The translations under genes and the position numbers were made by a program. From Microbacterium maritypicum (lineage in GTDB: Bacteria > Actinomycetota > Actinomycetes > Actinomycetales > Microbacteriaceae): 64,000 nt of DNA. Position 1 is the first letter of the stretch. Each line of letters begins with the position of its first letter. Below the pieces are notes generated by a model that worked only from the letters and a program-made list of their open reading frames with translations, was not told where the DNA came from and did not search any database. The DNA is taken from the NCBI RefSeq assembly GCF_041529975.1, contig NZ_CP168030.1, forward strand, positions 1,426,001 to 1,490,000, given 5' to 3'. This document shows, piece after piece, positions 1 to 64,000 of this stretch.

Positions 1-1
1 C

Positions 2-241
2 GCCCCGATTCTCGGCTTCGTCGGTCTCGCCGTCTCAGCCGTCCTCATCGCCGCCAACTTCCCGCTGCTCGTGAGCGATGTCGACGCCGACGGGAACCCC
101 GCCTGGGGCCCGATCAGCATCACCCTGGTCGGGGTCGTGGTCATCGCCCCCGTGATCGGACTCGTGCAGGCCGCGATCATGCGCGCGAAGGCACCGGAGG
201 CGTACGCCCAGATCGTGCGTCGATTCGACGAGAACGCCTGA
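2..241 (+). CDS. APC-family amino acid/amine permease, C-terminal fragment
   Basis: The window opens inside this gene; 79 codons and a TGA remain. The fragment has two hydrophobic stretches (about residues 1-22 and 40-58) and a short basic, charged tail, as at the C-terminal end of APC-superfamily permeases. It lies 30 bp upstream of the C26 hydrolase gene and in the same direction, so it is probably the uptake system of the gamma-glutamyl-amine operon that follows. The substrate cannot be read from this piece. The family call rests on topology and context. Confidence 0.6.
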   Translation, partial: APILGFVGLAVSAVLIAANFPLLVSDVDADGNPAWGPISITLVGVVVIAPVIGLVQAAIMRAKAPEAYAQIVRRFDENA

Positions 242-271
242 CCCTCGACACGCTCGCCCCGCACCCGAAGG

Positions 272-1042
272 ATGGACATCATCAGCACCCCCGCCCTGCC
301 CCGACCCCTGATCGGCATCTCCGGACGACGCTTGCGTGGCGCGGCGATCGGCGCTCCGCACGGTTTCGCCGACGCTCCGCTCGAGGCCTACCTCAGCGAG
401 TACTCGACCTCGGTGCTGCACGCCGGCGGGCTGCCGGTGCACCTGCCGATGGATGCCGTGCCGGCCGAGCTCGTCGAGCGCCTCGACGGCGTCGTGATCG
501 TGGGCGGTGACGACGTCGATCCCCGCCTCTACGGGCAGACCCCGGGACCGTTCACCCCTCTGATCGACCCGCAGCGCGACGCGTTCGAGGCCGGGCTGAT
601 CGAGGCCGCCATCAGCGGCGGCATCCCGCTGCTCGGAGTCTGCCGCGGCGCACAGCTCCTCAACGTCGTCCGCGGCGGCACGCTCCACTCGCACCTGGCG
701 CCGGGCGAGGGGGAGTCGCACGGCTCCTACGCCTACCCGCGCGCCCATCGGGTGCACGAGGTGCGCACGGCGCCGGGCAGCGTCGCTCAGACGCTCTATG
801 GCGAGACGACCCGTGTCAACTCGTTCCATCACCAGGCGGTCGATGTGCCCGGCCGCGGAGTCGTGGTGACCGGGTGGGCGCCGGACGGCGTCGTCGAGGC
901 CATCGAGCTCGAGGGTCTTCCGGTGATCGGGGTGCAGTGGCATCCCGAGACCTTCGGAGCCGACCCGGTCTTCGGCTGGCTGGTCGCACAGGCCGCCGCC
1001 CGTGCGACGCTCGCCGCGTCCGCCACACAGAACATCGCCTAG
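272..1042 (+). CDS. Gamma-glutamyl-amine hydrolase, peptidase C26 (PuuD-like)
   Basis: A 256-aa class I glutamine-amidotransferase-like hydrolase. The nucleophile elbow GVCRGAQ puts the catalytic Cys at about 124, and the WHPE motif supplies His 224 and Glu 226, so the triad looks complete. PuuD-type enzymes release glutamate from gamma-glutamyl-GABA or similar amides. It sits just before a glutamine-synthetase-like ligase and an aldehyde dehydrogenase, which matches the last step of a gamma-glutamylated amine pathway. The ATG at 272 directly follows GAAGG with no spacer. No other in-frame start exists between it and the upstream stop, so translation may be coupled to the permease or leaderless. 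The actual substrate is unknown. Confidence 0.85.
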   Translation: MDIISTPALPRPLIGISGRRLRGAAIGAPHGFADAPLEAYLSEYSTSVLHAGGLPVHLPMDAVPAELVERLDGVVIVGGDDVDPRLYGQTPGPFTPLIDPQRDAFEAGLIEAAISGGIPLLGVCRGAQLLNVVRGGTLHSHLAPGEGESHGSYAYPRAHRVHEVRTAPGSVAQTLYGETTRVNSFHHQAVDVPGRGVVVTGWAPDGVVEAIELEGLPVIGVQWHPETFGADPVFGWLVAQAAARATLAASATQNIA

Positions 1043-1065
1043 GCGTCACCGAACAAGGAGAAGAA

Positions 1066-1830
1066 ATGCGACACGCAGACAAGAACGCCCTCATCACGGG
1101 CGCAGGCTCCGGCATCGGGCGGGAGACGGCCCTCCGGCTCGCCGGTGAAGGAGCGCGCATCCTGGTGACCGACGTGTCCGCCGATGGTGCGGCCGAGACG
1201 GTGCGCCTCATCGAGGAGGCAGGCGGCACCGCCCTTGCGTCCGTGGTGGACGTGCGCTCGCGGGAGCAGATCCGCGCGGCGGTCGACCTCGCGCGTGCGG
1301 CCTGGGGGTCGCTGCACCTCCTGGTGAACAACGCCGGAGTCGTCACCGAGCACTCGTTCGAGACCCTCACCGAGGAGGCATGGGACTTCGTCTTCGACAT
1401 CAACCTCAAGGGACAGTTCCTCGTCGCGCAGGAGGTCGCCCCGCTCATCGCCGAGTCCGGCGGCGGGGCGATCGTGAACCTGTCGACCGTCGAGGCCCTC
1501 GTCGTCGTGACGAGCACCGGCACCGCGCAACCGCACTACAACGCGAGCAAGGGCGGCGTGCCGATGCTCACGAAGGCGCTCGCGGTCGAGCTCGCGGCGA
1601 AGAACATCCGCGTCAACTGCGTGGCCCCCGGCCCGATCGCGACGGACTTCTTCGACTACGAGAGCGTCACGAGCCCCGAGGCTCTGGAGTTCATGAAGCA
1701 ACGCCTCCTGGTGCCGCGGGTGGGCGTGCCCGCCGATATCGCCTCCGCGGTCTCCTGGCTGCTCAGCGACGAGGCGTCCTGGATCGACGGCATCCAGCTC
1801 CCCGTCGACGGAGGGTGGCTGACGCGATGA
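1066..1830 (+). CDS. Short-chain dehydrogenase/reductase (SDR)
   Basis: A 254-aa classical SDR. It has the nucleotide-binding TGAGSGIG motif at about residues 10-17, an NNAG motif, and the catalytic YNASK. A good ribosome binding site (AAGGAG) lies 5 nt before ATG 1066. The frame stays open upstream, but that part does not resemble the family. It overlaps the next gene by ATGA, so it is translationally coupled to the ligase. Canonical putrescine clusters have a flavin oxidase (PuuB) here. An SDR suggests oxidation of an alcohol, for example gamma-glutamyl-ethanolamide or an amino-alcohol derivative, but that is inference. Confidence 0.85.
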   Translation: MRHADKNALITGAGSGIGRETALRLAGEGARILVTDVSADGAAETVRLIEEAGGTALASVVDVRSREQIRAAVDLARAAWGSLHLLVNNAGVVTEHSFETLTEEAWDFVFDINLKGQFLVAQEVAPLIAESGGGAIVNLSTVEALVVVTSTGTAQPHYNASKGGVPMLTKALAVELAAKNIRVNCVAPGPIATDFFDYESVTSPEALEFMKQRLLVPRVGVPADIASAVSWLLSDEASWIDGIQLPVDGGWLTR

Positions 1831-3200
1831 TCGACGACGTGCGCCTGGCTCCGGACGAGCTGGAGGCTGCCGGCATCCGCACCGTGATCGTCGCGACGCC
1901 CGACCTGCAGGGTCGACTCGTCGGCCGCCGCATCCCGGTCGAGGGCTTCGGCCGCGTCGTGGAGAACGGTGTCGACATCTGCACCTGTGCCTGGGCGTGG
2001 GACATCGACCAGGGCCTCGAACTGATCGATGCGAACAAGTTCGCGCTGTGCGGGATGCACAACGGCGTCCCCGACGTGACGCTGATCCCCGACCTCGAGA
2101 CCCTCCGCCCCGCGGCCTGGCTCGAGGGGGTGGCCATCTGCCTCGCCGACCCGGTCGACGTGCACACGCACGAGCCGATGCCGCTCTCGCCCCGCGTGCT
2201 GCTGAAGCAGGAGCTCGCCCGCATCCGGGAGCTCGGGCTCACCCCGCTCGCGGGGACGGAACTGGAGTTCTACCTGTTCCGCAACGACCCCAGGGAGCTG
2301 CGCCGCTCCGGATTCCGTGACCTCGACCCGACCACCCTCACGCCGTCGGACTTCATGATCCACGAGGGCAATCTCTACGAGCCCTTCTTCCAGAAGCTGC
2401 GCGCCGACCTCCGTGCCAGCGGCATCCTCGTCGAAGCCGCGCAGAGCGAATGGGGACTCGGGCAGTGGGAGATGACCTTCGAGTACGGCGACCCGCTGGA
2501 GATGGCCGATCGGCACGCGCTCTACAAGCTGGCGGTGCGCGACACCGCCGCTCGCGCGGGCATGTCGGCGACGTTCATGGCGCGGCCGCTCAACGACCAG
2601 CCCGGATCCTCCTGCCACGTGCACGTCTCGTTCGTCGACGACGAGAGCACGGCGGTGTTCTGGGACGAGTCGGCTCCGGATCGCCTCAGCGGGCGGATGC
2701 GGTCGGCGATCGCCGGCGCACTCGAACACGCCCCCGCGCTGATGGCCTGGTATGCGCCGACCGTCAACTCCTACCGCCGCAGCAACTCGTCCGACGTGGC
2801 GGGGAGCGGTCAGACCTGGGGCTTCGACAACCGCACCACGACGGTGCGGGTGGTGGGGCACTCGCCGCAGGCGCTGCGCTTCGAGTTCCGCCTGCCCGGC
2901 GCCGACACGAACCCGTACTTCACCCTCACCGGGGTCCTGGCGTCGGCGCGCGACGGCATGGAGAAGGAGACCGTGCTGGGTGACGCCGTGGTCGGAAGCG
3001 CCTACGACCTTCCCGCCGACGGGGCCATGCCCGCAGATCCTCGTCAGGCGAGCATCCTGTTCGGCGAGAGCCCGCTCGTGCAGGAGCTCCTCACTCCCGA
3101 GCTGATCTCACATCAGCAGGTGCTGCTCGACCACGAGTGGACGACGTTCATGGCCCGCGTCACCGACTGGGACCTGCACCGCTACTTCGATCGGATCTGA
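1827..3200 (+). CDS. Glutamine synthetase family gamma-glutamyl-amine ligase (PuuA/GlnA4-like)
   Basis: A 457-aa protein with the glutamine synthetase fold: a beta-grasp N-terminal domain (about 1-110), then the catalytic domain with metal and glutamate residues in GTELEFYLF, the CHVHVS region, and a late EFRLPGADTNPY segment. This resembles PuuA, GlnA3 and GlnA4, which ligate glutamate to amines, rather than housekeeping GlnA. ATG 1827 overlaps the SDR stop (ATGA). It is followed after 1 bp by the aldehyde dehydrogenase. The neighbourhood (hydrolase, dehydrogenases, permease, GntR) supports amine catabolism over nitrogen assimilation. The amine is not identifiable from sequence. Confidence 0.85.
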   Translation: MIDDVRLAPDELEAAGIRTVIVATPDLQGRLVGRRIPVEGFGRVVENGVDICTCAWAWDIDQGLELIDANKFALCGMHNGVPDVTLIPDLETLRPAAWLEGVAICLADPVDVHTHEPMPLSPRVLLKQELARIRELGLTPLAGTELEFYLFRNDPRELRRSGFRDLDPTTLTPSDFMIHEGNLYEPFFQKLRADLRASGILVEAAQSEWGLGQWEMTFEYGDPLEMADRHALYKLAVRDTAARAGMSATFMARPLNDQPGSSCHVHVSFVDDESTAVFWDESAPDRLSGRMRSAIAGALEHAPALMAWYAPTVNSYRRSNSSDVAGSGQTWGFDNRTTTVRVVGHSPQALRFEFRLPGADTNPYFTLTGVLASARDGMEKETVLGDAVVGSAYDLPADGAMPADPRQASILFGESPLVQELLTPELISHQQVLLDHEWTTFMARVTDWDLHRYFDRI

Positions 3201-3201
3201 C

Positions 3202-4644
3202 ATGACGTACCCCGCCCTGCGCACCTGGATCGCCGGCGTCGCCGAGGACAGTCCCGAGAGCGACGGCACCTGGCTGCACGACCCGAACACGGGGGAGGCC
3301 CTGGTCGCCTCCGCGTCGAGCTCACTCGACCAGGTCGGCCGTGCCGTGACCGCGGCGCAGCAGGCGCACGACGACGGGCGCTGGCGCGGCCTCGCCCCCG
3401 AGCGCCGCGCGGAGAAGCTGGAGGCGCTCGCCGACTGGCTGGACGAGCGGGCCGAGGAGGTCGCGCATCTCGACGCACTCAACAGCGGCGTGCCGATCTC
3501 CGTCACGCGGCTGTTCGGCGGGGCGAACGGCGCGACCCTGCGGGATGCCGCCCGGCGCGCGGTCGCGGTCGGCGACTCGCGGGCGCTCGCCGCCGAGCAC
3601 GGGCCCGTGCGTCTGCACCGTGTGCCCTGGGGTCCGACCGCGCTGATCCTGCCGTGGAACGCCCCGTCGGCCATGGCGGTGAAGAAGACGGCGTTCGCGC
3701 TCGCGGCCGGTGCGACGGTCGTGCTCAAGCCGTCCTCGTTCTCGCCGTGGAGCGCCCAGCTGCTGCTGGAGGGTGTGCACGCGGTCGGCATCCCCGACGC
3801 GGTGGTGGGTCTCGTGCAGGGCAGCGGGGGCGTCGGACGCAGCCTCGTCGCCGACGAGCGCATCGCCGCGATCTCGATGACCGGTTCGACGCCGACCGGG
3901 CGCGCGATCGCCGCGACGGCCGCTCCGCGCTTCGCGAGACTGCAGCTGGAGCTGGGCTCGAACAACGCCGCGATCGTCCGCACCGACGCCGACCTGGAGC
4001 AGACGGCGAAGGCGCTGGCCGATGGTGTGCTGAAGCTGTCGGGCCAGTGGTGCGAGGCACCCCGCCGGGTGCTCGTCGACCGTGCGCGCCGGGACGAGCT
4101 GGCAGGTCTCCTGATCGCCGAGTTCGGCCGCCGGGCGATCGGGTCGAGCCTGGACGATGCGACCGAGGTGGGCCCGGTCGCGTTCGCCGGGCGCCGCGAC
4201 GAGCTCGTCGAGCAGCGGGAGCGGCTGGCGCAGGCCGGTGCCGAGCTGCTGCGCGTCACGCAGGTGCCCGCACAGGGATGGTTCTTCGAGCCGACGGTGG
4301 CGGTGCTCGACGGTCCGGGCCTCGCGGACGAGGTCTTCGGACCCCTGCTGCTCGTGGGCGGCTATGCCGACGAGGACGAGGCGGTGGCGCTCGCGAACAC
4401 CGGGCAGGTCGGACTCGCCGGCTACGTGTTCGGCGCCGACGAGCACGCCGCGGCCGCACTCGGCACACGGCTCGTCGCCGGTGAGGTCAAGGTCAACGGC
4501 GCGAGCGTGCTCGACATGTCGCCGGAGTCGTCGCAGAGCTTCTTCGGCGCGAGCGGACTGGGAGGGCACGGAGACGCCGATGTGCTTGACTTCTTCGTGG
4601 GGAAGCAGATCGTGGGCTCCGACCGCCCGGGTCTGCCCCTCTGA
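3202..4644 (+). CDS. NAD(P)-dependent aldehyde dehydrogenase
   Basis: A 480-aa ALDH-superfamily enzyme. Visible landmarks are the PWNAPSA segment, the general-base region LELGSNN (Gly of the usual LELGGNN replaced by Ser), and GQWCEAPRR carrying the catalytic Cys. It begins 1 bp after the ligase stop, so it belongs to the same operon. By analogy with PuuC it would oxidise the gamma-glutamyl aldehyde before hydrolysis releases glutamate. Substrate specificity is inferred from context only. Confidence 0.88.
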   Translation: MTYPALRTWIAGVAEDSPESDGTWLHDPNTGEALVASASSSLDQVGRAVTAAQQAHDDGRWRGLAPERRAEKLEALADWLDERAEEVAHLDALNSGVPISVTRLFGGANGATLRDAARRAVAVGDSRALAAEHGPVRLHRVPWGPTALILPWNAPSAMAVKKTAFALAAGATVVLKPSSFSPWSAQLLLEGVHAVGIPDAVVGLVQGSGGVGRSLVADERIAAISMTGSTPTGRAIAATAAPRFARLQLELGSNNAAIVRTDADLEQTAKALADGVLKLSGQWCEAPRRVLVDRARRDELAGLLIAEFGRRAIGSSLDDATEVGPVAFAGRRDELVEQRERLAQAGAELLRVTQVPAQGWFFEPTVAVLDGPGLADEVFGPLLLVGGYADEDEAVALANTGQVGLAGYVFGADEHAAAALGTRLVAGEVKVNGASVLDMSPESSQSFFGASGLGGHGDADVLDFFVGKQIVGSDRPGLPL

Positions 4645-4658
4645 TCGAAGGAGCACGG

Positions 4659-5381
4659 ATGAGCGAGCGTGACGACGCGCCGCACGACTTCTCCCGTGCC
4701 GTCCTGCAGCCGGTCTCCGGCTATCAGGCGGTCGCCGGGTTCCTGCGGCGCGAGATGGCGCTCGGCCGCATCCGCCCCGGCGATCGGCTTCCGCCGGAGC
4801 GTCGGCTCGCGGAGCAACTCGGCGTCTCGCGCGAGACGTTGCGTCAAGCCTTGCGGATACTCGAGGGCAGCGGGCAGATCGTGATCTCGCGCGGTGCGTC
4901 CGGTGGGGCGTTCGTGCAGGATGCCGCCCTCGACCCGCGGCTCATCCGCGAGGAGGTGCGCACGCGTTCGGCTGAGATCGGTGAGCTCACCGAGTTCCGC
5001 TCGATCGTCGAGTCCGGTGGGGCGGCGCTGGCTGCGAACCGCCGCAGTGACGCCGACCTGGAGGCGATGGCGCTGGCGCAGCGCGACCTCGCCGCCGCCG
5101 GCACGAAGGCCGAGTCCCGCATCGCCGACACCGACTTCCACATCGCCCTCGCCGAGGCCTCCGGAAACTCCTTCGTCCGCGATGCGGTCGAGGAGGCGAG
5201 GGTTCGCATGTTCGAGCCCGTCGACCTGATGAGCTTCGACTTCGTGAAGGAGTCGAGCTGGCAGGCGCACGAGCAGATCCTCGACGCGGTGCGTCGGGGC
5301 GACGCCGAGGCCGCAGATGCCGCGATGCGCGCGCACCTGCGCACCACGCGCGAGGAATTCTCGCGCGTCGTCGAATCCTGA
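4659..5381 (+). CDS. GntR/FadR-family (FCD) transcriptional regulator
   Basis: A 240-aa protein with an N-terminal winged helix (about residues 25-85; RLPPERRLAEQLGVSRETLR is the recognition region) and a C-terminal FCD ligand domain with conserved His (DTDFHIALAEASGN). AAGGAG precedes ATG 4659. It is the last gene of the amine operon, so it is likely the local regulator responding to a pathway acid or amide. An inverted repeat just after its stop probably ends the operon. Confidence 0.87.
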   Translation: MSERDDAPHDFSRAVLQPVSGYQAVAGFLRREMALGRIRPGDRLPPERRLAEQLGVSRETLRQALRILEGSGQIVISRGASGGAFVQDAALDPRLIREEVRTRSAEIGELTEFRSIVESGGAALAANRRSDADLEAMALAQRDLAAAGTKAESRIADTDFHIALAEASGNSFVRDAVEEARVRMFEPVDLMSFDFVKESSWQAHEQILDAVRRGDAEAADAAMRAHLRTTREEFSRVVES

Positions 5382-5382
5382 C

Positions 5383-5399
5383 GCCCGAGGGACTCGGGC
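5383..5399. terminator. Short bidirectional hairpin between convergent genes
   Basis: Perfect inverted repeat GCCCGAG-gga-CTCGGGC, 7-bp stem with a 3-nt loop, directly after the GntR stop and before the stop of the convergent threonine aldolase gene. There is no U-tract, so termination strength is uncertain. Confidence 0.5.
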
Positions 5400-5402
5400 A
5401 GG

Positions 5403-6470
5403 TCAGCGCGTGGTGAGGCGGGAGAGCTCGGCGACGAAAGCGTCGACGTCGGCCTCTTCGGTGTCGAAGCCGCACATCCAGCGCACTTCCTTGCGCGCGG
5501 CATCCCAGTCGTAGAAGCGGAACGAGTCGCGGAGCTGGTCGGCGACGCCGTCGGGCAGGATCGCGAAGACGCCGTTGGACTGGGTCGGCTGCGTGAAGTC
5601 GACGCCCTGGATGGATCCGTCGGCGATGCCGGCCTCGATTTCGGAACGCAGACGCGCGGCCATGGCGTTCGCGTGCTTCGCGTTGCGCAGCCACAGGTCG
5701 CCCTCGAGCAGCGCGATCAGCTGCGCCGACACGAACCGCATCTTCGACGACAGCTGCATGTTGAACTTGCGCGAGTACTTCAGGCCGTCGGCCGCGTCGG
5801 GGTTCAGCACCACGATCGCCTCGCCGAGCATCGCGCCGTTCTTGGTGCCGCCGAAGGTGAGAACGTCGACGCCGGCGTCGCGGGTGAACGCGCGCAGCGG
5901 CAGGTCGAGGGCGGCGGCGGCGTTCGAGAGGCGCGCACCGTCGAGGTGCAGCTTCATGCCGCGCTCGTGCACGTGGTCGGCGATCGCGCGGATCTCGTCG
6001 GCCGTGTACAGCGTGCCGAGCTCGGTCGACTGGGTGATCGAGACCACCAGCGGCTGCGCGCGGTGCTCGTCGCCCCAGCCCCAGGCCTCGCGGTCGATGA
6101 GCTCGGTGGTGAGCTTGCCGTCGTCGGTGGGGACCGTCAGCAGCTTGAAGCCGCCGATCTTCTCGGGTGCCGCTGCCTCGTCCACGTTGATGTGAGCGGT
6201 GGATGCCGCGATCACCGCGCCCCAGCGGGGCAGCATCGACTGCAGGCCCGTCACGTTCGCGCCCGTGCCGTTGAAAACGGGGAACGCCTCGACGCCCTCG
6301 CCGAAGTGCGCCTGGAAGACCTCCTGCAGGCGCGCGGTGTACGCATCCTCGCCGTAGGCGCTCTGGTGTCCGCCGTTCGCCGCCGCGATGGCCGCGAGGA
6401 CCTCGGGGTGGATGCCGGAGTAGTTGTCACTGGCGAAGCCCCGGATCGCGGGGTCATGCTGGATGCTCAC
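5403..6470 (-). CDS. ltaE: Low-specificity L-threonine aldolase
   Basis: A 355-aa PLP enzyme of the beta-eliminating lyase family; it cleaves threonine or allo-threonine to glycine and acetaldehyde. The N-terminal FASDNYSGIHPEVL and the PLP-lysine region TFGGTKNGAM are typical. Length matches the family (about 330-360 aa). The start is GTG 6470, placed by a TAGGCT -10 box at 6477-6482 exactly 6 nt upstream, indicating a leaderless transcript. Convergent with the GntR gene; divergent from the MFS gene, whose own -10 box lies about 60 bp away. Confidence 0.88.
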   Translation of the reverse strand: MSIQHDPAIRGFASDNYSGIHPEVLAAIAAANGGHQSAYGEDAYTARLQEVFQAHFGEGVEAFPVFNGTGANVTGLQSMLPRWGAVIAASTAHINVDEAAAPEKIGGFKLLTVPTDDGKLTTELIDREAWGWGDEHRAQPLVVSITQSTELGTLYTADEIRAIADHVHERGMKLHLDGARLSNAAAALDLPLRAFTRDAGVDVLTFGGTKNGAMLGEAIVVLNPDAADGLKYSRKFNMQLSSKMRFVSAQLIALLEGDLWLRNAKHANAMAARLRSEIEAGIADGSIQGVDFTQPTQSNGVFAILPDGVADQLRDSFRFYDWDAARKEVRWMCGFDTEEADVDAFVAELSRLTTR

Positions 6471-6476
6471 CGACCC

Positions 6477-6482
6477 AGCCTA
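6477..6482 (-). promoter_or_regulatory. -10 box of leaderless ltaE transcript
   Basis: On the minus strand TAGGCT, then 6 nt, then GTG 6470. Confidence 0.65.
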
Positions 6483-6541
6483 ATTGTCCGCATCGCCCTC
6501 GCGGTCCGGGGGAGGGTCTTCCGGATGTCGGATGCCGGCCC

Positions 6542-6547
6542 TACCCT
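6542..6547 (+). promoter_or_regulatory. -10 box of leaderless MFS transcript
   Basis: TACCCT, then 7 nt, then ATG 6555. An alternative start at ATG 6525 has a purine-rich GGGGGAGG 9 nt upstream. The leaderless arrangement is preferred because it recurs throughout the window. Confidence 0.55.
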
Positions 6548-6554
6548 CGACTTC

Positions 6555-8018
6555 ATGGAGCGCACCGCCGCCACTCGGGCATTCGGCAACGTCCTCGTCA
6601 ACACGCTCATCGCGAACGTGACGACGAGCTTCCTCTGGTTCGCGCTCACGTTCTGGGTGTACATCGAGACGCAGTCCGTGCTGGCCACGGGCATCATCGG
6701 CGGCGCGTACATGCTGTTCGTCGCGTTCTTCGCGATGGCGTTCGGCACGATCGTCGATCGCAACCGCAAGCACACCGTCATGGTGATCTCGAGTGTCATC
6801 TCCGCCGCTGCCTTCCTGGTGGCCGGGCTCCTCTACCTCTGGCAGCCCGAGGCGGCACTGCTCGATCTGGGTGGCCCGTGGTTCTGGCTCTTCTCCGGGG
6901 TGATCCTCTTCGGCGGTGTCATCGAGCAGCTGCGCAACATCGCGCTGTCCACGACGGTGACTCTGCTGATCCCCGAAGACAAGCGGGCGAACGCCAACGG
7001 GCTCGTCGGCACGGTGCAGGGCATCGCCTTCCTCGTCACGAGCGTGTTCTCGGGTCTGTCGATCGGGTTCCTCGGCATGGGATGGACCCTCGCGATCGCG
7101 ATCGCGGCCATGGCACTCACGTTCGCCCACCTGCTGTTCATCCGCATCCCCGAGGGTGCTCCGGAGCCCGACCCGAACGCATCGAGCGCGCTCGACTTCC
7201 GCGGCAGCGTGCGGGCGATCCGACTCGCTCCCGGCCTGTTCGCCCTGATCATCTTCTCGACCTTCAACAACCTCATCGGGGGCGTCTACATGGCGCTCAT
7301 GGACCCGTACGGCCTGACCCTCTTCGATGCGCAGACCTGGGGCTTCGCACTGGCTTTCGCCTCCACCGGCTTCCTGGTGGGCGGCGGCCTGGTGGCGAAG
7401 TTCGGGCTCGGCCCCAAGCCCATGCGCACCATGCTGCTCGTCGTGATCGCCATGGGGCTGCTGGGCTCGGTGTTCATGCTGCGGGAGTGGTGGCCGCTGT
7501 ATGTGATCGGCATGTGGGCCTATATGGCCCTGGTGCCCCCGGTCGAGGCGGCGGAGCAGACCATCATCCAGAAGGTCGTGCCGTACGAACGGCAGGGTCG
7601 CGTGTTCGGTGTGGCCGCGGCGATGGAAGCGGCGGCGGCCCCGATCACCGCGTTCCTGATCGCCCCGATCGCCGAGTTCCTGATCATCCCCTACATGAAC
7701 ACCCGCGAGGGGCAACAGAGCTGGGGCTGGCTGCTCGGCGAGGGCGAGGCCCGCGGTATCGCGCTGATCTGCCTGTTCGCGGGACTGATCATGGTGGTGG
7801 CCGCGACGCTGGCCTTCTTCACCCGTTCGTACCGCAAGCTCACCGAGCTCTACGCCGAGGCGCCGGAGCAGGAGATCGACCACGGTGAGGCCGGCGGGGA
7901 AGACGGCGGTGATGCCGGCGCAGAAGCCGTGGCGGAGGAGCCGTCGATCGAGTCGGGCCCTGCCCGGCACAGTGAGGCTCCGCCCGTGGTCCCCGGCATG
8001 CCGCCCGAGTCCCGCTGA
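6555..8018 (+). CDS. MFS transporter
   Basis: A 487-aa membrane protein with roughly 12 hydrophobic segments and the short basic loop GTIVDRNRKH between TM2 and TM3 (MFS motif A region). It resembles multidrug-exporter type MFS proteins; the substrate is unknown. The last ~60 residues form an acidic, Ala/Glu/Gly/Pro-rich hydrophilic tail, and the final codons run into a 19-bp tandem repeat, so the C-terminus may be length-variable between strains. ATG 6555 was chosen for the TACCCT box 7 nt upstream; ATG 6525 would add ten residues. Confidence 0.82.
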   Translation: MERTAATRAFGNVLVNTLIANVTTSFLWFALTFWVYIETQSVLATGIIGGAYMLFVAFFAMAFGTIVDRNRKHTVMVISSVISAAAFLVAGLLYLWQPEAALLDLGGPWFWLFSGVILFGGVIEQLRNIALSTTVTLLIPEDKRANANGLVGTVQGIAFLVTSVFSGLSIGFLGMGWTLAIAIAAMALTFAHLLFIRIPEGAPEPDPNASSALDFRGSVRAIRLAPGLFALIIFSTFNNLIGGVYMALMDPYGLTLFDAQTWGFALAFASTGFLVGGGLVAKFGLGPKPMRTMLLVVIAMGLLGSVFMLREWWPLYVIGMWAYMALVPPVEAAEQTIIQKVVPYERQGRVFGVAAAMEAAAAPITAFLIAPIAEFLIIPYMNTREGQQSWGWLLGEGEARGIALICLFAGLIMVVAATLAFFTRSYRKLTELYAEAPEQEIDHGEAGGEDGGDAGAEAVAEEPSIESGPARHSEAPPVVPGMPPESR

Positions 8019-8120
8019 GCCCGGACGATTCCCCGAGCCCCGACGAGTCCCGCTGAGCCTCGGACGTTTCCCCGAGCCTCGGACGATTCCCCGAGGTTCG
8101 GACGTTTCCCCGAGGTTCCG
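8000..8120. repeat. 19-bp tandem repeat (minisatellite) across the MFS stop codon
   Basis: Degenerate units of 19 bp (8019-8037, 8058-8076, 8077-8095, 8096-8114) share the core CGGACGWTTCCCCGAG. A 16-bp stretch CGAGTCCCGCTGAGCC recurs at 8006 and 8044, exactly two periods apart. Each unit can fold on CTCGG/CCGAG. The rest of the interval to 8175 holds no gene. Confidence 0.8.
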
Positions 8121-8175
8121 ATGGAAGAAGTTCCGCAGATCGTCACTCCGTCGGCGGATCGTCCGACACTCGGGA

Positions 8176-8835
8176 TCAGTCGAGGTCGAACACCCGGTCG
8201 TTGAGGGCGGAGGCGTCCGTGTCCCAGAGCATGAGGAGCCGTGCGGCCAAGACCTCGGGATCGAGCGACTTGGCCCGGAACACGACGGATGCCGTGCGCA
8301 GCTGCTCACCGGAATCGCGTGCGGACTTCGCGTACCCCTGGGCGACGGCCCGGGTCCAGGCCTCGCTCGCCGCCTTCACCGCGGCGTAGTTCGCCCCGCC
8401 GGCGAGGGGCCGCGCGACCGCCGTCGACGACACGATCGCGAACCGACCCGCCCCCGACGCGCGCAGCGCCGTGTCGAACGCCCGGCTCGTCGCGCGGACG
8501 GCCTCGAGCGCGGGCAGCAGCGCGGCGAAGTCCTCGTCGGACTGCCCGGCGAGGCCGCCGCCCCCGCGCCAGCCCCCGACGAGGGGGACCACCGCGTCGA
8601 CGGGGCCGATCTGCCCCGCCAGAACCGTCATCTCGTCGAGCGAGGTCGCATCCGCGAGGAAGACCTCCGTGCCCGCATCCGCCAACTGCTGCAGCCCTTC
8701 TGCGGACCGGCCGGTCGCGATCACCCGTGCACCCGCACCGTGCAGAGCGCGTGCCGCCGCCCGCCCCGCCGCACTGGTCGCTCCGGCGAGCACCACCGTG
8801 CGGCCGGACAGTCTCGAGTCGATGAGTTCATCCAT
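8176..8835 (-). CDS. SDR-family NAD(P)-dependent oxidoreductase
   Basis: About 219 aa, a short SDR with a Rossmann start LAGATSAAGRAAARALHGAG (canonical TGxxxGxG altered to AGxxxxxG), a TGRS cofactor-specificity segment and a YAAVK catalytic motif (about residues 148-152). NNAG is replaced by PLVGG, as in atypical SDRs. ATG 8835 is preferred because GGAAGAG lies 8 nt upstream; GTG 8844 would add three residues but sits on the ribosome binding site. It follows DUF6421 in the same direction, separated by a strong inverted repeat. The two may be functionally linked; the reaction is unknown. Confidence 0.75.
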   Translation of the reverse strand: MDELIDSRLSGRTVVLAGATSAAGRAAARALHGAGARVIATGRSAEGLQQLADAGTEVFLADATSLDEMTVLAGQIGPVDAVVPLVGGWRGGGGLAGQSDEDFAALLPALEAVRATSRAFDTALRASGAGRFAIVSSTAVARPLAGGANYAAVKAASEAWTRAVAQGYAKSARDSGEQLRTASVVFRAKSLDPEVLAARLLMLWDTDASALNDRVFDLD

Positions 8836-8866
8836 GTCGCTCACTCTTCCGGTTCGGAGGGGCTTC

Positions 8867-8913
8867 TGCGGCCGGAACCCGCGGAGAGATCCGCAGAACA
8901 GGTTCCGGCCGCA
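8867..8913. repeat. 13-bp perfect inverted repeat with nested hairpin
   Basis: TGCGGCCGGAACC (8867-8879) pairs with GGTTCCGGCCGCA (8901-8913); the loop itself contains GCGGA/TCCGC. It lies between the DUF6421 stop and the SDR start on the minus strand. It could be a terminator or attenuator, or an RNA-stabilising element. Confidence 0.75.
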
Positions 8914-8966
8914 GCGCGGTGCGCCCCAGCGTCACACTCGGAACGCGCGCCATGCGCGCGTGGTCA

Positions 8967-10406
8967 TCAGTCGTCCGTGCCGCGGATGCCCACGGTCGAT
9001 TCGATGACGGGCTTCATCTTCTTGTGAAGGGTCTCGAAGAACATCGACAGCGGGAACTCGTCGTCCATCACGGCATCCGTGTACCCCTTCGGCGCGCCGG
9101 CGAGGATCTCGTCCGACAGGCCGCGGGCCCACTGCGAGGCCGGGTGCGGGGTGAGCGTGCCGCGGACGAGCTCGTACGCGGCGAGCCAGTGCGCGACCTT
9201 GGGGCGGTCGATCGAGTGCCAGTACAGGTCGTCGATCGCGTCGCCGAGCGCCACGACGGCATCCGGCACGGCGTCCCAGTCGAAGGTGAGAGCCGTGTCG
9301 GTCCAGTGCAGCACGCCGCGCTGGTGCAGCCACGCGAACAGCAGCTGTCCGCCGACCGCGTCGTAGTTGCGCGTGCGGGTGCCGGTGATCGAGAAGCGGA
9401 AGATGCGGTCGAAGATCACCGCGTACTGCACGAGGTGCGCGTAGTCGTGCATCTCCTGCTCGGTCTCGGTGAGCTCCTCACCGGCGGCGATGCGGGCCGC
9501 GAGGGCGCGCTCGATCTTCACCGACTCGCGGAACGCCGTCATGTCGCAGCGCATCTCCTCGAGGGAGTAGAGGAAGAACGGCATCCGCTGCTTGATCATG
9601 AACGGGTCGAACGGCAGATCGCCGCGCATGTGGGTGCGGTCGTGGATGATGTCCCACATGACGAAGGTCTTCTCGGCCACCTGCTGGTCGTCGAGCATCG
9701 CGGCGGCCCGCTCGGGCAGGTCGAGGTTGGTGATCTCCGCTGCGGCACGGGTGACGCGGCGGTAGCGAGCGGCCTCGCGGTCCTGGAAGATCGCACCCCA
9801 CGTGAAGGTCGGGATCTCGCGCATCGCGACGGTCTCGGGGAACAGCACGGCCGAGTTCGTGTCGTAGCCGGGCGTGAAGTCGACGAGCCGCAGCGAGACG
9901 AACAGCTTGTTGCCGTAGTCGCCGGCCTCAAGGGCGGCGATGAACTCGGGCCAGATCGTCTCGACGATCAGCGCCTCGACCAGACGGTCGCTCGAGCCGT
10001 TCTGCGTGTACATCGGGAACACGACGAGGTGACGGATGCCGTCGACGCGGGCCTGCTGCGGCTGGAAGGCCATGAGCGAGTCGAGGAAGTCCGGCACGCC
10101 GAAGTCTTCGGATACCCAGCGGTCGAAGTCGACCACGGAGGCGGTGAGGTACTCCGCGTCGTGCGGGAAGGCAGGGGCGAGTGCGCGGATCGCGGCGGTG
10201 ATCGCGCCGACGAGCTCGCGGGCCGCGGCGTGGTGCGCGCCATCCGGGATCGAGCCGTCCTTGATCTGCATCTCGCGGAGGGCGATCGCGGCGTCCTTCA
10301 GCTGCGCCCAGGCGGCGGACTGCTCGGCGATCGACGCGTCCTCGACGACCTCGGGTTCGCCGACGATGGCCTGGACAGCGGAACTGTTGGCGGAAAGAAG
10401 GGACAT
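8967..10406 (-). CDS. DUF6421-like protein with HDxxH and EExRxD motifs
   Basis: A 479-aa soluble protein without signal peptide or membrane segments. I assign it tentatively to DUF6421; no function is established. It contains HDRTH at about 255-259 and EEMRCD at about 283-288. The pair loosely recalls metal-binding HExxH/EExRxE arrangements of gluzincin-type hydrolases, with Asp in place of the catalytic Glu. GGAGGT sits 4 nt before ATG 10406, inside a 12-bp palindrome. It is divergent from an Lrp/AsnC regulator, which probably controls it, and followed by an SDR gene. An amino-acid-linked role is suggested by the regulator type only. Confidence 0.7.
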   Translation of the reverse strand: MSLLSANSSAVQAIVGEPEVVEDASIAEQSAAWAQLKDAAIALREMQIKDGSIPDGAHHAAARELVGAITAAIRALAPAFPHDAEYLTASVVDFDRWVSEDFGVPDFLDSLMAFQPQQARVDGIRHLVVFPMYTQNGSSDRLVEALIVETIWPEFIAALEAGDYGNKLFVSLRLVDFTPGYDTNSAVLFPETVAMREIPTFTWGAIFQDREAARYRRVTRAAAEITNLDLPERAAAMLDDQQVAEKTFVMWDIIHDRTHMRGDLPFDPFMIKQRMPFFLYSLEEMRCDMTAFRESVKIERALAARIAAGEELTETEQEMHDYAHLVQYAVIFDRIFRFSITGTRTRNYDAVGGQLLFAWLHQRGVLHWTDTALTFDWDAVPDAVVALGDAIDDLYWHSIDRPKVAHWLAAYELVRGTLTPHPASQWARGLSDEILAGAPKGYTDAVMDDEFPLSMFFETLHKKMKPVIESTVGIRGTDD

Positions 10407-10412
10407 CGGGAC

Positions 10413-10424
10413 CTCCGATCGGAG
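10413..10424. promoter_or_regulatory. 12-bp palindrome overlapping the DUF6421 ribosome binding site
   Basis: CTCCGATCGGAG is perfectly self-complementary and overlaps the GGAGGT of the minus-strand gene. It could be a protein site or sequester the ribosome binding site. Confidence 0.45.
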
Positions 10425-10437
10425 TTTTCAACGGAAA

Positions 10438-10458
10438 GATTCCGGCATATACGGAATC
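10438..10458. promoter_or_regulatory. Candidate Lrp/AsnC operator in the divergent promoter
   Basis: GATTCCG, 7-nt spacer gcatata, CGGAATC: perfect 7-bp arms with an AT-rich centre. It lies 21 bp upstream of the Lrp-family start codon, immediately before that gene's -10 box. Confidence 0.6.
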
Positions 10459-10465
10459 CTGACGA

Positions 10466-10471
10466 TAATCT
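10466..10471 (+). promoter_or_regulatory. -10 box of leaderless Lrp-family regulator transcript
   Basis: TAATCT, then 7 nt, then ATG 10479; no ribosome binding site precedes the start. Confidence 0.65.
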
Positions 10472-10478
10472 TACAGCC

Positions 10479-10937
10479 ATGGATGATTCTGTCGACCGCG
10501 CGATCCTGACCGCGATCTCCCGTGACGGGCGCGCCACGCTCTCCCAGCTGTCGGAGGCCGTCGGCCTGTCGGTCTCGGCCGTGCAGTCGCGTCTGCGCCG
10601 GCTGGAGACGAGGGGAGTCATCTCCGGCTACCAGGCGATCCTCGACCCCGAGCAGGTGGGCACCCCGCTCTCGGCCTTCATCGAGATCACCCCGCTCGAC
10701 CCCGCCCAGCCCGACAACGCTCCGGAGCTGCTGGAGCACCTCGACGCGATCGAGGCCTGCCACTCCATCGCCGGCGACGCGAGCTACATGCTGTTCGTTC
10801 GCGTGCCCTCTCCGCGTGCACTCGAAGAGCTCGTGCGCGACGTGCGGCTCGCGGCGAACGTCAGCACCCGCACCACCGTGGTGCTGCAGACCTACTACGA
10901 GCACCGGCCGATCATCCCCGTCGGCTCGGCGGAGTAG
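10479..10937 (+). CDS. Lrp/AsnC-family transcriptional regulator
   Basis: A 152-aa protein with an N-terminal HTH (DRAILTAISRDGRATLSQLS, then VSAVQSRLRRLETRG; about residues 5-50) and a C-terminal RAM/ligand domain. Family-typical length. The start ATG 10479 is fixed by a TAATCT -10 box 7 nt upstream. It is transcribed away from DUF6421, and the shared 72-bp intergenic region holds two palindromes, so it most likely autoregulates and controls the DUF6421-SDR unit. Confidence 0.88.
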   Translation: MDDSVDRAILTAISRDGRATLSQLSEAVGLSVSAVQSRLRRLETRGVISGYQAILDPEQVGTPLSAFIEITPLDPAQPDNAPELLEHLDAIEACHSIAGDASYMLFVRVPSPRALEELVRDVRLAANVSTRTTVVLQTYYEHRPIIPVGSAE

Positions 10938-10948
10938 CCGGGAGCGCT

Positions 10949-11974
10949 TCAGAGCACGGCGCCCACCATCGCCTCGCCCAGCGGAGTGCGCAGGTGCAGC
11001 ATCCGGGTGCCGTCGCGCTCGCTGCCGATCAGCCCCGCGCCCCGCAGCACGGCGAGGTGATGCGACGCGGTCGATATCGCGAGCCCGGCGTCCCGAGCGA
11101 CCTGCGACGTCGTGCGGGCGAAGCCTGCTCGGAGCAGGATGCCCGCTCGCGCCGGCCCCAGCAGCGCGCCCAATGTCTCCTCGATGTCGGCGGTGTCCCG
11201 CGCCCAGCCGGCCGTCACGCCGCGGGCAGGATAGAACAGTGTCGGCTGCGCCGGCGGCTCGGTGAGCACCATGCAGCCCCACGACGACATGACCGACGGC
11301 ACCAGCACCAGGCCGCTTCCCCGGCAGTCGACCTGTTCGCTGTGACGGCGCAGCGAGACGCGGACGGCGCCTTCTCCCCAGGTCACCTGTGGGTGCAGGT
11401 CTCCGGCCATCCCTGCGATGCCGCCGGTCGCGATCCGCTGCGCACGGAACGCGATGTCGGCGCGCAACAGGCGTTCGAGCTGCGGCCAGACGGGAGCCAG
11501 CGCGGCATCCCATACCGCGGACCAGGCGTCGGCGATCATCGAGCGCGCCCGTGCCGGCTTCCCCTGCATCTCGCCCAGCGCCCGTTGCCGCGCTCCGGTC
11601 GAGCGCCGCACCATCTTCCCGAAGTCGACGCGCATCGGGTCGAGAGGTGTGGTGCGCAGCTCGTCGAGCTCGCCCTCCGGGCTCAGGTCCCATCGCGGTG
11701 CGGTCGTCAAGAAGTCGGGCAGGTAGCCGTCGTCCCCGATGACGGTCGCGAGCAGGGCGAACTCCTCGCGGGGCAGGCGCTCGCGCACGGCACGCAGCCA
11801 CCCCCATTGCAGGGGATGCGCCTCGGGGCGCCGCAGGACCCGCACGGCGTGGGCCAGCTCGTGCCCGGGCGAGATGCCGAATCGCACCGCCTCGACATCG
11901 CCGGGACTCAGGTGGAACTCGACGCGGTGGTCGGGGTGCTCGACGCCCTCGACGGGCCGTGTGTTTCGATTCAC
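10949..11974 (-). CDS. ArsR-type HTH regulator with DUF5937-like N-terminal domain
   Basis: A 341-aa protein. Residues about 1-250 resemble DUF5937. The C-terminal 80 residues form a winged helix (TTSQVARDAGLAISTASHHL, then VLRGAGLI), the ArsR layout. The start is GTG 11974, set by a TAGAGT -10 box 6 nt upstream on the minus strand. A palindrome spans the start codon, implying autorepression. It is divergent from a small cupin gene and may repress that too. The inducer is unknown. Confidence 0.78.
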   Translation of the reverse strand: MNRNTRPVEGVEHPDHRVEFHLSPGDVEAVRFGISPGHELAHAVRVLRRPEAHPLQWGWLRAVRERLPREEFALLATVIGDDGYLPDFLTTAPRWDLSPEGELDELRTTPLDPMRVDFGKMVRRSTGARQRALGEMQGKPARARSMIADAWSAVWDAALAPVWPQLERLLRADIAFRAQRIATGGIAGMAGDLHPQVTWGEGAVRVSLRRHSEQVDCRGSGLVLVPSVMSSWGCMVLTEPPAQPTLFYPARGVTAGWARDTADIEETLGALLGPARAGILLRAGFARTTSQVARDAGLAISTASHHLAVLRGAGLIGSERDGTRMLHLRTPLGEAMVGAVL

Positions 11975-11981
11975 ATCGAAA
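11964..11981. promoter_or_regulatory. Palindromic operator on the regulator start codon
   Basis: TTTCGAT-tcac-ATCGAAA, perfect 7-bp arms. The spacer contains the GTG start (minus strand) of the DUF5937/ArsR gene, and the right arm reaches its -10 box (11981-11986). This is an ideal place for autorepression of a leaderless gene. Confidence 0.7.
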
Positions 11982-11986
11982 CTCTA
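11981..11986 (-). promoter_or_regulatory. -10 box of leaderless DUF5937/ArsR transcript
   Basis: TAGAGT on the minus strand, 6 nt, GTG 11974. Confidence 0.65.
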
Positions 11987-12019
11987 GGGGTGGCCCTGCG
12001 CGCTGTCGAGACTGGAGTC

Positions 12020-12382
12020 ATGAACAGCACAACCCCCGGATCCGGAATCGTCGCCGGCGCGGACATCCGCATCGGCACGGGCCGCAGTCGCAGGTTCGTC
12101 GGCGCAGAGCACGGCGCGGAGGTGTCGTACTTCTTCGTCGAGAACCAGCCGGGCGAAGGCCCGGGGCGGCACTGGCATCCCTACGCCGAGACCTGGGTCG
12201 TTATCGAGGGACTTGCCCGCATCACCGTGGGCGAGGAGACTTTCGTCGCCGGGGCGGGCGACACCGCGACCGGCCCCGCCTTCGTCCCGCACTGCTTCAC
12301 CAACGCGGGAGACGGGGTCCTCAGGATCATCGGCATCCACGCATCCGCCACCATCATCCAGACGTTCCTCGACGAGGACTGA
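12020..12382 (+). CDS. Small cupin-domain protein
   Basis: A 120-aa single cupin: first motif GRHWHPYAETWVVIEG (metal ligands His, His and Glu) and second motif with FVPHCFTNAG (fourth ligand His). A mononuclear metal-binding dioxygenase, isomerase or sensor role is possible; none can be chosen. ATG 12020 follows a weak -10-like GAGACT by 6 nt. It is divergent from the DUF5937/ArsR regulator and 14 bp upstream of a DUF4287 gene. Confidence 0.8.
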   Translation: MNSTTPGSGIVAGADIRIGTGRSRRFVGAEHGAEVSYFFVENQPGEGPGRHWHPYAETWVVIEGLARITVGEETFVAGAGDTATGPAFVPHCFTNAGDGVLRIIGIHASATIIQTFLDED

Positions 12383-12396
12383 GCACCAGGAGCACC

Positions 12397-12687
12397 ATGT
12401 CCTTCCAGGCATACCTCGACAACATCGAGACCAAGACGGGGCTGACCCCGCGACAGTTCATCGAGCTCGCGACGGAGAAGGGGTTCGACCGGACGACGAA
12501 GGCCACGCCCATCGTCGCGTGGCTCAAGGAGGATTACGCGCTGGGGCAGGGGCACGCGATGGCCCTCGTGCACGTGATCACCAAGGGCCCGCAGATCAGC
12601 AGCAAGCACGTGGGCACGGGCGGTGCGCACGGCGACGCCTCCGACACGCTCTGGCTCGACGGCAAGGACAGCAACCCGAACCCCTGA
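12397..12687 (+). CDS. DUF4287 domain-containing protein
   Basis: A 96-aa soluble protein beginning MSFQAYLDNIETKTGLTPRQF, the typical DUF4287 opening, with GLTPRQFIELATEKGF and VAWLKEDYALGQGHAMALV. Function is not established. CAGGAG precedes ATG 12397 by a short spacer. It follows the cupin gene and could be cotranscribed. Confidence 0.82.
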   Translation: MSFQAYLDNIETKTGLTPRQFIELATEKGFDRTTKATPIVAWLKEDYALGQGHAMALVHVITKGPQISSKHVGTGGAHGDASDTLWLDGKDSNPNP

Positions 12688-12725
12688 TCCGTCGTCCCGC
12701 TGAGGTCGGGCATCGCCCCGGCCAG

Positions 12726-12731
12726 TAGGAT
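12726..12731 (+). promoter_or_regulatory. -10 box of leaderless menA transcript
   Basis: TAGGAT, 7 nt, GTG 12739. Confidence 0.65.
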
Positions 12732-12738
12732 TCCCTGC

Positions 12739-13713
12739 GTGGCAGCATCCTCCCAGCGCAAGAAGAAGAGTCGGACCGCGAAGCACACCCCGGCCCGCAC
12801 CAGCGGCAACCCGGCGCGGCGTCCGGTCGTCGAGGCGGGGCCGGTCACCGCATCCGATTGGATCGGGGCCGCGCGGCTGCGCACCCTCCCGCTCGCGATC
12901 GCCCCGGTGATCATCGGAACCGGTGCGGCGCGCAGCACCGGCCCCGAGTTCCACTGGGTGATCGCGCTCGCGTGCCTCGCCGTCGCGGTGCTGCTGCAGA
13001 TCGGCGTGAACTTCACGAACGACTACAGCGACGGCGTCCGCGGCACCGACGCCCACCGGGTCGGGCCCGCGCGCCTGACGGCATCCGGGCGGGTGAAGCC
13101 GCGCACCGTCCTGATCATCGGCCTGATCTTCTTCGCGCTCGCCGCGGTCGTCGGGCTCGCGATCGTCGTGCGCACCGAGCAGTGGTGGATGCTGGCCGTC
13201 GGTGCGGCGTGCATCGTCGCGGCCTGGTTCTACACCGGCGGCAAGAGGCCGTACGGGTACTACGGCCTCGGCGAGGTCTTCGTGTTCGTGTTCTTCGGAC
13301 TCGTCGCCACGCTCGGCACCACCTGGGTGCAGGTGTTCGAGCTGCCGCTGCAGGCGTGGCTCGGAGCCATCGCGGCCGGCCTGTTCGCGTGTGCCGTGCT
13401 GCTCGCCAACAACCTGCGTGACATCGACCAGGACCGCGAGGTCGGCAAGCGCACCCTGACCGTCTTGATCGGACGCCGCGCCACGCAGGTGCTGTTCACC
13501 CTGTTCGTCCTGGCGCCGTTCGGCATCGCCGTGTTCCTCGCGCTGCTGTTCCCGATCGCATGGATCTCGCTCCTCGCACTGCTGGCGGGACTCCCTGCCA
13601 TCGTCATCGTCTGGGCCTACCGGCAGCCGAGGGAGTTGGTGACCGCGCTCGCCCTGACGTCGCTGACATCACTGCTGTACGCCGGCGCCCTGTTCTGGGC
13701 GTTCGTCGGCTGA
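12739..13713 (+). CDS. menA: 1,4-dihydroxy-2-naphthoate polyprenyltransferase
   Basis: A 324-aa integral membrane prenyltransferase (UbiA superfamily, ~8-9 TM) that joins the isoprenoid tail to DHNA in menaquinone synthesis. The two Asp-rich motifs are visible: NDYSDG and DIDQDREVGKRT. A basic, Lys/Arg-rich N-terminal extension of about 45 residues precedes TASDWIGAARLRTLPLA. The start GTG is set by a TAGGAT box 7 nt upstream. Convergent with a DUF4229 gene, its usual neighbour in actinobacteria. Partner genes menD, menF and menG lie about 35 kb away. Confidence 0.92.
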   Translation: MAASSQRKKKSRTAKHTPARTSGNPARRPVVEAGPVTASDWIGAARLRTLPLAIAPVIIGTGAARSTGPEFHWVIALACLAVAVLLQIGVNFTNDYSDGVRGTDAHRVGPARLTASGRVKPRTVLIIGLIFFALAAVVGLAIVVRTEQWWMLAVGAACIVAAWFYTGGKRPYGYYGLGEVFVFVFFGLVATLGTTWVQVFELPLQAWLGAIAAGLFACAVLLANNLRDIDQDREVGKRTLTVLIGRRATQVLFTLFVLAPFGIAVFLALLFPIAWISLLALLAGLPAIVIVWAYRQPRELVTALALTSLTSLLYAGALFWAFVG

Positions 13714-13728
13714 GCCGCAGCGCGGCGG

Positions 13729-14025
13729 TCAGGCCTTCGGGTCGGTGGACTCGTCCGCGTCGATCGCCTGATCCTCGGCATCCGCATCGGCCTGGCTGCC
13801 CGATGACCGACTCTCGCGGCGCTCCGCGAGTCGGGCCGAAGCGTCGGTGAGCGGTGTGCGCAGGAACAGCATCGAGATGCTCATGCCGATGAGCGCGGCG
13901 AAGATCGCGGCGAGCCACCAGTATTCGCGGAAGATCGGGAAGAAGAACCAGAGGATGGCGAGCGGGACGAGGAACGCCAGCAGCCGCAGCACGGTGTAGA
14001 CGAGGAAAGGCGCGGGCTTCTTCAC
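13729..14025 (-). CDS. DUF4229 membrane protein
   Basis: A 98-aa protein with two membrane segments (about residues 8-28 and 33-53) and an acidic Asp/Glu-rich C-terminal tail. DUF4229 proteins sit next to menA in many actinobacteria, but no activity is known. The GTG start at 14025 follows TAGACT (14032-14037, minus strand) by 6 nt. Confidence 0.85.
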   Translation of the reverse strand: MKKPAPFLVYTVLRLLAFLVPLAILWFFFPIFREYWWLAAIFAALIGMSISMLFLRTPLTDASARLAERRESRSSGSQADADAEDQAIDADESTDPKA

Positions 14026-14031
14026 CCCTCC

Positions 14032-14037
14032 AGTCTA
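14032..14037 (-). promoter_or_regulatory. -10 box of leaderless DUF4229 transcript
   Basis: TAGACT on the minus strand, 6 nt, GTG 14025. Confidence 0.65.
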
Positions 14038-14961
14038 CGTTCGCCGCGCAGGCGGCTCGGCGCCGGTGCCCTCGATGCCGAGTCGAGCGAACGAGATGCC
14101 GCGCACGACCCGGTGCCACGGATGCTCGCCGAGCGACCAGAGCAGCCCCGCGTTGATGTCGAGTGCCAGGTCTTCGCAGCCGACCGGGAGGGGCATGTCG
14201 TCCTGCTCCAGCGCCGACCGCGGCCCGCTCCACAGCGCACCGGGGCGCAGGCCGTCGGACTGTGAGACGAAGTGGCGGTCTCCCCACCGCACGGCGCCCT
14301 GCATGCGGGGGATGCCGGGGCTGAAGACGTGCTCCTCGGTGAACCGCCCGTCGGCGTCCTCCGGGATCGAGAACTCGCCGATCCGGCCGCTGTCGTCGGT
14401 GCGGTGCTCGCCGATGAGGACACGCCGCAGGGGAGTGCCGTCCTCGTCGAACACCCGACCCAGGTACGAGCAGCGCAGCGCGACGGGGTGCACGCGCGTG
14501 CGGACGGCGACGAGCGCCGTGGTACGACCGCGCCGAGGTCGCCCGCCGGCGATGCGCTGAGCGGCGGCGCCGCGGACCGTCCGCACGTCTGCGAGGTCGA
14601 ACTCCCAGATGCCGCGACCGGTCGCCGCGACGAAGAGTCGGTCGTCGAACCAGGCGAGTCCCCCGGCGTGGATCGGTGCCGGCTGCAGTTCGCCGCCGTC
14701 GTCGGGGACGGCGAGCAGCACGTCGAGGTGGCGGGAGCGCTCGAGGTCGACGAACGTCACGCGGGAGGCGAGATGCACGCCGTCGAGCTGTTGCCGGAAC
14801 CAGCTCACCGCCACGGTGCGTCGACCCCGCCACTCGCCGAGGTCGATGCCCTGCGGGTACCAGCGTCGGGTCCAGGTCCGGGCGGTCAGCCATCGCAGGT
14901 CCAGGGTGTCGCGCTGCTTCTGCCGCACCGGACGCCACGTCGATCCGAAGGGCCAGAGCAT
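14035..14961 (-). CDS. Hypothetical protein, possibly beta-propeller-like
   Basis: A 308-aa soluble protein I do not recognise. It has repeated beta-rich segments such as GGLAWFDDRLFVAATGRGIWEFDL and LALDINAGLLWSLGEHPW, suggesting blades of a propeller. There is no signal peptide. ATG 14961 is chosen over a longer open frame because the upstream part is a structured intergenic region; GACGAT lies 6 nt before the ATG (possible leaderless -10). It is divergent from the surface-glycan operon, and any role in that operon is speculation. Confidence 0.55.
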   Translation of the reverse strand: MLWPFGSTWRPVRQKQRDTLDLRWLTARTWTRRWYPQGIDLGEWRGRRTVAVSWFRQQLDGVHLASRVTFVDLERSRHLDVLLAVPDDGGELQPAPIHAGGLAWFDDRLFVAATGRGIWEFDLADVRTVRGAAAQRIAGGRPRRGRTTALVAVRTRVHPVALRCSYLGRVFDEDGTPLRRVLIGEHRTDDSGRIGEFSIPEDADGRFTEEHVFSPGIPRMQGAVRWGDRHFVSQSDGLRPGALWSGPRSALEQDDMPLPVGCEDLALDINAGLLWSLGEHPWHRVVRGISFARLGIEGTGAEPPARRT

Positions 14962-15366
14962 GCTCCCATCGTCGCCGATCGAACGGATCCTCGCGAACTC
15001 GACCGCGAGTCGAGCGCCGGATCTCGGCGTACGTACAGCTTCACGAAATGCGACATGTATTATGTTACGTGTCGTCGCGCGTATCTCTAGGGGGAGGGAG
15101 CGCGACGACACACAACGTCCCGGGTCCGGCTGATGGGGGTCAGCAGGGCACGAGGCGGGCGGGGCCATCATCGGTGGCCCCGCTCTCCGAACGCCTCGCG
15201 TTCGGCAGTGCGTAGCACTGGGAGGTGTGGCTCCGTTCGGGTACGGGGCCACACCTCACTGCGCACGGGCCGCAGCATCGGCGGACACCGGTCGTTCACC
15301 TCCAGGTCGCCGTCCGGCAACGGTGACCTGACACGATTCCGGGACACCGCCTCTCCCTGGAGCTCC
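14962..15366. other. 405-bp divergent intergenic region with promoter and hairpin array
   Basis: No convincing gene. AT-rich sequence around 15040-15070 (ATGTATTATGTTACG) stands out against the GC-rich background and could hold a plus-strand -10 element. It is followed by six consecutive inverted repeats up to the glycosyltransferase gene. Confidence 0.6.
15069..15330 (+). ncRNA. Candidate structured leader RNA with six hairpins
   Basis: Consecutive inverted repeats: 15069-15080/15100-15111 (12 bp), 15159-15167/15175-15183 (9 bp), 15187-15194/15198-15205 (8 bp, loop CTC), 15206-15211/15215-15220 (6 bp), 15222-15231/15248-15257 (10 bp), and 15303-15313/15320-15330 (11 bp with one G.U). If transcribed from the AT-rich promoter-like stretch near 15060, this forms a ~300-nt leader of the nonulosonate operon. 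It may act as attenuator or antitermination control. Not matched to a known family. Confidence 0.55.
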
Positions 15367-16347
15367 GTGCGCACACCGCTCGTCACCGTCATCCTGCCCG
15401 CGAAAGACGCCGGCGCGTACATCGGGACGACGCTCGAGACGCTCACCCGCCAGTTCGAGGATGCGTCGGCGCTCAAGCTCGTCGCGATCGACGACGGCTC
15501 ACGCGACGACACGGGTGCACTCATGCGCGCGTATGCCGAGCGGCTCCCGCGCGTCGAGGTCATCCGGAACCCGATCGCCCGGGGGCTCGCGACCGCCCGG
15601 AATCAGGGGCTGGAACGGGTCGAGGGCGACGCCTTCTGCTTCCTCGACGGCGACGACTGGATGCAGCCGCGGCGGCTCGAGGTGCTGGTGTCGCGATTGC
15701 GCGAACTGGACTGCGACTTCCTCCGCACCGACCACGTCACGGTCAGCGGAACGCACCGGGCGCTCGTGCGTGCCCCGCACCCGTGGCGTGAACGCGTGCT
15801 CGTTCCGAGGGAGGCGATCCTGCCCGAGAACGAATCCACGATGGTCGACTACCCCTACGCGTGGGCGGGTGTCTTCCACCGAAAAATCCTCGACGACGGG
15901 CTGGCACAGTTCCCGGAGGGACTGTTCACGGCGGAGGACCGACCCTGGATCTGGCGGCTCCATCTTCGCGCGCGGTCGTTCGCGGTCGTGGACGCGCCCG
16001 CGCTGCTCTACCGACGCGGTGTCGCGACATCCCTCACCCAGGCCAGGGATCGCCGCCAGCTCGACTTCGCCCGGGCGATGGACGAGGTCATCGCCGTCGT
16101 GGAGCAGGACGCGGAGGCGGAGCGCTTCCTGCCCAAGGTCGTGTGGACCGCGCTCGCGCTCAGCTCCCACCACCTGGTGCGTGCGCGTCGGATGCGTCCG
16201 CGGCTGCGCGCCGAGATGCGCGGCGGCATCCGGGACATGCTCCGCCGCCTGCCGGACGACGAACTCGACGAGACGCTCACGCGCTTCGACGGGCCGCGCC
16301 GGCGGGTGCTGGCGCGCGTTCTCCGACAGGCGGGGCGCACGGCATGA
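15367..16347 (+). CDS. GT-A (family 2) glycosyltransferase
   Basis: A 326-aa cytosolic GT2 enzyme. It starts RTPLVTVILPAKDAGAYIGTT and carries DDGSRDDT and the metal-binding DGDDWM segment (about 95-100), followed by an EDRPW acidic motif, as in sugar transferases for capsular or wall polysaccharides. GTG 15367 is chosen because the conserved domain begins immediately after it; GGAG lies 4 nt upstream. ATGA overlap with the next gene. It is the first gene of the nonulosonate operon. Donor and acceptor are unknown. Confidence 0.85.
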   Translation: MRTPLVTVILPAKDAGAYIGTTLETLTRQFEDASALKLVAIDDGSRDDTGALMRAYAERLPRVEVIRNPIARGLATARNQGLERVEGDAFCFLDGDDWMQPRRLEVLVSRLRELDCDFLRTDHVTVSGTHRALVRAPHPWRERVLVPREAILPENESTMVDYPYAWAGVFHRKILDDGLAQFPEGLFTAEDRPWIWRLHLRARSFAVVDAPALLYRRGVATSLTQARDRRQLDFARAMDEVIAVVEQDAEAERFLPKVVWTALALSSHHLVRARRMRPRLRAEMRGGIRDMLRRLPDDELDETLTRFDGPRRRVLARVLRQAGRTA

Positions 16348-17690
16348 CCCAGCTGTTCGCGCTGCACAGTGCGTACGGACTCGCCACGGCCGCCGCGGCG
16401 ATCGACGCCGGGCTCCTCGGCCGCGACGGCGGGGCGGAGCGCATCCTGGTGCCGTTCACCTCGAGCCGGGTGCCGGAGACGGCGGTCGGCATCGCGGGCG
16501 ACCCCGTGCTCGGGCCGCTGCGCGCGCGGTTCGACCGCGTCGAGCCGCTGGAAGATGTCCTCGGCCCGTTGCATCCGAGCTCGTGGGAACCCGCTGAGGC
16601 CGACCTCCCGATCCTGGAGCGGTTGCTCGTACGGGCGTGGCGACTCGATCCTCAGGGCCTGGAGCTGTTCGTGCAGAGCCCGCAGGTCGCGCCGGCCCGC
16701 ACCCTGATGGCGCTGTTCCCCTACGCGCGGATCACGATCGTGGGGGATGGGCTCATGACCTACTCGCCGATGCGGGTGCGGCTGCCGTATGCGGTCGCGG
16801 CGCGCATCGAACGCGTGGTCCATGCGGACGTGGTGCCCGGAGTGCGGCCGCTCGTCGGGTCCCCTCGTGCCGAGATCGTGCCGGTTCCTCCCGTTGCGTT
16901 CGCCGCGGCACTGCGGGAGACGGATGCCGGCGAATCGGGCACCGCGGACGACGCCTCCAGCGTGCTCGTCCTCGGCCAGTACCTGTCGGCGCTCGGACTC
17001 ATGACGCCCGCCGCGGAGGTCGACCTGCAGAAGCAGCTGATCGACCGCGCCGCGCGGTGGGCTCCGCAGCGCATCGTCTTCAAGCCGCACCCCGCCGCAC
17101 CGCCGCTGATGACCGCGGCGGTCCGCGACCGGGCGCACGTGCACGGAATCGACTTCGTCGAGTATCGCGGCCCGCTCGCGGCCGAGCTGCTCGCTGAACG
17201 ACTGGATGCGCTGGCCGTCGTCGCTGGGTTCTCGACCGCGTTGCCGACCGTGCACACGCTCTTCGGTCGGGCGATCGGATCGGCGGGCAACGACCGGGTG
17301 CTGGCGGCGCTGACGCCGTTCGAGAACAGCAACCGCATACCCGTGACCCTGGTCGATGCCCTCACCCGCGACGACGCGCCCTACAGCGACCCCGCCCGGC
17401 TGCAACTGCTGGTGGATGCCGTCGGCTACGCGATGCAGCCTGAGAACGCCGCCCACCTGCGCGGTCGCGCCGAAGAGCTGCTGCACGACCTGGACCCGGT
17501 CGAGCGGGATCGGTATTTCGCGCCACGACGGCTTGCGGAGCTGCGGCTGCCGGGAGCGCCGCGGGAGCGCGCCCTGAACCGTGCATTGCGCCCCGCCGGC
17601 GGAGTGGGCAGGGTCGAGGAGTGGCGGCTCCACGCCCTCGGCGCGCGGCGACGAGTCGGTCGTGCCTGGCGGGCGCTGCGCGGGCGATGA
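16344..17690 (+). CDS. Polysialyltransferase-family glycosyltransferase
   Basis: A 448-aa protein resembling bacterial polysialyl/nonulosonyl transferases (GT-B). The family signatures are recognisable: acidic-Gly motif GDG at 134-136 (E/D-D/E-G), KPHP at 247-250 (HP motif) and GFST near 295-298 (S-S/T motif). The basic Arg-rich C-terminus (about 400-448) is typical of membrane-associated transferases. It overlaps both neighbours by ATGA, so it is co-translated with the GT2 enzyme and the CMP-sugar synthetase. This supports transfer of a CMP-activated nonulosonic acid to a surface polymer. Confidence 0.78.
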   Translation: MTQLFALHSAYGLATAAAAIDAGLLGRDGGAERILVPFTSSRVPETAVGIAGDPVLGPLRARFDRVEPLEDVLGPLHPSSWEPAEADLPILERLLVRAWRLDPQGLELFVQSPQVAPARTLMALFPYARITIVGDGLMTYSPMRVRLPYAVAARIERVVHADVVPGVRPLVGSPRAEIVPVPPVAFAAALRETDAGESGTADDASSVLVLGQYLSALGLMTPAAEVDLQKQLIDRAARWAPQRIVFKPHPAAPPLMTAAVRDRAHVHGIDFVEYRGPLAAELLAERLDALAVVAGFSTALPTVHTLFGRAIGSAGNDRVLAALTPFENSNRIPVTLVDALTRDDAPYSDPARLQLLVDAVGYAMQPENAAHLRGRAEELLHDLDPVERDRYFAPRRLAELRLPGAPRERALNRALRPAGGVGRVEEWRLHALGARRRVGRAWRALRGR

Positions 17691-17722
17691 CGATGACGAC
17701 GAGGATGACGATGACGACGAGG
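17687..17722 (+). repeat. 18-bp perfect tandem duplication at the synthetase start
   Basis: ATGACGATGACGACGAGG occurs twice head to tail (17687-17704, 17705-17722), encoding MTMTTR twice. In-frame ATGs occur at 17687, 17693, 17705, 17711, 17723 and 17732. Each unit ends in GAGG, which can serve as ribosome binding site for an ATG 6-9 nt further on. Confidence 0.85.
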
Positions 17723-18892
17723 ATGAACGACATGGACGAGCAGCGGCCCCTCACGGTGGCGATCATCCCCGCGCGCGGCGGGTCGAAGCAGGTGCCGCGC
17801 AAGAACCTCCAGCGGGTGGGCGGAGTCCCGCTGGTCGAGCGTGCTGTTCGGGCGGCGACCGCGGCATCCGGCATCGACCTGGTCGTGGTGTCCACCGACG
17901 ATGACGAGATCGCCGCGGTCGCGAACACCGCGGGAGCCCGTGTCATCCGCCGCCCCGCCGAGCTCGCCGAAGACACTGCGACCTCGGAGAGCGCGATCCT
18001 GCATGCCCTCGACGAGCTCGAAGCAGCCGGAGAGAGGGTCGAGATCGTGGCGTTCCTGCAGGCGACGTCGCCGTTCATCCCGAGTGACGCGCTCGCCGCG
18101 GCCGTGGAGGAGATTCGTGCAGACCGCGCCGACAGCGTGTTCGCGGCCCATGAGACCTACGGATTCCTGTGGCGGGAAGACGACCGCGGTGAGGCGGTCG
18201 CGATCAACCACGAAGCCGCGCACCGCCCGCGGCGCCAGGACCGGGAGCCGCACCACCTCGAGACCGGCGCCTTCTATGTGTTCCGGGCCGCGGGGTTCCG
18301 TGAGAGCCGGCATCGGTTCTTCGGCAGGATCCGCATCGCTGCGGTGCCGGAGTGGACGGCGATCGAGATCGACGATGCGGATCAGCTCCGAGTCGCCCGT
18401 GCTCTCGCGACCCTGCACGAGGTTCCAGGGCGCATCCCGGTGCGGGCGGTCGTGACCGACTTCGACGGCGTGCACACCGACGACACCGCGATCATCGATG
18501 CAGACGGCGGGGAACGGGTGAGGGTCAGCCGCGAGGACGGGATGGGGGTTGCCCTGCTGCGCCGCGCCGGTGTGCCGCTGCTCATCCTGTCGACCGAGGT
18601 CAATCCCGTGGTCCGCGCCCGGGCGACGAAGCTCCGCGTTCCGGTGCTCCATGGCCTCGACGACAAGGAGACGGCACTGCGCGACTGGGCGCAGGAGAAC
18701 GACGTGCCGCTCGCCGACATCGCCTACCTCGGGAACGACGTCAACGACCTTCCGGCGATGCGGATCGTGGGCTGGCCGGTCGCGGTCGCCAACGCACATC
18801 CGCTCGTGATCGAGGAGGCCCGTGTGGTGCTGCGCCGGCGCGGCGGCGAGGGTGCGGTGAGGGAGCTGATCGAACGGGTGTTGTCGAGCTGA
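17687..18892 (+). CDS. CMP-nonulosonate synthetase fused to KdsC-like HAD phosphatase
   Basis: Up to 401 aa in two domains. Residues about 21-245 are a cytidylyltransferase with IPARGGSKQVPRKN, the CTP-binding signature of NeuA/KdsB-type enzymes. Residues about 252-401 are a C0-type HAD domain with DFDGVHTDD nucleophile motif, STE (motif II) and GNDVND (motif IV). The fusion would dephosphorylate a nonulosonate 9-phosphate and activate the free acid with CTP. The start is ambiguous within the tandem repeat: ATG 17687 overlaps the upstream stop, and ATG 17732 has GAGG 9 nt upstream. NeuA-HAD fusions are known in the family. Confidence 0.85.
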   Translation: MTMTTRMTMTTRMNDMDEQRPLTVAIIPARGGSKQVPRKNLQRVGGVPLVERAVRAATAASGIDLVVVSTDDDEIAAVANTAGARVIRRPAELAEDTATSESAILHALDELEAAGERVEIVAFLQATSPFIPSDALAAAVEEIRADRADSVFAAHETYGFLWREDDRGEAVAINHEAAHRPRRQDREPHHLETGAFYVFRAAGFRESRHRFFGRIRIAAVPEWTAIEIDDADQLRVARALATLHEVPGRIPVRAVVTDFDGVHTDDTAIIDADGGERVRVSREDGMGVALLRRAGVPLLILSTEVNPVVRARATKLRVPVLHGLDDKETALRDWAQENDVPLADIAYLGNDVNDLPAMRIVGWPVAVANAHPLVIEEARVVLRRRGGEGAVRELIERVLSS

Positions 18893-18985
18893 CCGATGCC
18901 GGTAACCCGGCCGTCGCCCGGTGTTCATCCTCGGCCCGTACTCAGGAGGGAGGGGTTGCACCAGCGCTCGACGACCGGAGGAATC

Positions 18986-19858
18986 ATGACTGTCAGCATC
19001 GGCTCACGAGTGATCGGCGGCGGTCGTCCCGCCTATGTCATCGCCGAGATCGGACTCAATCACAACGGCGATGTCGACATCGCGAAGAAGCTCATCGACG
19101 TCGCAGCCCGCGCCGGCGCCGATGCGGTGAAGTTCCAGAAGCGCACGCCCGAGATCTCCACTCCCGAGCACATGCGCGACGTTCCGCGTGAGACGCCGTG
19201 GGGCGTCATGAGCTACCTCGACTACCGCCGTCGCGTCGAGTTCGGCCGCGACGAGTACGTCGAGATCGGCGATCACGCCACCATGCTCGGCCTGGACTGG
19301 TTCGCGTCGCCGTGGGACGTGCCGAGCGTCGACTTCCTCGAAGACCTCAACGTGGTGGCGCACAAGGTCGCCTCGGCCAGCCTCACCGATACCGAGCTGC
19401 TGGTCGCCCTGCGCGAGACGGGCAAGCCCGTCATCCTCTCGACCGGCATGTCGACCATCGAGCAGATCGACCGGGCGCTCGACACGCTCGGCACCGACCG
19501 GGTGGTCCTCATGCACGCGACCTCGACCTACCCGCTCGAGCCCGAAGAGGCGAACCTGCGCGTGATCGCCACCCTGCGCGACCGCTACCCGGGTGTGCCC
19601 GTCGGCTACTCGGGGCACGAGCGCGGCCTGCAGATCTCCCTCGCCGCGGTGGCCATCGGCGCAGTCGCGGTCGAGCGCCACATCACGCTCGACCGCACGA
19701 TGTGGGGCTCCGACCACGCGGCCTCCCTCGAGCCGACCGGTCTCGAGCACCTGGTGCGCGATATCCGCGTGATCGAGCGCGCGACCGGCGACGGGGTCAA
19801 GCGCGTGTTCGACAGCGAGCGCGCGCCGATGGCGAAGCTGCGCCGCGTCTCCGCATGA
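18986..19858 (+). CDS. NeuB-family nonulosonate synthase, SAF domain absent
   Basis: A 290-aa PEP-condensing TIM-barrel enzyme: AEIGLNHNGDVDIAKKLI, KFQKRTPE, GYSGHERG and ERHITLDR are typical NeuB motifs. It condenses PEP with ManNAc, a 6-phosphate or mannose-6-phosphate to sialic acid, Neu5Ac-9-P or Kdn-9-P. Standard NeuB is about 340-350 aa with a C-terminal SAF domain; this one stops after the barrel. CGGAGG lies 4 nt before ATG 18986. The fused HAD phosphatase in the previous gene hints at a phosphorylated product. No NeuC epimerase is present nearby, so Kdn is a reasonable candidate. Confidence 0.85.
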   Translation: MTVSIGSRVIGGGRPAYVIAEIGLNHNGDVDIAKKLIDVAARAGADAVKFQKRTPEISTPEHMRDVPRETPWGVMSYLDYRRRVEFGRDEYVEIGDHATMLGLDWFASPWDVPSVDFLEDLNVVAHKVASASLTDTELLVALRETGKPVILSTGMSTIEQIDRALDTLGTDRVVLMHATSTYPLEPEEANLRVIATLRDRYPGVPVGYSGHERGLQISLAAVAIGAVAVERHITLDRTMWGSDHAASLEPTGLEHLVRDIRVIERATGDGVKRVFDSERAPMAKLRRVSA

Positions 19859-21243
19859 CCGGTGCCACCGGCATCCGCGTCGTCGCCATCGCGGACGCCG
19901 ACTCCTTCGTGAAGTGGGCGGCCTCGCTCCTCGGCTCGGTGCCGGGCCTGCGTCCACACCTGCTGCTCGTACGCACCCCGCTCACGGCCAGTGTCGAGCA
20001 GCAGCGCACGGCGCTGGCGGGCACGACGCTCGGCTCCGACGACATCACCCGCATCGGGTTCGCGGAGACGGCGGCCTGGCTGGCCGGGCAGCGCCCCGAC
20101 GTGGTGCTGCTCGCCGGGCGCGGACCGTTCGTGCGGCTCATGGGGCGCGTCATCGACGCGCTGGAGCATCGACCGGTCACCGTCTCGGGGCTTCCCGGCA
20201 TGGCCATCCCCGCCCAGCGCGGGGCGCTCGACTATCGCCGTCACACCGACCTGCTGGTGGTGCATTCCCATCGAGAGGTGCGGGCGTTCGAAGAGCTCGG
20301 GCGACGCATCGGCGTGCGGACGCCCGTGGCGCTCGCGACCCTGCCGTTCGCCCGGCGCCGGCAGCGGATGCTGCGCCCGGAGCGGATACGGGTCGACGCC
20401 GCGGCCGGCGGTCGCGGTGGCATCGCGGTCGCCGAGCGCCCGGCACCGGCTGCTCCGGCGCGACCGCCTGCGACGGACATCGTGTTCGCCGCGCAGGCGC
20501 TCGTGCCCGTCGGGAAGGACGAGCGGGCCGAGATCGCGGCCATGCTGGTCCGGGCGGCGGAGGCGGAGCCCGCGCGACGCGTGGTGGTGAAGCTGCGGTC
20601 GCGGCCGGGGGAGTCGGAGACGCACCTCGAACGCGAGCCCTACGCGGGGTTGCTGCCGTCGCGCCTTCCGCAGAACCTGGTCTTCTCGTACGACTCGATG
20701 TCCGCCGCCCTGCAGACGGCCGCCGGTCTCGTCACGGTGAGCTCGACCGCCGCGATCGAGGCCACCGCGCTCGGAGTGCCCGTGATCGCGCTCGACTCCT
20801 TCGGGGTGAGCAAGAGCCTGCTGAACACGGTGTTCGTGGGAAGTGGGCTGCTCGGCGGTCGGAGCGAGGTCGTCGCCGGGCGGTTCCGGCATCCGCATCC
20901 GGACTGGCTCCGCGACAACTACTTCCATCCCGAGGTCGAGTCGACGTGGTGGGAGCGGGTGGAGCAGCTCGTGGCGCTGCGGCGCTCGGGCGCGCTGCCG
21001 CCACGCCGCGTCCCGGCCGCTCGCGGGGGAGCCCTGCACGAGGCGTGGCATCGGGCGAGCGTGCTCGGCGCCGAGGATCGCACGGTGCAGGGCGCGGTCG
21101 CGCTTGCGGTGGGTTCTCCTGCGACTCGCGCGATGGCCGCGGTCCGCGCGCGCCGGGCGCCGTCCGGCGGAGGCACCTGGTCCGATGCGTCGACGGACTA
21201 CACGCTCGAGCCGAACCCGTTCGACGACTCCCTCCGGCGCTGA
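19855..21243 (+). CDS. DUF6716 putative glycosyltransferase
   Basis: A 462-aa soluble protein, GT-B-like in layout. It has an N-terminal Rossmann-like part (IRVVAIADADSFVKWAASLL), a middle Ala/Pro/Arg-rich linker (about 185-205), and a C-terminal half with VKLRSRPGE, VTVSSTAAIEATALGVPVIAL and YFHPE. The SSTAAIEATALG segment recalls the donor-phosphate binding motif of CDP-glycerol and polysialyl transferases. It overlaps the NeuB gene by ATGA. Probably acts in assembly of the nonulosonate-containing polymer. No activity is established. Confidence 0.75.
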   Translation: MTGATGIRVVAIADADSFVKWAASLLGSVPGLRPHLLLVRTPLTASVEQQRTALAGTTLGSDDITRIGFAETAAWLAGQRPDVVLLAGRGPFVRLMGRVIDALEHRPVTVSGLPGMAIPAQRGALDYRRHTDLLVVHSHREVRAFEELGRRIGVRTPVALATLPFARRRQRMLRPERIRVDAAAGGRGGIAVAERPAPAAPARPPATDIVFAAQALVPVGKDERAEIAAMLVRAAEAEPARRVVVKLRSRPGESETHLEREPYAGLLPSRLPQNLVFSYDSMSAALQTAAGLVTVSSTAAIEATALGVPVIALDSFGVSKSLLNTVFVGSGLLGGRSEVVAGRFRHPHPDWLRDNYFHPEVESTWWERVEQLVALRRSGALPPRRVPAARGGALHEAWHRASVLGAEDRTVQGAVALAVGSPATRAMAAVRARRAPSGGGTWSDASTDYTLEPNPFDDSLRR

Positions 21244-21253
21244 ATCGGCCGTC

Positions 21254-21859
21254 TCAGCGCCCGAGGAGAGCCACGATCTGACGGTCGATGTCGTCGACGA
21301 GCTCGTCGACGGTCAGATCGACGTTCGTGCTCGCCGTCAGGGTGAGGAACATGATGGCGGACACGATACGGGCGAGGGCGGCGGCACGTTCCTCGCTCGT
21401 CTTCGGGTCGCGGCGGAGGATCGACGCCACGGCGTCCTCGGTCTCGCCCACGATGCGGAGCGCTTCGGCATGGTGCCCGTCCGAGGGTTCGGCGAACACC
21501 ATCTCGCGCAGGTAGGTGCGTCCGTTCTCGACCTGAACGCGGTTGCACTCGACGATCGGTCGCAGCAGTGCGACGATCGCCGCGCGCGCATCGGGAGTCG
21601 CTTCGGCCGCCGCGATGCCCTTCTCGAGGGCGACGGCGTAGTGCGCGTTCTGCACGAGCAGCAGCAGCTCGCCCTTGGTCTTCGCGTAGAGGAACAGGGT
21701 GCCGGTGCCGACATCGGCTCGCTCGGCGATCTGCTGGGTCGTGACATCGTCGATGCCGTGCTCGGCGAAGAGCTCCGACGCCGCGGCCGTGATCCGTTCG
21801 AGTTTCTGCTGCTTGTTGCGCTCGCGACGACCGAGGGCGTTCGAAGCGGACGTCGACAT
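21254..21859 (-). CDS. TetR/AcrR-family regulator
   Basis: A 201-aa protein with an N-terminal HTH (ITAAASELFAEHGIDDVTTQ, then IAERADVGTGTLFLYAKTKGEL; about 24-68) and an all-helical ligand domain. GGAGGAAGAG precedes ATG 21859. It is divergent from an SDR and quinone-oxidoreductase pair, with an 18-bp palindrome in between, so it likely represses both. The inducer may be an electrophile or quinone, judging from the target enzymes (inference). Confidence 0.87.
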   Translation of the reverse strand: MSTSASNALGRRERNKQQKLERITAAASELFAEHGIDDVTTQQIAERADVGTGTLFLYAKTKGELLLLVQNAHYAVALEKGIAAAEATPDARAAIVALLRPIVECNRVQVENGRTYLREMVFAEPSDGHHAEALRIVGETEDAVASILRRDPKTSEERAAALARIVSAIMFLTLTASTNVDLTVDELVDDIDRQIVALLGR

Positions 21860-21879
21860 ACTCTTCCTCCGGGAATAGA

Positions 21880-21897
21880 AACTGATTACGCTCAGTT
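21880..21897. promoter_or_regulatory. Candidate TetR operator
   Basis: AACTGA-ttacgc-TCAGTT, perfect 6-bp arms, in the 102-bp divergent region between the TetR and SDR genes. Confidence 0.65.
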
Positions 21898-21961
21898 ATG
21901 ACGAGAGTCGCTTATGCGCACGCTCAACTATTCCTCATTGTCGCAAAGAAGAGAGCAGTCC

Positions 21962-22672
21962 ATGCCTTCACTCCACGGAGCCGTCGTCCTCGTCACCGGA
22001 GCGAACGGAGGCATCGGCACGCAGTTCGTCCACCAGGCGCTCGCACGCGGAGCCGCCAAGGTCTACGCCAGCGCCCGCACGCCGCGCACCTGGGACGACG
22101 AGCGCGTCGTCCCGCTCGCGCTCGATGTGACGGACGCCGAGTCGATCCGCGCCGCCGTCGACGCGGCGCCCGATGTGACGGTGCTCATCAACAACGCGGG
22201 CGCCTCGGTGCCGACCGCGGGAATCCTCACCCACTCCGACGAGGACATCCGTCGGAACGTGGAGACGAACTTCCTCGGACCGCTCTTCCTCGCGCGTGCC
22301 TACGCGCCACTTCTCGCCGGGCGCCACGGCGCGGCGATCATCGACATCCACTCCGCCCTCGCCTGGTACGCCGTCGGCGGCATCTACAGCGCGACCAAGG
22401 CGGCGCTGTGGTCGGCGACGAACTCGCTCCGCCTCGAGCTCGCCCCGGCGGGAGTGCACGTCGTGGGGGTGCACGTCGGCTACGTCGACACCGCCATGGC
22501 CGAGCACGTCACCGACCCCAAGACCGATCCGGCCGATCTCGTCCGGGCCGTGCTGGACGCAACCGAGCGCGACGAGTACGAGGTGCTTGCCGACGAGATC
22601 TCGGTGCAGGTCAAGGCGGGGCTGAGCGCGCCGCTGGAAGCGGTCTACCCGCAGCTGCGGGCGAACGCCTGA
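21962..22672 (+). CDS. SDR-family oxidoreductase
   Basis: A 236-aa short-chain dehydrogenase with VTGANGGIG, NNAG, catalytic Ser in DIHSALAWYAVGG and YSATK. ATG 21962 is preferred over ATG 21914 because of the purine-rich AAGAAGAGAG upstream and because the family N-terminus starts at this Met. Transcribed with the following oxidoreductase under the divergent TetR gene. Substrate unknown. Confidence 0.85.
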   Translation: MPSLHGAVVLVTGANGGIGTQFVHQALARGAAKVYASARTPRTWDDERVVPLALDVTDAESIRAAVDAAPDVTVLINNAGASVPTAGILTHSDEDIRRNVETNFLGPLFLARAYAPLLAGRHGAAIIDIHSALAWYAVGGIYSATKAALWSATNSLRLELAPAGVHVVGVHVGYVDTAMAEHVTDPKTDPADLVRAVLDATERDEYEVLADEISVQVKAGLSAPLEAVYPQLRANA

Positions 22673-22681
22673 GGAGCCGTC

Positions 22682-23677
22682 ATGCGTGCATTCGTCGTCG
22701 ACAAGTACAAGCAGCCGCTCGTGGAGCGGGAGGTCGCCGAACCCGAGGTGGGGGACCGAGACGTCCTCGTGCGGGTGGAGGCCGCGGGGCTCAACCAGCT
22801 GGACGAGAAGATCCGCCAGGGGGAGTTCGCGCAGATCCTGCCCTACGACCTGCCCCTGGTCCTCGGCAACGATGTGGCGGGGACGGTGATCCGCGTCGGT
22901 CGGCTCGTCGACGGATTCCGGCCCGGCGACCGCGTATACGCCCGTCCCGACGCCGCCCGCATCGGGACGTTCGCCGAGCGGATCGCCGTCGCCGAGAAGG
23001 ATCTCGCCCCCGTGCCCGCCGGTCTCTCGATGGCCGAGGCGGGGTCGCTCCCGCTGGTCGCCCTCACGGCCTGGCAGGCGCTGGTCGAGCGCGGTGGGGT
23101 CACGGCGGGCCAGAAGGTGCTCATCCACGCCGGCGCCGGTGGGGTCGGATCCATCGCCATCCAGCTCGCGGCGCACCTCGGGGCCACGGTCGCCACGACG
23201 GCCAGTGCCGCGAATGCCGACTTCGCGCGTGAGCTCGGTGCCGACGTCGTGATCGACTACCGTCGGCAGGACTTCGCCGAGGAGCTGTCGGGCTACGACT
23301 TCGTGTTGGACAGCCTCGGTGGCGAGAACCTCGAGAAGTCGCTGCGGGTGCTGAGGCCGGGTGGGTTGGTCGTCGGGATATCGGGACCGCCCGACCCCGC
23401 CTTCGCCCGTGCCCAGGGGTTGAACCTCGTCGTGCGGCTGGCCATCGCGGGCCTCAGCCGTAAGGTGCGAGCTCAGGCGAAGAAGCTCGGCGTGCGGTAC
23501 GAGTTCCTCTTCATGCGTGCGGATGGCGACCAGCTGCGCGAGATCACGGCGCTCGTCGACAGCGGCGCGATCCGCCCCGTCGTCGCGAAGACGTACCCGT
23601 TGGACCGTCTGCCCGAGGCCCTCGCCGACCTCGCCGCCGGGGTGAGCCGGGGCAAGCTCGTGGTCACGAACGACTGA
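22682..23677 (+). CDS. NADP-dependent quinone-oxidoreductase-like MDR protein
   Basis: A 331-aa medium-chain dehydrogenase/reductase of the zinc-free quinone oxidoreductase group: GNDVAGTVIRVG, GDRVYARP, and the nucleotide-binding loop HAGAGGVGSIAIQLA. It lacks the Cys cluster of zinc alcohol dehydrogenases. It starts 10 bp after the SDR stop and is therefore in its operon. Likely reduces quinones or enones with NADPH; physiological target unknown. Confidence 0.86.
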   Translation: MRAFVVDKYKQPLVEREVAEPEVGDRDVLVRVEAAGLNQLDEKIRQGEFAQILPYDLPLVLGNDVAGTVIRVGRLVDGFRPGDRVYARPDAARIGTFAERIAVAEKDLAPVPAGLSMAEAGSLPLVALTAWQALVERGGVTAGQKVLIHAGAGGVGSIAIQLAAHLGATVATTASAANADFARELGADVVIDYRRQDFAEELSGYDFVLDSLGGENLEKSLRVLRPGGLVVGISGPPDPAFARAQGLNLVVRLAIAGLSRKVRAQAKKLGVRYEFLFMRADGDQLREITALVDSGAIRPVVAKTYPLDRLPEALADLAAGVSRGKLVVTND

Positions 23678-23746
23678 ACCCTCGGAGTCGGCAGCCGAAA
23701 CCCAGACGCACCGTGCTGCCGCCGGCGCGTCGCGGGTGGACACGCC

Positions 23747-23793
23747 GACGGTGCGCCGCTTCGTCTGCGTTTTCGCAGGGGCGGCGCACCGTC
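23747..23793. terminator. Large hairpin between convergent genes
   Basis: GACGGTGCGCCGC (23747-23759) pairs perfectly with GCGGCGCACCGTC (23781-23793); an inner stem CTGCG-tttt-CGCAG caps it. No U-tract. It separates the oxidoreductase operon from the convergent ABC exporter operon and probably serves both. Confidence 0.65.
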
Positions 23794-23801
23794 GGGCCGG
23801 G

Positions 23802-24581
23802 TCAGTTGCTGCGGCGGATGGCGCGCACCCCGACGATCAGTCCGACCACCGCGACCGCGAGAGCGGACACCCAGCCCCACAGCACGGTCACGTCGCCGAG
23901 GTCTCCGGCGAACAGCGCCCGCTCGGCCTGCACGACCCAGTTCACCGGGTTGACCGACGCCACGGCGCGCATCCACTCCGGAGCATCGTCGAGCGGCAAC
24001 AGCATCCCGGACAGGATCAGCAGCGGGAAGATCAGCGACTGCTGCACTCCCCAGAACAGCCACTCCCGGTCCTTCGTCGCCAGCGCCAGCGAATACGACA
24101 GCGAGCCGAGGCCCACCCCGAACACGGCCAGCAGCGCCAGCCCGATGAGCAGCCCGAGGATGTCGGCGGCGAAGCCGAACGGCCAGGCGATCAGTACGAT
24201 CACGAGCGCCTGCACCACGATCGGTGCGATCTCCTTGAGCGCTCGCCCGACCAGCAGCGAGGAGCGGGCGAGCGGGGCGACCAGGGTGCGCTCGTGCGAG
24301 CCGGTCATCATCTCGTACTGCAGGTTCGAACCGGTGGCACCGGTGCCGAACAGCACGATCATCACGAGCACGCCGGGCACGAACCAGGCCAGGGTCTCGC
24401 CGGCCGGCTGCCCCGAGTCGCCGATCAGCAGGGGAGCGAACAGCCCGAGGAAGACGAGCGGCTGCAGCAGGCTGAAGATCAGCGTGAACGGATCGCGGAC
24501 CACGGGCTTGAGCTCGCGCGTCAGCACGTTGCGGGTGTCGCGCGCGAGGTTCGGGCGCACGAGCGTGTCGGTGGCGGTCAT
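23802..24581 (-). CDS. ABC-2 type exporter permease
   Basis: A 259-aa membrane protein with about six TM helices and the ABC-2 fold of DrrB-type drug or lipid exporters. It has a cytoplasmic N-terminus (VLTRELKPVVRDPFTLIFSL), an ERTLVAPLARSSLLVGRAL coupling segment and a late VNPVNWVVQAERALF. ATG 24581 overlaps the ATPase stop (ATGA), so it is stoichiometrically coupled. Substrate unknown. Confidence 0.86.
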   Translation of the reverse strand: MTATDTLVRPNLARDTRNVLTRELKPVVRDPFTLIFSLLQPLVFLGLFAPLLIGDSGQPAGETLAWFVPGVLVMIVLFGTGATGSNLQYEMMTGSHERTLVAPLARSSLLVGRALKEIAPIVVQALVIVLIAWPFGFAADILGLLIGLALLAVFGVGLGSLSYSLALATKDREWLFWGVQQSLIFPLLILSGMLLPLDDAPEWMRAVASVNPVNWVVQAERALFAGDLGDVTVLWGWVSALAVAVVGLIVGVRAIRRSN

Positions 24582-25642
24582 GAGAGGACTCCTGTCGTGC
24601 TGTTCGCGGAAGCGGTGCTGTTCGCGGAGGTCGTGCTGGTGTCGGCGGAATCGGATGCGTCGCCGGTGGCATCCGCTCCTTCGCCGGCGTCGCGCAGGGT
24701 GCGGCCGGTGAGTGCCAGGAACACGTCGTCCAGCGTGGGCGGGACGCCGGTCGCGCGGCGGACGAGGATGCCGGCGGCGTCGAGCTCGCGCACGATGACC
24801 GGCAGCAGCCGGTCGCCGTCCTGCACCGCGAGCGAGATGGACTCGCCCTCGACCGTGACCTCGGCGGAGCTGAGGCGGGCGACCACGGCGCGGGCGCTCG
24901 CCGCTTCGGCAGCATCCGCGAACCCGAAGGTGAGCACGTCGCCGGCCAGTGTCGCCTTGAGGGAGGCGGCGTCGTCGTCGGCGATGATGCGCCCCTTGTC
25001 CATGACCATCACGCGCTCGGCGTAGCGGTCGGCCTCTTCCAGGTAGTGCGTGGTGAGGAAGACCGTGGTGCCGTGCTGTGTGCGCAGGTCGAGGATGTGC
25101 TCCCACAGGTTCGCCCTGCTCTGCGGGTCGAGTCCGGTGGAGGGCTCGTCGAGGAAGATCAGCGGCGGCGCATGCATGAGCCCGAGCGCGATGTCGAGTC
25201 GGCGCTTCTGCCCGCCGCTGAGCTGCTGCACGGTCCGCGTCGCGAAGGAGGTGAGGTCGAGCGACTCGATCAACTCGTCGGCCCGCTTCGCGCTGTCGCG
25301 CCGGGACATCCCGTAGAAGGCGCCCTGGCTCAGCAGCTCGTCGCGCACCCGCTGCGAGAAGCTGCCGCTGGTGAGCTGGCCGACGTAGCCGATGCGGGCG
25401 CGCACCCCGGCGGCATCCGTGCGGATGTCGTGGCCGACGACGCGTGCGCTCCCCGAGGTGGGCGGGATGAGGGTGGTCAGCATCCGCAGGGTGGTCGACT
25501 TGCCGGCGCCGTTCGGGCCGAGGAAGGCGACGAGCTCGCCGCGCACGGCGGTGAAGGAGACGTCGGTCACGGCATGCACCGGCGTCTTCTTGACGGTGAA
25601 GACCTTGGTCAGGCCTTCGGTCTCGATGAGGGATTCGTTCAT
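24578..25642 (-). CDS. ABC exporter ATP-binding protein (DrrA-like)
   Basis: A 354-aa ATPase: Walker A GPNGAGKST, signature LSGGQKRRLDIALGL, Walker B LIFLDEPSTGLDPQ, plus a C-terminal DrrA-type extension ending in a low-complexity Ser/Thr/Ala tail. ATG 25642 is fixed by TACGCT at 25649-25654 (minus strand), 6 nt upstream. Divergent from a WYL regulator across a 25-bp palindrome, so probably repressed or activated by it. Confidence 0.9.
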   Translation of the reverse strand: MNESLIETEGLTKVFTVKKTPVHAVTDVSFTAVRGELVAFLGPNGAGKSTTLRMLTTLIPPTSGSARVVGHDIRTDAAGVRARIGYVGQLTSGSFSQRVRDELLSQGAFYGMSRRDSAKRADELIESLDLTSFATRTVQQLSGGQKRRLDIALGLMHAPPLIFLDEPSTGLDPQSRANLWEHILDLRTQHGTTVFLTTHYLEEADRYAERVMVMDKGRIIADDDAASLKATLAGDVLTFGFADAAEAASARAVVARLSSAEVTVEGESISLAVQDGDRLLPVIVRELDAAGILVRRATGVPPTLDDVFLALTGRTLRDAGEGADATGDASDSADTSTTSANSTASANSTTGVLS

Positions 25643-25648
25643 GGGGAG

Positions 25649-25654
25649 AGCGTA
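25649..25654 (-). promoter_or_regulatory. -10 box of leaderless ABC exporter transcript
   Basis: TACGCT on the minus strand, 6 nt, ATG 25642. Confidence 0.65.
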
Positions 25655-25660
25655 GAAACC

Positions 25661-25685
25661 CATGCGGACAGATACTGTCCGCATG
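25661..25685. promoter_or_regulatory. 25-bp perfect palindrome, operator of the ABC/WYL pair
   Basis: CATGCGGACAG, spacer ata, CTGTCCGCATG: perfect 11-bp arms. It lies almost midway between the two divergent -10 boxes (25649-25654 and 25692-25697), 6 bp from each, so one bound protein could block or activate both promoters. Confidence 0.8.
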
Positions 25686-25691
25686 ATCTGG

Positions 25692-25697
25692 CAATCT
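25692..25697 (+). promoter_or_regulatory. -10 box of leaderless WYL regulator transcript
   Basis: CAATCT, 7 nt, ATG 25705; no ribosome binding site. Confidence 0.5.
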
Positions 25698-25704
25698 GAG
25701 ACGC

Positions 25705-26691
25705 ATGACCGACACCACCTCGCGTGCACTGGCTCTGCTCAACCTGCTGCAGACGCACCGGCACTGGCCGGGGACCGAGCTCGCCACCCGGCTGGGCGTG
25801 ACCGAGCGCACCGTGCGCCGCGACGTCGACCGTCTGCGCGAGCTCGGGTACCGCGTGGAGTCCACCCCGGGCATCGCCGGCGGCTACCGGCTCGAGGCCG
25901 GGAGTGCGGTGCCTCCGCTGCTGCTCAACGACGACGAAGCCGTCACGATGGCCATCGGGCTGCGGGTCGCCGCCACGCAGCAGCTCGTCGGCGGTCCCGA
26001 GGTGACGCTCACCGCCCTGGCCAAGCTCGAGCAGGTGTTGCCGTCGGCGCTGCGCCAGCGGGTCAACGCGCTCGCCGCATCGGTGCAGGCACCGAGCATC
26101 GGAGACGGTCCGGTCGTCTCGCCCGAGGTGCTGGGGGAGATCGCGCTCGCCACGCGCGACACCGAGCGGCTGCGGCTGCGGTACGTGGATGGCGAAGGGC
26201 GCGAGAGCGTGCGCCGGGTCGAGCCGCACGCCCTGGCGCCGGCCGGTCGCAAGTGGTTTCTGCTCTGCTGGGACCTCGACCGCGAGGACTGGCGCACGTT
26301 CCGCGTCGACCGCATCGCTGCCGTCGAGCACACGCGCATACTGTTCGCCCGCCGCGACATCACCGAGGAGGAGATCGAGGAACGCGTGCTGATCGCCTCG
26401 TCGTGGTCGCCGCAGAAGGTCGAGGCAGCCGCGGTGATGGAGCTGCCGCTCGCCGAGATGCAGGAGCGCTTCGGCCCGTGGTCGCAGGGAGCGACGGCGG
26501 TGGGCGACGACCGCACGCGGTGGCCGTTCGGAGGCTCGGACTGGCGCGAGGCCATGTATGCACTGCTCTGGATCCCCGAGGGTGTCGAGTACGCGGTGGC
26601 GCTCGCCGAACCGCACCGGAGCGAGCTGCGCGAGGCCGTCGCCCGGCTGCTGCGCGCCCTCGACGCCCCGGAGCCCGATGACGCCGCGTGA
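25705..26691 (+). CDS. HTH_11/WYL-domain transcriptional regulator
   Basis: A 328-aa YafY-type protein: N-terminal winged helix (HWPGTELATRLGVTERTVRR, about 18-45), then a WYL domain (about 140-215: RLRLRYVDGEGRESVRRVEP, WFLLCWDLD, WRTFRVDRI) and a WCX-like C-terminal extension. WYL proteins sense nucleic-acid or other ligands and often control adjacent genes. Here the target is very likely the divergent ABC exporter. Direction of control is unknown. Confidence 0.88.
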   Translation: MTDTTSRALALLNLLQTHRHWPGTELATRLGVTERTVRRDVDRLRELGYRVESTPGIAGGYRLEAGSAVPPLLLNDDEAVTMAIGLRVAATQQLVGGPEVTLTALAKLEQVLPSALRQRVNALAASVQAPSIGDGPVVSPEVLGEIALATRDTERLRLRYVDGEGRESVRRVEPHALAPAGRKWFLLCWDLDREDWRTFRVDRIAAVEHTRILFARRDITEEEIEERVLIASSWSPQKVEAAAVMELPLAEMQERFGPWSQGATAVGDDRTRWPFGGSDWREAMYALLWIPEGVEYAVALAEPHRSELREAVARLLRALDAPEPDDAA

Positions 26692-26778
26692 CCGGCATCC
26701 GTCATCCTCGGACTCATAGGGTTATCCCAGGCAACGGTCCTGGCGGGTCAGATCACGGCCGGGTAACGTCATTCCCAT
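26692..26778. other. Short intergenic region with possible promoter for the tRNA-like element
   Basis: Contains a small hairpin (CCAGG/CCTGG) near 26728-26744 and a -10-like TAACGT at 26764-26769, about 9 nt before the tRNA-like 5' end. Confidence 0.35.
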
Positions 26779-26854
26779 CGCGGCGATCCGGGCGGTCCCG
26801 GGCCTCAGCTCATACCTGATGGCGTTGCGGGTTCGACTCCCGCCGTCGCGTCCA
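26779..26854 (+). tRNA. tRNA-like element, anticodon CAU, noncanonical D-arm
   Basis: 76 nt with encoded CCA. Acceptor 26779-26785 pairs with 26844-26850 over 7 bp (one G.U). The T-stem GCGGG/CCCGC is perfect with a canonical loop TTCGACT. The anticodon arm 26804-26820 has a 7-nt loop CTCATAC (anticodon CAT at 26811-26813) and a terminal C.U mismatch. The D-arm is odd: CCGGG/CCCGG with only a 4-nt loop CGGT, and position 8 is A rather than the universal U. The anticodon would read AUG (Met) or, if lysidine-modified, AUA (Ile). It may be a minor tRNA, a degenerate tRNA or a tRNA-mimicking regulatory RNA. Confidence 0.6.
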
Positions 26855-26881
26855 CTTCAGGTCAGCCGTCGGGCGGCACCG

Positions 26882-27142
26882 TCAGCGGTTCCGTCGCTTC
26901 GAACGGATCGTGAGCGCCTGAGACAGCACCACGCAGGCCATCGCGACGACGGTGAACCATAGGGTCGGGCTCAGCACCTCGGTGAGGATCAGCACCGCGC
27001 AGGTCAGCCCGAAGAGGGCGCCGAAGGCGAGCAGCCCCCAGTGGATGCCGGTGCTGGTTCCGTTGCCTCGCATCACTTCACCCTGCCAGTCGGGTGCGTC
27101 GATGTCGACCGGGGATCCGTCCTCGTGGCGAGCGGACGACAC
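26882..27142 (-). CDS. Small two-TM membrane protein
   Basis: An 86-aa protein not recognised as a named family. A hydrophilic, acidic N-terminus (about 1-33) is followed by two hydrophobic helices (WGLLAFGALFGLTCAVLILT and LWFTVVAMACVVLSQAL) and a basic tail RSKRRNR, so both termini are predicted cytoplasmic. Start GTG 27142 is the only upstream option; the ATG at residue 24 is an alternative. It lies just after the tRNA-like element on the opposite strand. Confidence 0.55.
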   Translation of the reverse strand: MSSARHEDGSPVDIDAPDWQGEVMRGNGTSTGIHWGLLAFGALFGLTCAVLILTEVLSPTLWFTVVAMACVVLSQALTIRSKRRNR

Positions 27143-27197
27143 ACCGAGCGGCCTGTTGCATATCGGTGGAGAACGGTTCTCCGGGCGAGGTCATGCT

Positions 27198-27203
27198 TAG
27201 CAT
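27198..27203 (+). promoter_or_regulatory. -10 box of NYN gene
   Basis: TAGCAT, 6 nt (CGGAGG), ATG 27210. The CGGAGG abuts the start, too close to act as a ribosome binding site, so a leaderless start is likelier. Confidence 0.55.
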
Positions 27204-27209
27204 CGGAGG

Positions 27210-27866
27210 ATGCGAACGCGACGAACTGTGCAGGTCTACGTCGACGGTTTCGCGCTCTACAAGGGGCTGCTTCAGCGCAGGTTCCCCGAGCACAAGTGGC
27301 TGGATCTGAATTCCCTTTCCCAGAGGCTCTTCCCACATCGAGAGGTGGTCGGCGTCAAGTTCTTCACGGCGCAGCTCAAGCCGCAAACGAACGATCCAGG
27401 CGTCGGACAGCGCCAGCAGGTGTATTGGCGAGCCCTACGCACGGTAGGTGTCGACATCATCGAGGGAACGTTCCGGTTCAACCGCCAGTACCTGCCGAAG
27501 TCGCCCGAGGAGCTGGACGCGTCGGGGAAGGTGGTCACGGTGAAGGTGAAGCGCCCAGAAGAGAAGGGCAGTGACGTCGCGCTCGCCTCGCATCTGATCA
27601 TTGACGCGTTCGAGATGGTCGCCGACTCATACGCCGTGATCACGAATGACTCTGACCTGGTGGCTCCCGTTCGTATGCTCAGCGAACGAGGGCACGCATT
27701 AGCGCTCGTGTCTGTAGCGAACGGAATGTACAACAAAGCGTTCGACTGCGTGGGTCTTGAGACCGTGCGCCAGATTCGGCGGGGAACGTTGTCTGCGTCA
27801 CAGTTCCCGACCGAACTCATCGGTGTTGACGGGAAGACCATTCGGAAGCCATCGACCTGGCCCTAA
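27210..27866 (+). CDS. NYN-domain (PIN-like) protein, putative RNase
   Basis: A 218-aa protein of the NYN/DUF88 (LabA-like) group. Conserved acidic residues of the PIN-type active site are visible: YVDGF near residue 10, KGSDVALASHLIIDAF, and ITNDSDLVAPV. NYN proteins are typically metal-dependent RNases. GC content and third-position GC are lower than in neighbours (codons such as AAA, TTA, TAT, GTT), and the gene stands alone beside a tRNA-like element, suggesting transfer. Its end overlaps the A-run of a terminator for the opposite strand. Its RNA target is unknown. Confidence 0.78.
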   Translation: MRTRRTVQVYVDGFALYKGLLQRRFPEHKWLDLNSLSQRLFPHREVVGVKFFTAQLKPQTNDPGVGQRQQVYWRALRTVGVDIIEGTFRFNRQYLPKSPEELDASGKVVTVKVKRPEEKGSDVALASHLIIDAFEMVADSYAVITNDSDLVAPVRMLSERGHALALVSVANGMYNKAFDCVGLETVRQIRRGTLSASQFPTELIGVDGKTIRKPSTWP

Positions 27867-27897
27867 AAAAGCAGGCCCTCCGATCTCTCGGAGGGCC
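27865..27897 (-). terminator. Intrinsic terminator of the siderophore operon
   Basis: GGCCCTCCGA-tctc-TCGGAGGGCC (27874-27897), a 10-bp perfect stem. On the minus strand it is followed within 3 nt by TTTTTT (27870-27865). It ends minus-strand transcripts arriving from the siderophore operon and can also act on the NYN gene. Confidence 0.85.
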
Positions 27898-28017
27898 GCG
27901 CCCGGTAGTCGAAACATCCGGGTGGTTATGAGTCAAGGATACCTCAGCAGCGGCGTAACTGCTCAGGTTTGTCCGCATCGCAGGGAACGCTGGTCTCGTC
28001 GGTGTGCACCTGCCCCC
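27898..28017. other. Non-coding spacer with imperfect repeats
   Basis: Holds an imperfect inverted repeat ACCTCAGCAG/CTGCTCAGGT around 27940-27967 and CCCGG/CCGGG near 27901. No gene. Confidence 0.4.
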
Positions 28018-28908
28018 TCACAACCCCAACTGATCCAGCCGTTCCTCGAAGCGCACCTGCACATCCTCGGGCTCATCGCCCTCGGCCTCGGCCCAGATCG
28101 CGTCTAACTCCTTCTGCACGGAGTCGGGGAGCGCGGCGAACTTCTCGTCCCAGGCGGCGACGGGGGTCCAGTAGCCGACGACCTTGAAGCGGGTCGCGGG
28201 CAGGCCGAGTTCCCTGCGCAGGTACTTGCGCACGTCGCGCAGCGCCACGGTCTCGCCGGCCACCCACACGTACCCCTCGTCGAGCGGGAGCCGGTCGTCG
28301 ACGATGCCGCGGACGAGCGGGCCGAGCGCGCTGGGGCCGTGGCCGTTGCCGCCGACCACCCAGGCGACCTCGACGTCGGGGCCGACCTCGAGCGGCACGC
28401 GGTCCGCCTCGCTCGGCACCTCGAGCACGACCCGGGTGCGCACGCCCGACGGCACCTCGGCGATGATGCGTGCCACGGCGGGAAGCCCGGTGAGGTCGGC
28501 CACGAGCACCTGCCACGTGATGTCTTCCGGCGGCGAGTAGAGACCGGTCGGGGAGTTCAGCCCGAGCACGTGCCCCGGCTCCGCGCGCGCAGCCCACGGC
28601 CCCGCGATGCCCGCCTCGTGGATCACGAAGTCGATGTCGAGCTCGCCGGCATCCGGGCGCACACCGCTGATCGTGTACGTGCGCATCGGCGCTTCGGGCG
28701 CGCCCTCCGGCGTCTCCCACCAGTCGCCCGCGGGCACGGGAAGCGAGACATCTTTCGGGTCCTCGCCGTGCGGGAAGAACACCCGCACGTACTCGTCGCC
28801 GATGCCGGTGCTGAGGAAGTCGGTGATGCCGTCACCGCCGAGCGTGACGCGGACCAGGGTCGGAGTGAGGGTGGTGGTGCTGCTGACGATGCCGCGGTGG
28901 ATGCTCAC
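28018..28908 (-). CDS. Siderophore-interacting protein (FAD/NAD(P)H ferric reductase)
   Basis: A 296-aa SIP-family flavoprotein. It has an N-terminal FAD-binding barrel with the RTYTISGVR flavin motif (about 87-95) and a C-terminal NAD(P)H domain (WVAGETVALRDVRKYLRREL). It releases iron from imported ferric siderophores by reduction in the cytosol. GTG 28908 overlaps the stop of the upstream ABC gene (GTGA). In mycobacterial IrtA this domain is fused to the transporter; here it is a separate last gene of the operon. Confidence 0.9.
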   Translation of the reverse strand: MSIHRGIVSSTTTLTPTLVRVTLGGDGITDFLSTGIGDEYVRVFFPHGEDPKDVSLPVPAGDWWETPEGAPEAPMRTYTISGVRPDAGELDIDFVIHEAGIAGPWAARAEPGHVLGLNSPTGLYSPPEDITWQVLVADLTGLPAVARIIAEVPSGVRTRVVLEVPSEADRVPLEVGPDVEVAWVVGGNGHGPSALGPLVRGIVDDRLPLDEGYVWVAGETVALRDVRKYLRRELGLPATRFKVVGYWTPVAAWDEKFAALPDSVQKELDAIWAEAEGDEPEDVQVRFEERLDQLGL

Positions 28909-30722
28909 GGAGTCTCCGTCTCTGTGGTGGGGGTCTGGCCGGCAGGGGTGTGGCCGGTGGGGGTGTGCGGATGGGGAGCGCTGCGGGTCTGGGCGAGCCA
29001 GGAGTCGCGGTAGAGACCCGCCGTGGCGATGAGCTCGTCGTGCGTGCCGCGCTGCGTCGGCCTGCCGTCGGCGAACACGACGATCTGCTCGGCGGTGACG
29101 GCCTGCTGCAGCCGGTGCGCGATGAGCACGGCGGTGCGGCCCTTGCGCAGCGCCGCGATCGCGTCTTCCACGGCTTCGCGGTGATGGAGACCGACGTCGG
29201 CGGTGGCCTCGTCGAGGATCACGACGTCGGGGTCGGCGAGGAATGCCCGCGCGACCGCGAGCTGCTGGATGCGTCCCTCGTCGAGCGGCACGGCGGACTC
29301 GGATGCGGTGCCGCCGTCCCGCTCGAGGACCATCGCCTCGACCGCCCACTCCGCGCCGACCGCCCGCAATGCGGCGACGATCTCGTCGTCGCTCGCCTCG
29401 GGGGCGACCAGCCGCAGGTTGTCGGCGATCGTGCCCCGGAAGTGGTGCAGCTCCTGCGACAGGTAATACGGGGCCTCCGCGCTCGACGCGAGGTGCACGC
29501 TGCCCGAGGTGGGCGGATGATGCCCGGCGATCACGCGCGCGAGCGTGCTCTTGCCCGACCCCGAGGTGCCGACCAGTGCCGCCGTGGTGCCCTGGTCGAC
29601 CCGCAGGTTCACGTCGCTGATGCCGCGACCGGTGGTCGGATAGTGGAAGGTCAGGTCCCGCACCTCGATGCCCACGGATGCCCGTGGTGCCGCATCCGTC
29701 TCCTCGTCCCGTGGGGCCGACGCGGGCGCGAGGTCGATGACCCCGACGAGTCGCGCGAGCCCGATCGCCGCGCGCTGGATGTCGTCGAGCCCGAAGATCA
29801 GCTGCCCGACCGGCCCGAACAGGCGATGGAACAGCAGCGCGGCCGTCGTGACCGCGCCCACCGTGATCGCGCCGGCGGACTGCAGCAGGAACCCCGTGCC
29901 GAGGATCGCAGCCAGCCCGACGAGCTCGCCGCCGTTGATCCACCGGAACAGCCGGTTCGTCACCCGCACGCCCTCGATCTGCATATGGATCGAGGCTTCG
30001 GCGCGCTCACGGACACGCTCGAGAGCGGGTTCCTGCTCGTTGAACGCGGTGAGCGTCTCGATGCCCTCGACCGCGTCGAGCACGGCCTGACTGCGCGCGG
30101 CTTCACGCACGCGAACCTCGCGGAAGACCACGCGTGACCGCCGCAGGAACGCACGGGTGCCGAGCACATAGAACGGCGCCGAGGCGAGTCCGGCGAGGGT
30201 GAGCCACGGGTCGAGGGCGGTGAGCGCCACCACCGAGACCCCGATCGCGAAGCCCGCCGACAGCAGGGTCGGGGCGACGTTGCCGCCGGCCTCGGCCACG
30301 GCATCCACGTCTCCGGTGACGCGGGAGAGCAGGTCGGCGCTCTCGCCGTCGTCGACCTCGCCGACCGGCAACCGCATCGCCGAGGCGAACACGTCTTCGC
30401 GCAGGGTGGCGAGCATGTCCTGCACCAGGCCGGTGAGCACGCGCACGGCCCACAGCATCATCACGGCCGCGCCGATCGCGCCGAGGCCCGCTCCGGCGAC
30501 CCACCCGGAGATGATCACGAAGCCGGCGTCCGACGCGACCGCATCCACGATCCGGCCCAGGCACGTGGGCATCACGATCCCGAGAGCGGATGCCGCGAGG
30601 AAGAGCGCGGCGACGGCGGCGACCCGGCCCGGATGCTGCCGCAGCAGCCCGCCGACGACGGCCCGAACACGGGCCCCGGAGGCGATGGGCAGCAGAGCGG
30701 CGGTCGGGGTCGTGTCACTCAT
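28905..30722 (-). CDS. ABC transporter TMD-NBD subunit, intact Walker A, degenerate signature
   Basis: A 605-aa exporter-fold half-transporter: six TM helices (about 30-310) then an NBD. Walker A GTSGSGKST (385-393), Q-loop LSQ, Walker B VVILDEAT (about 500-507) and the late H-loop His (LIAHRL) are present. The LSGGQ signature is replaced by LDEGR (480-484). The C-terminal tail is Thr/Pro-rich. It overlaps its partner and the SIP gene. With its partner it resembles IrtAB, the mycobactin/carboxymycobactin importer with exporter fold. ATG 30722 is chosen; ATG 30731 is possible. Confidence 0.87.
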   Translation of the reverse strand: MSDTTPTAALLPIASGARVRAVVGGLLRQHPGRVAAVAALFLAASALGIVMPTCLGRIVDAVASDAGFVIISGWVAGAGLGAIGAAVMMLWAVRVLTGLVQDMLATLREDVFASAMRLPVGEVDDGESADLLSRVTGDVDAVAEAGGNVAPTLLSAGFAIGVSVVALTALDPWLTLAGLASAPFYVLGTRAFLRRSRVVFREVRVREAARSQAVLDAVEGIETLTAFNEQEPALERVRERAEASIHMQIEGVRVTNRLFRWINGGELVGLAAILGTGFLLQSAGAITVGAVTTAALLFHRLFGPVGQLIFGLDDIQRAAIGLARLVGVIDLAPASAPRDEETDAAPRASVGIEVRDLTFHYPTTGRGISDVNLRVDQGTTAALVGTSGSGKSTLARVIAGHHPPTSGSVHLASSAEAPYYLSQELHHFRGTIADNLRLVAPEASDDEIVAALRAVGAEWAVEAMVLERDGGTASESAVPLDEGRIQQLAVARAFLADPDVVILDEATADVGLHHREAVEDAIAALRKGRTAVLIAHRLQQAVTAEQIVVFADGRPTQRGTHDELIATAGLYRDSWLAQTRSAPHPHTPTGHTPAGQTPTTETETP

Positions 30723-32349
30723 GGGGAGCATCCGATCCGGGAGAGGGGAGGTCGATGACCCGGTCGCAGGCGTCGAGCAGCACGGGGGAGGTGGTGATCA
30801 CGATCACGGTCTCCTCGTGCGCGGCGAGGGCGTGGGCGATGTGCGCCTCGGTGAGGGCATCGACGGCCGAGGTCGGCTCGTCGAGCACCAGCACGTCGGC
30901 CTCCGCGTGCAGGGCGCGGGCGATCCCGATGCGCTGGCGCTGTCCGCCCGAGAGCCGTCGACCGGCCTCGCCGACCTGCGATTCCCAGCCGCCCACCTGC
31001 GCCACGGTGTCGTGCAGTGCTGCCATCTCGATGAACGGCGGATGCGCGGGTCCGTCCGCCCCGTGGCCGCGCACGGCCTCGCGCAGAGACCCGCTCACGA
31101 TCGTCTGCTCGTGTGGCGGGGCGACGACCCGACGGCGGTAGTCGACGGGGTCGAGGGTGGTCAGATCACGGAGTCCGCCGTCGACGGCGACCGACACCAG
31201 CCCGGGCTCGGCGCGCGAGCGCAGCCCGAGCAGGCGGGAGAGCGCGCGGGCCGCGTCGCTGTCGGCGGGACGGATGCCGAGCACCTCACGCTCGCGCACC
31301 TCCACGAGCGGGGATCCCGAGCCGGCGCGGAAAGCCAGCACGACATCGCCGGCCGGCTCTGTCGGGGAAGACGCGGCGGGCGGGTCGAGCAGGTCTTCGG
31401 CGTCGATCACCTCCGCGAGCCGCTTGGCCGAGGCGAGCTTGTGGATCCAGTTGCTGGGGAACGAGCCCGCGTACGCGAGATACCCGCTGATGAACTGGGC
31501 GAGTCCGAGCACGGCCACCAGTTCGCCGATGCTGATGCGGCCCTCTGCCGCGAACCACGCAGACATGCCCGCGAGGGCGGTCGTCGCGACCGCGGCCAGG
31601 GTGCCGCTCACCGCTTCGTAGGCGGCGAGGGACCGGCCAGCAGCTGTCGCGGCCCGGCGGGAGGTGTCGCTCGCCGCGATGTACCGCCGCACGGCCTCCT
31701 CGCGCGCACCGATTCCCACGAGCACCCGGAAGCCGCTCATGAAGTCGGCCGCGACCGCCCCGGCCTCGGTCGCGGCGTGCTGCTCGGCGAAGCCGCGACG
31801 CTCCAACGGGCGCGAGACCACCTGCATCACGAACATCATCGCGATGGTCGAGCCGAACACCACGAGCGTCGCGACGGGCGAGATCACGAGCATCGCGAGA
31901 CCTGCCCCGATGATCGCGGCGATCGTCGAGCACTGCTGCGCGACCGACCAGGCGACTCCGGCCACGCGGTAGGTGTCGGAAGTGACGAACGTGAGTGCTT
32001 CGCCCGGAGTGACCGCGCGACGGGAGAGCCGGGGGCGCAGCATCCGCGACAGGGCGAGGTGGCGCAGCGCCTGCTCGCCGTAGCCGTAGATCGAGACCAT
32101 GAGTCGGGATGCCGCCTGGTAGCTCGCGGTCAACACGAGGAACGTGCCGACCAGCACGCCGAGCCAGAGCACGAGGGCTGCGGGGTCGGCGGGCAGCACG
32201 GCGCGGTCGATCGTCGCCCCGATGAGGACCGGGATGGTCGCCTCGGCGAGGGAGTGCACGATGAGCAGCGCGGTGGCCCCGGCGAGGGCGATGCCGCGCC
32301 CATCGGACTTCAGCGCGATCCCGAACAGCCTTCGCGGAGTGGACGTCAT
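30715..32349 (-). CDS. ABC transporter TMD-NBD subunit, degenerate Walker A, intact signature
   Basis: A 544-aa half-transporter with a six-TM N-terminal domain and a shortened NBD. The Walker A region reads LGIRPADSDAARALSRLLGL (about 357-376) with no GK[ST], so this NBD probably cannot bind ATP normally. LSGGQRQRIGIARAL (466-480) and Walker B VLVLDEPTSAVD are intact, and the H-loop His is replaced (VIVITTS). It complements the partner: partner Walker A plus this LSGGQ make one competent ATP site. Gene overlaps on both sides show operon coupling. Confidence 0.87.
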   Translation of the reverse strand: MTSTPRRLFGIALKSDGRGIALAGATALLIVHSLAEATIPVLIGATIDRAVLPADPAALVLWLGVLVGTFLVLTASYQAASRLMVSIYGYGEQALRHLALSRMLRPRLSRRAVTPGEALTFVTSDTYRVAGVAWSVAQQCSTIAAIIGAGLAMLVISPVATLVVFGSTIAMMFVMQVVSRPLERRGFAEQHAATEAGAVAADFMSGFRVLVGIGAREEAVRRYIAASDTSRRAATAAGRSLAAYEAVSGTLAAVATTALAGMSAWFAAEGRISIGELVAVLGLAQFISGYLAYAGSFPSNWIHKLASAKRLAEVIDAEDLLDPPAASSPTEPAGDVVLAFRAGSGSPLVEVREREVLGIRPADSDAARALSRLLGLRSRAEPGLVSVAVDGGLRDLTTLDPVDYRRRVVAPPHEQTIVSGSLREAVRGHGADGPAHPPFIEMAALHDTVAQVGGWESQVGEAGRRLSGGQRQRIGIARALHAEADVLVLDEPTSAVDALTEAHIAHALAAHEETVIVITTSPVLLDACDRVIDLPSPGSDAPHE

Positions 32350-33134
32350 GGCGTCCGCCGTCCGAGCGGCAGCACCAGCGGCGTTCCCGACACCGGGTCC
32401 GTGATGACCTTGCAGGGCAGGTCGTACACGGCCTGGACGAGCTCGGCGGTGATGATCTCCCGCGGGTCGCCCTGCGCCACGATGGCGCCGTCGCGCATCG
32501 CCACGAGGTGCGTCGCGTAGCGGGCGGCATGGTTGAGGTCGTGCAGCACGGCGACGAGCGTCGTGCCGTCGCGGTGCAGGTCGGCGAACAGCTCCATCAG
32601 GTCGATCTGGTGCGCGATGTCGAGGAACGTCGTCGGCTCGTCGAGCAGCAGGTGCTTCGTCTGCTGGGCGAGGGCCATCGCCACCCAGACCCGCTGCCGC
32701 TGCCCGCCCGAGAGCTCATCGACCAGGCGTCGCGACAGGTCGGTGACCCCGGTCGCGGCCATCGCCTCGGACACTGCGCGCTCGTCGGCGCTGCTCCAGG
32801 TGCGCATGGCGCTCTGGTGGGGGAACCGACCGCGGCCCACGAGGTCGGCGACGGTGATGCCGTCGGGGGCGATGGACGACTGCGGCAGCAGGCCGAGCTT
32901 GCGGGCGGCCTCCTTCGGCTTGAGCGAGCGCAGCTCATCGCCGTCGAGGAGCACCGCGCCGGTCGTCGGGCGCAGCAGGCGGGCGAACCCGCGCAGCAGG
33001 GTCGACTTTCCGCACGCGTTCGGTCCGATGATGATCGTGAAAGAGCCGTCGGGGACCTCGAGCGACAGGTCGGAGATGATGGGGGTCTCTCCGTAGCCCA
33101 GCGTGATGTCGCGGGCCAGCAGCGAAGCGGTCAT
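32346..33134 (-). CDS. Ferric-siderophore ABC transporter ATPase (FepC-like)
   Basis: A 262-aa ATPase: Walker A GPNACGKST (about 37-45), signature LSGGQRQRVWVAMALAQ, Walker B HLLLDEPTTFLD, D- and H-loops (AVLHDLNHA). Typical FepC/FhuC length and sequence. AAAGGA precedes ATG 33134. It partners the two FecCD permeases and the binding protein upstream; ATGA overlap with the exporter-fold subunit downstream. Confidence 0.92.
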   Translation of the reverse strand: MTASLLARDITLGYGETPIISDLSLEVPDGSFTIIIGPNACGKSTLLRGFARLLRPTTGAVLLDGDELRSLKPKEAARKLGLLPQSSIAPDGITVADLVGRGRFPHQSAMRTWSSADERAVSEAMAATGVTDLSRRLVDELSGGQRQRVWVAMALAQQTKHLLLDEPTTFLDIAHQIDLMELFADLHRDGTTLVAVLHDLNHAARYATHLVAMRDGAIVAQGDPREIITAELVQAVYDLPCKVITDPVSGTPLVLPLGRRTP

Positions 33135-33145
33135 GGGTGTTCCTT

Positions 33146-34249
33146 TCAGGTGCGGCGCACGTACTGGGCGGCCAGCAGCCAGGCGAGATAGATGCCGCCG
33201 ACCGAGACCGTCACCACGCCGACCGGTACGGCGACGAGCTGGGCGACGGCATCCGACACCACGACGAGGGCGGCGCCGGTCAGCATCACGGGCACCGTGC
33301 CCATCGGGGTGTTCGAGCGGGTGAGTCGCTGCGAGATCTGCGGGGCCGCGAGGGCGATGAACGAGATGGGTCCGGCGGCGGCGGTGACGAGGGCGACCAG
33401 GGCCACACCGAAGACCATGGCCGCGAGGCGGGTGCGCCCCGGACTGATGCCGAGCGCGGTGGCTGCGTCGTCGCCCATCTCCAGCACCGGCAGCGTGCGG
33501 GCGAGCGGGAGGGAGAGCACGGTGACGATCGCGAACACGATCGTCGCGGGGATCAGCTGGTCGAAGCCGAGCGAGGCGAGCGAGCCCGCGCCCCAGGTCG
33601 CGGCCATCATCGCCTTCTCGACGCTGACCGAGATGAGGATCCACGAGGTGAGCGACCCGAGCCCTGCCGAGACGCCGATGCCGACGATGATCAGGCGGAA
33701 CGACGACATGGTGTTCTTGTTGGCCAGCACGTAGACGAGCAGCGCGGTGAGCAGACCGCCGACGAGGGCTCCCGCCGCCTTGAACATGTAGGTGTTCAGC
33801 TCGAGCACGATCATCACGAGCGTCACGCCGAACTGGGCTCCGATCCCGAAGCCGATGATGTCGGGGGAGCCGAGCGGGTTGCGCGTGAGGGACTGGAAGA
33901 TCCCGCCGGCGAGGGCCAGCGCTGCTCCGCACAGCACCGCGAAGAGCACGCGCGGTAGACGCCACTCGAAGACCACCTGGCGGATGTCGGGGTCGGATGC
34001 CGGATCGACGATGGCGCGCAGGACCGCAGGGAAATCGACCTCGTAGGCGCCGATGGTCATCGAGGCCAGGCCGGTTCCGACGATGACGATGATGAGCACG
34101 ACGCTGACGACGACGGAGCGCACGGGGATGAGACCGGCGAGGCGCGCGGTCTCGATCCGGATCAGGCGGCGCCCGTGATCGACCGGGGCGAACTCGGTGT
34201 GCGAAGAGTCGATGGTGGGCAGGGCGACGGGCTTCTGGTCGATGCTCAC
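33146..34249 (-). CDS. Iron-siderophore permease, FecCD family (FepG-like)
   Basis: A 367-aa BtuC-fold permease. After a hydrophilic N-terminus (~40 aa) come about ten TM helices with family motifs WRLPRVLFAVLCGAALALAG, QSLTRNPLGSPDIIGFGIGA and GPISFIALAAPQISQRL. Overlaps the second permease by ATGA; the two form the importer channel. Confidence 0.92.
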   Translation of the reverse strand: MSIDQKPVALPTIDSSHTEFAPVDHGRRLIRIETARLAGLIPVRSVVVSVVLIIVIVGTGLASMTIGAYEVDFPAVLRAIVDPASDPDIRQVVFEWRLPRVLFAVLCGAALALAGGIFQSLTRNPLGSPDIIGFGIGAQFGVTLVMIVLELNTYMFKAAGALVGGLLTALLVYVLANKNTMSSFRLIIVGIGVSAGLGSLTSWILISVSVEKAMMAATWGAGSLASLGFDQLIPATIVFAIVTVLSLPLARTLPVLEMGDDAATALGISPGRTRLAAMVFGVALVALVTAAAGPISFIALAAPQISQRLTRSNTPMGTVPVMLTGAALVVVSDAVAQLVAVPVGVVTVSVGGIYLAWLLAAQYVRRT

Positions 34250-35331
34250 AGTCCGCTCACCCGCTTCCGGCGCACGAGGATGATCAGGATCGGGGCTCCG
34301 AGCAGAGCGGTCACGATCCCGACGCGCATCTCCCCGTTGGGGAGCACGATGCGGCCGAGGATGTCGGCGAACAGCAGGAACGCCGAGCCGATGACCATCG
34401 AGTACGTCAGCACCCAGCGTTGATCGGGTCCGGTGAACCAGCGGACGACGTGCGGGATCATGAGCCCGACGAAAGCGATGGGGCCGGCGGCGGCGACGCT
34501 GGTTCCCGCCAGCAGGGTGACGGCGATGATGACGAGGATCCGCGTCACGCGCACGCGTGCGCCGAGCGCCTGCGCGAGGTCATCGCCCAGGGCGAGGGCG
34601 TTCAGCGAGCGCGCGCACAGCAGTCCGATCAGCAGACCGATCGCGATCAGTGGCGCCGCCCACGCGAGCTGGTCGAGGGTGCGTCCGCCGATCGAGCCGA
34701 CACCCCAGAACCGCATGACCTGGAGGGTGCCGAGGTCGCGCAGCACGATCGCGGTGGTGAATCCGGTGAAGGCCGCGCCCAGGGCGACCCCGGCGAGGGT
34801 GAGCTTCATGGGGGTCGCGCCCGATGCCCCGAACGAGCCGAGCACGTAGACGAGCACGGTCAGGACGAAGGCGCCGGCGAGGGCGAACGGCACGTAGGCG
34901 CCGGGTGCCGTCAGGCCGAGCACGCCGACCGCGAAGGTGACGGCGAAGGAGGCACCGGCGTTGACTCCGAGGATGCCGGGGTCGGCCAGCGGGTTGCGGG
35001 TGAAGGCCTGGATGAGTCCGCCGCACACGGCGAGGGCGGCACCGACGACGATGCCGAGCAGCGTGCGCGGCACCCGCAGTTCCATGACCATCAGGTGCAG
35101 CGGGTTCTCGTCGTCGTAGGAGAAGAGGGACTGCAGCACGGTGAGGGGAGCGATCGCGCGGCTGCCGATCGCGAGCGAGGCGACGACGGCGACCACCAGC
35201 ACCACGGTGGAGACGATGAGCCCCAGCAGCAGCGTCCCGTTGCGGTGCGGGGAGTCGTCGCTGCGACTCCCCGCACCTGTGTTCGAGACGTCCGTGTCGT
35301 CTTGCGTCGCCAGGGACATCTCGCGGGTCAC
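34246..35331 (-). CDS. Iron-siderophore permease, FecCD family (FepD-like)
   Basis: A 361-aa BtuC-fold permease: LRVPRTLLGIVVGAALAVCG, QAFTRNPLADPGILGVNAGA and GPIAFVGLMIPHVVRWF. GTG 35331 overlaps the stop of the binding-protein gene (GTGA). Heterodimer partner of the other FecCD protein. Confidence 0.92.
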   Translation of the reverse strand: MTREMSLATQDDTDVSNTGAGSRSDDSPHRNGTLLLGLIVSTVVLVVAVVASLAIGSRAIAPLTVLQSLFSYDDENPLHLMVMELRVPRTLLGIVVGAALAVCGGLIQAFTRNPLADPGILGVNAGASFAVTFAVGVLGLTAPGAYVPFALAGAFVLTVLVYVLGSFGASGATPMKLTLAGVALGAAFTGFTTAIVLRDLGTLQVMRFWGVGSIGGRTLDQLAWAAPLIAIGLLIGLLCARSLNALALGDDLAQALGARVRVTRILVIIAVTLLAGTSVAAAGPIAFVGLMIPHVVRWFTGPDQRWVLTYSMVIGSAFLLFADILGRIVLPNGEMRVGIVTALLGAPILIILVRRKRVSGL

Positions 35332-36395
35332 TTCCCGTCGATGGTCGGCTCGCCCTGCAGTGCGGCTGCGAGGTCGTCGACGTACTTCGGGAGGATGTAC
35401 TTCAGCGACAGCACGGTCGGTGCGCTGATCGCGGAGGCCTCGGCGTCGTTCGCGTAGATCACGTACGACCCGGCGGCGATCGGCTCCCAGCGGGAGACGA
35501 CCTTGTTCTCGACCGTGTACTTCCCCTCATCCGCGCTGCCGCCCCAGGCCGCGAACAGGTCGGCCTGCACGTCGTAGAGGTTCTCGAGGCTGACTCCGGT
35601 GTACCAGTTGTCGCCCTCGGCGCTCGCGAGGAAGCTGTCCATCGCCGAGGTGGAGGTGAAGCCCAGCGCCTCGGTGATGCGCACTCGCGGGTCGTACTCG
35701 AGGTAGACGCCGAGGTCGGTGCCGCCCTCGTTCAGGGTCAGGCCCCAGACGAAGGTCTTGTCCTGGAACTCGGGGTGCTCTCCGGAGAGGGTGGTGATCT
35801 GCTCCTCGGTCTCGGCGATCAGCTCCTCGGCCTTCGTCTCCTCCGACAGGGCCTTGCCGACCGTGCGGGTCATGCCCTCCCAGGTGCCCGGGTTCCACGG
35901 ACCCTCGATGTACGGCACCGTCGGAGCGATCTCGCTCAGGCGCTCGTACTCGATGTCGGTGACGCCCGAGTAGAGGCTCAGGATCAGGTCGGGCTTGAGC
36001 TCCTTGATGGCCTCGTAGTTCGGGCCGTCCTCGACGAAGGGGATGATCTCAGGGGTCTCGCCGTATTCCTCGGTGACGTAGTCCTCGAACCAGGGCTGGT
36101 AGCCGCTCTCGTCGGCGCCCCAGACCTCTTCGATGCCGACCGGGTTGGTGCCGAGGGCCGCGACGATGTCGGGCGTCATCCAGCCGAGGGCGACCACGCG
36201 CTGGGGCTTCTCGGGGATCACGGTCTTCCCGTGGCCGTGCTCGATGACCACCCCGTCGACGGCGGCCGACGTGGGTGTGGATCCGGCGGCTTCACCGGAT
36301 GCCGTGCACCCTGCCAGGGTGAGCGCGGCGGCGATGGCCGCGGCGACGAGGGCCGAGCCTCGGCGGATCTTCGGGCGCGCAGAAGCGTGCGACAT
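35328..36395 (-). CDS. Iron-siderophore binding lipoprotein (FepB-like)
   Basis: A 355-aa class III solute-binding protein. Signal peptide with lipobox LAGC (Cys about residue 29) anchors it outside the membrane; QRVVALGWMTPDIVAALG and LKPDLILSLYSG are typical of iron-siderophore binders. It is the first gene of the uptake operon. Upstream lie an iron box (36448-36466) and two AraC-type direct repeats, so it should be repressed by iron through a DtxR/IdeR protein and activated by the AraC regulator. Confidence 0.92.
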   Translation of the reverse strand: MSHASARPKIRRGSALVAAAIAAALTLAGCTASGEAAGSTPTSAAVDGVVIEHGHGKTVIPEKPQRVVALGWMTPDIVAALGTNPVGIEEVWGADESGYQPWFEDYVTEEYGETPEIIPFVEDGPNYEAIKELKPDLILSLYSGVTDIEYERLSEIAPTVPYIEGPWNPGTWEGMTRTVGKALSEETKAEELIAETEEQITTLSGEHPEFQDKTFVWGLTLNEGGTDLGVYLEYDPRVRITEALGFTSTSAMDSFLASAEGDNWYTGVSLENLYDVQADLFAAWGGSADEGKYTVENKVVSRWEPIAAGSYVIYANDAEASAISAPTVLSLKYILPKYVDDLAAALQGEPTIDGK

Positions 36396-36447
36396 GGTTC
36401 TCCTTCGGGAAGGGGGGAGGGGTGTGCCGCGTCGACGCGGCGAGAAG

Positions 36448-36466
36448 TTAGGTAAGCATGCCCTAA
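36448..36466. promoter_or_regulatory. DtxR/IdeR iron box
   Basis: TTAGGTAAGCATGCCCTAA matches the 19-bp consensus TTAGGTTAGGCTAACCTAA at 14 of 19 positions, including both TTAGG/CCTAA ends. It lies 53 bp upstream of the binding-protein gene. Confidence 0.85.
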
Positions 36467-36500
36467 CAGAACGATGTTAGAACGCGGATGGCTCGCTCAG

Positions 36501-36538
36501 TGTCGCGGGAGCGACGACTTGTGTCGCGGAACCGACAA
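36501..36538. promoter_or_regulatory. Tandem direct repeats, AraC-type binding site
   Basis: TGTCGCGGGAGCGACGA (36501-36517) and TGTCGCGGAACCGACAA (36522-36538) are direct repeats with 21-bp period, two helical turns. They sit upstream of the iron box and just downstream of the AraC-family gene. Confidence 0.75.
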
Positions 36539-36563
36539 TGGCGGTCGGAACAACCGTGGGCGG

Positions 36564-37406
36564 TCAGCGCCAGTACAGCTGATGGGCGGTGTCGGCCTGC
36601 ACGCGCGCGACGTGCTGGCGGGGGGTGATTCCGAACCGCTCCTTGAAGGCGGCGGAGAATGCGCTCGTGGTCGCGTAGCCGCAGCGGTGCGCGGCGGCGC
36701 CGATGGGTGTGCCGTCCACGATCAGGCGCGCGCCCAGCGTCATCCGGACTCCCGTGCGCCACCGGCCGAAGCTCATGCCGACGTCGTTCTGGAAGATGCG
36801 CAGGACCGTGCGCTCGTGGAGTCCGTGCGCGAGGAACAGCTCGACGGAACCTCGCGGATCGCCGGGGTCGGCGAGTACCGCCTGCACCAGCGGGGCGACC
36901 CGTTTGTCGGTGGGCATCGGCACCTCGCCCCACTCGCTCGCGGCCTCGGGCAGCGGCTGCTGCAGCATCTCGATCAGCACCGACTGGATGCGCACGCGCA
37001 AGTCGGTGGGCATGTCGTTGATGCCGAGGTGGAGCAGCATCTCCTGCACCGCCCGCGGCACCAGAACTCGGGTGATCTGGTCGACCGGAGCGAGCAGGGC
37101 CGTATCCGGGATGTAGGTGTAGCAGCCGATCGAGTCGGGCTCGTGATGGGCGGTGTGCGGGGTGTTCGCGGGGATCCACACGCCCTGCCCCGGGGCCAGG
37201 CGCCACCGCGCGTCCTGCAGGTGCACCCAGACCGTGCCGCGGTAGCACCAGGCGAGCATCGGGTCGGCGTGGCTGTGCGGAGGGGAGAGCGGGCGGGCGC
37301 CGGTGTCCTCCCCGGTGACGACGCCCGTGCCCATCAAGTACGGCTCGGCCACCGTCGACGGGAACGAGGGGCTCGCCGCCCAGTCGTCCTGCCGGAATGA
37401 GTTCAT
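36564..37406 (-). CDS. AraC-family transcriptional regulator
   Basis: A 280-aa protein: N-terminal cupin-like sensor (about 20-110: PPHSHADPMLAWCYRGTVWV, GVWIPANTPHTAHH) and C-terminal double HTH (about 180-280, ending GYATTSAFSAAFKERFGITP). The real start is ATG 37406. It lies upstream of the siderophore operon in the same direction with paired 21-bp-spaced repeats in between, so it is most likely a siderophore-responsive activator of that operon. Confidence 0.88.
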   Translation of the reverse strand: MNSFRQDDWAASPSFPSTVAEPYLMGTGVVTGEDTGARPLSPPHSHADPMLAWCYRGTVWVHLQDARWRLAPGQGVWIPANTPHTAHHEPDSIGCYTYIPDTALLAPVDQITRVLVPRAVQEMLLHLGINDMPTDLRVRIQSVLIEMLQQPLPEAASEWGEVPMPTDKRVAPLVQAVLADPGDPRGSVELFLAHGLHERTVLRIFQNDVGMSFGRWRTGVRMTLGARLIVDGTPIGAAAHRCGYATTSAFSAAFKERFGITPRQHVARVQADTAHQLYWR

Positions 37407-37511
37407 CGTGCTCCGCGTGAGGGCCGCGTGCGCTGCCGTGGAGTGGATGCTGCGCGGCTCGTCGTACCCCGCAATGCTAGCCGGGCTGCAGCGGGAGGCT
37501 GCGTGAGGCCC

Positions 37512-37517
37512 GATGAT
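37512..37517 (+). promoter_or_regulatory. Possible -10 box of leaderless arfB transcript
   Basis: GATGAT, 6 nt, ATG 37524. The intervening GGAG is too close to the ATG for a normal ribosome binding site. Confidence 0.45.
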
Positions 37518-37523
37518 GGAGAC

Positions 37524-37964
37524 ATGCCTTCCGCCCATCGCCCCGGTCTGCGGGTCTCGTCGGGTCTCACGATCCCCGAGGCCGAGCTGTCGTGGCGCTT
37601 CTCGCGGTCGTCGGGTCCGGGAGGGCAGGGCGTGAACACCGCCGACTCGCGTGCGGAACTCGTCTGGGACGCGGCGAACTCCACTGCGCTCACGCCGTAT
37701 CAGCGCGAGCGGCTCCTCGATCGGCTCAGCGGCCGTCTGGTCGACGGGGTGCTGACGATCGCGGCATCCGAGCATCGCGCGCAGTTGCGCAACCGCGACG
37801 CCGCGCGCGACCGGCTGGTCGCGCTGGTAGCCGAGGCGCTGCGCCCGCCGGCGCCCCCGCGTCGTGCGACGAAGCCCAGTCGCGGGTCGAAGGAGCGTCG
37901 GCTCAAGGCCAAGCAGCGACGGACGGACGTCAAGAGTCTGCGCCGCCGGCCTCGCGAGGATTGA
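37524..37964 (+). CDS. arfB: Alternative ribosome-rescue factor ArfB (RF-1 domain peptidyl-tRNA hydrolase)
   Basis: A 146-aa protein with the catalytic GGQ loop in SRSSGPGGQGVNTADSRAEL (about 28-47) and a basic C-terminal tail (KERRLKAKQRRTDVKSLRRR) that enters the empty mRNA channel of stalled ribosomes. Length and architecture match ArfB/YaeJ rather than full release factors. A housekeeping gene beside accessory genes. Confidence 0.92.
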   Translation: MPSAHRPGLRVSSGLTIPEAELSWRFSRSSGPGGQGVNTADSRAELVWDAANSTALTPYQRERLLDRLSGRLVDGVLTIAASEHRAQLRNRDAARDRLVALVAEALRPPAPPRRATKPSRGSKERRLKAKQRRTDVKSLRRRPRED

Positions 37965-37987
37965 GTCCGCGCGGCAGCCAGCTCCCG

Positions 37988-38287
37988 ATGCCGTCGAGCA
38001 GCGCGTATGTGCTGGCCGGCGAGCTCGGGCGTGCGGCCGGAGATCATGCCGCGGCCTTCGCCCGCTACGAGGAGATCATGCGCCCCTACGTCGCGACTGC
38101 CCACACGCTGGCACCCGGTGGTGTGGACGGCTTCCTTCCGCGCGGTCGATTCATGCTCCGGATGCGGGTGTTCACCGCTCGGCTCATGCACCACTGGCCG
38201 ATGCGACAGATCGTCGCGCGGATGCTCGACAAGTCCGAGGCGATCGAGCTCGCGGACTACGCCTCGACCTCGGTCACTGTCGCCTGA
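37988..38287 (+). pseudogene. Truncated FAD-dependent monooxygenase, C-terminal remnant
   Basis: About 99 codons read as the C-terminal end of a PHBH-fold FAD monooxygenase: AYVLAGELGRAAGDHAAAFA, RYEEIMRPYVATA, then a terminal helix rich in Arg/Met. The FAD-binding N-terminus and the central domain are missing. The sequence upstream is ArfB, which it follows by 23 bp. The remaining part could not form an active enzyme. It ends overlapping the Fic stop by 14 bp. Confidence 0.75.
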
Positions 38288-39590
38288 TCGCGGTCTCGTC
38301 GCCGTCGATCGGCTCCGCGCGCAGTGGGCCGAGGCGGTCGACCTCCGGAAGGGGCGGCCCTGATCTCGGAGCCCGCGCCGCCGTATCGGCCCCGCCGACG
38401 CGGTTGCTGCGTTCGGTGAGCGCGACGAGGGCCAGGTGGCGATCGGCGGTCCAGCACACGAGCCGTCCGCGCTGGTCCTTGGTGCGGGACAGGATGTCTG
38501 CGTCGGCCAGCAGCGTGAGGGCTCGATGGGCGGCCGTGGTCGAGACGCCGTGGCGCTCGGCGACCGAATCGAGCGTCAGGACCGGCTCGGCCGCAAGGTG
38601 CTCCAGGATGCGGAGGGCCACGGAGTCGCGTCTCGGCACGGCAGGCGCGAGGCCTTGCGCGCGGCGGTAGGCGATGAAGTCGGCGTTGATCTGCGCGTCC
38701 AATGAGGCGATGTCATCGGCGAGGTGCACGGCGTTCGTGGCAGCGATCTCGGTCGCCCTCGCGAAGCCGAGCACCCATTCGTCGAGGCGCGGAGGCTCCG
38801 CTCGGAAGGCCGAGAGCCCGGCGATGTATGAATCCGTATCGCCGGCGAAGACGGTACTGATCGGGATCAGTGCATGGCGCACGGCATCCGCACGTCGCAG
38901 TACCGTGTGGATGAGCGCCCGCCCGGTGCGCCCGTTGCCGTCGATGAAAGGGTGGATCGTCTCGAACTGGGCATGGGCGATGGCGGCACGGACCACGGCA
39001 TTTCCTGAGGTCTCGGTGAGGAATCCGGCAAGGTCGGACACCAGTCGTTCCACCTCGGACTCGGGCGGGGGGATGAACTCGGCGCGCAGGGGGCTCCACC
39101 CGGCTCCCCCGACCCAGTTCTGCTCCGTCCGGAGCCCGCGCTCGAGGGAAGGCTCGATCACGTGTTGCAGATCCTCGATGTCGGAGACGCTGATGACGTG
39201 ACGGTGATCTGCGAGCGTGTCGATCGCGTCTTCGGTTGCGCGGACGTTGGCGATCACGTCGAGCGCGACGCGGGGACCGTGATGGAGGAGCTCGGCCACC
39301 GCGAGGCGCTTGGGTGTGATGCGGTTGCCTTCGATCCATGATGACGAGATGCTCTCCGACCGGATGAGCAGGTGGTTCAGATAGGAGGATCGGGAGCCGA
39401 TGCGCTCGTCGGCACGCGCGAGTACGGTGAGGGCGTCTTCCGCAGCGGCCTGGGCGTCGGGGCCGATCGGAGGGAGTGCAGACCCGAGTTCATCGGGGAT
39501 GTAGGCGCGGTAGCGTCCGGCCGCGCGGTCGCGTCGGCTCAGCTGACCGTACCCGGTCGGGTTCCACAAGCGTTCGACGAAACGTGCCAT
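38274..39590 (-). CDS. Fic-domain protein with C-terminal winged helix
   Basis: A 438-aa class II Fic protein. The AMP-transfer motif HPFIDGNGRTGR (213-224) is intact. An inhibitory helix motif SSSWIEGN (82-89) precedes the Fic core and would block ATP binding until released. Residues about 340-395 form a winged helix (LTLDSVAERHGVSTTAAHRAL). The N-terminal Fic_N region (1-75) is present. The protein should AMPylate a target or itself. GGAGGC precedes ATG 39590. The HTH and the adjacent 35-bp palindrome suggest autoregulation. No antitoxin gene is adjacent. Confidence 0.88.
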   Translation of the reverse strand: MARFVERLWNPTGYGQLSRRDRAAGRYRAYIPDELGSALPPIGPDAQAAAEDALTVLARADERIGSRSSYLNHLLIRSESISSSWIEGNRITPKRLAVAELLHHGPRVALDVIANVRATEDAIDTLADHRHVISVSDIEDLQHVIEPSLERGLRTEQNWVGGAGWSPLRAEFIPPPESEVERLVSDLAGFLTETSGNAVVRAAIAHAQFETIHPFIDGNGRTGRALIHTVLRRADAVRHALIPISTVFAGDTDSYIAGLSAFRAEPPRLDEWVLGFARATEIAATNAVHLADDIASLDAQINADFIAYRRAQGLAPAVPRRDSVALRILEHLAAEPVLTLDSVAERHGVSTTAAHRALTLLADADILSRTKDQRGRLVCWTADRHLALVALTERSNRVGGADTAARAPRSGPPLPEVDRLGPLRAEPIDGDETAIRRQ

Positions 39591-39620
39591 GGTCGCCTCC
39601 TAACGTGGGCGACCGTGTCG

Positions 39621-39655
39621 CTTGATTAACTTTAGCGCATCTAAAGTTAATCAAG
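39621..39655. promoter_or_regulatory. 35-bp perfect palindrome upstream of the Fic gene
   Basis: CTTGATTAACTTTAG, spacer cgcat, CTAAAGTTAATCAAG: 15-bp perfect arms, strikingly AT-rich in this genome. It is 31 bp upstream of the Fic start, and its right arm includes the TetR stop codon (39651-39653). Likely operator/promoter for Fic and possibly a terminator for TetR. Confidence 0.8.
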
Positions 39656-40265
39656 TCCGGAGTTCGGCGATCTTCGCCTCGATCGGCGCCCAGCCGCTGT
39701 CGAGCAGCCGGAATCCTGCGTCCAGGGTGCCGAGGGGGTCGTCGCTGTCGTTGACGAGCAGCTGCATCTGCAGCACGAACCGGGCGTAGACACGGATCTC
39801 GGCGATCGGGTCGGCGAGACCGAGTTCTTCGGCGATGGCGTCGGCGAGCGCGTCTTCGTGCCGGAGCCACATCTTCGCCGCGTAATCGCGCAGTGCCGGC
39901 GTCTCGTTGAGGAAGCGCAGGAACACACGGGTGACGTCGTTGCCGTGCTCGTCGACGTTCGCGCGGAGCTCGGCCGTATAGAAGTCGTGGATCGCACGGT
40001 TGATCGTGGTGCCCGTCGGCCGGTCTCGGACGGTGGAGACGAGGCGGTCGCGCTGCTCGTCGTCCTCGTCGAAGACGAGGGCTTCCTTCTGCGGGAAGTG
40101 CGCGAAGACGGTGGTGGGGGAGACGTCGGCGGCGTCGGCGACCTCGCGGATGCTCACGTTGTCGAAGCCGCGCTCGAGGAACATCATCGTCGCGACGTCG
40201 GAGATCGCCTTGCGGGTCGCGGCCTTCTTCCGTTCGCGGCGCCCGAGGGGCTCTGGGGTCGTCAT
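39651..40265 (-). CDS. TetR/AcrR-family regulator
   Basis: A 204-aa regulator with HTH (ISDVATMMFLERGFDNVSIR, then EVADAADVSPTTVFAHFPQK) and a helical ligand domain. Divergent from an MFS exporter; the 70-bp shared region has CCA-N-TGG inverted repeats over the exporter promoter. It is probably the exporter's drug-responsive repressor. ATG 40265 follows TAAGGT (40272-40277, minus) by 6 nt. The last codon and stop lie inside the Fic palindrome. Confidence 0.88.
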   Translation of the reverse strand: MTTPEPLGRRERKKAATRKAISDVATMMFLERGFDNVSIREVADAADVSPTTVFAHFPQKEALVFDEDDEQRDRLVSTVRDRPTGTTINRAIHDFYTAELRANVDEHGNDVTRVFLRFLNETPALRDYAAKMWLRHEDALADAIAEELGLADPIAEIRVYARFVLQMQLLVNDSDDPLGTLDAGFRLLDSGWAPIEAKIAELRT

Positions 40266-40271
40266 GTCCTC

Positions 40272-40277
40272 ACCTTA
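40272..40277 (-). promoter_or_regulatory. -10 box of leaderless TetR transcript
   Basis: TAAGGT on the minus strand, 6 nt, ATG 40265. Confidence 0.55.
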
Positions 40278-40287
40278 TCGTGAACCG

Positions 40288-40320
40288 ACCACAAAACTGG
40301 CTTGACACCAAAACTGGTAT
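40288..40320. promoter_or_regulatory. Candidate TetR operator region of the MFS exporter
   Basis: ACCACAAAACTGG followed by ACCAAAACTGGT: AAAACTGG is directly repeated and each copy forms a CCA/TGG dyad. The second overlaps the spacer between the -35 and -10 of the exporter promoter. Confidence 0.6.
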
Positions 40321-40329
40321 CGCTACACT
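40302..40329 (+). promoter_or_regulatory. Promoter of leaderless MFS exporter transcript
   Basis: Consensus -35 TTGACA (40302-40307), 16-bp spacer, -10 TACACT (40324-40329), then 6 nt to ATG 40336. This is the best-formed promoter in the window. Confidence 0.8.
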
Positions 40330-40335
40330 TTCGGT

Positions 40336-41649
40336 ATGACTTCACCTAACACCCTCACGCGTCGGGAACAGAACCGCGCGTGGATCATGCTCATCGTGCT
40401 GACGATGCTGACTGTCATCGGGATGACGGTCGTCCTCCCCGTCCTGCCTTTCGTGGTGCTCCAGTACGTCTCGCACGAGAGTGACCTCGCCATCTGGGTG
40501 GGCGTGCTCGAGGCGGTCAACGGGCTCTGCGCCTTCCTGGCCGCACCGTTCCTCGGCCGCCTCTCCGACCGGTTCGGCCGTCGACCCGTCATCATCGTCG
40601 CCGCCTTCGGGGCCGCGTTCTCGATGGCGCTGTTCGGCATCGGCGGCGCGATCTGGGTCCTCGTCCTCGCCCGCGTCATCCAGGGATTGACGGCGGGCGA
40701 CCTGCCGGCCCTCTTCGCCTACCTCGCCGACATCACCCCGCCCGAGCAGCGTGCCAAGCGCTTCGGCCTGCTCGGTGCGCTGTCCGGCATCGGGACCATG
40801 ATCGGCCCGGGGATCGGCGGTCTGCTCGCCGCCGTGAGCCTCCAACTCCCGGTCTTCCTCACTGCCGCGGTCGCCCTCACGATCGCGATCCTCAGTATCT
40901 TCCTGCTCCCCGAGAGCCTGAAGCCCGGCAACCGCATCGCCACGATCAAGCTCCGTGATGTGCAGCCCTTCGCGGTGTTCAAGGAGGCGTTCGGACGCAA
41001 GGAGCTGCGCGGGCTCATGATCGGCTTCGGCCTGCTCGCCCTGCCGTTCGGCTTCTTCGTGAACAACTTCAGCGTGCTGGCGCTCGACTCGATCCAGTGG
41101 GGGCCGACGCAGATCGGACTCCTGACCGCGGCGGTCGGCATCATCGACATCCTCATCCAGGGTGTGCTACTCGGCATCCTGCTCCCGCGCATCGGGGAGC
41201 GCGGTGTGATCGTGAGCGGCATCATCGCGCAGATGATCGGCCTCGCGGCCCTCGCCATCGTGGCCTCCATCTTCGCTCAGCCGTGGGTGTTCATCGTCGG
41301 CGCGCTCATGCTCGCCGCCGGCCAGGGTGCCTCGCAGGCCGCGATGGACGGCGCCATGTCGAACGCCGTCGGCGACGACGAGCAGGGCTGGCTCGGCGGA
41401 GCGACGCAGTCGCTGAACGCGGCCATGGGCACGGCGGCCCCGCTCGTCGCGGGCGCGCTCTACGCCCTGGGCAGCCCCGCCGCGCCGTACTGGCTGGGCG
41501 TCGCGATCATGATCGTCGCGGTGATCGTCGTCAGCCGCGCACACATCGCGAACACTGCCAAGCGCCCGGTCGGCGCGGATGCGGATGCGGATGCCCCGAG
41601 GGAGTCCGTCGTGCAGCGTGATCCGTCGGCTGGTGTATTGACAGATTGA
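40336..41649 (+). CDS. MFS multidrug/tetracycline-type exporter
   Basis: A 437-aa protein with 12 predicted TM helices. Motif A GRLSDRFGRRPV between TM2 and TM3 and a motif-C-like GIGTMIGPGIGGLLA in TM5 mark drug:H+ antiporters of the DHA1 type (TetA-like). The C-terminus is hydrophilic with a short Ala-Asp repeat (GADADADA). Controlled by the divergent TetR gene. Substrate unknown. Confidence 0.88.
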   Translation: MTSPNTLTRREQNRAWIMLIVLTMLTVIGMTVVLPVLPFVVLQYVSHESDLAIWVGVLEAVNGLCAFLAAPFLGRLSDRFGRRPVIIVAAFGAAFSMALFGIGGAIWVLVLARVIQGLTAGDLPALFAYLADITPPEQRAKRFGLLGALSGIGTMIGPGIGGLLAAVSLQLPVFLTAAVALTIAILSIFLLPESLKPGNRIATIKLRDVQPFAVFKEAFGRKELRGLMIGFGLLALPFGFFVNNFSVLALDSIQWGPTQIGLLTAAVGIIDILIQGVLLGILLPRIGERGVIVSGIIAQMIGLAALAIVASIFAQPWVFIVGALMLAAGQGASQAAMDGAMSNAVGDDEQGWLGGATQSLNAAMGTAAPLVAGALYALGSPAAPYWLGVAIMIVAVIVVSRAHIANTAKRPVGADADADAPRESVVQRDPSAGVLTD

Positions 41650-41666
41650 TACACCACGGGCAGACT
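41638..41666 (+). promoter_or_regulatory. Promoter of the membrane-protein/GntR operon
   Basis: TTGACA (41638-41643), 17-bp spacer, CAGACT (41661-41666). The -35 overlaps the MFS stop codon. Confidence 0.5.
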
Positions 41667-41667
41667 C

Positions 41668-41687
41668 TGTATCACCTGAGTGATACA
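41668..41687. promoter_or_regulatory. GntR (YtrA-type) operator
   Basis: TGTATCA-cctgag-TGATACA, perfect 7-bp arms, between the promoter and the CGGAGG ribosome binding site. An additional half-site TTGATACAC lies at 41646-41654 within the promoter spacer. Confidence 0.72.
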
Positions 41688-41700
41688 CGGAGGCAGAATC

Positions 41701-42657
41701 ATGGCGGGGATCGCGCTTGTCGGATACATCGTTTGCGTCGCGGCGGTGGTCGCCGTCGTGTGGTTGGTCGTCCGTGGCCGTCCACGGCGAATCGAGCCGC
41801 TGGCGGCATCCGTCCAGTCGCTTCTCGACGCGGCCAGGCGGCGGGCGGTGATCGCCGTCGTCTTCTCCGGCGCCGTGATCGTCGCCCTCTTTCTGGCCGG
41901 GTCCTTCCTGCAGTCGTTGGTGGGACTTCCGATCGCTCTCGCCCCTGCCCTGGGCGGCTCTGCGGGCTTGCTTCTCTACTCCGCCACCCCGCCTCGTGCG
42001 GTCGTGGTCGCCTCCGGCGCCGCACGCGAGGCGTCCCTGACACCGCGGACGCCGTTGTCGTTCGTGCCCCCGCTGGGAGCGGGCCTGCTCGCGGCGGCCG
42101 TGATCCTCCAGGTCGCGTTCCTCATCTTCACGGGGGTGACGTCGAGTCCGGACGGATCGGGCCGCTACCGGACCATCGCCTTCCAGACCGCGGACTCCGC
42201 CAGCGCCAGCAGCCCCTACCCCGGTTGGTTCTATGGTGTTCCTCTTCTCGTGGCGACGGTGGTCCTCGTGGCAGCCACGTTCCTCGCGCTCTGGCGCGTC
42301 AGCTCCACGCCCGCACTGCCCCAGCGTGAGCGCGCCGACGTGGATGCCGGCTGGCGGCGGGCGACCAATCGGATCATCCTCGCCGTCGGCGGCGCGATGC
42401 TCCTGCTCCAGTTCGGCGGTACGGCCCTCCAATCGGGGTCGGCGATGCACAACACGTATTTCGAAGGCGTCCCCGCGATCTGGGACGTGCTCGGTCAGAC
42501 GCTTGCGGGAGCGGGACTCGTCCTGATGATCGGCAGCATCGTCGTCCTCACGCTCGCCACGCTCTGGGCCTTCACGCTCCCGGACGCGGCGCTCGCCGCC
42601 GGAGCGTCGGCCGGTCCGCGGAACGCCGAGTCCGCGCCTGCGGGACTGCCTCGATGA
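41701..42657 (+). CDS. Six-TM membrane protein in a GntR-controlled operon
   Basis: A 318-aa integral membrane protein with about six hydrophobic helices (near residues 2-22, 50-72, 77-95, 126-148, 173-195, 232-252 and one near 275). It resembles hypothetical proteins found with short GntR regulators; no domain is recognised. CGGAGG lies 7 nt before ATG 41701. It overlaps the GntR gene by ATGA, so the two form a self-regulated unit, possibly for membrane or envelope stress. Confidence 0.7.
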   Translation: MAGIALVGYIVCVAAVVAVVWLVVRGRPRRIEPLAASVQSLLDAARRRAVIAVVFSGAVIVALFLAGSFLQSLVGLPIALAPALGGSAGLLLYSATPPRAVVVASGAAREASLTPRTPLSFVPPLGAGLLAAAVILQVAFLIFTGVTSSPDGSGRYRTIAFQTADSASASSPYPGWFYGVPLLVATVVLVAATFLALWRVSSTPALPQRERADVDAGWRRATNRIILAVGGAMLLLQFGGTALQSGSAMHNTYFEGVPAIWDVLGQTLAGAGLVLMIGSIVVLTLATLWAFTLPDAALAAGASAGPRNAESAPAGLPR

Positions 42658-43025
42658 TCACCTTCGATCCGCAGAGCAGCGTCGTCCCCTTCGAGCAGAT
42701 CCGCGGGCAGATCACCGACCTGATCCGCTCCGGGGACCTCGCCGACGGCCAGAGACTGCCCTCCATACGCCAACTCGCCGCCGATCTGCGCGTCGCGGCC
42801 GGGACGGCGGCGAAGGCCTACGCGACCCTCGAATCCGAAGGTCTCATCGAAACCAGCAGAACTCGAGGAACCCGAGTCGCGCCGGGGAAAGCACATCCTC
42901 CAGAGGTTCAGCGTGCGGCGAAGCGCTACGTGAGCACCATCGGCGATCTCGACCTCGACCAGGCCCTCAGTGCCGTCCGGACCGCCTGGCTCGCACTGCA
43001 CCCCCAGACGCCCGCGGCGCACTGA
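42654..43025 (+). CDS. Short GntR-family regulator (YtrA subfamily)
   Basis: A 123-aa protein: winged helix (IRSGDLADGQRLPSIRQLAA and VAAGTAAKAYATLESEGLI, about 24-68) plus a ~45-aa helical dimerisation tail, the YtrA layout. It is the second gene of its operon. The TGTATCA/TGATACA palindrome ahead of the operon is the expected binding site. The ligand is not known. Confidence 0.88.
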   Translation: MITFDPQSSVVPFEQIRGQITDLIRSGDLADGQRLPSIRQLAADLRVAAGTAAKAYATLESEGLIETSRTRGTRVAPGKAHPPEVQRAAKRYVSTIGDLDLDQALSAVRTAWLALHPQTPAAH

Positions 43026-43060
43026 GCCGATCCGGGGCCTTCGGGCGTCGCGTGGTTTCG

Positions 43061-43903
43061 TCAGCGGACATCCGCCGCGTGCGCGACCGGGCGCGGGAGT
43101 TCCCGCAGCCGCACGATCGATGCGAGCAGCTCTTCGGGGGAGGTGCCGAGACTCCCGAGCGCCTCGGCGGCCGCCGCACTGAACCCGCGGGTGTCGATCG
43201 GCAGGCGAGCGACGTTCGTGACGAGCCCCTTCTCGTTCGTGACCCAGTTGCCGGCCGAGGCGTGCCAGGCGTGCGCGGTGAGCATGGTCGTCGTGGTCCC
43301 GCACAGCGACACGTAGGCGACGTCACCGGACTTCGCACCCTTCACGGCGGCGTTCAGCAGGAAGTCGACCTGCCAGAGGTTCGTGAGGAACGCGTCCCGC
43401 AGTGCCTCCGGGTAGGGGGTGACGCTGCGGGCGAGGCCGATCAGGATCCCCTCCGGGTCGCGCAGCGGCACACTCGTCGCGACCTCGCCGGCGTAGGCGA
43501 CGTCGAGGAAGCCGAGCGGATGCCCCGGCTGGGCGTGGAACGCGAACTCGCCCCTCGCGGCGCGAGCGCACTGCTCCGCCACCCGGTCCACGTCGCGGAG
43601 GATGAGATCGACCGGCACGCCGTCGACGATCAGCCAGGCGCCGCCGTCGACCCATGGACCCCAGCCGCCCCGTTCGGCGATCTCGACGGGCGCACCCGTC
43701 CAGCTGCTCGCCACACGCCCCAGGCCCGCGCGGTCGACGTCCGCGTCGACATAGAGACCCAGGTCGATGTCGGAGTCCGGGCGATGCGTGCCCCGGGCTC
43801 GGCTGCCTCCGAGTGTGACGGCGCGCACACCGGGCACGCCGGTGAGTTCGTCGGCCATGGAGCGGAGGCGGTCTTCATCGAGCACGACACCGATCGTACT
43901 CAC
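43061..43903 (-). CDS. Nucleotidyltransferase-domain protein
   Basis: A 280-aa protein with the minimal nucleotidyltransferase core GGSRARGTHRPDSDIDLGLY (GS...DxD, about 32-51) and a third acidic residue in VDLILRDVD. The C-terminal half is helical (DUF4037-like in feel, not certain). Such proteins include antibiotic adenylyltransferases and toxin-type enzymes. No partner HEPN or MntA/HepT-type gene is adjacent, so an antibiotic-like or orphan role is as likely. Start GTG 43903. Confidence 0.75.
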   Translation of the reverse strand: MSTIGVVLDEDRLRSMADELTGVPGVRAVTLGGSRARGTHRPDSDIDLGLYVDADVDRAGLGRVASSWTGAPVEIAERGGWGPWVDGGAWLIVDGVPVDLILRDVDRVAEQCARAARGEFAFHAQPGHPLGFLDVAYAGEVATSVPLRDPEGILIGLARSVTPYPEALRDAFLTNLWQVDFLLNAAVKGAKSGDVAYVSLCGTTTTMLTAHAWHASAGNWVTNEKGLVTNVARLPIDTRGFSAAAAEALGSLGTSPEELLASIVRLRELPRPVAHAADVR

Positions 43904-43978
43904 GTCGTGCCCGCCGGGTGCGGGGCGGGTGATATCCGGAAATCCGCATCGCGTTGTGTTATCCGGAAAACGTAATAG
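43904..43978. other. Intergenic region with direct repeat
   Basis: TATCCGGAAA occurs at 43933 and 43960 (27-bp period), partly symmetrical (TCCGGA). Probably a regulator site or promoter element of the nucleotidyltransferase gene. Confidence 0.4.
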
Positions 43979-46057
43979 TCAGTCCCTTCCACCGCCGCGG
44001 ACGAGCTCGAGTCCGGCCCCGGCGAACTGCCGCAGGGTGGCATCCGGCAGGAACGCCCGCGTGAGCGCGCCGCCGATGCGGGTGAGATCGCTCTCGTCGC
44101 GGAACAGGAGGTACATGGTCTCGTAGCGCGGGTGGAACTTCTGCTTGAAACGGTGCAGTGAGCCGAAGCCGTAGACCGGCTCCAGGGCATCCGCGAGTCG
44201 CTCGCTCAGCGCGGCGATCACACCGGCATCCGGCGGATAGTCGTGGGCGAGGGGAGCGCCGGAGAGCGACATGATCTCGGCCCCCTCCTCGGAGAACTGC
44301 TTCGCTGAGGATCCGATGAGATATTCCATCACCGGGCCGAACCCGCCGTCGCGGCGGCGCATCAGATCGAGCGTCCACCCGCGCACCGCACCGTCGCCGC
44401 CGTACACGGGCAGCCACGAGAGGAACCCGTCGATGTCGCCGTTGGGGGCGACGGCCAGCGCGAGGCGCACCTCCGGGTCCTCCGCCTCATCGAGCGTGCC
44501 GAGGGTGAAGCGCATCTCCGGCAGATCCTTGTCGCCGACCCAGGCTTCGGAGATCGCCCGCAGCTGCTGCTGCACACCCCAGGACTCGGCCTTCAGGTGC
44601 GTCATCCGGAAGGTCATGTCGTCGCGGCCGGCTCTGTTGAGTGAGGTGCGCACGGAGTTCCACCGCTTACCCGTGAACTCCAGCCCCGGCAGGTCGACGA
44701 TCGTGTCGTCGGCCACGACGATGCTGCGCCAGGTCGAGGGCACGGCGGCCCGGGTGGCCTCATCGGCGCTGAAGAAGCACGGCACGAGACCTGCCTGCTC
44801 AGCGGTGCGGATGAACTCCGTCACGGCCTCGGCGCGAGAATCCGCCGGGCCGATCGGGTCGGCGAGCGCCAGAGCCACGCCGTTGCGCCGCTGGTACGCG
44901 ACGATGCCGCCGGTCACCCGGGCGTAGCTGTTGCCGTCCCAGGTCGTCATCCACGACAGGGTGCCTCCGCCGTGCGTGCGCAGCTCCTTCTTCATGTCGT
45001 CCGCCGTGGGGGAGGGCTGGATGCCGAGCTTCGTCTTGCGCCTGGCCCCGAACGCCCGGCGCACCCAGATGAGGTAGACGAGCATGACCAACCAGAGGAA
45101 ACCGTTCGCCAGGGAGAGCTCGGTCTCGCCGTCCCAGCGGAAGTCGACCTGGGCCTGGCTGAAGACGGTGATGAGGGTGAGCACGAGCGCCGCGACCAGG
45201 ACGTTGAAGAGGCCGAGCAGCAGTGCGAGCACCCAGGTCCAGCGGCGGCCGCGGCGCAGACCGTTCACGAGCACCAGGATCACGACGACGTCGATCGCGA
45301 GGTCGATGAAGCCACCCGATGCGGGTTCGGTCGGGCCGAACGGGCCGTCGGTGGGGAGGAGGGTCGTGATGATCTCGACCGCGCCGAGCACGAGGATGGC
45401 GATCACCGCGATCAGCCTCTGCTCGCGGACGGTCGTGTGCCGCACGCGCAGCGAGCGGTCGACCACGAGGATCAGCAGCACGGCGAGCAGGTGCTCGAGG
45501 TCGGCGATCTTGCCCCAGAACAGCATCGCGATGAACACGAAGCCGAGCAGGATCAGCCAGCCGCGCACCCGCCACGGTGGGCGGAACAGTCCGACGGCCG
45601 CGGCGATGCAGGCCATGGTTCCGCCTGATGCTCCGACGTCGAGCGCCTGCGCCTGGGTCGTGGCCCACTCCCAGGGGAACTGCGAGAGCAGGAGGAGCAG
45701 CAGCGCGGTGGCGAAGATCGCGAACAGCTGACCGATCCAGTAGTACGCGAGTGCGACCCGCGATCCGCGCCGGAACTCCAGGTACGCCATGCCCCAGAAG
45801 CCGGCGATCGTGAACACGTAGACCCACGGCTGGTTCACGAAGAACGTGCCGGTCAGCGGGGTCCACCACTTGCCGTCGACGAGGTTCGGCAGACCGTAGG
45901 CCACGGTCGGGAACAGCTTCGTGTCCTCGAACGGTGCCCAGAGCCCGTTCCAGGCGACCCCGACGATGAGGATGAGCAGCGCCATGATCAGCGTCGCCGG
46001 GATGCGGCGGACGACGGCGATGGCCGGGCGGGGCGTGGGGGAGCGCTCCTCAGTCAT
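43979..46057 (-). CDS. Rhomboid-like membrane domain fused to DUF2156 (MprF-type) domain
   Basis: A 692-aa protein. Residues about 20-210 look rhomboid-like: WWTPLTGTF, GASG with Ser 144, and a TM His at 189 (DLEHLLAVLLI). Residues ~215-350 add further TM helices. Residues ~365-680 are a GNAT-like DUF2156 domain (lysyl-PG synthetase C-terminal type) with DPIGPADSRAEAVTEFI and FKQKFHPRYETMYLLF. The C-terminal domain suggests transfer of an aminoacyl group to membrane lipid; a flippase domain as in MprF is not evident. ATG 46057 follows TACGCT (46064-46069) by 6 nt. Confidence 0.75.
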   Translation of the reverse strand: MTEERSPTPRPAIAVVRRIPATLIMALLILIVGVAWNGLWAPFEDTKLFPTVAYGLPNLVDGKWWTPLTGTFFVNQPWVYVFTIAGFWGMAYLEFRRGSRVALAYYWIGQLFAIFATALLLLLLSQFPWEWATTQAQALDVGASGGTMACIAAAVGLFRPPWRVRGWLILLGFVFIAMLFWGKIADLEHLLAVLLILVVDRSLRVRHTTVREQRLIAVIAILVLGAVEIITTLLPTDGPFGPTEPASGGFIDLAIDVVVILVLVNGLRRGRRWTWVLALLLGLFNVLVAALVLTLITVFSQAQVDFRWDGETELSLANGFLWLVMLVYLIWVRRAFGARRKTKLGIQPSPTADDMKKELRTHGGGTLSWMTTWDGNSYARVTGGIVAYQRRNGVALALADPIGPADSRAEAVTEFIRTAEQAGLVPCFFSADEATRAAVPSTWRSIVVADDTIVDLPGLEFTGKRWNSVRTSLNRAGRDDMTFRMTHLKAESWGVQQQLRAISEAWVGDKDLPEMRFTLGTLDEAEDPEVRLALAVAPNGDIDGFLSWLPVYGGDGAVRGWTLDLMRRRDGGFGPVMEYLIGSSAKQFSEEGAEIMSLSGAPLAHDYPPDAGVIAALSERLADALEPVYGFGSLHRFKQKFHPRYETMYLLFRDESDLTRIGGALTRAFLPDATLRQFAGAGLELVRGGGRD

Positions 46058-46063
46058 GCGCTC

Positions 46064-46069
46064 AGCGTA
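46064..46069 (-). promoter_or_regulatory. -10 box of leaderless DUF2156-fusion transcript
   Basis: TACGCT on the minus strand, 6 nt, ATG 46057. Confidence 0.65.
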
Positions 46070-46091
46070 GCGAGGGGGCTCCGTGCTGTGG

Positions 46092-46898
46092 CTACTCGCC
46101 GCGCAGCACCCGGCGGAGCTCCGCGATCTCGTCGTTCGTCATGCCGCCGCTGCGCAGATAGCCCGAGACGTCGCCGTGGTTCGCGTCGATCCACTCCAGG
46201 GCCGCCTCGATTGCCGAGGCGGGAGACTCGGTTGCCAGCGTCTTGAGGGCGGGCGTGAGGGGGACGCCGAGAGAGGTGATGAGCGCGGTGAGAGCCTCGG
46301 CGAAACCGAGAGCCAGGTTCTTCTCCGTCTGCGTGTAGTCCTCGACGATCGCTTCGCGCGGCACCCCGGCGACCGACAGCAGGATGGCCGCCGCGAGTCC
46401 GGTGCGATCCTTGCCCGCGGTGCAGTGGAACAGCACGCCGGGGCTGTCGGTGCGCGACGCGGCGAGCACGGTGCGCGCGACGGTCGCGAACTGCGCGGCG
46501 CTCGCCTCCAGGATGGCCACGTACAGTCCCTCCAGCGTCGGCACCTGCTTGAGCACGTCGGCGACCTGCGTGACCGACAGGCTCGCGCCGCCCGCCGCGG
46601 GAAGCAGCTGCTTCACCATCTCGTCCATGGCGCCGCCCTGCATCGGCAGGGGCAGCAGGGTGACGCTGCCGTCTTCGGGAAGCCGGTCCGCCGCGCGGGA
46701 GCGCTCGCCGTCGGTGCGCAGGTCGATCACGGTCCCGATGCGGAGGTCGACGAGCTCCTGCAGCCCCTCGTCGGTGAGCCCTGCGAGGGCGTCGGAGCGG
46801 AAGAGGAGACCGGAGGCGAGCGTTCCGCCGCCGGTGAGCGGGAGCCCGGTGAGCTCTCGAGCGTTGTGCGTCCCCTGCAGAATCGACGTCAGTTCCAT
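46092..46898 (-). CDS. Tyrosine/serine protein phosphatase (Y_phosphatase3 type)
   Basis: A 268-aa protein with the P-loop HCTAGKDRTG (Cys 159, Arg 165) and the N-terminal RDLG-like region NARELTGLPLTGGG, as in MptpB-like phosphatases. It dephosphorylates phosphotyrosine or phosphoinositide substrates; targets unknown. AGGAGAGGG precedes ATG 46898. Confidence 0.88.
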   Translation of the reverse strand: MELTSILQGTHNARELTGLPLTGGGTLASGLLFRSDALAGLTDEGLQELVDLRIGTVIDLRTDGERSRAADRLPEDGSVTLLPLPMQGGAMDEMVKQLLPAAGGASLSVTQVADVLKQVPTLEGLYVAILEASAAQFATVARTVLAASRTDSPGVLFHCTAGKDRTGLAAAILLSVAGVPREAIVEDYTQTEKNLALGFAEALTALITSLGVPLTPALKTLATESPASAIEAALEWIDANHGDVSGYLRSGGMTNDEIAELRRVLRGE

Positions 46899-47037
46899 GG
46901 TCGTCCGGGCCCTCTCCTGATTTTGGTCTCAGCGTATCGGGAGTGCACATCCGGCGTTCTCACCGTTTCGGGGTGGGCGTGGACGTTTCGTCCTGTGCTG
47001 CACATATACAGGTATGGACCGAATCGAGGAGAACGAG

Positions 47038-48024
47038 ATGCGCGGCATCGGGGATGACGATCTGGACCGCGCGCTGCAGGTCGCGGGCGAGCTGATCGCG
47101 CCGCGAACGCCGGAGCTGGAATGGGAGCTGGCGAGGCTCTCGGTCGCGACGAGAACGCGTGGTCGGCGAACTCGCTCCCATCGGGTCGGAGCGATCGCGG
47201 CCGCCGGTGGTGTCGCCCTCTTGTTGGCGGGCGGCGCAGCGGCCGCGGCCACAGGCCTCTGGCGGCCGTGGGCGGAGACGCCGGACGGGACGTTCACCTA
47301 TGTGCTGCCCAGCGGGATCGAATGCGAGGAGCGGGTGGGCGAGATCACGGCCGAGAATCCCGAGGTGCGCGCGGCGATCCAGAGCATCTTCCGGGACACC
47401 GACGTCGTCGCGGCGGCCGATCCCGCGCAGTGGGAGCGTCGGCTGGAAGCGCAGCCCGACGTCACCGAGACCGCCCGCTCGTGGATCGAATCGGGCCGCT
47501 CCGCCCTCCCCACAGTCGACGACGTCATCGCGCAGATGGCCATGTCGCGCGCGGTGAACGACGTCGTCATCACCGAACTCGAGGAGCGCGGGTTCGACCC
47601 CGAGCGGCCGGACAACATGATCGCCTCGAGCGGGCAGGCGATCTGCACGGAGGAGGGCCGGCGAACCCGGTGTCGGGAGGGGGCGCCCGAGCCCGTGCCC
47701 TCGATTGCATCTCGGCATGCTCGCCGGATCTGCTGGCGTATTTCGAACGGAGAACGGCGAGCGCTGACGCCGCCGATCTCCTGTCCGAGACGATGCTCAC
47801 GGCATGGCGGCGGATCGACGACCTGCCGAAGGACGACATCGAGGCGCGGATGTGGCTGTTCGGGGTCGCGAGGCGGATCCTCGCGAACGCCGAACGGGCA
47901 TCCGTGCGGCGGTGGAAGCTCGCGGAGCGACTGCGGGGCCACCTGGCCACCCACCCGCACACGCACGACGATGCCCAGGCGATCGATGTGCGTGATGCGG
48001 TCCGCCGGCTCCCGGACGATCTGA
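47038..48024 (+). CDS. Anti-sigma-like membrane protein running out of frame into a sigma gene
   Basis: From ATG 47038 (GAGGAG upstream; ATG 47014 is an alternative) the frame encodes a cytoplasmic N-terminus, one TM helix (VGAIAAAGGVALLLAGGAAA) and an extracytoplasmic part to about codon 220. Meaningful coding stops near 47700: downstream the frame loses GC-rich third positions and reads as a basic shadow of the sigma gene up to 48024. No stop codon separates the two. The layout resembles a single-TM anti-sigma or sigma-associated protein, but its 3' end seems lost by deletion or frameshift. Confidence 0.55.
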   Translation: MRGIGDDDLDRALQVAGELIAPRTPELEWELARLSVATRTRGRRTRSHRVGAIAAAGGVALLLAGGAAAAATGLWRPWAETPDGTFTYVLPSGIECEERVGEITAENPEVRAAIQSIFRDTDVVAAADPAQWERRLEAQPDVTETARSWIESGRSALPTVDDVIAQMAMSRAVNDVVITELEERGFDPERPDNMIASSGQAICTEEGRRTRCREGAPEPVPSIASRHARRICWRISNGERRALTPPISCPRRCSRHGGGSTTCRRTTSRRGCGCSGSRGGSSRTPNGHPCGGGSSRSDCGATWPPTRTRTTMPRRSMCVMRSAGSRTI

Positions 48025-48203
48025 GGGATCTGATCGGGCTCGTGCATTGGGAAGGCTTCACGCTCGAGGAGGCGGCGCGCATCATCGGCATCCCCGCGTC
48101 CACGGCGAGGGGGAGGTATCGGAATGCGCGGCGCCTGCTCGCTGACATGCTGCTGTCACCCCAGGCTGCCGGCTCAAGCGCCTCGGCCTCCGAGGGCGCC
48201 TGA
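47670..48203 (+). CDS. ECF-type sigma-70 factor, 5' end uncertain
   Basis: Region 2 starts at DLLAYFERRTASADAADLLS and includes DIEARMWLFGVARRIL; region 4 is LRDLIGLVHWEGFTLEEAAR and IIGIPASTARGRYRNARRLL. The only plausible start, GTG 47670 (GAGGAGGG about 12 nt upstream), gives 177 aa and an N-terminus lacking the usual first helix of region 2. It lies in the -1 frame relative to the preceding gene. Normally the sigma gene precedes its anti-sigma gene; here the order is reversed. Confidence 0.65.
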   Translation: MSGGGARARALDCISACSPDLLAYFERRTASADAADLLSETMLTAWRRIDDLPKDDIEARMWLFGVARRILANAERASVRRWKLAERLRGHLATHPHTHDDAQAIDVRDAVRRLPDDLRDLIGLVHWEGFTLEEAARIIGIPASTARGRYRNARRLLADMLLSPQAAGSSASASEGA

Positions 48204-48217
48204 GCCGGCGTGCCGTG

Positions 48218-48868
48218 TCAGCCGTTGACGGCCTTCTCGATCGCCTGCTCGAGGTCGTCCCACTCCTGCAGCTCGACCTTCCGGCCGTCGACGAAGAACG
48301 ACGGGGTGCTGCTCACCTCGAGCTTCTCGCCGTCGCTCTTGTCGGCCTGCACGCGTTCCGCGGTGGCGGGGTCGGCGATCGCGGCGTCGTAGGCAGTCAT
48401 GTCGAGGCCCAGGTCCTCGGCGAAGCCACGGAACACCTCTGGTGTCTCCTGGGGCTGCTCGCCCCACTGCGCCTGGGTCTCGAACAGCCGGTGGTACATG
48501 TCCTCGAATCGGTCCTGCTGCGCCGCCGCCTCGGCGGCGAGGGCGGCCTGGGTGGAGTTGATGTGCCCCGGCAGCGGGAAGTAGCGGACGACGTAGGTGA
48601 TCTCGCCGTCGAACTTCTCGCGCAGCTCTTCGACGATCGGGTAGAACGCCCCGCACGCCTCACACTCGAAGTCGAGGAATTCGACCACGGTGACGGCGCC
48701 CTCGCCGCCGTCGTCGAGCACGTGCGAGTCGGTGCGCACGGTCTGCCGCTCCTCGCCTTCGGGTGGCGCGGTGGTCGCCTTCTGGTTGAGGGCGAACACG
48801 ATGCCGACGATCAGCAGCACGATGGCGACGGCGATGGCGATCAGGGTCGCTTTGACAGAGTTCTTCAT
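48218..48868 (-). CDS. Membrane-anchored DsbA-like thioredoxin-fold protein
   Basis: A 216-aa protein: N-terminal TM anchor (about 8-27) then an extracytoplasmic DsbA domain with CEAC (Cys 69, Cys 72) in FLDFECEACGAFYP and a cis-Pro region SSTPSFFVDGR. It forms or isomerises disulfides of exported proteins. ATG 48868 has GGAGACC just upstream; the frame is open further but not conserved-looking. Followed on the same strand from a small membrane protein gene. Confidence 0.88.
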   Translation of the reverse strand: MKNSVKATLIAIAVAIVLLIVGIVFALNQKATTAPPEGEERQTVRTDSHVLDDGGEGAVTVVEFLDFECEACGAFYPIVEELREKFDGEITYVVRYFPLPGHINSTQAALAAEAAAQQDRFEDMYHRLFETQAQWGEQPQETPEVFRGFAEDLGLDMTAYDAAIADPATAERVQADKSDGEKLEVSSTPSFFVDGRKVELQEWDDLEQAIEKAVNG

Positions 48869-48938
48869 GGGGTCTCCAGACACAGGGGTACGACGGGGAA
48901 GGATGCCGCGCGAGGCGGCTCGCTGCACGCGTCGGGGG

Positions 48939-49367
48939 TCAGGTGCGGGAGATCGAGAGCTGTGTCAGGGAGAGGGCGGGGACGATGAGGCGCGGGCCGG
49001 CACGGCTCGGCGACGTCAGGCGGGGAGCGCGGGTGCGGAGGGGCCGGGAGCCCCGACCGCGAAGCCGGAGGAACAGCAGCACCAGTGCGACGCCGCACAG
49101 CACGGCGAGCACGCAGACGCCGATGTCGGAGGAGAGCACGTCGATGGCCGTCGCGCTGTCGGGGCCACCACCGGCGGACACGGTGTCAGTCGGAGACGAG
49201 ACGCCGGACGCGAGGCAGAGGGTGGCGTGCACATCGGCCGGGCCGTGGGAGCTGGACCAGGCGCCGATCACCAGCAGGAGCGCGAGGCCGACGGCGGTGA
49301 TCGCGCGGGCGATCAGCGTCCGATCAGCCCGCGCTCGCAGCATCCGATCCGGCGGTGAGGGCAGCAT
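48939..49367 (-). CDS. Small two-TM membrane protein, DUF6153-like
   Basis: A 142-aa protein with TM helices at about 20-38 and 80-100, an exported Gly/Ser-rich loop with two Cys, and a basic C-terminus rich in Arg/Ser/Pro. It resembles DUF6153 proteins, but this is tentative. ATG 49367 has TAGACT (49377-49382) 9 nt upstream; ATG 49343 is an alternative. It precedes the DsbA-like gene and may share its transcript. Confidence 0.6.
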   Translation of the reverse strand: MLPSPPDRMLRARADRTLIARAITAVGLALLLVIGAWSSSHGPADVHATLCLASGVSSPTDTVSAGGGPDSATAIDVLSSDIGVCVLAVLCGVALVLLFLRLRGRGSRPLRTRAPRLTSPSRAGPRLIVPALSLTQLSISRT

Positions 49368-49429
49368 TTCCCGCGCAGTCTAGCAACGGTGCCTCTGTCT
49401 CTCCGGGGCCGGGCCACCGCTGACACGCC

Positions 49430-49435
49430 TACACT
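49430..49435 (+). promoter_or_regulatory. -10 box of leaderless PLDc_N-menD transcript
   Basis: TACACT, 6 nt, GTG 49442. Confidence 0.65.
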
Positions 49436-49441
49436 GGAGGG

Positions 49442-49792
49442 GTGGCGAGACTACTGATCGTCGGCGGCTTCCTCGCCGCCGTGTTCTGGGTGTACAGCAT
49501 CGTCGATTGCGCAGTGCAGCCGGCGACGCGGCACCGGGGTGTGTCCAAGGCCGCCTGGATCGCGATCGTGGTGCTCCTCCCCGTGATCGGTGGAATCCTC
49601 TGGTTCGTGATCGGCCGGCGCCGTGCGAACGATTCCGGTACCCGCCCCGTCATCGCGCCGGACGACGATCCTGCGTTCCTGCGCAGCATCAGCAAGACCG
49701 AGCAGGATGCCCGCATCCGCCGCCTCGAAGAGGAACTCGCCCGTCTGGACGAGGAGACCGACGAGCCTCCCGCCTCGGACCCGCGCCCGTGA
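49442..49792 (+). CDS. PLDc_N domain membrane protein
   Basis: A 116-aa protein with two TM helices (about 3-21 and 38-58) in the PLDc_N pattern (VYSIVDCAVQPATRHRGVSK, then AAWIAIVVLLPVIGGILWFV) and a soluble coiled tail (RIRRLEEELARLDEETDE). Found beside menaquinone genes in many actinobacteria; function unknown. It overlaps menD by GTGA. Confidence 0.87.
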   Translation: MARLLIVGGFLAAVFWVYSIVDCAVQPATRHRGVSKAAWIAIVVLLPVIGGILWFVIGRRRANDSGTRPVIAPDDDPAFLRSISKTEQDARIRRLEEELARLDEETDEPPASDPRP

Positions 49793-51456
49793 CGTCGTCG
49801 CCGGCGATGGAGGCCGCGGCTTCCCTGATCGCCGACCTCGTCGCGAACGGTGTGCGCGACGTCGTGCTGTCGCCGGGCTCGCGCTCGCAGGCGCTCGCGC
49901 TCGCCGCCGTGCGCTTCGCCGATGACGGGCACGTGCGCGTGCACGTGCGCATCGATGAACGCGTCGCCGGGTTCACCGCGCTCGGGATCGCCCGGGAGAC
50001 GGGTGTGCCCGTGGCCGTGATCTGCACCTCGGGCACGGCCGTCGCCAACCTGCTTCCTGCGGTGCTGGAGGCTTTCCACGCCGGTGTCCCGCTGCTGCTG
50101 CTGACCGCCGACCGTCCGCCCGAACTCCGCGGCGTCGGAGCGAATCAGGCGACGCGCCAAGAAGGTCTCTTCCACCCCTGGGTGCGTGACCAGATCGATG
50201 CCCCGGTTCCGGGGGACGGTGAATGGGCCGGGCTCGCCGAGCGTGCTGTGGCGGGCGCGATGGGCGCGCGCGAGGTCGATGGCGCGCTGCCCGGCGTTGC
50301 GGGCCCCGTGCACCTGAACCTCCCCGCCAGGGAACCGCTCTCGGGCGACCTCACCGCGACCACGGCAGCCCCGGGCGAAGCACCCCGTCCGCTCGCGGAG
50401 GAGCCGTTCGCACTCGAGCGCGGTCCGCGGACGGTCGTGATCGCGGGCGCCGATGCGGGAGCGGATGCCGAAGAGGTCGCCCACGCAGGAGGCTGGCCCC
50501 TGATCGCCGAGATCGTGAGCGGTGCGCGCTTCGGGCGACAGGTCGTGCACGGCTACCGTCGGCTGCTGTCGCGCGACGAGCTCGGCGGCCGGATCGAACG
50601 GGTCGTCGTGCTCGGCCACCCGACGCTCAGCCGTGAGGTGGCAGCACTCCTCGCCCGTACGGATGTCGACGTGATCACGGTGCGCCGAGGCGGGGAGGAT
50701 CTGAACCTCAACCACCGCACCCGTGCCGTCGGCGCCGTGTCCGTCGCGCCCGGTCCCGCCGATCGCGCCTGGCTCGGCGACTGGCTCCAGGCCTCGGCCG
50801 CCGAGGTCGTCGACCTGAGCGAGAACGCCCCCGACCCCGACGGGCTGGCCTCCACGGACTTCGCCGCCCGCAGGGACGCCGTCAAGGCCGAGCTCGACGC
50901 CGTCCGCCGCCCGCTCGACCGTGCACTCCTGGTCGACGCCGTGTGGCGTGCCACCTGGCCGCACGACCGGCTGGTGTTCGGCTCTTCGCGGCTGGTGCGC
51001 GTCGCCGATCAGGTGCTCGGCGGCAAGAAGGTGCCCGTGCACGCCAACCGCGGACTCGCCGGGATCGACGGCACCATCGCGACGGCGACCGGCATCGCAC
51101 TCGCCAGTCAGGCAGCCGGAGCCCCCGGTGTGACGAGGGTGCTGCTGGGTGATCTCGCCTTCCTGCACGACGTCGGTGCACTGCTGCTGCCTCCGGACGA
51201 GACCGAGCCCCGGCTCCAGGTCATCGTCGGCAACGACGGCGGCGGCACCATCTTCGACTCCCTGGAGGTCGCAGGGTCCGCGTCGCCGGCCGACCTCGAT
51301 CGCGCTTTCTACACCCCGCACACCGTGCGCCTGGAGCACCTCGCGTCGGCCTACGGCTGGGAGTACCAGAGGGTCACGACCCGCACGGCGCTCGACCAGG
51401 CGCTGACCACTCCGCGCGGCGGCCGTCAGATCATCGAGGTGCCGCTGCCGCGTTGA
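49789..51456 (+). CDS. menD: SEPHCHC synthase (menaquinone pathway)
   Basis: A 555-aa ThDP enzyme joining 2-oxoglutarate to isochorismate. Visible: SPGSRSQALALA at the N-terminus, the activating Glu in HVRIDERVAGFTALG (about residue 56), CTSGTAVANLLPAVLEA, and the ThDP/metal segment LLGDLAFLHDVGALLLP. GTG 49789 overlaps the PLDc_N stop. Normal length for MenD. Confidence 0.93.
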   Translation: MTSSPAMEAAASLIADLVANGVRDVVLSPGSRSQALALAAVRFADDGHVRVHVRIDERVAGFTALGIARETGVPVAVICTSGTAVANLLPAVLEAFHAGVPLLLLTADRPPELRGVGANQATRQEGLFHPWVRDQIDAPVPGDGEWAGLAERAVAGAMGAREVDGALPGVAGPVHLNLPAREPLSGDLTATTAAPGEAPRPLAEEPFALERGPRTVVIAGADAGADAEEVAHAGGWPLIAEIVSGARFGRQVVHGYRRLLSRDELGGRIERVVVLGHPTLSREVAALLARTDVDVITVRRGGEDLNLNHRTRAVGAVSVAPGPADRAWLGDWLQASAAEVVDLSENAPDPDGLASTDFAARRDAVKAELDAVRRPLDRALLVDAVWRATWPHDRLVFGSSRLVRVADQVLGGKKVPVHANRGLAGIDGTIATATGIALASQAAGAPGVTRVLLGDLAFLHDVGALLLPPDETEPRLQVIVGNDGGGTIFDSLEVAGSASPADLDRAFYTPHTVRLEHLASAYGWEYQRVTTRTALDQALTTPRGGRQIIEVPLPR

Positions 51457-51460
51457 CTGG

Positions 51461-51466
51461 CAGGAT
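51461..51466 (+). promoter_or_regulatory. Possible -10 box of leaderless PPK2 transcript
   Basis: CAGGAT, 6 nt, ATG 51473. Confidence 0.45.
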
Positions 51467-51472
51467 GTGCGT

Positions 51473-52315
51473 ATGGACGCGCACCGCTGGACGCAGACGC
51501 TACGAGTGGGCGAGGGATTCCGCCTCGCCGATCTCGACCCCGATACCAAGCCCGGATACGTCGGCGGCAAGTCGCACGGCGCCCGTGACCTCGCGGCGGG
51601 GCTCGAGAAGCTGAACGATCTGCAGGAGAGGTTGTTCGCCGAGAGTCGGGTCGGGGTGGCGAAGGATGCCGTACTGCTGGTGCTGCAGGCGATGGACTCG
51701 GCCGGCAAGGGCGGGATCGTGCGGCACGTGGTCGGCGGGGTCGATCCCCAGGGCGTCGCGCTCGCCGCGTTCAAGGCGCCGACACCCGAGGAGCGCAGCC
51801 ACGACTTCCTGTGGCGTATCGAGAAGCGTCTGCCGGAGCCGGGCTTCATCGGGGTGTTCGACCGCTCCCACTACGAAGACGTCCTGATCGGCAAGGTGCG
51901 CGAGCTGGCGGACGCCGCGGAGATCGAGCGCCGGTACGACGCGATCAACGAGTTCGAGGCGCGCGTCGCGGCATCCGGCACCCGCATCGTCAAGGTCATG
52001 CTGCACATCTCGCCGGAGGAGCAGAAGGAGCGGCTCATGGAGCGGCTCGAGCGCCCGGACAAGTACTGGAAGTACAACCCCGGCGATGTGGACGAGCGGA
52101 TGCTGTGGCCGCAGTACATGCAGGCGTACCAGACCGTGTTCGACCGCACCTCCACCGAGGCGGCCCCGTGGCACGTGATCCCGGCGAATGCCAAGTGGTA
52201 CGCCCGCCTCGCGGTGCAGGAGCTGCTGCTCGCAGCCCTGGAGGACATCGACCCGCAGTGGCCGGTCGCCGACTTCGACGTCGAGGCCGAGAAGAAGCGC
52301 CTCGCCGCGAGCTGA
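51473..52315 (+). CDS. Polyphosphate:nucleotide phosphotransferase, PPK2 family
   Basis: A 280-aa PPK2 protein: Walker A MDSAGKGG (about 76-83), lid region with RPDKYWKYNPGDVDER, and Walker B FDRSHYEDV. It moves phosphate between polyphosphate and nucleoside mono- or diphosphates; the subclass cannot be fixed by eye, though the length fits short single-domain PPK2. ATG 51473 is preferred over GTG 51467 on the leaderless spacing. It lies between menD and menF without obvious pathway link. Confidence 0.88.
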   Translation: MDAHRWTQTLRVGEGFRLADLDPDTKPGYVGGKSHGARDLAAGLEKLNDLQERLFAESRVGVAKDAVLLVLQAMDSAGKGGIVRHVVGGVDPQGVALAAFKAPTPEERSHDFLWRIEKRLPEPGFIGVFDRSHYEDVLIGKVRELADAAEIERRYDAINEFEARVAASGTRIVKVMLHISPEEQKERLMERLERPDKYWKYNPGDVDERMLWPQYMQAYQTVFDRTSTEAAPWHVIPANAKWYARLAVQELLLAALEDIDPQWPVADFDVEAEKKRLAAS

Positions 52316-52321
52316 GCGCGC

Positions 52322-53575
52322 TCAGGCCAGCGCGTCGACCAGCGGCCGGAACTTCACCCGCGTCTCGAGCAGTTCGCTCTCGGGGTCCGAGCCCGCGACG
52401 ATCCCTGCGCCGGCGTATGCCGTCACCGCGATCTCCCCGGATCCTGCCGTGAACTGTGCGCAGCGCAGGGCGATAGCCCATTCGCCGTTGCCCGCGGCGT
52501 CCACCCAGCCGACCGGGCCGGCGTAACGGCCGCGGTCGAAGGGCTCGAGCTCGCGGATGGCGGCGATGGCCGCGGGCGTCGGGGTGCCGGCGACGGCGGC
52601 GGTCGGATGCAGCACCTGCACCAGGTCGAGCGCCGATTCGCCGTCGGCGAGCTCGCCCTCGACGTCTGTCGCGAGATGGAAGAGGTTCGGCAGCTTCAGA
52701 AGGAAGGGCTGCTCGCTCGCGGCCAACGCCCGGGTGTGCGTCCGGAGCGAGGCGAGCACGCTCTGCACGGCGTACTGGTGCTCGTCGAGATCCTTCGTGC
52801 TCGAGGCGAGGTGGGAGGATGCCGCGGTGTCGGCGTCCGCATCCGCTCCCCGGCCGATGGTACCGGCGAGCACACGAGCGGTCACGGTGCCGTCGTGCAC
52901 CGTGACGAGGGTCTCCGGGCTCGCGCCGATCAGCCCGTCCACGGCGAAGGCCCAGGTGTCGGGGTAGCCGGTCGACAGGGCACGCACGAGACGGCGCAGG
53001 TCCGACCCGGCCGGGACGCTGCCGGTGAGGTCGCGCGCGAGCACGACCTTGCTCAGCTCGCCGTCGGCGATGCGTGTGAGCGCGCGGCGCACCGAGTTCT
53101 GGTAGCCCTGCGGGCTCTGGGCGCCCGGTCCGACGGTGCCGGCCCAGTGCGGACCGTACGGCTGGGTCGCGAACGGCTCCTCGGAGACGGGCGATGCGGC
53201 GAGGCGGATGCGGGTCTCCCAGAAGCGATCGCCGTGGCGCCCGAGCACCTGACTCGGCACGACGAGCACGCTGTCGGCCGCCGACTCCTCGTCGAAGGCG
53301 AACGCGCCGAAAGCCACCAGCCCGCTGCCGGGCAGGTCCACGGGGTCGGAGCTCTCGGCCTGTGCCACCATGCCTCGCCAGGCGTTCGCGAGCGCCGCAG
53401 TGCGCGACAGTCCGGCCGCCGACGGCTGACGGACCTCGGCCAGCGGTTCGCCGACCGCGACGATGCCGTCTCCGCGCCGCAGCCAGGCGAGCGGGCGGGC
53501 GGGATCCGCGTAGGCGAGGAGGTCTTCGACCGGGTCGATCTCTCGGGTCTCCACGACCAGGTGGGTGGTGTGCAC
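52322..53575 (-). CDS. menF: Isochorismate synthase
   Basis: A 417-aa chorismate-binding enzyme catalysing the first committed menaquinone step. GELSKVVLARD (catalytic Lys region), the HPTAAVAGTP motif and GRYAGPVGWVDAAGNGEWAI are typical. Convergent with PPK2. Start GTG 53575 follows TAGGCT (53582-53587, minus) by 6 nt. Context with menD and menG makes MenF more likely than a siderophore-type EntC. Confidence 0.92.
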   Translation of the reverse strand: MHTTHLVVETREIDPVEDLLAYADPARPLAWLRRGDGIVAVGEPLAEVRQPSAAGLSRTAALANAWRGMVAQAESSDPVDLPGSGLVAFGAFAFDEESAADSVLVVPSQVLGRHGDRFWETRIRLAASPVSEEPFATQPYGPHWAGTVGPGAQSPQGYQNSVRRALTRIADGELSKVVLARDLTGSVPAGSDLRRLVRALSTGYPDTWAFAVDGLIGASPETLVTVHDGTVTARVLAGTIGRGADADADTAASSHLASSTKDLDEHQYAVQSVLASLRTHTRALAASEQPFLLKLPNLFHLATDVEGELADGESALDLVQVLHPTAAVAGTPTPAAIAAIRELEPFDRGRYAGPVGWVDAAGNGEWAIALRCAQFTAGSGEIAVTAYAGAGIVAGSDPESELLETRVKFRPLVDALA

Positions 53576-53581
53576 GCATCC

Positions 53582-53587
53582 AGCCTA
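53582..53587 (-). promoter_or_regulatory. -10 box of leaderless menF transcript
   Basis: TAGGCT on the minus strand, 6 nt, GTG 53575. It faces the DUF402 promoter 33 bp away. Confidence 0.65.
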
Positions 53588-53619
53588 TGCCGCTCTCACG
53601 GCACGGATCTGCGCCGACG

Positions 53620-53625
53620 TAGGGT
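53620..53625 (+). promoter_or_regulatory. -10 box of leaderless DUF402 transcript
   Basis: TAGGGT, 6 nt, ATG 53632. Confidence 0.65.
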
Positions 53626-53631
53626 GAACGG

Positions 53632-54195
53632 ATGAGCGCTGCACGCCCCGCACCCGGCACCGAGATGGTCTTCCAGTGGCGCAAGTGGGACGGGTCGCCG
53701 CACTGGCGGCACGAGTGCGTGTATCTCGGCGCCGACGAATGGGGCGACTGGATCGGGCAGCCGGTGGGTTGGCACAGCTTCCGGCCCGGGGCCGAGTTCC
53801 ATGCGGGCGGACCCAACGTCACGCTCGTTCCGGCGAGCGGCGACCACGCCGTGACGGTGAACCGTCGCCACCGCCGCGGCATGCGGATCTACATCGACCT
53901 GGGGTGGGACATCCACTGGTCCGACGACCCGCTCCTCGCGACCGGCATCGACATGGACCTCGATGTCGTGCGCGTGGCCGGGGCCCGGGGCACCTGGGTC
54001 GACGACCGCGACGAGTGGGCCGAGCACAGCGTCCGCTACGGCTATCCCGTCGACGTCATGGAGCATCTCGAGACGCTCGCGCTCGACCTGGAGGATCGGG
54101 TGCGCGCGCAGGTCGTACCGTTCGACGATGCCACCGCCGATCCGTGGCTCGACCGCCTCGAAGCCCTGGGCCTCGCGCCTAGACTGAACGCGTGA
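53632..54195 (+). CDS. DUF402 domain-containing protein
   Basis: A 187-aa protein of the DUF402 beta-barrel group, which includes nucleoside tri/diphosphatases with an Asp/Glu-rich metal site; here IYIDLGWDIHW, DMDLDVVRVAGAR and WVDDRDEWAEH carry the acidic residues. Enzymatic role not proven. GTGA overlap with menG. Confidence 0.82.
   Translation: MSAARPAPGTEMVFQWRKWDGSPHWRHECVYLGADEWGDWIGQPVGWHSFRPGAEFHAGGPNVTLVPASGDHAVTVNRRHRRGMRIYIDLGWDIHWSDDPLLATGIDMDLDVVRVAGARGTWVDDRDEWAEHSVRYGYPVDVMEHLETLALDLEDRVRAQVVPFDDATADPWLDRLEALGLAPRLNA
54180..54185 (+). promoter_or_regulatory. menG -10 box embedded in DUF402 coding end
   Basis: TAGACT overlaps the codons for Pro-Arg-Leu at the DUF402 C-terminus; 6 nt later comes GTG 54192. 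It would give menG its own leaderless transcript in addition to read-through. Confidence 0.6.
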
Positions 54196-54911
54196 CTTCG
54201 AACGAGAAGAACCGCGCCGACCTCGGCAAGGACCCCGCCCGCGTCAGCGGCATGTTCGACCAGGTCGCCGCCGGGTACGACCGCACCAACACGGCCATGA
54301 CCTTCGGCAACGACGTGCTGTGGCGCGCGGCGACCACCCGTGCGGTCGCACCGAAGCCGGGGGAGCGGATCCTCGACCTCGGGGCAGGTACCGCGTCGTC
54401 GTCGGCGTCGCTCGCCCGCAGCGGTGCTGACGTCGTCGCGGCCGACTTCTCGCCCGGGATGCTGGCCGAGGGCGAACGTCGCCACGGTGCGATGCGCAAC
54501 CTCTCGTTCGTGCAGGCGGATGCCACGGCGCTGCCGTTCGCGGATGCCGAGTTCGACGCGGTCACGATGTCGTACGCGCTGCGCAACGTCAACGATCCGA
54601 AGAAGGCGCTGCGCGAGCTGTATCGGGTGACCAAGCCCGGCGGCCGGCTCGTGATCAACGAGTTCTCCACGCCTCCGGGGAAGCTGTTCCGCGGCGCATA
54701 CCGGTTCTACAACGCGCAGGTGCTGCCCCGTGTCGCCCGGGTGGCAGGCACGAACGGCGACGCGTACGACTACCTGAACGAGTCGATCCGCGAGTGGCCC
54801 GACCAGAAGAAGCTATCGGCCTGGATCCGCGAGGCGGGGTGGGGCGACGTGGCCTACCGCAACCTCACGTTCGGCATCGTGGCCCTGCACCGAGCGCGCA
54901 AGCCCGCGTGA
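54192..54911 (+). CDS. menG: Demethylmenaquinone methyltransferase
   Basis: A 239-aa SAM methyltransferase (UbiE/MenG family) completing menaquinone. SAM motif I LDLGAGTASSSASLARSG (about 60), family signatures YDRTNTAMTFGNDVLWR and MSYALRNVNDPKKALREL. GTG 54192 overlaps the DUF402 stop. Confidence 0.93.
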   Translation: MTSNEKNRADLGKDPARVSGMFDQVAAGYDRTNTAMTFGNDVLWRAATTRAVAPKPGERILDLGAGTASSSASLARSGADVVAADFSPGMLAEGERRHGAMRNLSFVQADATALPFADAEFDAVTMSYALRNVNDPKKALRELYRVTKPGGRLVINEFSTPPGKLFRGAYRFYNAQVLPRVARVAGTNGDAYDYLNESIREWPDQKKLSAWIREAGWGDVAYRNLTFGIVALHRARKPA

Positions 54912-54946
54912 GCGCCGCGCACGCAACTGCGGCATCCCGGCGCAGG

Positions 54947-54952
54947 TAGGCT
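54947..54952 (+). promoter_or_regulatory. -10 box of leaderless polyprenyl synthase transcript
   Basis: TAGGCT, 6 nt, GTG 54959. Confidence 0.65.
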
Positions 54953-54958
54953 GGGACC

Positions 54959-56020
54959 GTGACTTCGAGCCCCATCGCCCCGGGTTCACGGCTGGCCAGC
55001 CGTCTGGGGTTCAGCGACCGCGTGTTCATCGGCCCTGCCGCACGCAAGGTCGCGCGCGCGATCGAAGACGGCCTCGAGCTCGTCGAGACCGGCCTCGCCC
55101 AAGACGTCCGGGTCGCCGACCCGCTGGCCGATGCGGCCAGCCGCTATCTGTACGAGGCGGGCGGCAAGCGCATCCGTCCCGTGCTCACGCTGCTCGCCGC
55201 CCAACTCGGCGACGGCAACACCTCCGAGGTGATCGATGTCGCCAAGGCGCTGGAGATCACCCACCTGGGCTCGCTGTATCACGACGACGTCATGGACGGC
55301 GCCGACCGCCGTCGTGGCGTGCCGGCGGCGCATGCCGTGTGGGGCAACAACATCGCCATCCTCACCGGCGACATCCTCTTCTCCCGCGCCAGCCAGCTGA
55401 TGTCCCGGCTCGGTGAGCGCGCCATCCGGCTCCAAGCCGACACGTTCGAGCGCCTGGTCCTCGGTCAGATGCACGAGACCCTCGGGCCGCAGCAGGACGA
55501 CGACCCGATCGCGTTCTACATCCAGGTGCTCGCCGACAAGACCGGCTCTCTCATCGCCGCCGCCACGCAGGGCGGTGTGATCTTCTCCAACGCGCCGAGC
55601 GAGTACGAGGAGCCGCTGCGCATGTACGGCGAGAAGATCGGCGTCGCGTTCCAGCTGCTCGACGATGTGATCGACCTGTCGGCCAAGCCCGAAGAGACCG
55701 GGAAGGTGCCGGGTACCGATCTCCGCGCCGGCGTCCCGACCATGCCGTACCTGCTGCTGAAGGCCGAGCCCGATGACGCCGCCGTCGACCTCGCGGCGCG
55801 CATCGATGACGGGGTGGCCCTCATCGCCGATGGCGCCGACCCCGCGATCCTCGACGGCCCGCTCGACGAGCTGCGCGATCACCGGGTGACGCAGAAGACC
55901 CTCGAACTCGCGCACGCCTGGACGCGGGATGCCGTCGACGCGCTCGCACCGCTGCCGCGTGGGACCGTGCGCGAGGCGCTGACCCGATTCGCAGAGACCC
56001 TCGCCGAACGCTCCAGCTGA
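54959..56020 (+). CDS. Polyprenyl diphosphate synthase (menaquinone side chain)
   Basis: A 353-aa trans-prenyltransferase with both Asp-rich motifs, DDVMD (109-113) and DDVID (235-239), plus GGKRIRP. Position after menG and family resemblance to HepT/IspB enzymes suggest it makes the long isoprenoid tail used by MenA. Chain length cannot be told from the sequence alone, although the residues before DDVMD (LGSLYH) lack a bulky aromatic at the usual chain-stop position. Confidence 0.9.
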   Translation: MTSSPIAPGSRLASRLGFSDRVFIGPAARKVARAIEDGLELVETGLAQDVRVADPLADAASRYLYEAGGKRIRPVLTLLAAQLGDGNTSEVIDVAKALEITHLGSLYHDDVMDGADRRRGVPAAHAVWGNNIAILTGDILFSRASQLMSRLGERAIRLQADTFERLVLGQMHETLGPQQDDDPIAFYIQVLADKTGSLIAAATQGGVIFSNAPSEYEEPLRMYGEKIGVAFQLLDDVIDLSAKPEETGKVPGTDLRAGVPTMPYLLLKAEPDDAAVDLAARIDDGVALIADGADPAILDGPLDELRDHRVTQKTLELAHAWTRDAVDALAPLPRGTVREALTRFAETLAERSS

Positions 56021-56076
56021 TCGCGCGCGACCGTCGGGTCGCGCGCCGGTTACGTCGGCATACGAAAGGACCTCCC

Positions 56077-57450
56077 ATGACCAAGCTCAGACTGGCCATC
56101 GTCGGTGCGGGCCCCGCCGGCATCTATGCCGCGGACATCCTGCTGAAGGCCGAGCGCAAGTTCGACGTCTCGATCGACCTCTTCGAGCAGCTCCCCGCTC
56201 CGTATGGACTCGTGCGCTACGGCGTCGCCCCCGATCACCCTCGTATCAAGGGGATCGTCAACGCGCTGCGAGACGTGCTCGACCGCGGGGACATCCGCCT
56301 GTTCGGCAACGTGCGCTTCGGTGAGGACATCACCCTCGACGACCTGAAGAAGCACTACAACGCCGTCGTCTTCGCGACCGGCGCGATCCGCGATACCTCG
56401 ATGGACATCCCGGGGATCGATGCGGTCGCCTCTTACGGTGCCGCCGACTACGTCAGCTGGTTCGACGGACACCCGGACGTGCCGCGCGAGTGGCCGCTGG
56501 ATGCCGCATCCGTCGGTGTGCTCGGCAACGGCAACGTGGCGCTCGACGTCGCGCGCATGCTCGCGAAGCACGCCGAGGATCTGCTCGTCACCGAGGTGCC
56601 GGCCAATGTCTACGAGGGCCTCAAGGCCAGCGAGATCACCGACGTGCACGTCTTCGGTCGCCGCGGCCCGGCGCAGGTGAAGTTCACGCCGCTGGAGCTC
56701 CGCGAGCTCGGCGAGCTGCGCGACGTCGACATGGTCGTCTACGACGAGGACTTCGACTACGACGAGGCCTCGAAGGATGCGGTCGCCAGCAACAAGCAGG
56801 TCATGGTCATCGACCGCATCCTGCAGTCGTGGCGCAAGCGCGACTCGGTGAACAATGCCGGGGGCACGGCCTCACGCCGTCTGCACCTGCATTTCTGGGC
56901 GCGCCCTGTCGAGGTGCGCAAGGACGAGAACGGCCGCGTCGCGGCACTCGTCTACGAGCGCACGCAGCCCGACGGACAGGGCGGCGCGGTGGGAACCGGG
57001 GAGCTGCGCGAGGTGCCGATCCAGGCGCTGTACCGTGCGATCGGATACTTCGGCTCGCCCCTTCCCGGTGTGCCGTTCGACAAGAAGCACGGCGTCATCC
57101 CGAACCGTGAGGGCCAGGTGCTCGCGAAGGACTCCAACGAGCGGGTCTCCGGCATCTACGCGACCGGGTGGATCAAGCGCGGTCCGGTGGGTCTGATCGG
57201 GCACACGAAGTCCGACGCCATGGAGACCGTTCGGCACATCATCAACGACCAGGGCTCCTGGTGGCACCCGGAGGACCCCTCCGAAGAGGCCGTCGTCGAG
57301 CTGCTGCGCGAGCGCGGCGTGCGCTGGACCGACCTCGAGGGGTGGCACCGTCTCGACGAGCACGAGATCTCCCTCGGTGCTCCCGAGGAGCGCGCCCGCG
57401 TCAAGGTCGTGCCGCGCGACGAGATGGTGCGCGTCTCCCGCGGCGAATAG
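56077..57450 (+). CDS. Ferredoxin-NADP+ reductase, adrenodoxin-reductase type (FprA-like)
   Basis: A 457-aa flavoprotein: FAD loop VGAGPAGIYAADILL (about 7-21), GVAPDHPRIKGI, NADP loop GNGNVALDVARML, and GWIKRGPVGLIGHTKSDA near the end. It shuttles electrons between NADPH and ferredoxin, feeding P450s or biosynthetic enzymes. Complete FprA length. AAAGGACC precedes ATG 56077. Confidence 0.9.
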   Translation: MTKLRLAIVGAGPAGIYAADILLKAERKFDVSIDLFEQLPAPYGLVRYGVAPDHPRIKGIVNALRDVLDRGDIRLFGNVRFGEDITLDDLKKHYNAVVFATGAIRDTSMDIPGIDAVASYGAADYVSWFDGHPDVPREWPLDAASVGVLGNGNVALDVARMLAKHAEDLLVTEVPANVYEGLKASEITDVHVFGRRGPAQVKFTPLELRELGELRDVDMVVYDEDFDYDEASKDAVASNKQVMVIDRILQSWRKRDSVNNAGGTASRRLHLHFWARPVEVRKDENGRVAALVYERTQPDGQGGAVGTGELREVPIQALYRAIGYFGSPLPGVPFDKKHGVIPNREGQVLAKDSNERVSGIYATGWIKRGPVGLIGHTKSDAMETVRHIINDQGSWWHPEDPSEEAVVELLRERGVRWTDLEGWHRLDEHEISLGAPEERARVKVVPRDEMVRVSRGE

Positions 57451-57512
57451 GAGGTTCGCCTCCGCCGTCCCCGGTCTCGTCGGCTAGCCTGGCGACGACG
57501 GGGGAGGAATGC

Positions 57513-58520
57513 ATGACCGAATGGATCCGGGATGTGCTCGGCGATGAGTTCCAGCAGCTGACCCTCGACCTCGGCACCGATGAGCAGGGTCCGGTGGTGG
57601 CCACCCTGGTGCGCGCGCTCCCGGCCGAGCCGGACCTCTGGAACCGCATCCGTGGACGGTGGCCGTTGCTCGACGGCGTCGACGTGCTCTACGTGCACGG
57701 TTGGTCGGACTACTTCTTCCAGAAACGGCTCGCGCGTTTCTGGACCTCGCGGGGTGCCCGCTTCTTCGCGCTCGATCTCCGCAAGTACGGTCGCAGCCTC
57801 CGCGACGGACAGACGCCCGGCTACGTCGCCGACCTCGCCACCTACGACGAGGACATCGGGGCGGCGCTGGAAGCGATGGGACGGGGGCAGGGCGGAATCG
57901 AGTCGTCCCGGCGTCTGGTGCTGCTCGGACACTCGACCGGCGGGCTCGTCCTGAGCCTCTGGGCGTCTCGTCATCCTGGTGCGGCGGATGCGGTGATCCT
58001 GAACAGCCCTTGGCTGGAGTTCCAGTTCGCGCCGGCGCGGGCGGCGATCGCGCCCATGGTGGAGCTGCAGGCTCGCATCCGGCCCATGGAGGCGGCGCCG
58101 CAGGTCGACCTGGGCTTCTACACCCGTGCTCAGCTGGAGGTCGCCGACCCGGATGATCCGATGGAGGTGAATCCGCTCTGGCGCCCCGCGCAGACCATGG
58201 CGGTGTACGCGGGCTGGTTGCACGCGATCCTCTCCGGGCACAAGGCCGTGGCCGCAGGACTGGGGATCACGGCTCCGGTGTGCGTGTTGCTCTCGGCGCG
58301 GTTCGTGCCCCCGACGCGGTGGTCGGAAGAGCTCACCAGCGCAGACTCCGTGCTCGTCGTCGACGACATCGCGCGCGCGGCGCTGCGGCTCGGGGCGAGT
58401 GTGACGGTGGAGCGCATCGACGGTGCGCTGCACGACGTCTTCCTCTCGCGCCACGATGCGCGCGAGGACGCCTACCGACGCCTCGAGCGTTGGGTCACGG
58501 GCTGGTGCGCGGCGATCTGA
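57513..58520 (+). CDS. Alpha/beta hydrolase (serine lysophospholipase-like)
   Basis: A 335-aa hydrolase with nucleophile elbow GHSTGG (about 143-148), the oxyanion region YVHGWSDYF, and a late ALHDVFLS carrying the catalytic His. Similar to monoglyceride lipase/lysophospholipase-type proteins; substrate unknown. GGGGGAGG lies 5 nt before ATG 57513, and a -10 TAGCCT at 57485-57490 gives a short normal leader. Confidence 0.85.
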   Translation: MTEWIRDVLGDEFQQLTLDLGTDEQGPVVATLVRALPAEPDLWNRIRGRWPLLDGVDVLYVHGWSDYFFQKRLARFWTSRGARFFALDLRKYGRSLRDGQTPGYVADLATYDEDIGAALEAMGRGQGGIESSRRLVLLGHSTGGLVLSLWASRHPGAADAVILNSPWLEFQFAPARAAIAPMVELQARIRPMEAAPQVDLGFYTRAQLEVADPDDPMEVNPLWRPAQTMAVYAGWLHAILSGHKAVAAGLGITAPVCVLLSARFVPPTRWSEELTSADSVLVVDDIARAALRLGASVTVERIDGALHDVFLSRHDAREDAYRRLERWVTGWCAAI

Positions 58521-58527
58521 TCTCGCG

Positions 58528-59160
58528 TCACAGGTAGTACATCGTCCGGACGAGGCGCTCCGCCTCATCGCCGTCGCCGTCGCGGACGGCGCCCGCGAAG
58601 GCGATGTACACGTCGCGCATCCGAGCGCGGTCCGTCACGGGGACCACCCAGTCGCGGAGGTTGCGGAACAGAACCATGCTCGCGTCCTCCATCAGTGTTC
58701 GGTGCTGCGCGTTCCCGCTCCGATCTCCGAGATACGAGAACACCGCCCATCGCGCGTCCGAGGTCGTCTCGGGGTGTTCGAGGGACGCGTGCATCGCGGC
58801 CACGAGGCGCACGACGTGATCGCGCTGCGCGTCGCTGATGCGCGGCACGGCCAACCGGGCGGCTATCGCCGCCTGGTACCCGGCGAACTCGAGCGACTGC
58901 GCGATCGTCTCCGACGTCACCTCGGTCACCTCCGTGTACCGGCTCGGATACATCGTCACCATCCCCAGCCGCTCCAGACGCTGAAGTGCTTCGCGAACGG
59001 GAGTTCGTGACACGTGCAGCTCTTCGGCCACGTCGACGTCGCGGATGCGTTCGCCGGCTTCGATCGTGCCCTCGATGATCTGTCTGCCGAGGTGGTGGAA
59101 CACCTCTTCGGCCAGAAGCTGCTTGCTCTCGCCGACACTCGTCGATCCGATAATGCTCAT
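58528..59160 (-). CDS. GntR/FadR-family (FCD) transcriptional regulator
   Basis: A 210-aa protein: winged helix (IIEGTIEAGERIRDVDVAEE, then LHVSRTPVREALQRLERLG; about 29-68) and FCD domain. Convergent with the hydrolase gene (7 bp between stops), so they are not obviously coregulated. No neighbouring metabolic operon on the minus strand is evident, so its target is unknown. Confidence 0.85.
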   Translation of the reverse strand: MSIIGSTSVGESKQLLAEEVFHHLGRQIIEGTIEAGERIRDVDVAEELHVSRTPVREALQRLERLGMVTMYPSRYTEVTEVTSETIAQSLEFAGYQAAIAARLAVPRISDAQRDHVVRLVAAMHASLEHPETTSDARWAVFSYLGDRSGNAQHRTLMEDASMVLFRNLRDWVVPVTDRARMRDVYIAFAGAVRDGDGDEAERLVRTMYYL

Positions 59161-59450
59161 GGACCTGCCCCCAGTTGCCCTTCATTTCCCGAGCATCCCC
59201 ATGATTCGCCCCGGGTGGGCCACCGCATCATGAGGTCGCATCGGTTTCCAACACGATCTACGCCTGTCGACGCGTGTGGGGGCACACGGCTGTCGGCGAC
59301 CTCTCCAGTCTTGGCCACTCGGGCCGGTATTCCGGTATGCGATCCTACTGCGCGGCTCCGGAAGACCGAAGTCGCGCCCGCGGGCAGACGAAAGGCCCCA
59401 CTCGGTCTTTCGCCGAATGAGGCCTTTCGTCGTACAGGCGGGAGGTTCGC
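59161..59450. other. 290-bp region without a gene
   Basis: Between the GntR start and the YajQ stop. It contains a small hairpin CGTGTG-gggg-CACACG (59273-59288) and the YajQ terminator. Lower-GC patches (59200-59260) may hold the GntR promoter. No convincing coding potential. Confidence 0.5.
59387..59431 (-). terminator. Terminator downstream of yajQ
   Basis: GACGAAAGGCC (59387-59397) and GGCCTTTCGTC (59421-59431) form an 11-bp perfect stem; on the minus strand the descending arm ends TTTCGTC, a weak U-tract. Confidence 0.7.
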
Positions 59451-59939
59451 CTAGCGGTAGTTGATGAACTGCAGGTCGAGATCGAGGTCGGCGCCCTTCA
59501 GCAGCGCGATGACCGACTGCAGGTCGTCGCGGCTCTTCGACTGCACGCGCAGTTCGTCGCCCTGGATCTGGCTCTTGACGCCCTTGGGGCCCTCGTCGCG
59601 GATGATCTTGTTGATCTTCTTCGCGTTCTCCGAGGAGATGCCGTCCTTGAGCGTCGAGACGATGCGGAACTCCTTGCCGCTGGCGAACGGGTCGCCCGAC
59701 TCGAGGCTCTTCAGCGAGATGCCGCGCTTGATGAGCTTGGACTGGAACACGTCGAGCACGGCCTTCGCCCGCTCCTCGGTGTTCGCGATGATGAGGATGC
59801 TCTCGCCGCTCCAGGCGATCGACGCACCGGTGCCCTTGAAGTCGTAGCGCTGCTCGATCTCCTTGCGGGCCTGGTTCAGGGCGTTCTCCGCCTCCTGGTG
59901 ATCCACCTTCGAGACGATGTCAAATGAGCTGTCAGCCAT
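59451..59939 (-). CDS. yajQ: YajQ-family nucleotide-binding protein
   Basis: A 162-aa two-domain RRM-like protein opening [32 protein letters not shown] and [18 protein letters not shown] are family hallmarks. YajQ proteins bind nucleotides, and some act as cyclic-di-GMP receptors. ATG 59939 follows TAGGAT (59946-59951, minus) by 6 nt. Confidence 0.93.
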
Positions 59940-59945
59940 GGTTTC

Positions 59946-59951
59946 ATCCTA
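59946..59951 (-). promoter_or_regulatory. -10 box of leaderless yajQ transcript
   Basis: TAGGAT on the minus strand, 6 nt, ATG 59939. The box lies just beyond the stop of the lipoprotein gene. Confidence 0.65.
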
Positions 59952-59952
59952 C

Positions 59953-60384
59953 TCAGGGGCTGAGCGCGTAGACATTGTCGGATATCCTGGTGGCTCCGTC
60001 CGGAGTGGGGTAGTCGTCCGGCACCGTCGTGAAGTGACCCGCCGGTCCGCTCATCTCCACCGGGCCCCGCTCCCCGCCGCAGCCCATGCCCCACTCGTCC
60101 TCGTCGCGGTAGGCGAGTACGCAGACCGTCGACGGCTCGACGCCCCGCAACAGCCAGATCGAGCTGCCGGAGTGCTCGCCGACCAAGCGCGCCGACGAGA
60201 GGTCAGCGACGTCGCCCGAGTCCTGCTCGACCACCCCGTCCGGCACGCTGTCCGCAGCCTCCGCGTCTCGATCCAGCACGGCGTAGTTCGTGGCGAACGC
60301 GGTGCAGCCGCTCAGGGCAATCGCCGACAGTGTCAGGAGGAGACCCGCCGCTGTCCGCGCGACGCGAAGGGAACGATCCGTCAT
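59953..60384 (-). CDS. Hypothetical lipoprotein
   Basis: A 143-aa protein with a lipoprotein signal: Arg-rich start, hydrophobic core LLLTLSAIAL, lipobox LSGC (Cys about 26). The mature part is acidic, with two further Cys (VCVLAYR, GMGCGG) that may pair. No family recognised. ATG 60384 follows TAGACT (60391-60396) by 6 nt. Confidence 0.75.
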   Translation of the reverse strand: MTDRSLRVARTAAGLLLTLSAIALSGCTAFATNYAVLDRDAEAADSVPDGVVEQDSGDVADLSSARLVGEHSGSSIWLLRGVEPSTVCVLAYRDEDEWGMGCGGERGPVEMSGPAGHFTTVPDDYPTPDGATRISDNVYALSP

Positions 60385-60390
60385 GGCCCC

Positions 60391-60396
60391 AGTCTA
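60391..60396 (-). promoter_or_regulatory. -10 box of leaderless lipoprotein transcript
   Basis: TAGACT on the minus strand, 6 nt, ATG 60384. Confidence 0.65.
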
Positions 60397-60419
60397 CGAG
60401 CGCTCCGTCTCGTGTCCCA

Positions 60420-60433
60420 TGGAAGCGTTTTCA
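60420..60433. promoter_or_regulatory. LacI/CcpA-like operator (distal)
   Basis: TGGAAGCGTTTTCA matches the LacI-family/cre consensus TGWAARCGYTWNCW at 13 of 14 positions. It is about 97 bp centre-to-centre from the proximal operator. Confidence 0.55.
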
Positions 60434-60511
60434 CAAGCCTTGCCTCCATTCATCCCGGTCACGGCTTGGTATCGACGCTCATCTTCGTTGCAAAAGCCAC
60501 CGTGTTCGATG

Positions 60512-60535
60512 CATACTGTAAGCGCTTGCAGTATG
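60512..60535. promoter_or_regulatory. LacI-type (MalR-like) operator at the malE promoter
   Basis: CATACTG-t-AAGCGCTT-g-CAGTATG, a 24-bp near-perfect palindrome (22 of 24 symmetrical) with the AAGCGCTT LacI-family core. It overlaps a likely -10 (CATACT, 60512-60517), 18 bp after TTGCAA (60488-60493), so binding would repress. Confidence 0.8.
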
Positions 60536-60569
60536 TGCAGGCCACCAGCACCGAGAGAGGCACACACCA

Positions 60570-61778
60570 ATGAAGGTGAACAAGAGGGGCATCGCCGCCG
60601 CAGGCGCGATCGCCATCGTTTCGACTCTGACGCTTGCCGGCTGCTCCACGGGGACCAGCGGCGACGACACCTCCGACTCCCAGGGGAGCGGCAAGCTGGT
60701 CGTCTGGGTCGACGCCGAGCGCGTGGACGCGCTGCAGGACGCGGCGGACTCCTACGAGGACAAGACCGGCGTCAAGGTCGAGCTCGTGGGCAAGTCGGTC
60801 GACGACATGAAGGACGACTTCATCCAGCAGGTCCCGACCGGTAAGGGCCCCGATGTCGTCATGGGTGCGCACGACTGGCTGGGGGAGCTCTCCACCAACG
60901 GCGTCGTCGCCCCGATCGAACTCGGCGACAGCTCGGAGGACTACCTTCCCGTCGCGCTGCAGGCCGCAACGTACGAGGGCACCGTCTACATGCTGCCGTA
61001 CGCGGTCGAGAACATCGCGGTGCTGCGCAACGCCGACCTCGTCCCGGCTGCAGCCACCAGCTTCGACGACATGGTCTCGAAGGGCACCTTCGTCGTCGAG
61101 CAGGGCACCGAGGGCAACCCGTACCACCTGTACCCGTTCCAGACCGCGTTCGGTGCTCCGGTCTTCGGCACCGACGACTCGGGGAGCTATGACCCCACCG
61201 ACCTGCAGCTCGGCAGCGAGGGCGGCTTCGCGTTCGCCGACTGGCTGGGTGTGCAGGGCGCCGCGGGCGTGCTGAACACCGACGTCGACGGCGAGATCGC
61301 CAAGCAGCAGTTCCTCGACGGCACGGCAGCCTTCTGGCTGACCGGTCCGTGGAACGTGGGCGCCGCAACCGACGCCGGCATCAACGTCGCGATCGACCCG
61401 ATCCCGAGCCCGACCGGTGAGACCGCTTCGCCGTTCGCCGGCGTGAAGGGCTTCTTCGTCAGTTCCGAGTCGAAGAATAAGGTCGCCGCGAACGACTTCC
61501 TCGTCAACTACATCGGCACCGAAGACGTGCAGCTCGAGCTGTTCAAGGCCGGCAACATCCTGCCGGCGCTCACCGCAGCCGCCGACACCGCGGCGTCCGA
61601 CCCGATCATCGCCGGCTTCCAGGCCGTCGGCGAAGACGCCGTGCCGATGCCGGCCATCCCGGCCATGGGCGCGGTGTGGGAGTTCTGGGGCGTGGCCGAG
61701 GCCGCGATCATCAACGGCGCGGACCCGAAGACGACGTGGCAGAAGCTCGTCGACGACGTGACCGCCGCGATCAAGTAA
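60570..61778 (+). CDS. malE: Maltose/maltodextrin-binding lipoprotein
   Basis: A 402-aa cluster-B solute-binding protein: lipobox LAGC (Cys about 25), then GKLVVWVDAERVDALQDAAD and VPTGKGPDVVMGAHDWLGEL typical of MalE; AAFWLTGPWNV and a C-terminal WEFWGVAEAAIINGADPKTTW. It delivers maltose-type sugars to MalFG. First gene of the operon; controlled by the upstream LacI-type operator(s). Confidence 0.9.
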   Translation: MKVNKRGIAAAGAIAIVSTLTLAGCSTGTSGDDTSDSQGSGKLVVWVDAERVDALQDAADSYEDKTGVKVELVGKSVDDMKDDFIQQVPTGKGPDVVMGAHDWLGELSTNGVVAPIELGDSSEDYLPVALQAATYEGTVYMLPYAVENIAVLRNADLVPAAATSFDDMVSKGTFVVEQGTEGNPYHLYPFQTAFGAPVFGTDDSGSYDPTDLQLGSEGGFAFADWLGVQGAAGVLNTDVDGEIAKQQFLDGTAAFWLTGPWNVGAATDAGINVAIDPIPSPTGETASPFAGVKGFFVSSESKNKVAANDFLVNYIGTEDVQLELFKAGNILPALTAAADTAASDPIIAGFQAVGEDAVPMPAIPAMGAVWEFWGVAEAAIINGADPKTTWQKLVDDVTAAIK

Positions 61779-61793
61779 CAGCACCCACTGGCC

Positions 61794-61829
61794 CTGCCGG
61801 GGTGGACGCTCCGGTCCGCCCCGGCAGGA
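61794..61829 (+). repeat. malE-malF intergenic hairpin
   Basis: CCTGCCGGGG/CCCCGGCAGG, 10-bp stem, with an inner GGAC/GTCC. No U-tract follows. Such hairpins often stabilise the binding-protein mRNA and raise its level over that of the permeases. Confidence 0.7.
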
Positions 61830-61845
61830 TCATGACGAGGACGAC

Positions 61846-63450
61846 ATGACAGACATCGACGAGCGCACTGCTCCTCCGACCCGACGCCAGCGACAGGCCG
61901 CGAAGATCGCCGAGGCCGCGTCCGGCCCGATCGGCTGGATGCTGCTGAAGATCCTCCTGCTGGCCGTCGTCGACGCGATCGCGCTGTACGCGGCGTTCGT
62001 GCTCTTCGCCCACCAGGAATGGCTGATCCTCGGCATCGTCGTCGTGGTGGCCGTCTTCGTCAACTACATCTACTTCTCCCGCAAGCGCATCGCGGCGAAG
62101 TACCTCACGCCGGGCATCATCTTCCTGATCCTGTTCCAGGTGTTCACCCTGCTCTACACCGGCTACATCGGTTTCACGAACTACGGCACCGGGCACAACG
62201 GCACGAAAGACCAGGCCATCTCCTCGCTCCTCGCGTCGGCGCAGGAGCGGGTCGAGGACTCTCCCACCTATCCGGTCACGGTCGTCGAACAGTTCGGCAC
62301 CTATGGTCTCCTGGTCACCGACCCGGACTCCGGCGACGCGCTTCTCGGCACGGCCGAGCAGCCGCTCGAAGAGGTGGGCGCGCAGTTCGAGGGCGGACAG
62401 GCCGTCGCGGTCGACGGCTGGACGACGCTCCAGCTGGCCACCGTGTTCACGCTCTCCGAAGAGCTCGAGAAGCTGTCGGTTCCCTTCAGCGATGACCCCA
62501 ATGACGGCGCCCTGCGGGCTCCGGACGGCCAGAAGGGGTATCTGTACGTCTCGACGCTCGAGTACGACGCGGCCGCCGACACCATCACCGACACCACCAC
62601 CGGCACGGTCTACTCCGACACCGGCGAGGGAGCCTTCACCGCCGATGACGGCGAGCAGCTGCTCCCGGGATGGCAGACCACCGTCGGCTTCGACAACTTC
62701 GTGCGCGCGGTCACCGACTCCTCGATCCGCGGACCGCTCATCGCCGTGACGCTGTGGACCTTCGCGTTCGCGTTGATCTCGGTCGCCACGACGTTCTTCC
62801 TCGGGCTCCTGCTCGCGCTGGTCTTCAACAACACCCGGATGCGGTTCCGCAACGGGTACCGGATCATCCTGATCCTCCCGTACGCGTTCCCTGCGTTCCT
62901 GTCGGCGCTCGTCTGGGCCGGCATGATGAACGAGAGCTTCGGCTTCATCAACCAGGTCATCTTCGGCGGAGCGGACATCCCGTGGCTCACGGATCCGACG
63001 CTGGCCAAGGTGTCGGTGCTGCTGGTGAACCTGTGGCTCGGATTCCCCTACATGTTCCTCGTCTGCATGGGCGCCCTTCAGGGCATCCCGGAGGACGTGA
63101 ACGAGGCCGCCGTCATGGACGGCGCGAACCCGTGGCAGGTCTTCCGCCGCATCAAACTGCCGCTGCTGCTCGTCACGGTGGCGCCACTGCTGATCTCGTC
63201 CTTCGCGTTCAACTTCAACAACTTCAACCTGATCTACATGCTCACCAAGGGCGGACCCCGCTTCAGCGACGTGTCGATCCCGGTCGGGCACACCGACATC
63301 CTGATCTCGATGGTCTACAAGGTGGCGTTCACCGGGCAGACCCGCGACTACGGACTGGCTTCGGCATTCACCATCCTGATCTTCATCGTGGTCGCGACGA
63401 TCTCGATCATCAGCTTCCGCAAGACCAAGGCCCTCGAGGAGCTGAACTGA
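61846..63450 (+). CDS. malF: Maltose-type ABC permease
   Basis: A 534-aa permease. Three N-terminal TM helices (about 22-110) precede a large extracytoplasmic domain (about 115-275), corresponding to the P2 loop of E. coli MalF (514 aa), then the conserved core with the EAA loop (EAAVMDGANPWQVFRRIKL). Many actinobacterial sugar permeases lack this loop, so it supports a true maltose-type system. Confidence 0.9.
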   Translation: MTDIDERTAPPTRRQRQAAKIAEAASGPIGWMLLKILLLAVVDAIALYAAFVLFAHQEWLILGIVVVVAVFVNYIYFSRKRIAAKYLTPGIIFLILFQVFTLLYTGYIGFTNYGTGHNGTKDQAISSLLASAQERVEDSPTYPVTVVEQFGTYGLLVTDPDSGDALLGTAEQPLEEVGAQFEGGQAVAVDGWTTLQLATVFTLSEELEKLSVPFSDDPNDGALRAPDGQKGYLYVSTLEYDAAADTITDTTTGTVYSDTGEGAFTADDGEQLLPGWQTTVGFDNFVRAVTDSSIRGPLIAVTLWTFAFALISVATTFFLGLLLALVFNNTRMRFRNGYRIILILPYAFPAFLSALVWAGMMNESFGFINQVIFGGADIPWLTDPTLAKVSVLLVNLWLGFPYMFLVCMGALQGIPEDVNEAAVMDGANPWQVFRRIKLPLLLVTVAPLLISSFAFNFNNFNLIYMLTKGGPRFSDVSIPVGHTDILISMVYKVAFTGQTRDYGLASAFTILIFIVVATISIISFRKTKALEELN

Positions 63451-63451
63451 C

Positions 63452-64000
63452 ATGAGCACCGCCAGCCCTGCCGCCGCCACCGCCGCCACCACCGCCTCGA
63501 AGACCGATGAGCGCACACCCGGCCCGCGTCGCCGCAGCTTCGGCGCCTGGTTCGCCGATACCGGATGGCGACACCTCGTCGCGATCGTCGTGAGCGCCTT
63601 CGCCCTGTTCCCCCTTCTGTACGTCGTGTCGGCGTCGCTGAATCCGAAGGGGACGCTGACCGGATCGAACCAGCTGTTCTCCGCGATCGGGATCGACAGC
63701 TACGTGCGCATCCTGAGCGACCCGCAGAACCCGTACGGCACGTGGTTCCTCAACACTCTGCTGATCGCCGTCGTGACCGGGGCGGTCACGGTCTTCATCG
63801 GCGCCTGCGCGGCATATGCGTTCTCGCGCATGCGCTTCGCCGGGCGCCGTGTCGGGCTCGTCACGATCGTGGTCGTGCAGATGTTCCCGCAGCTGCTCGC
63901 CGTGGTCGCGATCTTCCTGCTCATGTCGACCCTGGGGGACTGGTTCCCCGCCATCGGGCTGAACACCCACACCGGCCTGATCCTGGTGTACCTCGGGGGA
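63452..64000 (+). CDS. malG: Maltose-type ABC permease, partial at window end
   Basis: The first 183 codons of a MalG-like permease; the gene continues beyond the window. An Ala/Thr-rich N-terminal extension (about 30 residues) precedes TM1 (HLVAIVVSAFALFPLLYVVS), then NTLLIAVVTGAVTVFIGACA and AYAFSRMRFAGRRVGL. Starts 1 bp after the malF stop. Confidence 0.88.
   Translation, partial: MSTASPAAATAATTASKTDERTPGPRRRSFGAWFADTGWRHLVAIVVSAFALFPLLYVVSASLNPKGTLTGSNQLFSAIGIDSYVRILSDPQNPYGTWFLNTLLIAVVTGAVTVFIGACAAYAFSRMRFAGRRVGLVTIVVVQMFPQLLAVVAIFLLMSTLGDWFPAIGLNTHTGLILVYLGG

Follow-up and report, generated by a model that had tools for sequence, protein, structure and literature searches.

A candidate six-hairpin RNA gene beside a nonulosonate operon in Microbacterium

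The action of both LoaP and RfaH needs a NusG paralogue, and CsrA-binding RNAs of the CsrB/RsmZ type are defined by GGA in hairpin loops. Leader hairpins connected with LoaP are described for dfn and mln of Bacillus velezensis in PMC12691694, which also reports LoaP from Actinomycetota. As outlined in PMC8164766, ANTAR-target RNAs consist of two stems with hexaloops carrying A1 and G4, and such RNAs have been predicted in Microbacterium.

In the window (the whole stretch of DNA that was analysed, 64 kb), inverted repeats lying side by side occupy 15069-15330, between a divergent gene and a nonulosonate operon. Our comparison across loci points to a non-coding RNA gene in its own right, about 180-200 nt long and on the plus strand, with its own -10 element and most likely acting in trans, and we regard this reading as probable. 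The genes that frame it are as follows.

14035-14961, minus strand: divergent gene beside the RNA (308-aa ORF; no Pfam or NCBIfam match; a homologue at 25/25 RNA loci)
15367-16347, plus strand: glycosyltransferase, family 2, first operon gene (326 aa; Pfam PF00535, E 8.1e-28; GTG start chosen by eye)
16344-17690, plus strand: second operon gene (448 aa; no NCBIfam match)
17723-18892, plus strand: cytidylyltransferase and HAD phosphatase fusion of NeuA/PseF type (best models PseF and KDN-9-phosphatase, both below their cut-offs)
18986-19858, plus strand: nonulosonate synthase of NeuB type (TIGR03569, E 5.1e-77, below cut-off)

Hairpin density and distribution of the element

The segment 15060-15366 folded with a minimum free energy (MFE) of -182.1 kcal/mol, against -139.9 +/- 5.6 in 100 dinucleotide shuffles (z -7.6), none of which was as low. 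A structure scan with a linear GC correction covered 2552 windows of 200 nt on both strands of the 64 kb, and its top four windows all started at 15001-15151 on the plus strand (z -3.3 to -4.2); when energies were left uncorrected, window 15151 (+) came second, behind window 8401 (-), a stretch of 80% GC. The original prediction had called this density of hairpins unmatched in the window, which holds once GC is allowed for, since the top four corrected windows all lie here, but not by raw energy. Elsewhere in this GC-rich window, a perfect 15-bp inverted repeat with a 5-nt loop at 39621-39655 (CTTGATTAACTTTAG) forms a contrast by being AT-rich.

Six consecutive hairpins had been predicted. The adjacent inverted repeats are real and conserved as RNA, but the last of the predicted stems (15303-15313/15320-15330) is not conserved: all 11 of its pairs form only here and in one genome of the same species, whereas the other 41 loci keep 3-10 of the 11, and full pairing in only 2/43 loci places this stem outside the conserved RNA. 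The conserved RNA consists of six hairpins, P1 to P6 (15069-15257), of which P2 seems to have been missing from the predicted stems, and conservation across loci ends a few bases 3' of P6, at about 15257-15265. The features of the region are these.

15058-15063, plus strand: putative -10 TATTAT of the RNA gene, within GTATTATGTTAC (15057-15068)
15069-15111, plus strand: P1 hairpin, from the MFE fold (other loci, folded on their own, form a corresponding hairpin with another sequence)
15117-15156, plus strand: P2 hairpin, GCUGAU-GGGG-GUCAGC (both-side changes in 6/16 pairs)
15157-15185, plus strand: P3 hairpin, fast evolving (both-side changes in 11/12 pairs; 89.2% of cells paired)
15187-15205, plus strand: P4 hairpin (both-side changes in 3/8 pairs; 99.4% of cells paired)
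15206-15220, plus strand: P5 hairpin (stem CAGTGC/GCACTG invariant, 6/6 pairs constant)
15222-15257, plus strand: P6 hairpin, conserved 3' end of the element (both-side changes in 2/15 pairs; 98.7% of cells paired)
15294-15337, plus strand: the glycosyltransferase gene's own upstream element (GTTCACC at 15294-15300; -10-like CACGAT at 15332-15337)
15303-15330, plus strand: inverted repeat inside the operon's upstream element, not conserved as a stem

Of 98 related genomes searched at the DNA level, 8 gave matches, and these all belong to the same genus: five carried the element, one (L006) matched over the downstream part only, and two had short matches of 24-38 bases. Covariance model R1 (P2-P6) found the element in 25/366 genomes of the genus, including that of the window, and model R2, built from 23 loci, returned the same 25 together with two weak matches, in G295 (E 0.03) and G325 (E 0.007). 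Under strict filters, which lose weak matches, two overlapping draws from the family, of 249 (R1) and 239 (R2) genomes, gave no element besides that of the window's own genome. In an order draw of 297 genomes, also strictly filtered, only three further matches appeared, and their E-values of 0.0017-0.0056 are chance level across that number of genomes. In addition, a strict pattern applied to 84,980 species genomes gave 15 matches, 14 of which were confirmed by the model; these carriers were Microbacterium oxydans, M. maritypicum, M. algeriense, M. sufflavum, further Microbacterium and one Micrococcales MAG. Strain NBRC 15586 of M. oxydans is among the carriers found by this pattern. The verrucomicrobial match (L047) had no model match and was attributed to chance.

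All 25 carriers have one element per genome, adjoining the same divergent gene, so that its place beside that gene is well established by the comparison. A tree of the divergent gene was built from 43 of the 45 loci (L061 and L073, in whose fetched 1.5 kb this gene is missing, are not part of it), and in this tree the RNA carriers form two clades, labelled A and B below, one with 16 rows and one with 9. The tree needs two changes; since its well-supported branches force only one, a single origin with losses and two separate gains both fit.

In Rfam 15, no family reached its cut-off in the window and five loci, and the best match over the element was cold-seep-1, on the opposite strand, with a score of 24.4 bits where 125.8 would be required. 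A blastn search with the element gave no match in 72,556 plasmid and 50,697 phage records, and the viral contigs searched held no match to its pattern. Among the matches listed from open-access journal papers on small RNAs of Microbacterium and actinobacteria and on Microbacterium riboswitches, no description of the element was found, and the same body of papers gave no match on nonulosonic acid in Microbacterium. If our reading is true, the RNA would add a new family of small RNAs to a genus for which, among the matches listed, no small RNA is described besides the predicted ANTAR-target RNAs outlined in PMC8164766. With a calibrated model, a strand, a likely start and named carriers, the element can be tested at once.

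Covariation, strand and ends of the RNA

The first alignment, of five loci, already gave a common fold in which 16/73 pairs were changed on both sides. The counts given below for promoter-motif columns, loops, covariation and GU and AC cells are based on 23 of the 25 loci (21 distinct sequences), the near-copies L019 (of L018) and L026 (of L025) being omitted. Over P2-P6, 95.5% of the cells in the 21 distinct sequences were paired and 22/57 pairs showed changes on both sides, in an alignment that was fitted to the covariance model and so favours structure; alignments made by sequence alone yielded the same kind of consensus structure. Cells changed on both sides numbered 94, against 31.5 expected. 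None of 500 shuffles matched the observed values on any of five measures, with the reservation that column shuffles ignore kinship and that related sequences can beat them without structure, and when the partners were slid by 1-3 columns, pairing fell to 35-46%. Compensatory changes therefore keep the pairing in P2, P3, P4 and P6 beyond both the shuffle and the slide controls. P5 itself gains no support from covariation because its pairs never vary, and the counts cover P2-P6, P1 lying outside the model. Covarying stems in Microbacterium homologues, which the original prediction had named as its own test, are thus borne out by these 22 pairs.

Consensus structures derived separately for each strand scored -105.0 (+) vs -60.8 (-) in clade B and -94.9 (+) vs -57.1 (-) in clade A. 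In the fitted alignment there were 154 GU cells vs 8 AC cells, and the plus strand folded lower in 21/21 distinct sequences. A minus-strand RNA is rejected on these three grounds, the weak minus-strand model matches at the same place being due to the palindromic stems of the element. As far as comparison of loci can establish it, the region carries an RNA structure under selection, and its strand is the plus strand. In many loci the element is traversed by open frames, one of which in the window continues into the glycosyltransferase gene; a small-protein reading was ruled out because the distance from the P2 loop to P5 (66-71 nt) is not constant modulo 3, all three remainders occurring.

The P2 loop is GGGG in 23/23 loci, and the P6 loop is UCGGGU in 22/23. 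P4 is capped by UUCG or CUCG in clade B, mostly by a 3-nt loop in clade A and by CUC in this window. Loci folded singly without a long tail gave the hairpins P2-P6 and a P1 equivalent. With a longer 3' tail, P5 was displaced by pairing with the sequence after P6 in 6/23 loci, and P4 was rearranged in one of the 23. The outermost 5' and 3' bases pair with each other in 7/8 rows of clade B and so enclose the array, as expected for a discrete RNA; in clade A such pairing is weak or absent.

The putative promoter motif of the RNA has 9/12 columns invariant in 23/23 aligned loci of both clades, with TATTAT, TATCAT, TATCGT or TATAAT as the -10 hexamer. The RNA is preceded by GTATNNTGTTAC, which occurs once in the whole genome; one of the 25 loci has GTATNNTTTTAC instead. 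One carrier (L024, 1440-1655) combines a perfect TATAAT at the RNA promoter with a 4-nt P5 loop. A consensus scan of 14940-15420 found no sigma-70 promoter and no -35, either at the RNA or at the operon module, and no U-tract or intrinsic terminator was found in the same interval; both ends of the RNA are for this reason placed by conservation, which would put its start at about 15067-15071.

The RNA and the nonulosonate operon

If the hairpins were a leader acting in cis, transcription would run from 15058-15063 through them into the operon and would be subject to attenuation or antitermination. The arrangement fits such a leader, in that the glycosyltransferase gene follows the RNA on the same strand in 23/25 carriers, starting 102-154 nt after P6, and no canonical terminator lies between RNA and operon in the window. 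However, the two come apart in both directions. In G240 and G298 (loci L074, 6635-7929, and L075, 6094-7428), the RNA is intact and the whole nonulosonate operon is missing. There the divergent gene is followed by RNA, SDR and tRNA-Met in this order; the related G184 and G281 carry the complete operon between the RNA and SDR/tRNA-Met. Alignments of operon-less with operon-bearing loci are continuous through the RNA and break directly after it. No glycosyltransferase at E <= 1e-60 was found in G240 or G298, nor was NeuB, in a search that had no positive control of its own but whose query protein matches G184 and G281 at 96% (tblastn).

The RNAs of G240 and G298 scored 105.3 and 97.6 with the model; the seven operon-bearing members of the clade span 97.7-111.8, so that the first score lies inside this range and the second at its lower border. 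The two genomes are not sisters in the divergent-gene tree, where the branches concerned have modest to weak support. A comparison of L028, which has no operon, with L029 shows 12 differences over 209 aligned positions. Of these, 7 fall inside the RNA: 3 at unpaired positions, 3 that leave a pair intact and 1 that disrupts a pair. The operon losses could be recent, and with so few differences the intact RNA at this locus is only moderate proof of retained function.

The converse is also seen. The first operon gene (E <= 1e-60) is present in 116/366 genomes, of which 23 have an RNA match and 93 do not. Upstream regions were fetched for 20 of these 93, nearly all of them the top ones by similarity and not a random draw: in 18 the neighbour is again the divergent gene and the intergenic region is much shorter, and in 2 no divergent gene lies within 1.5 kb. 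The only match that the RNA model gave in these 20 loci had 10.2 bits (E 0.42), and the RNA-bearing loci resemble the RNA-less intergenic region plus an extra segment. In L061 (G228) and L073 (G110), the glycosyltransferase gene and GTTCACC stand apart from the divergent gene, after genes that by eye are ABC transporter ATPase-like, and gene and element may travel together. An RNA without the operon and a first gene without the RNA, both seen directly by comparing loci, contradict the original view of the hairpins as the leader of the nonulosonate operon; what stands of the proposed new actinobacterial leader RNA is a new structured RNA with covarying stems.

In addition, the operon has an upstream element separate from the RNA. 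GTTCACC lies upstream of the glycosyltransferase gene in 43/43 loci, 23 with the RNA and 20 without. Its distance from a fixed coding anchor is 86-90 nt in 41 loci and 69 nt in two, and a [CG]AC[CG]AT hexamer follows it at a fixed offset in 36/43 (both counts exclude the operon-less L028 and L033). This conserved element downstream of the hairpins points to a predicted operon start downstream of 15330, which the original prediction had named as an outcome that would refute it. The natural reading is that there are two modules, the RNA gene and then the operon promoter downstream, and the stem at 15303-15330 belongs to the operon-promoter module. Operon loss and the fixed distance of the upstream element make RNA and operon separable here, which warns against taking every structured element in front of an operon for its leader.

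GTTCACC is also the PHO motif of S. coelicolor, where it occurs in 11-nt direct repeats according to the description in PMC4415409. In our loci the first unit is exact in 43/43 and the second repeat is degenerate; in the window's own genome, GTTCACCTGCCGTTCACC lies upstream of a PstS-like gene (PstS match below the NCBIfam cut-off). This suggests that the operon element is PHO-box-like and that the surface-sugar operon may be under phosphate control across the genus, which, given the degenerate second repeat, is a lead and not a result.

A single PF02357 match in the whole genome, that is, one NusG, means that no LoaP or RfaH paralogue is present, and the originally drawn analogy with LoaP/RfaH antitermination fails for want of the protein it requires. 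Operon-free RNAs, RNA-free operons, an element of the operon's own and the single NusG led us to reject an operon leader or antiterminator as the main role, and we consider a cis leader unlikely. A combination of both, with an independent RNA and some read-through that gives the operon a second promoter in RNA-bearing species, would accommodate the shared strand and close spacing in 23/25 carriers and the missing U-tract terminator, but the gap from P6 to GTTCACC varies from 28 nt (in L029) to 80 nt, which argues against a tuned link, and this combination appears somewhat less likely still. An element acting at the DNA level, be it a protein site, a cruciform or the remnant of a small mobile element, would suit the dense palindromes and the extra segment of the RNA-bearing loci, but is highly improbable given the strand asymmetry, with G-U (a mismatch in DNA) accepted far more often than A-C, the single place per genome beside the same neighbour gene in 25/25 carriers and the want of any match in the plasmid, phage and viral sequences searched.

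Under the preferred reading of an independent RNA gene, transcription would start on the plus strand from its own promoter, and the RNA would fold into a compact six-hairpin array ending shortly after P6, at about 15261-15267. As a stable structured RNA it would then act in trans, with the GGGG loop, the P5 stem and P6 with its UCGGGU binding a protein or target RNAs, and with the fast-changing stems P1 and P3 as scaffold. We infer that the RNA is transcribed, where exactly it starts and ends and how it acts; trans action would probably proceed through the P2 loop and the P5-P6 core. The complete picture, of a genus-restricted and nearly fully paired six-hairpin RNA that acts in trans via two invariant G-rich loops and an invariant P5-P6 core, as an RNP or regulator, and is retained upon operon loss, is offered as a tentative one.

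Comparison with known systems

The locus resembles LoaP systems in having a structured RNA before a biosynthetic operon and, in clade B, in the UUCG/CUCG of the P4 loop. It differs from them in that there is no NusG paralogue, the RNA also occurs without the operon, and no intrinsic terminator was found; a UNCG-type P4 loop is likewise absent in this window and from the mostly 3-nt loops of clade A. With JUMPStart/ops-RfaH it shares the position before a surface-sugar operon, but it has neither ops nor a second NusG-type gene. The best ops-like site in the region (15268-15278) has 2 mismatches, and the window holds 78 matches at that level vs 78.8 expected, so that an ops sequence is dismissed as a chance match, in agreement with the original prediction that none is recognisable.

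Like CsrB/RsmZ, the candidate is an array of small hairpins in a single RNA, and the genome encodes CsrA (74.3 bits); in contrast to those RNAs, GGA is fully unpaired in only 1/23 RNAs and touches a hairpin loop in 4/23. A CsrA sponge was rejected because GGA loops are absent even though CsrA is encoded. With the ANTAR-target RNAs the element shares its nature as an actinobacterial stem-loop RNA, and it is set apart from them by having six stems, by loop lengths of 3-8 nt, by the GGGG of P2 and by a P6 hexaloop, UCGGGU, with U1.
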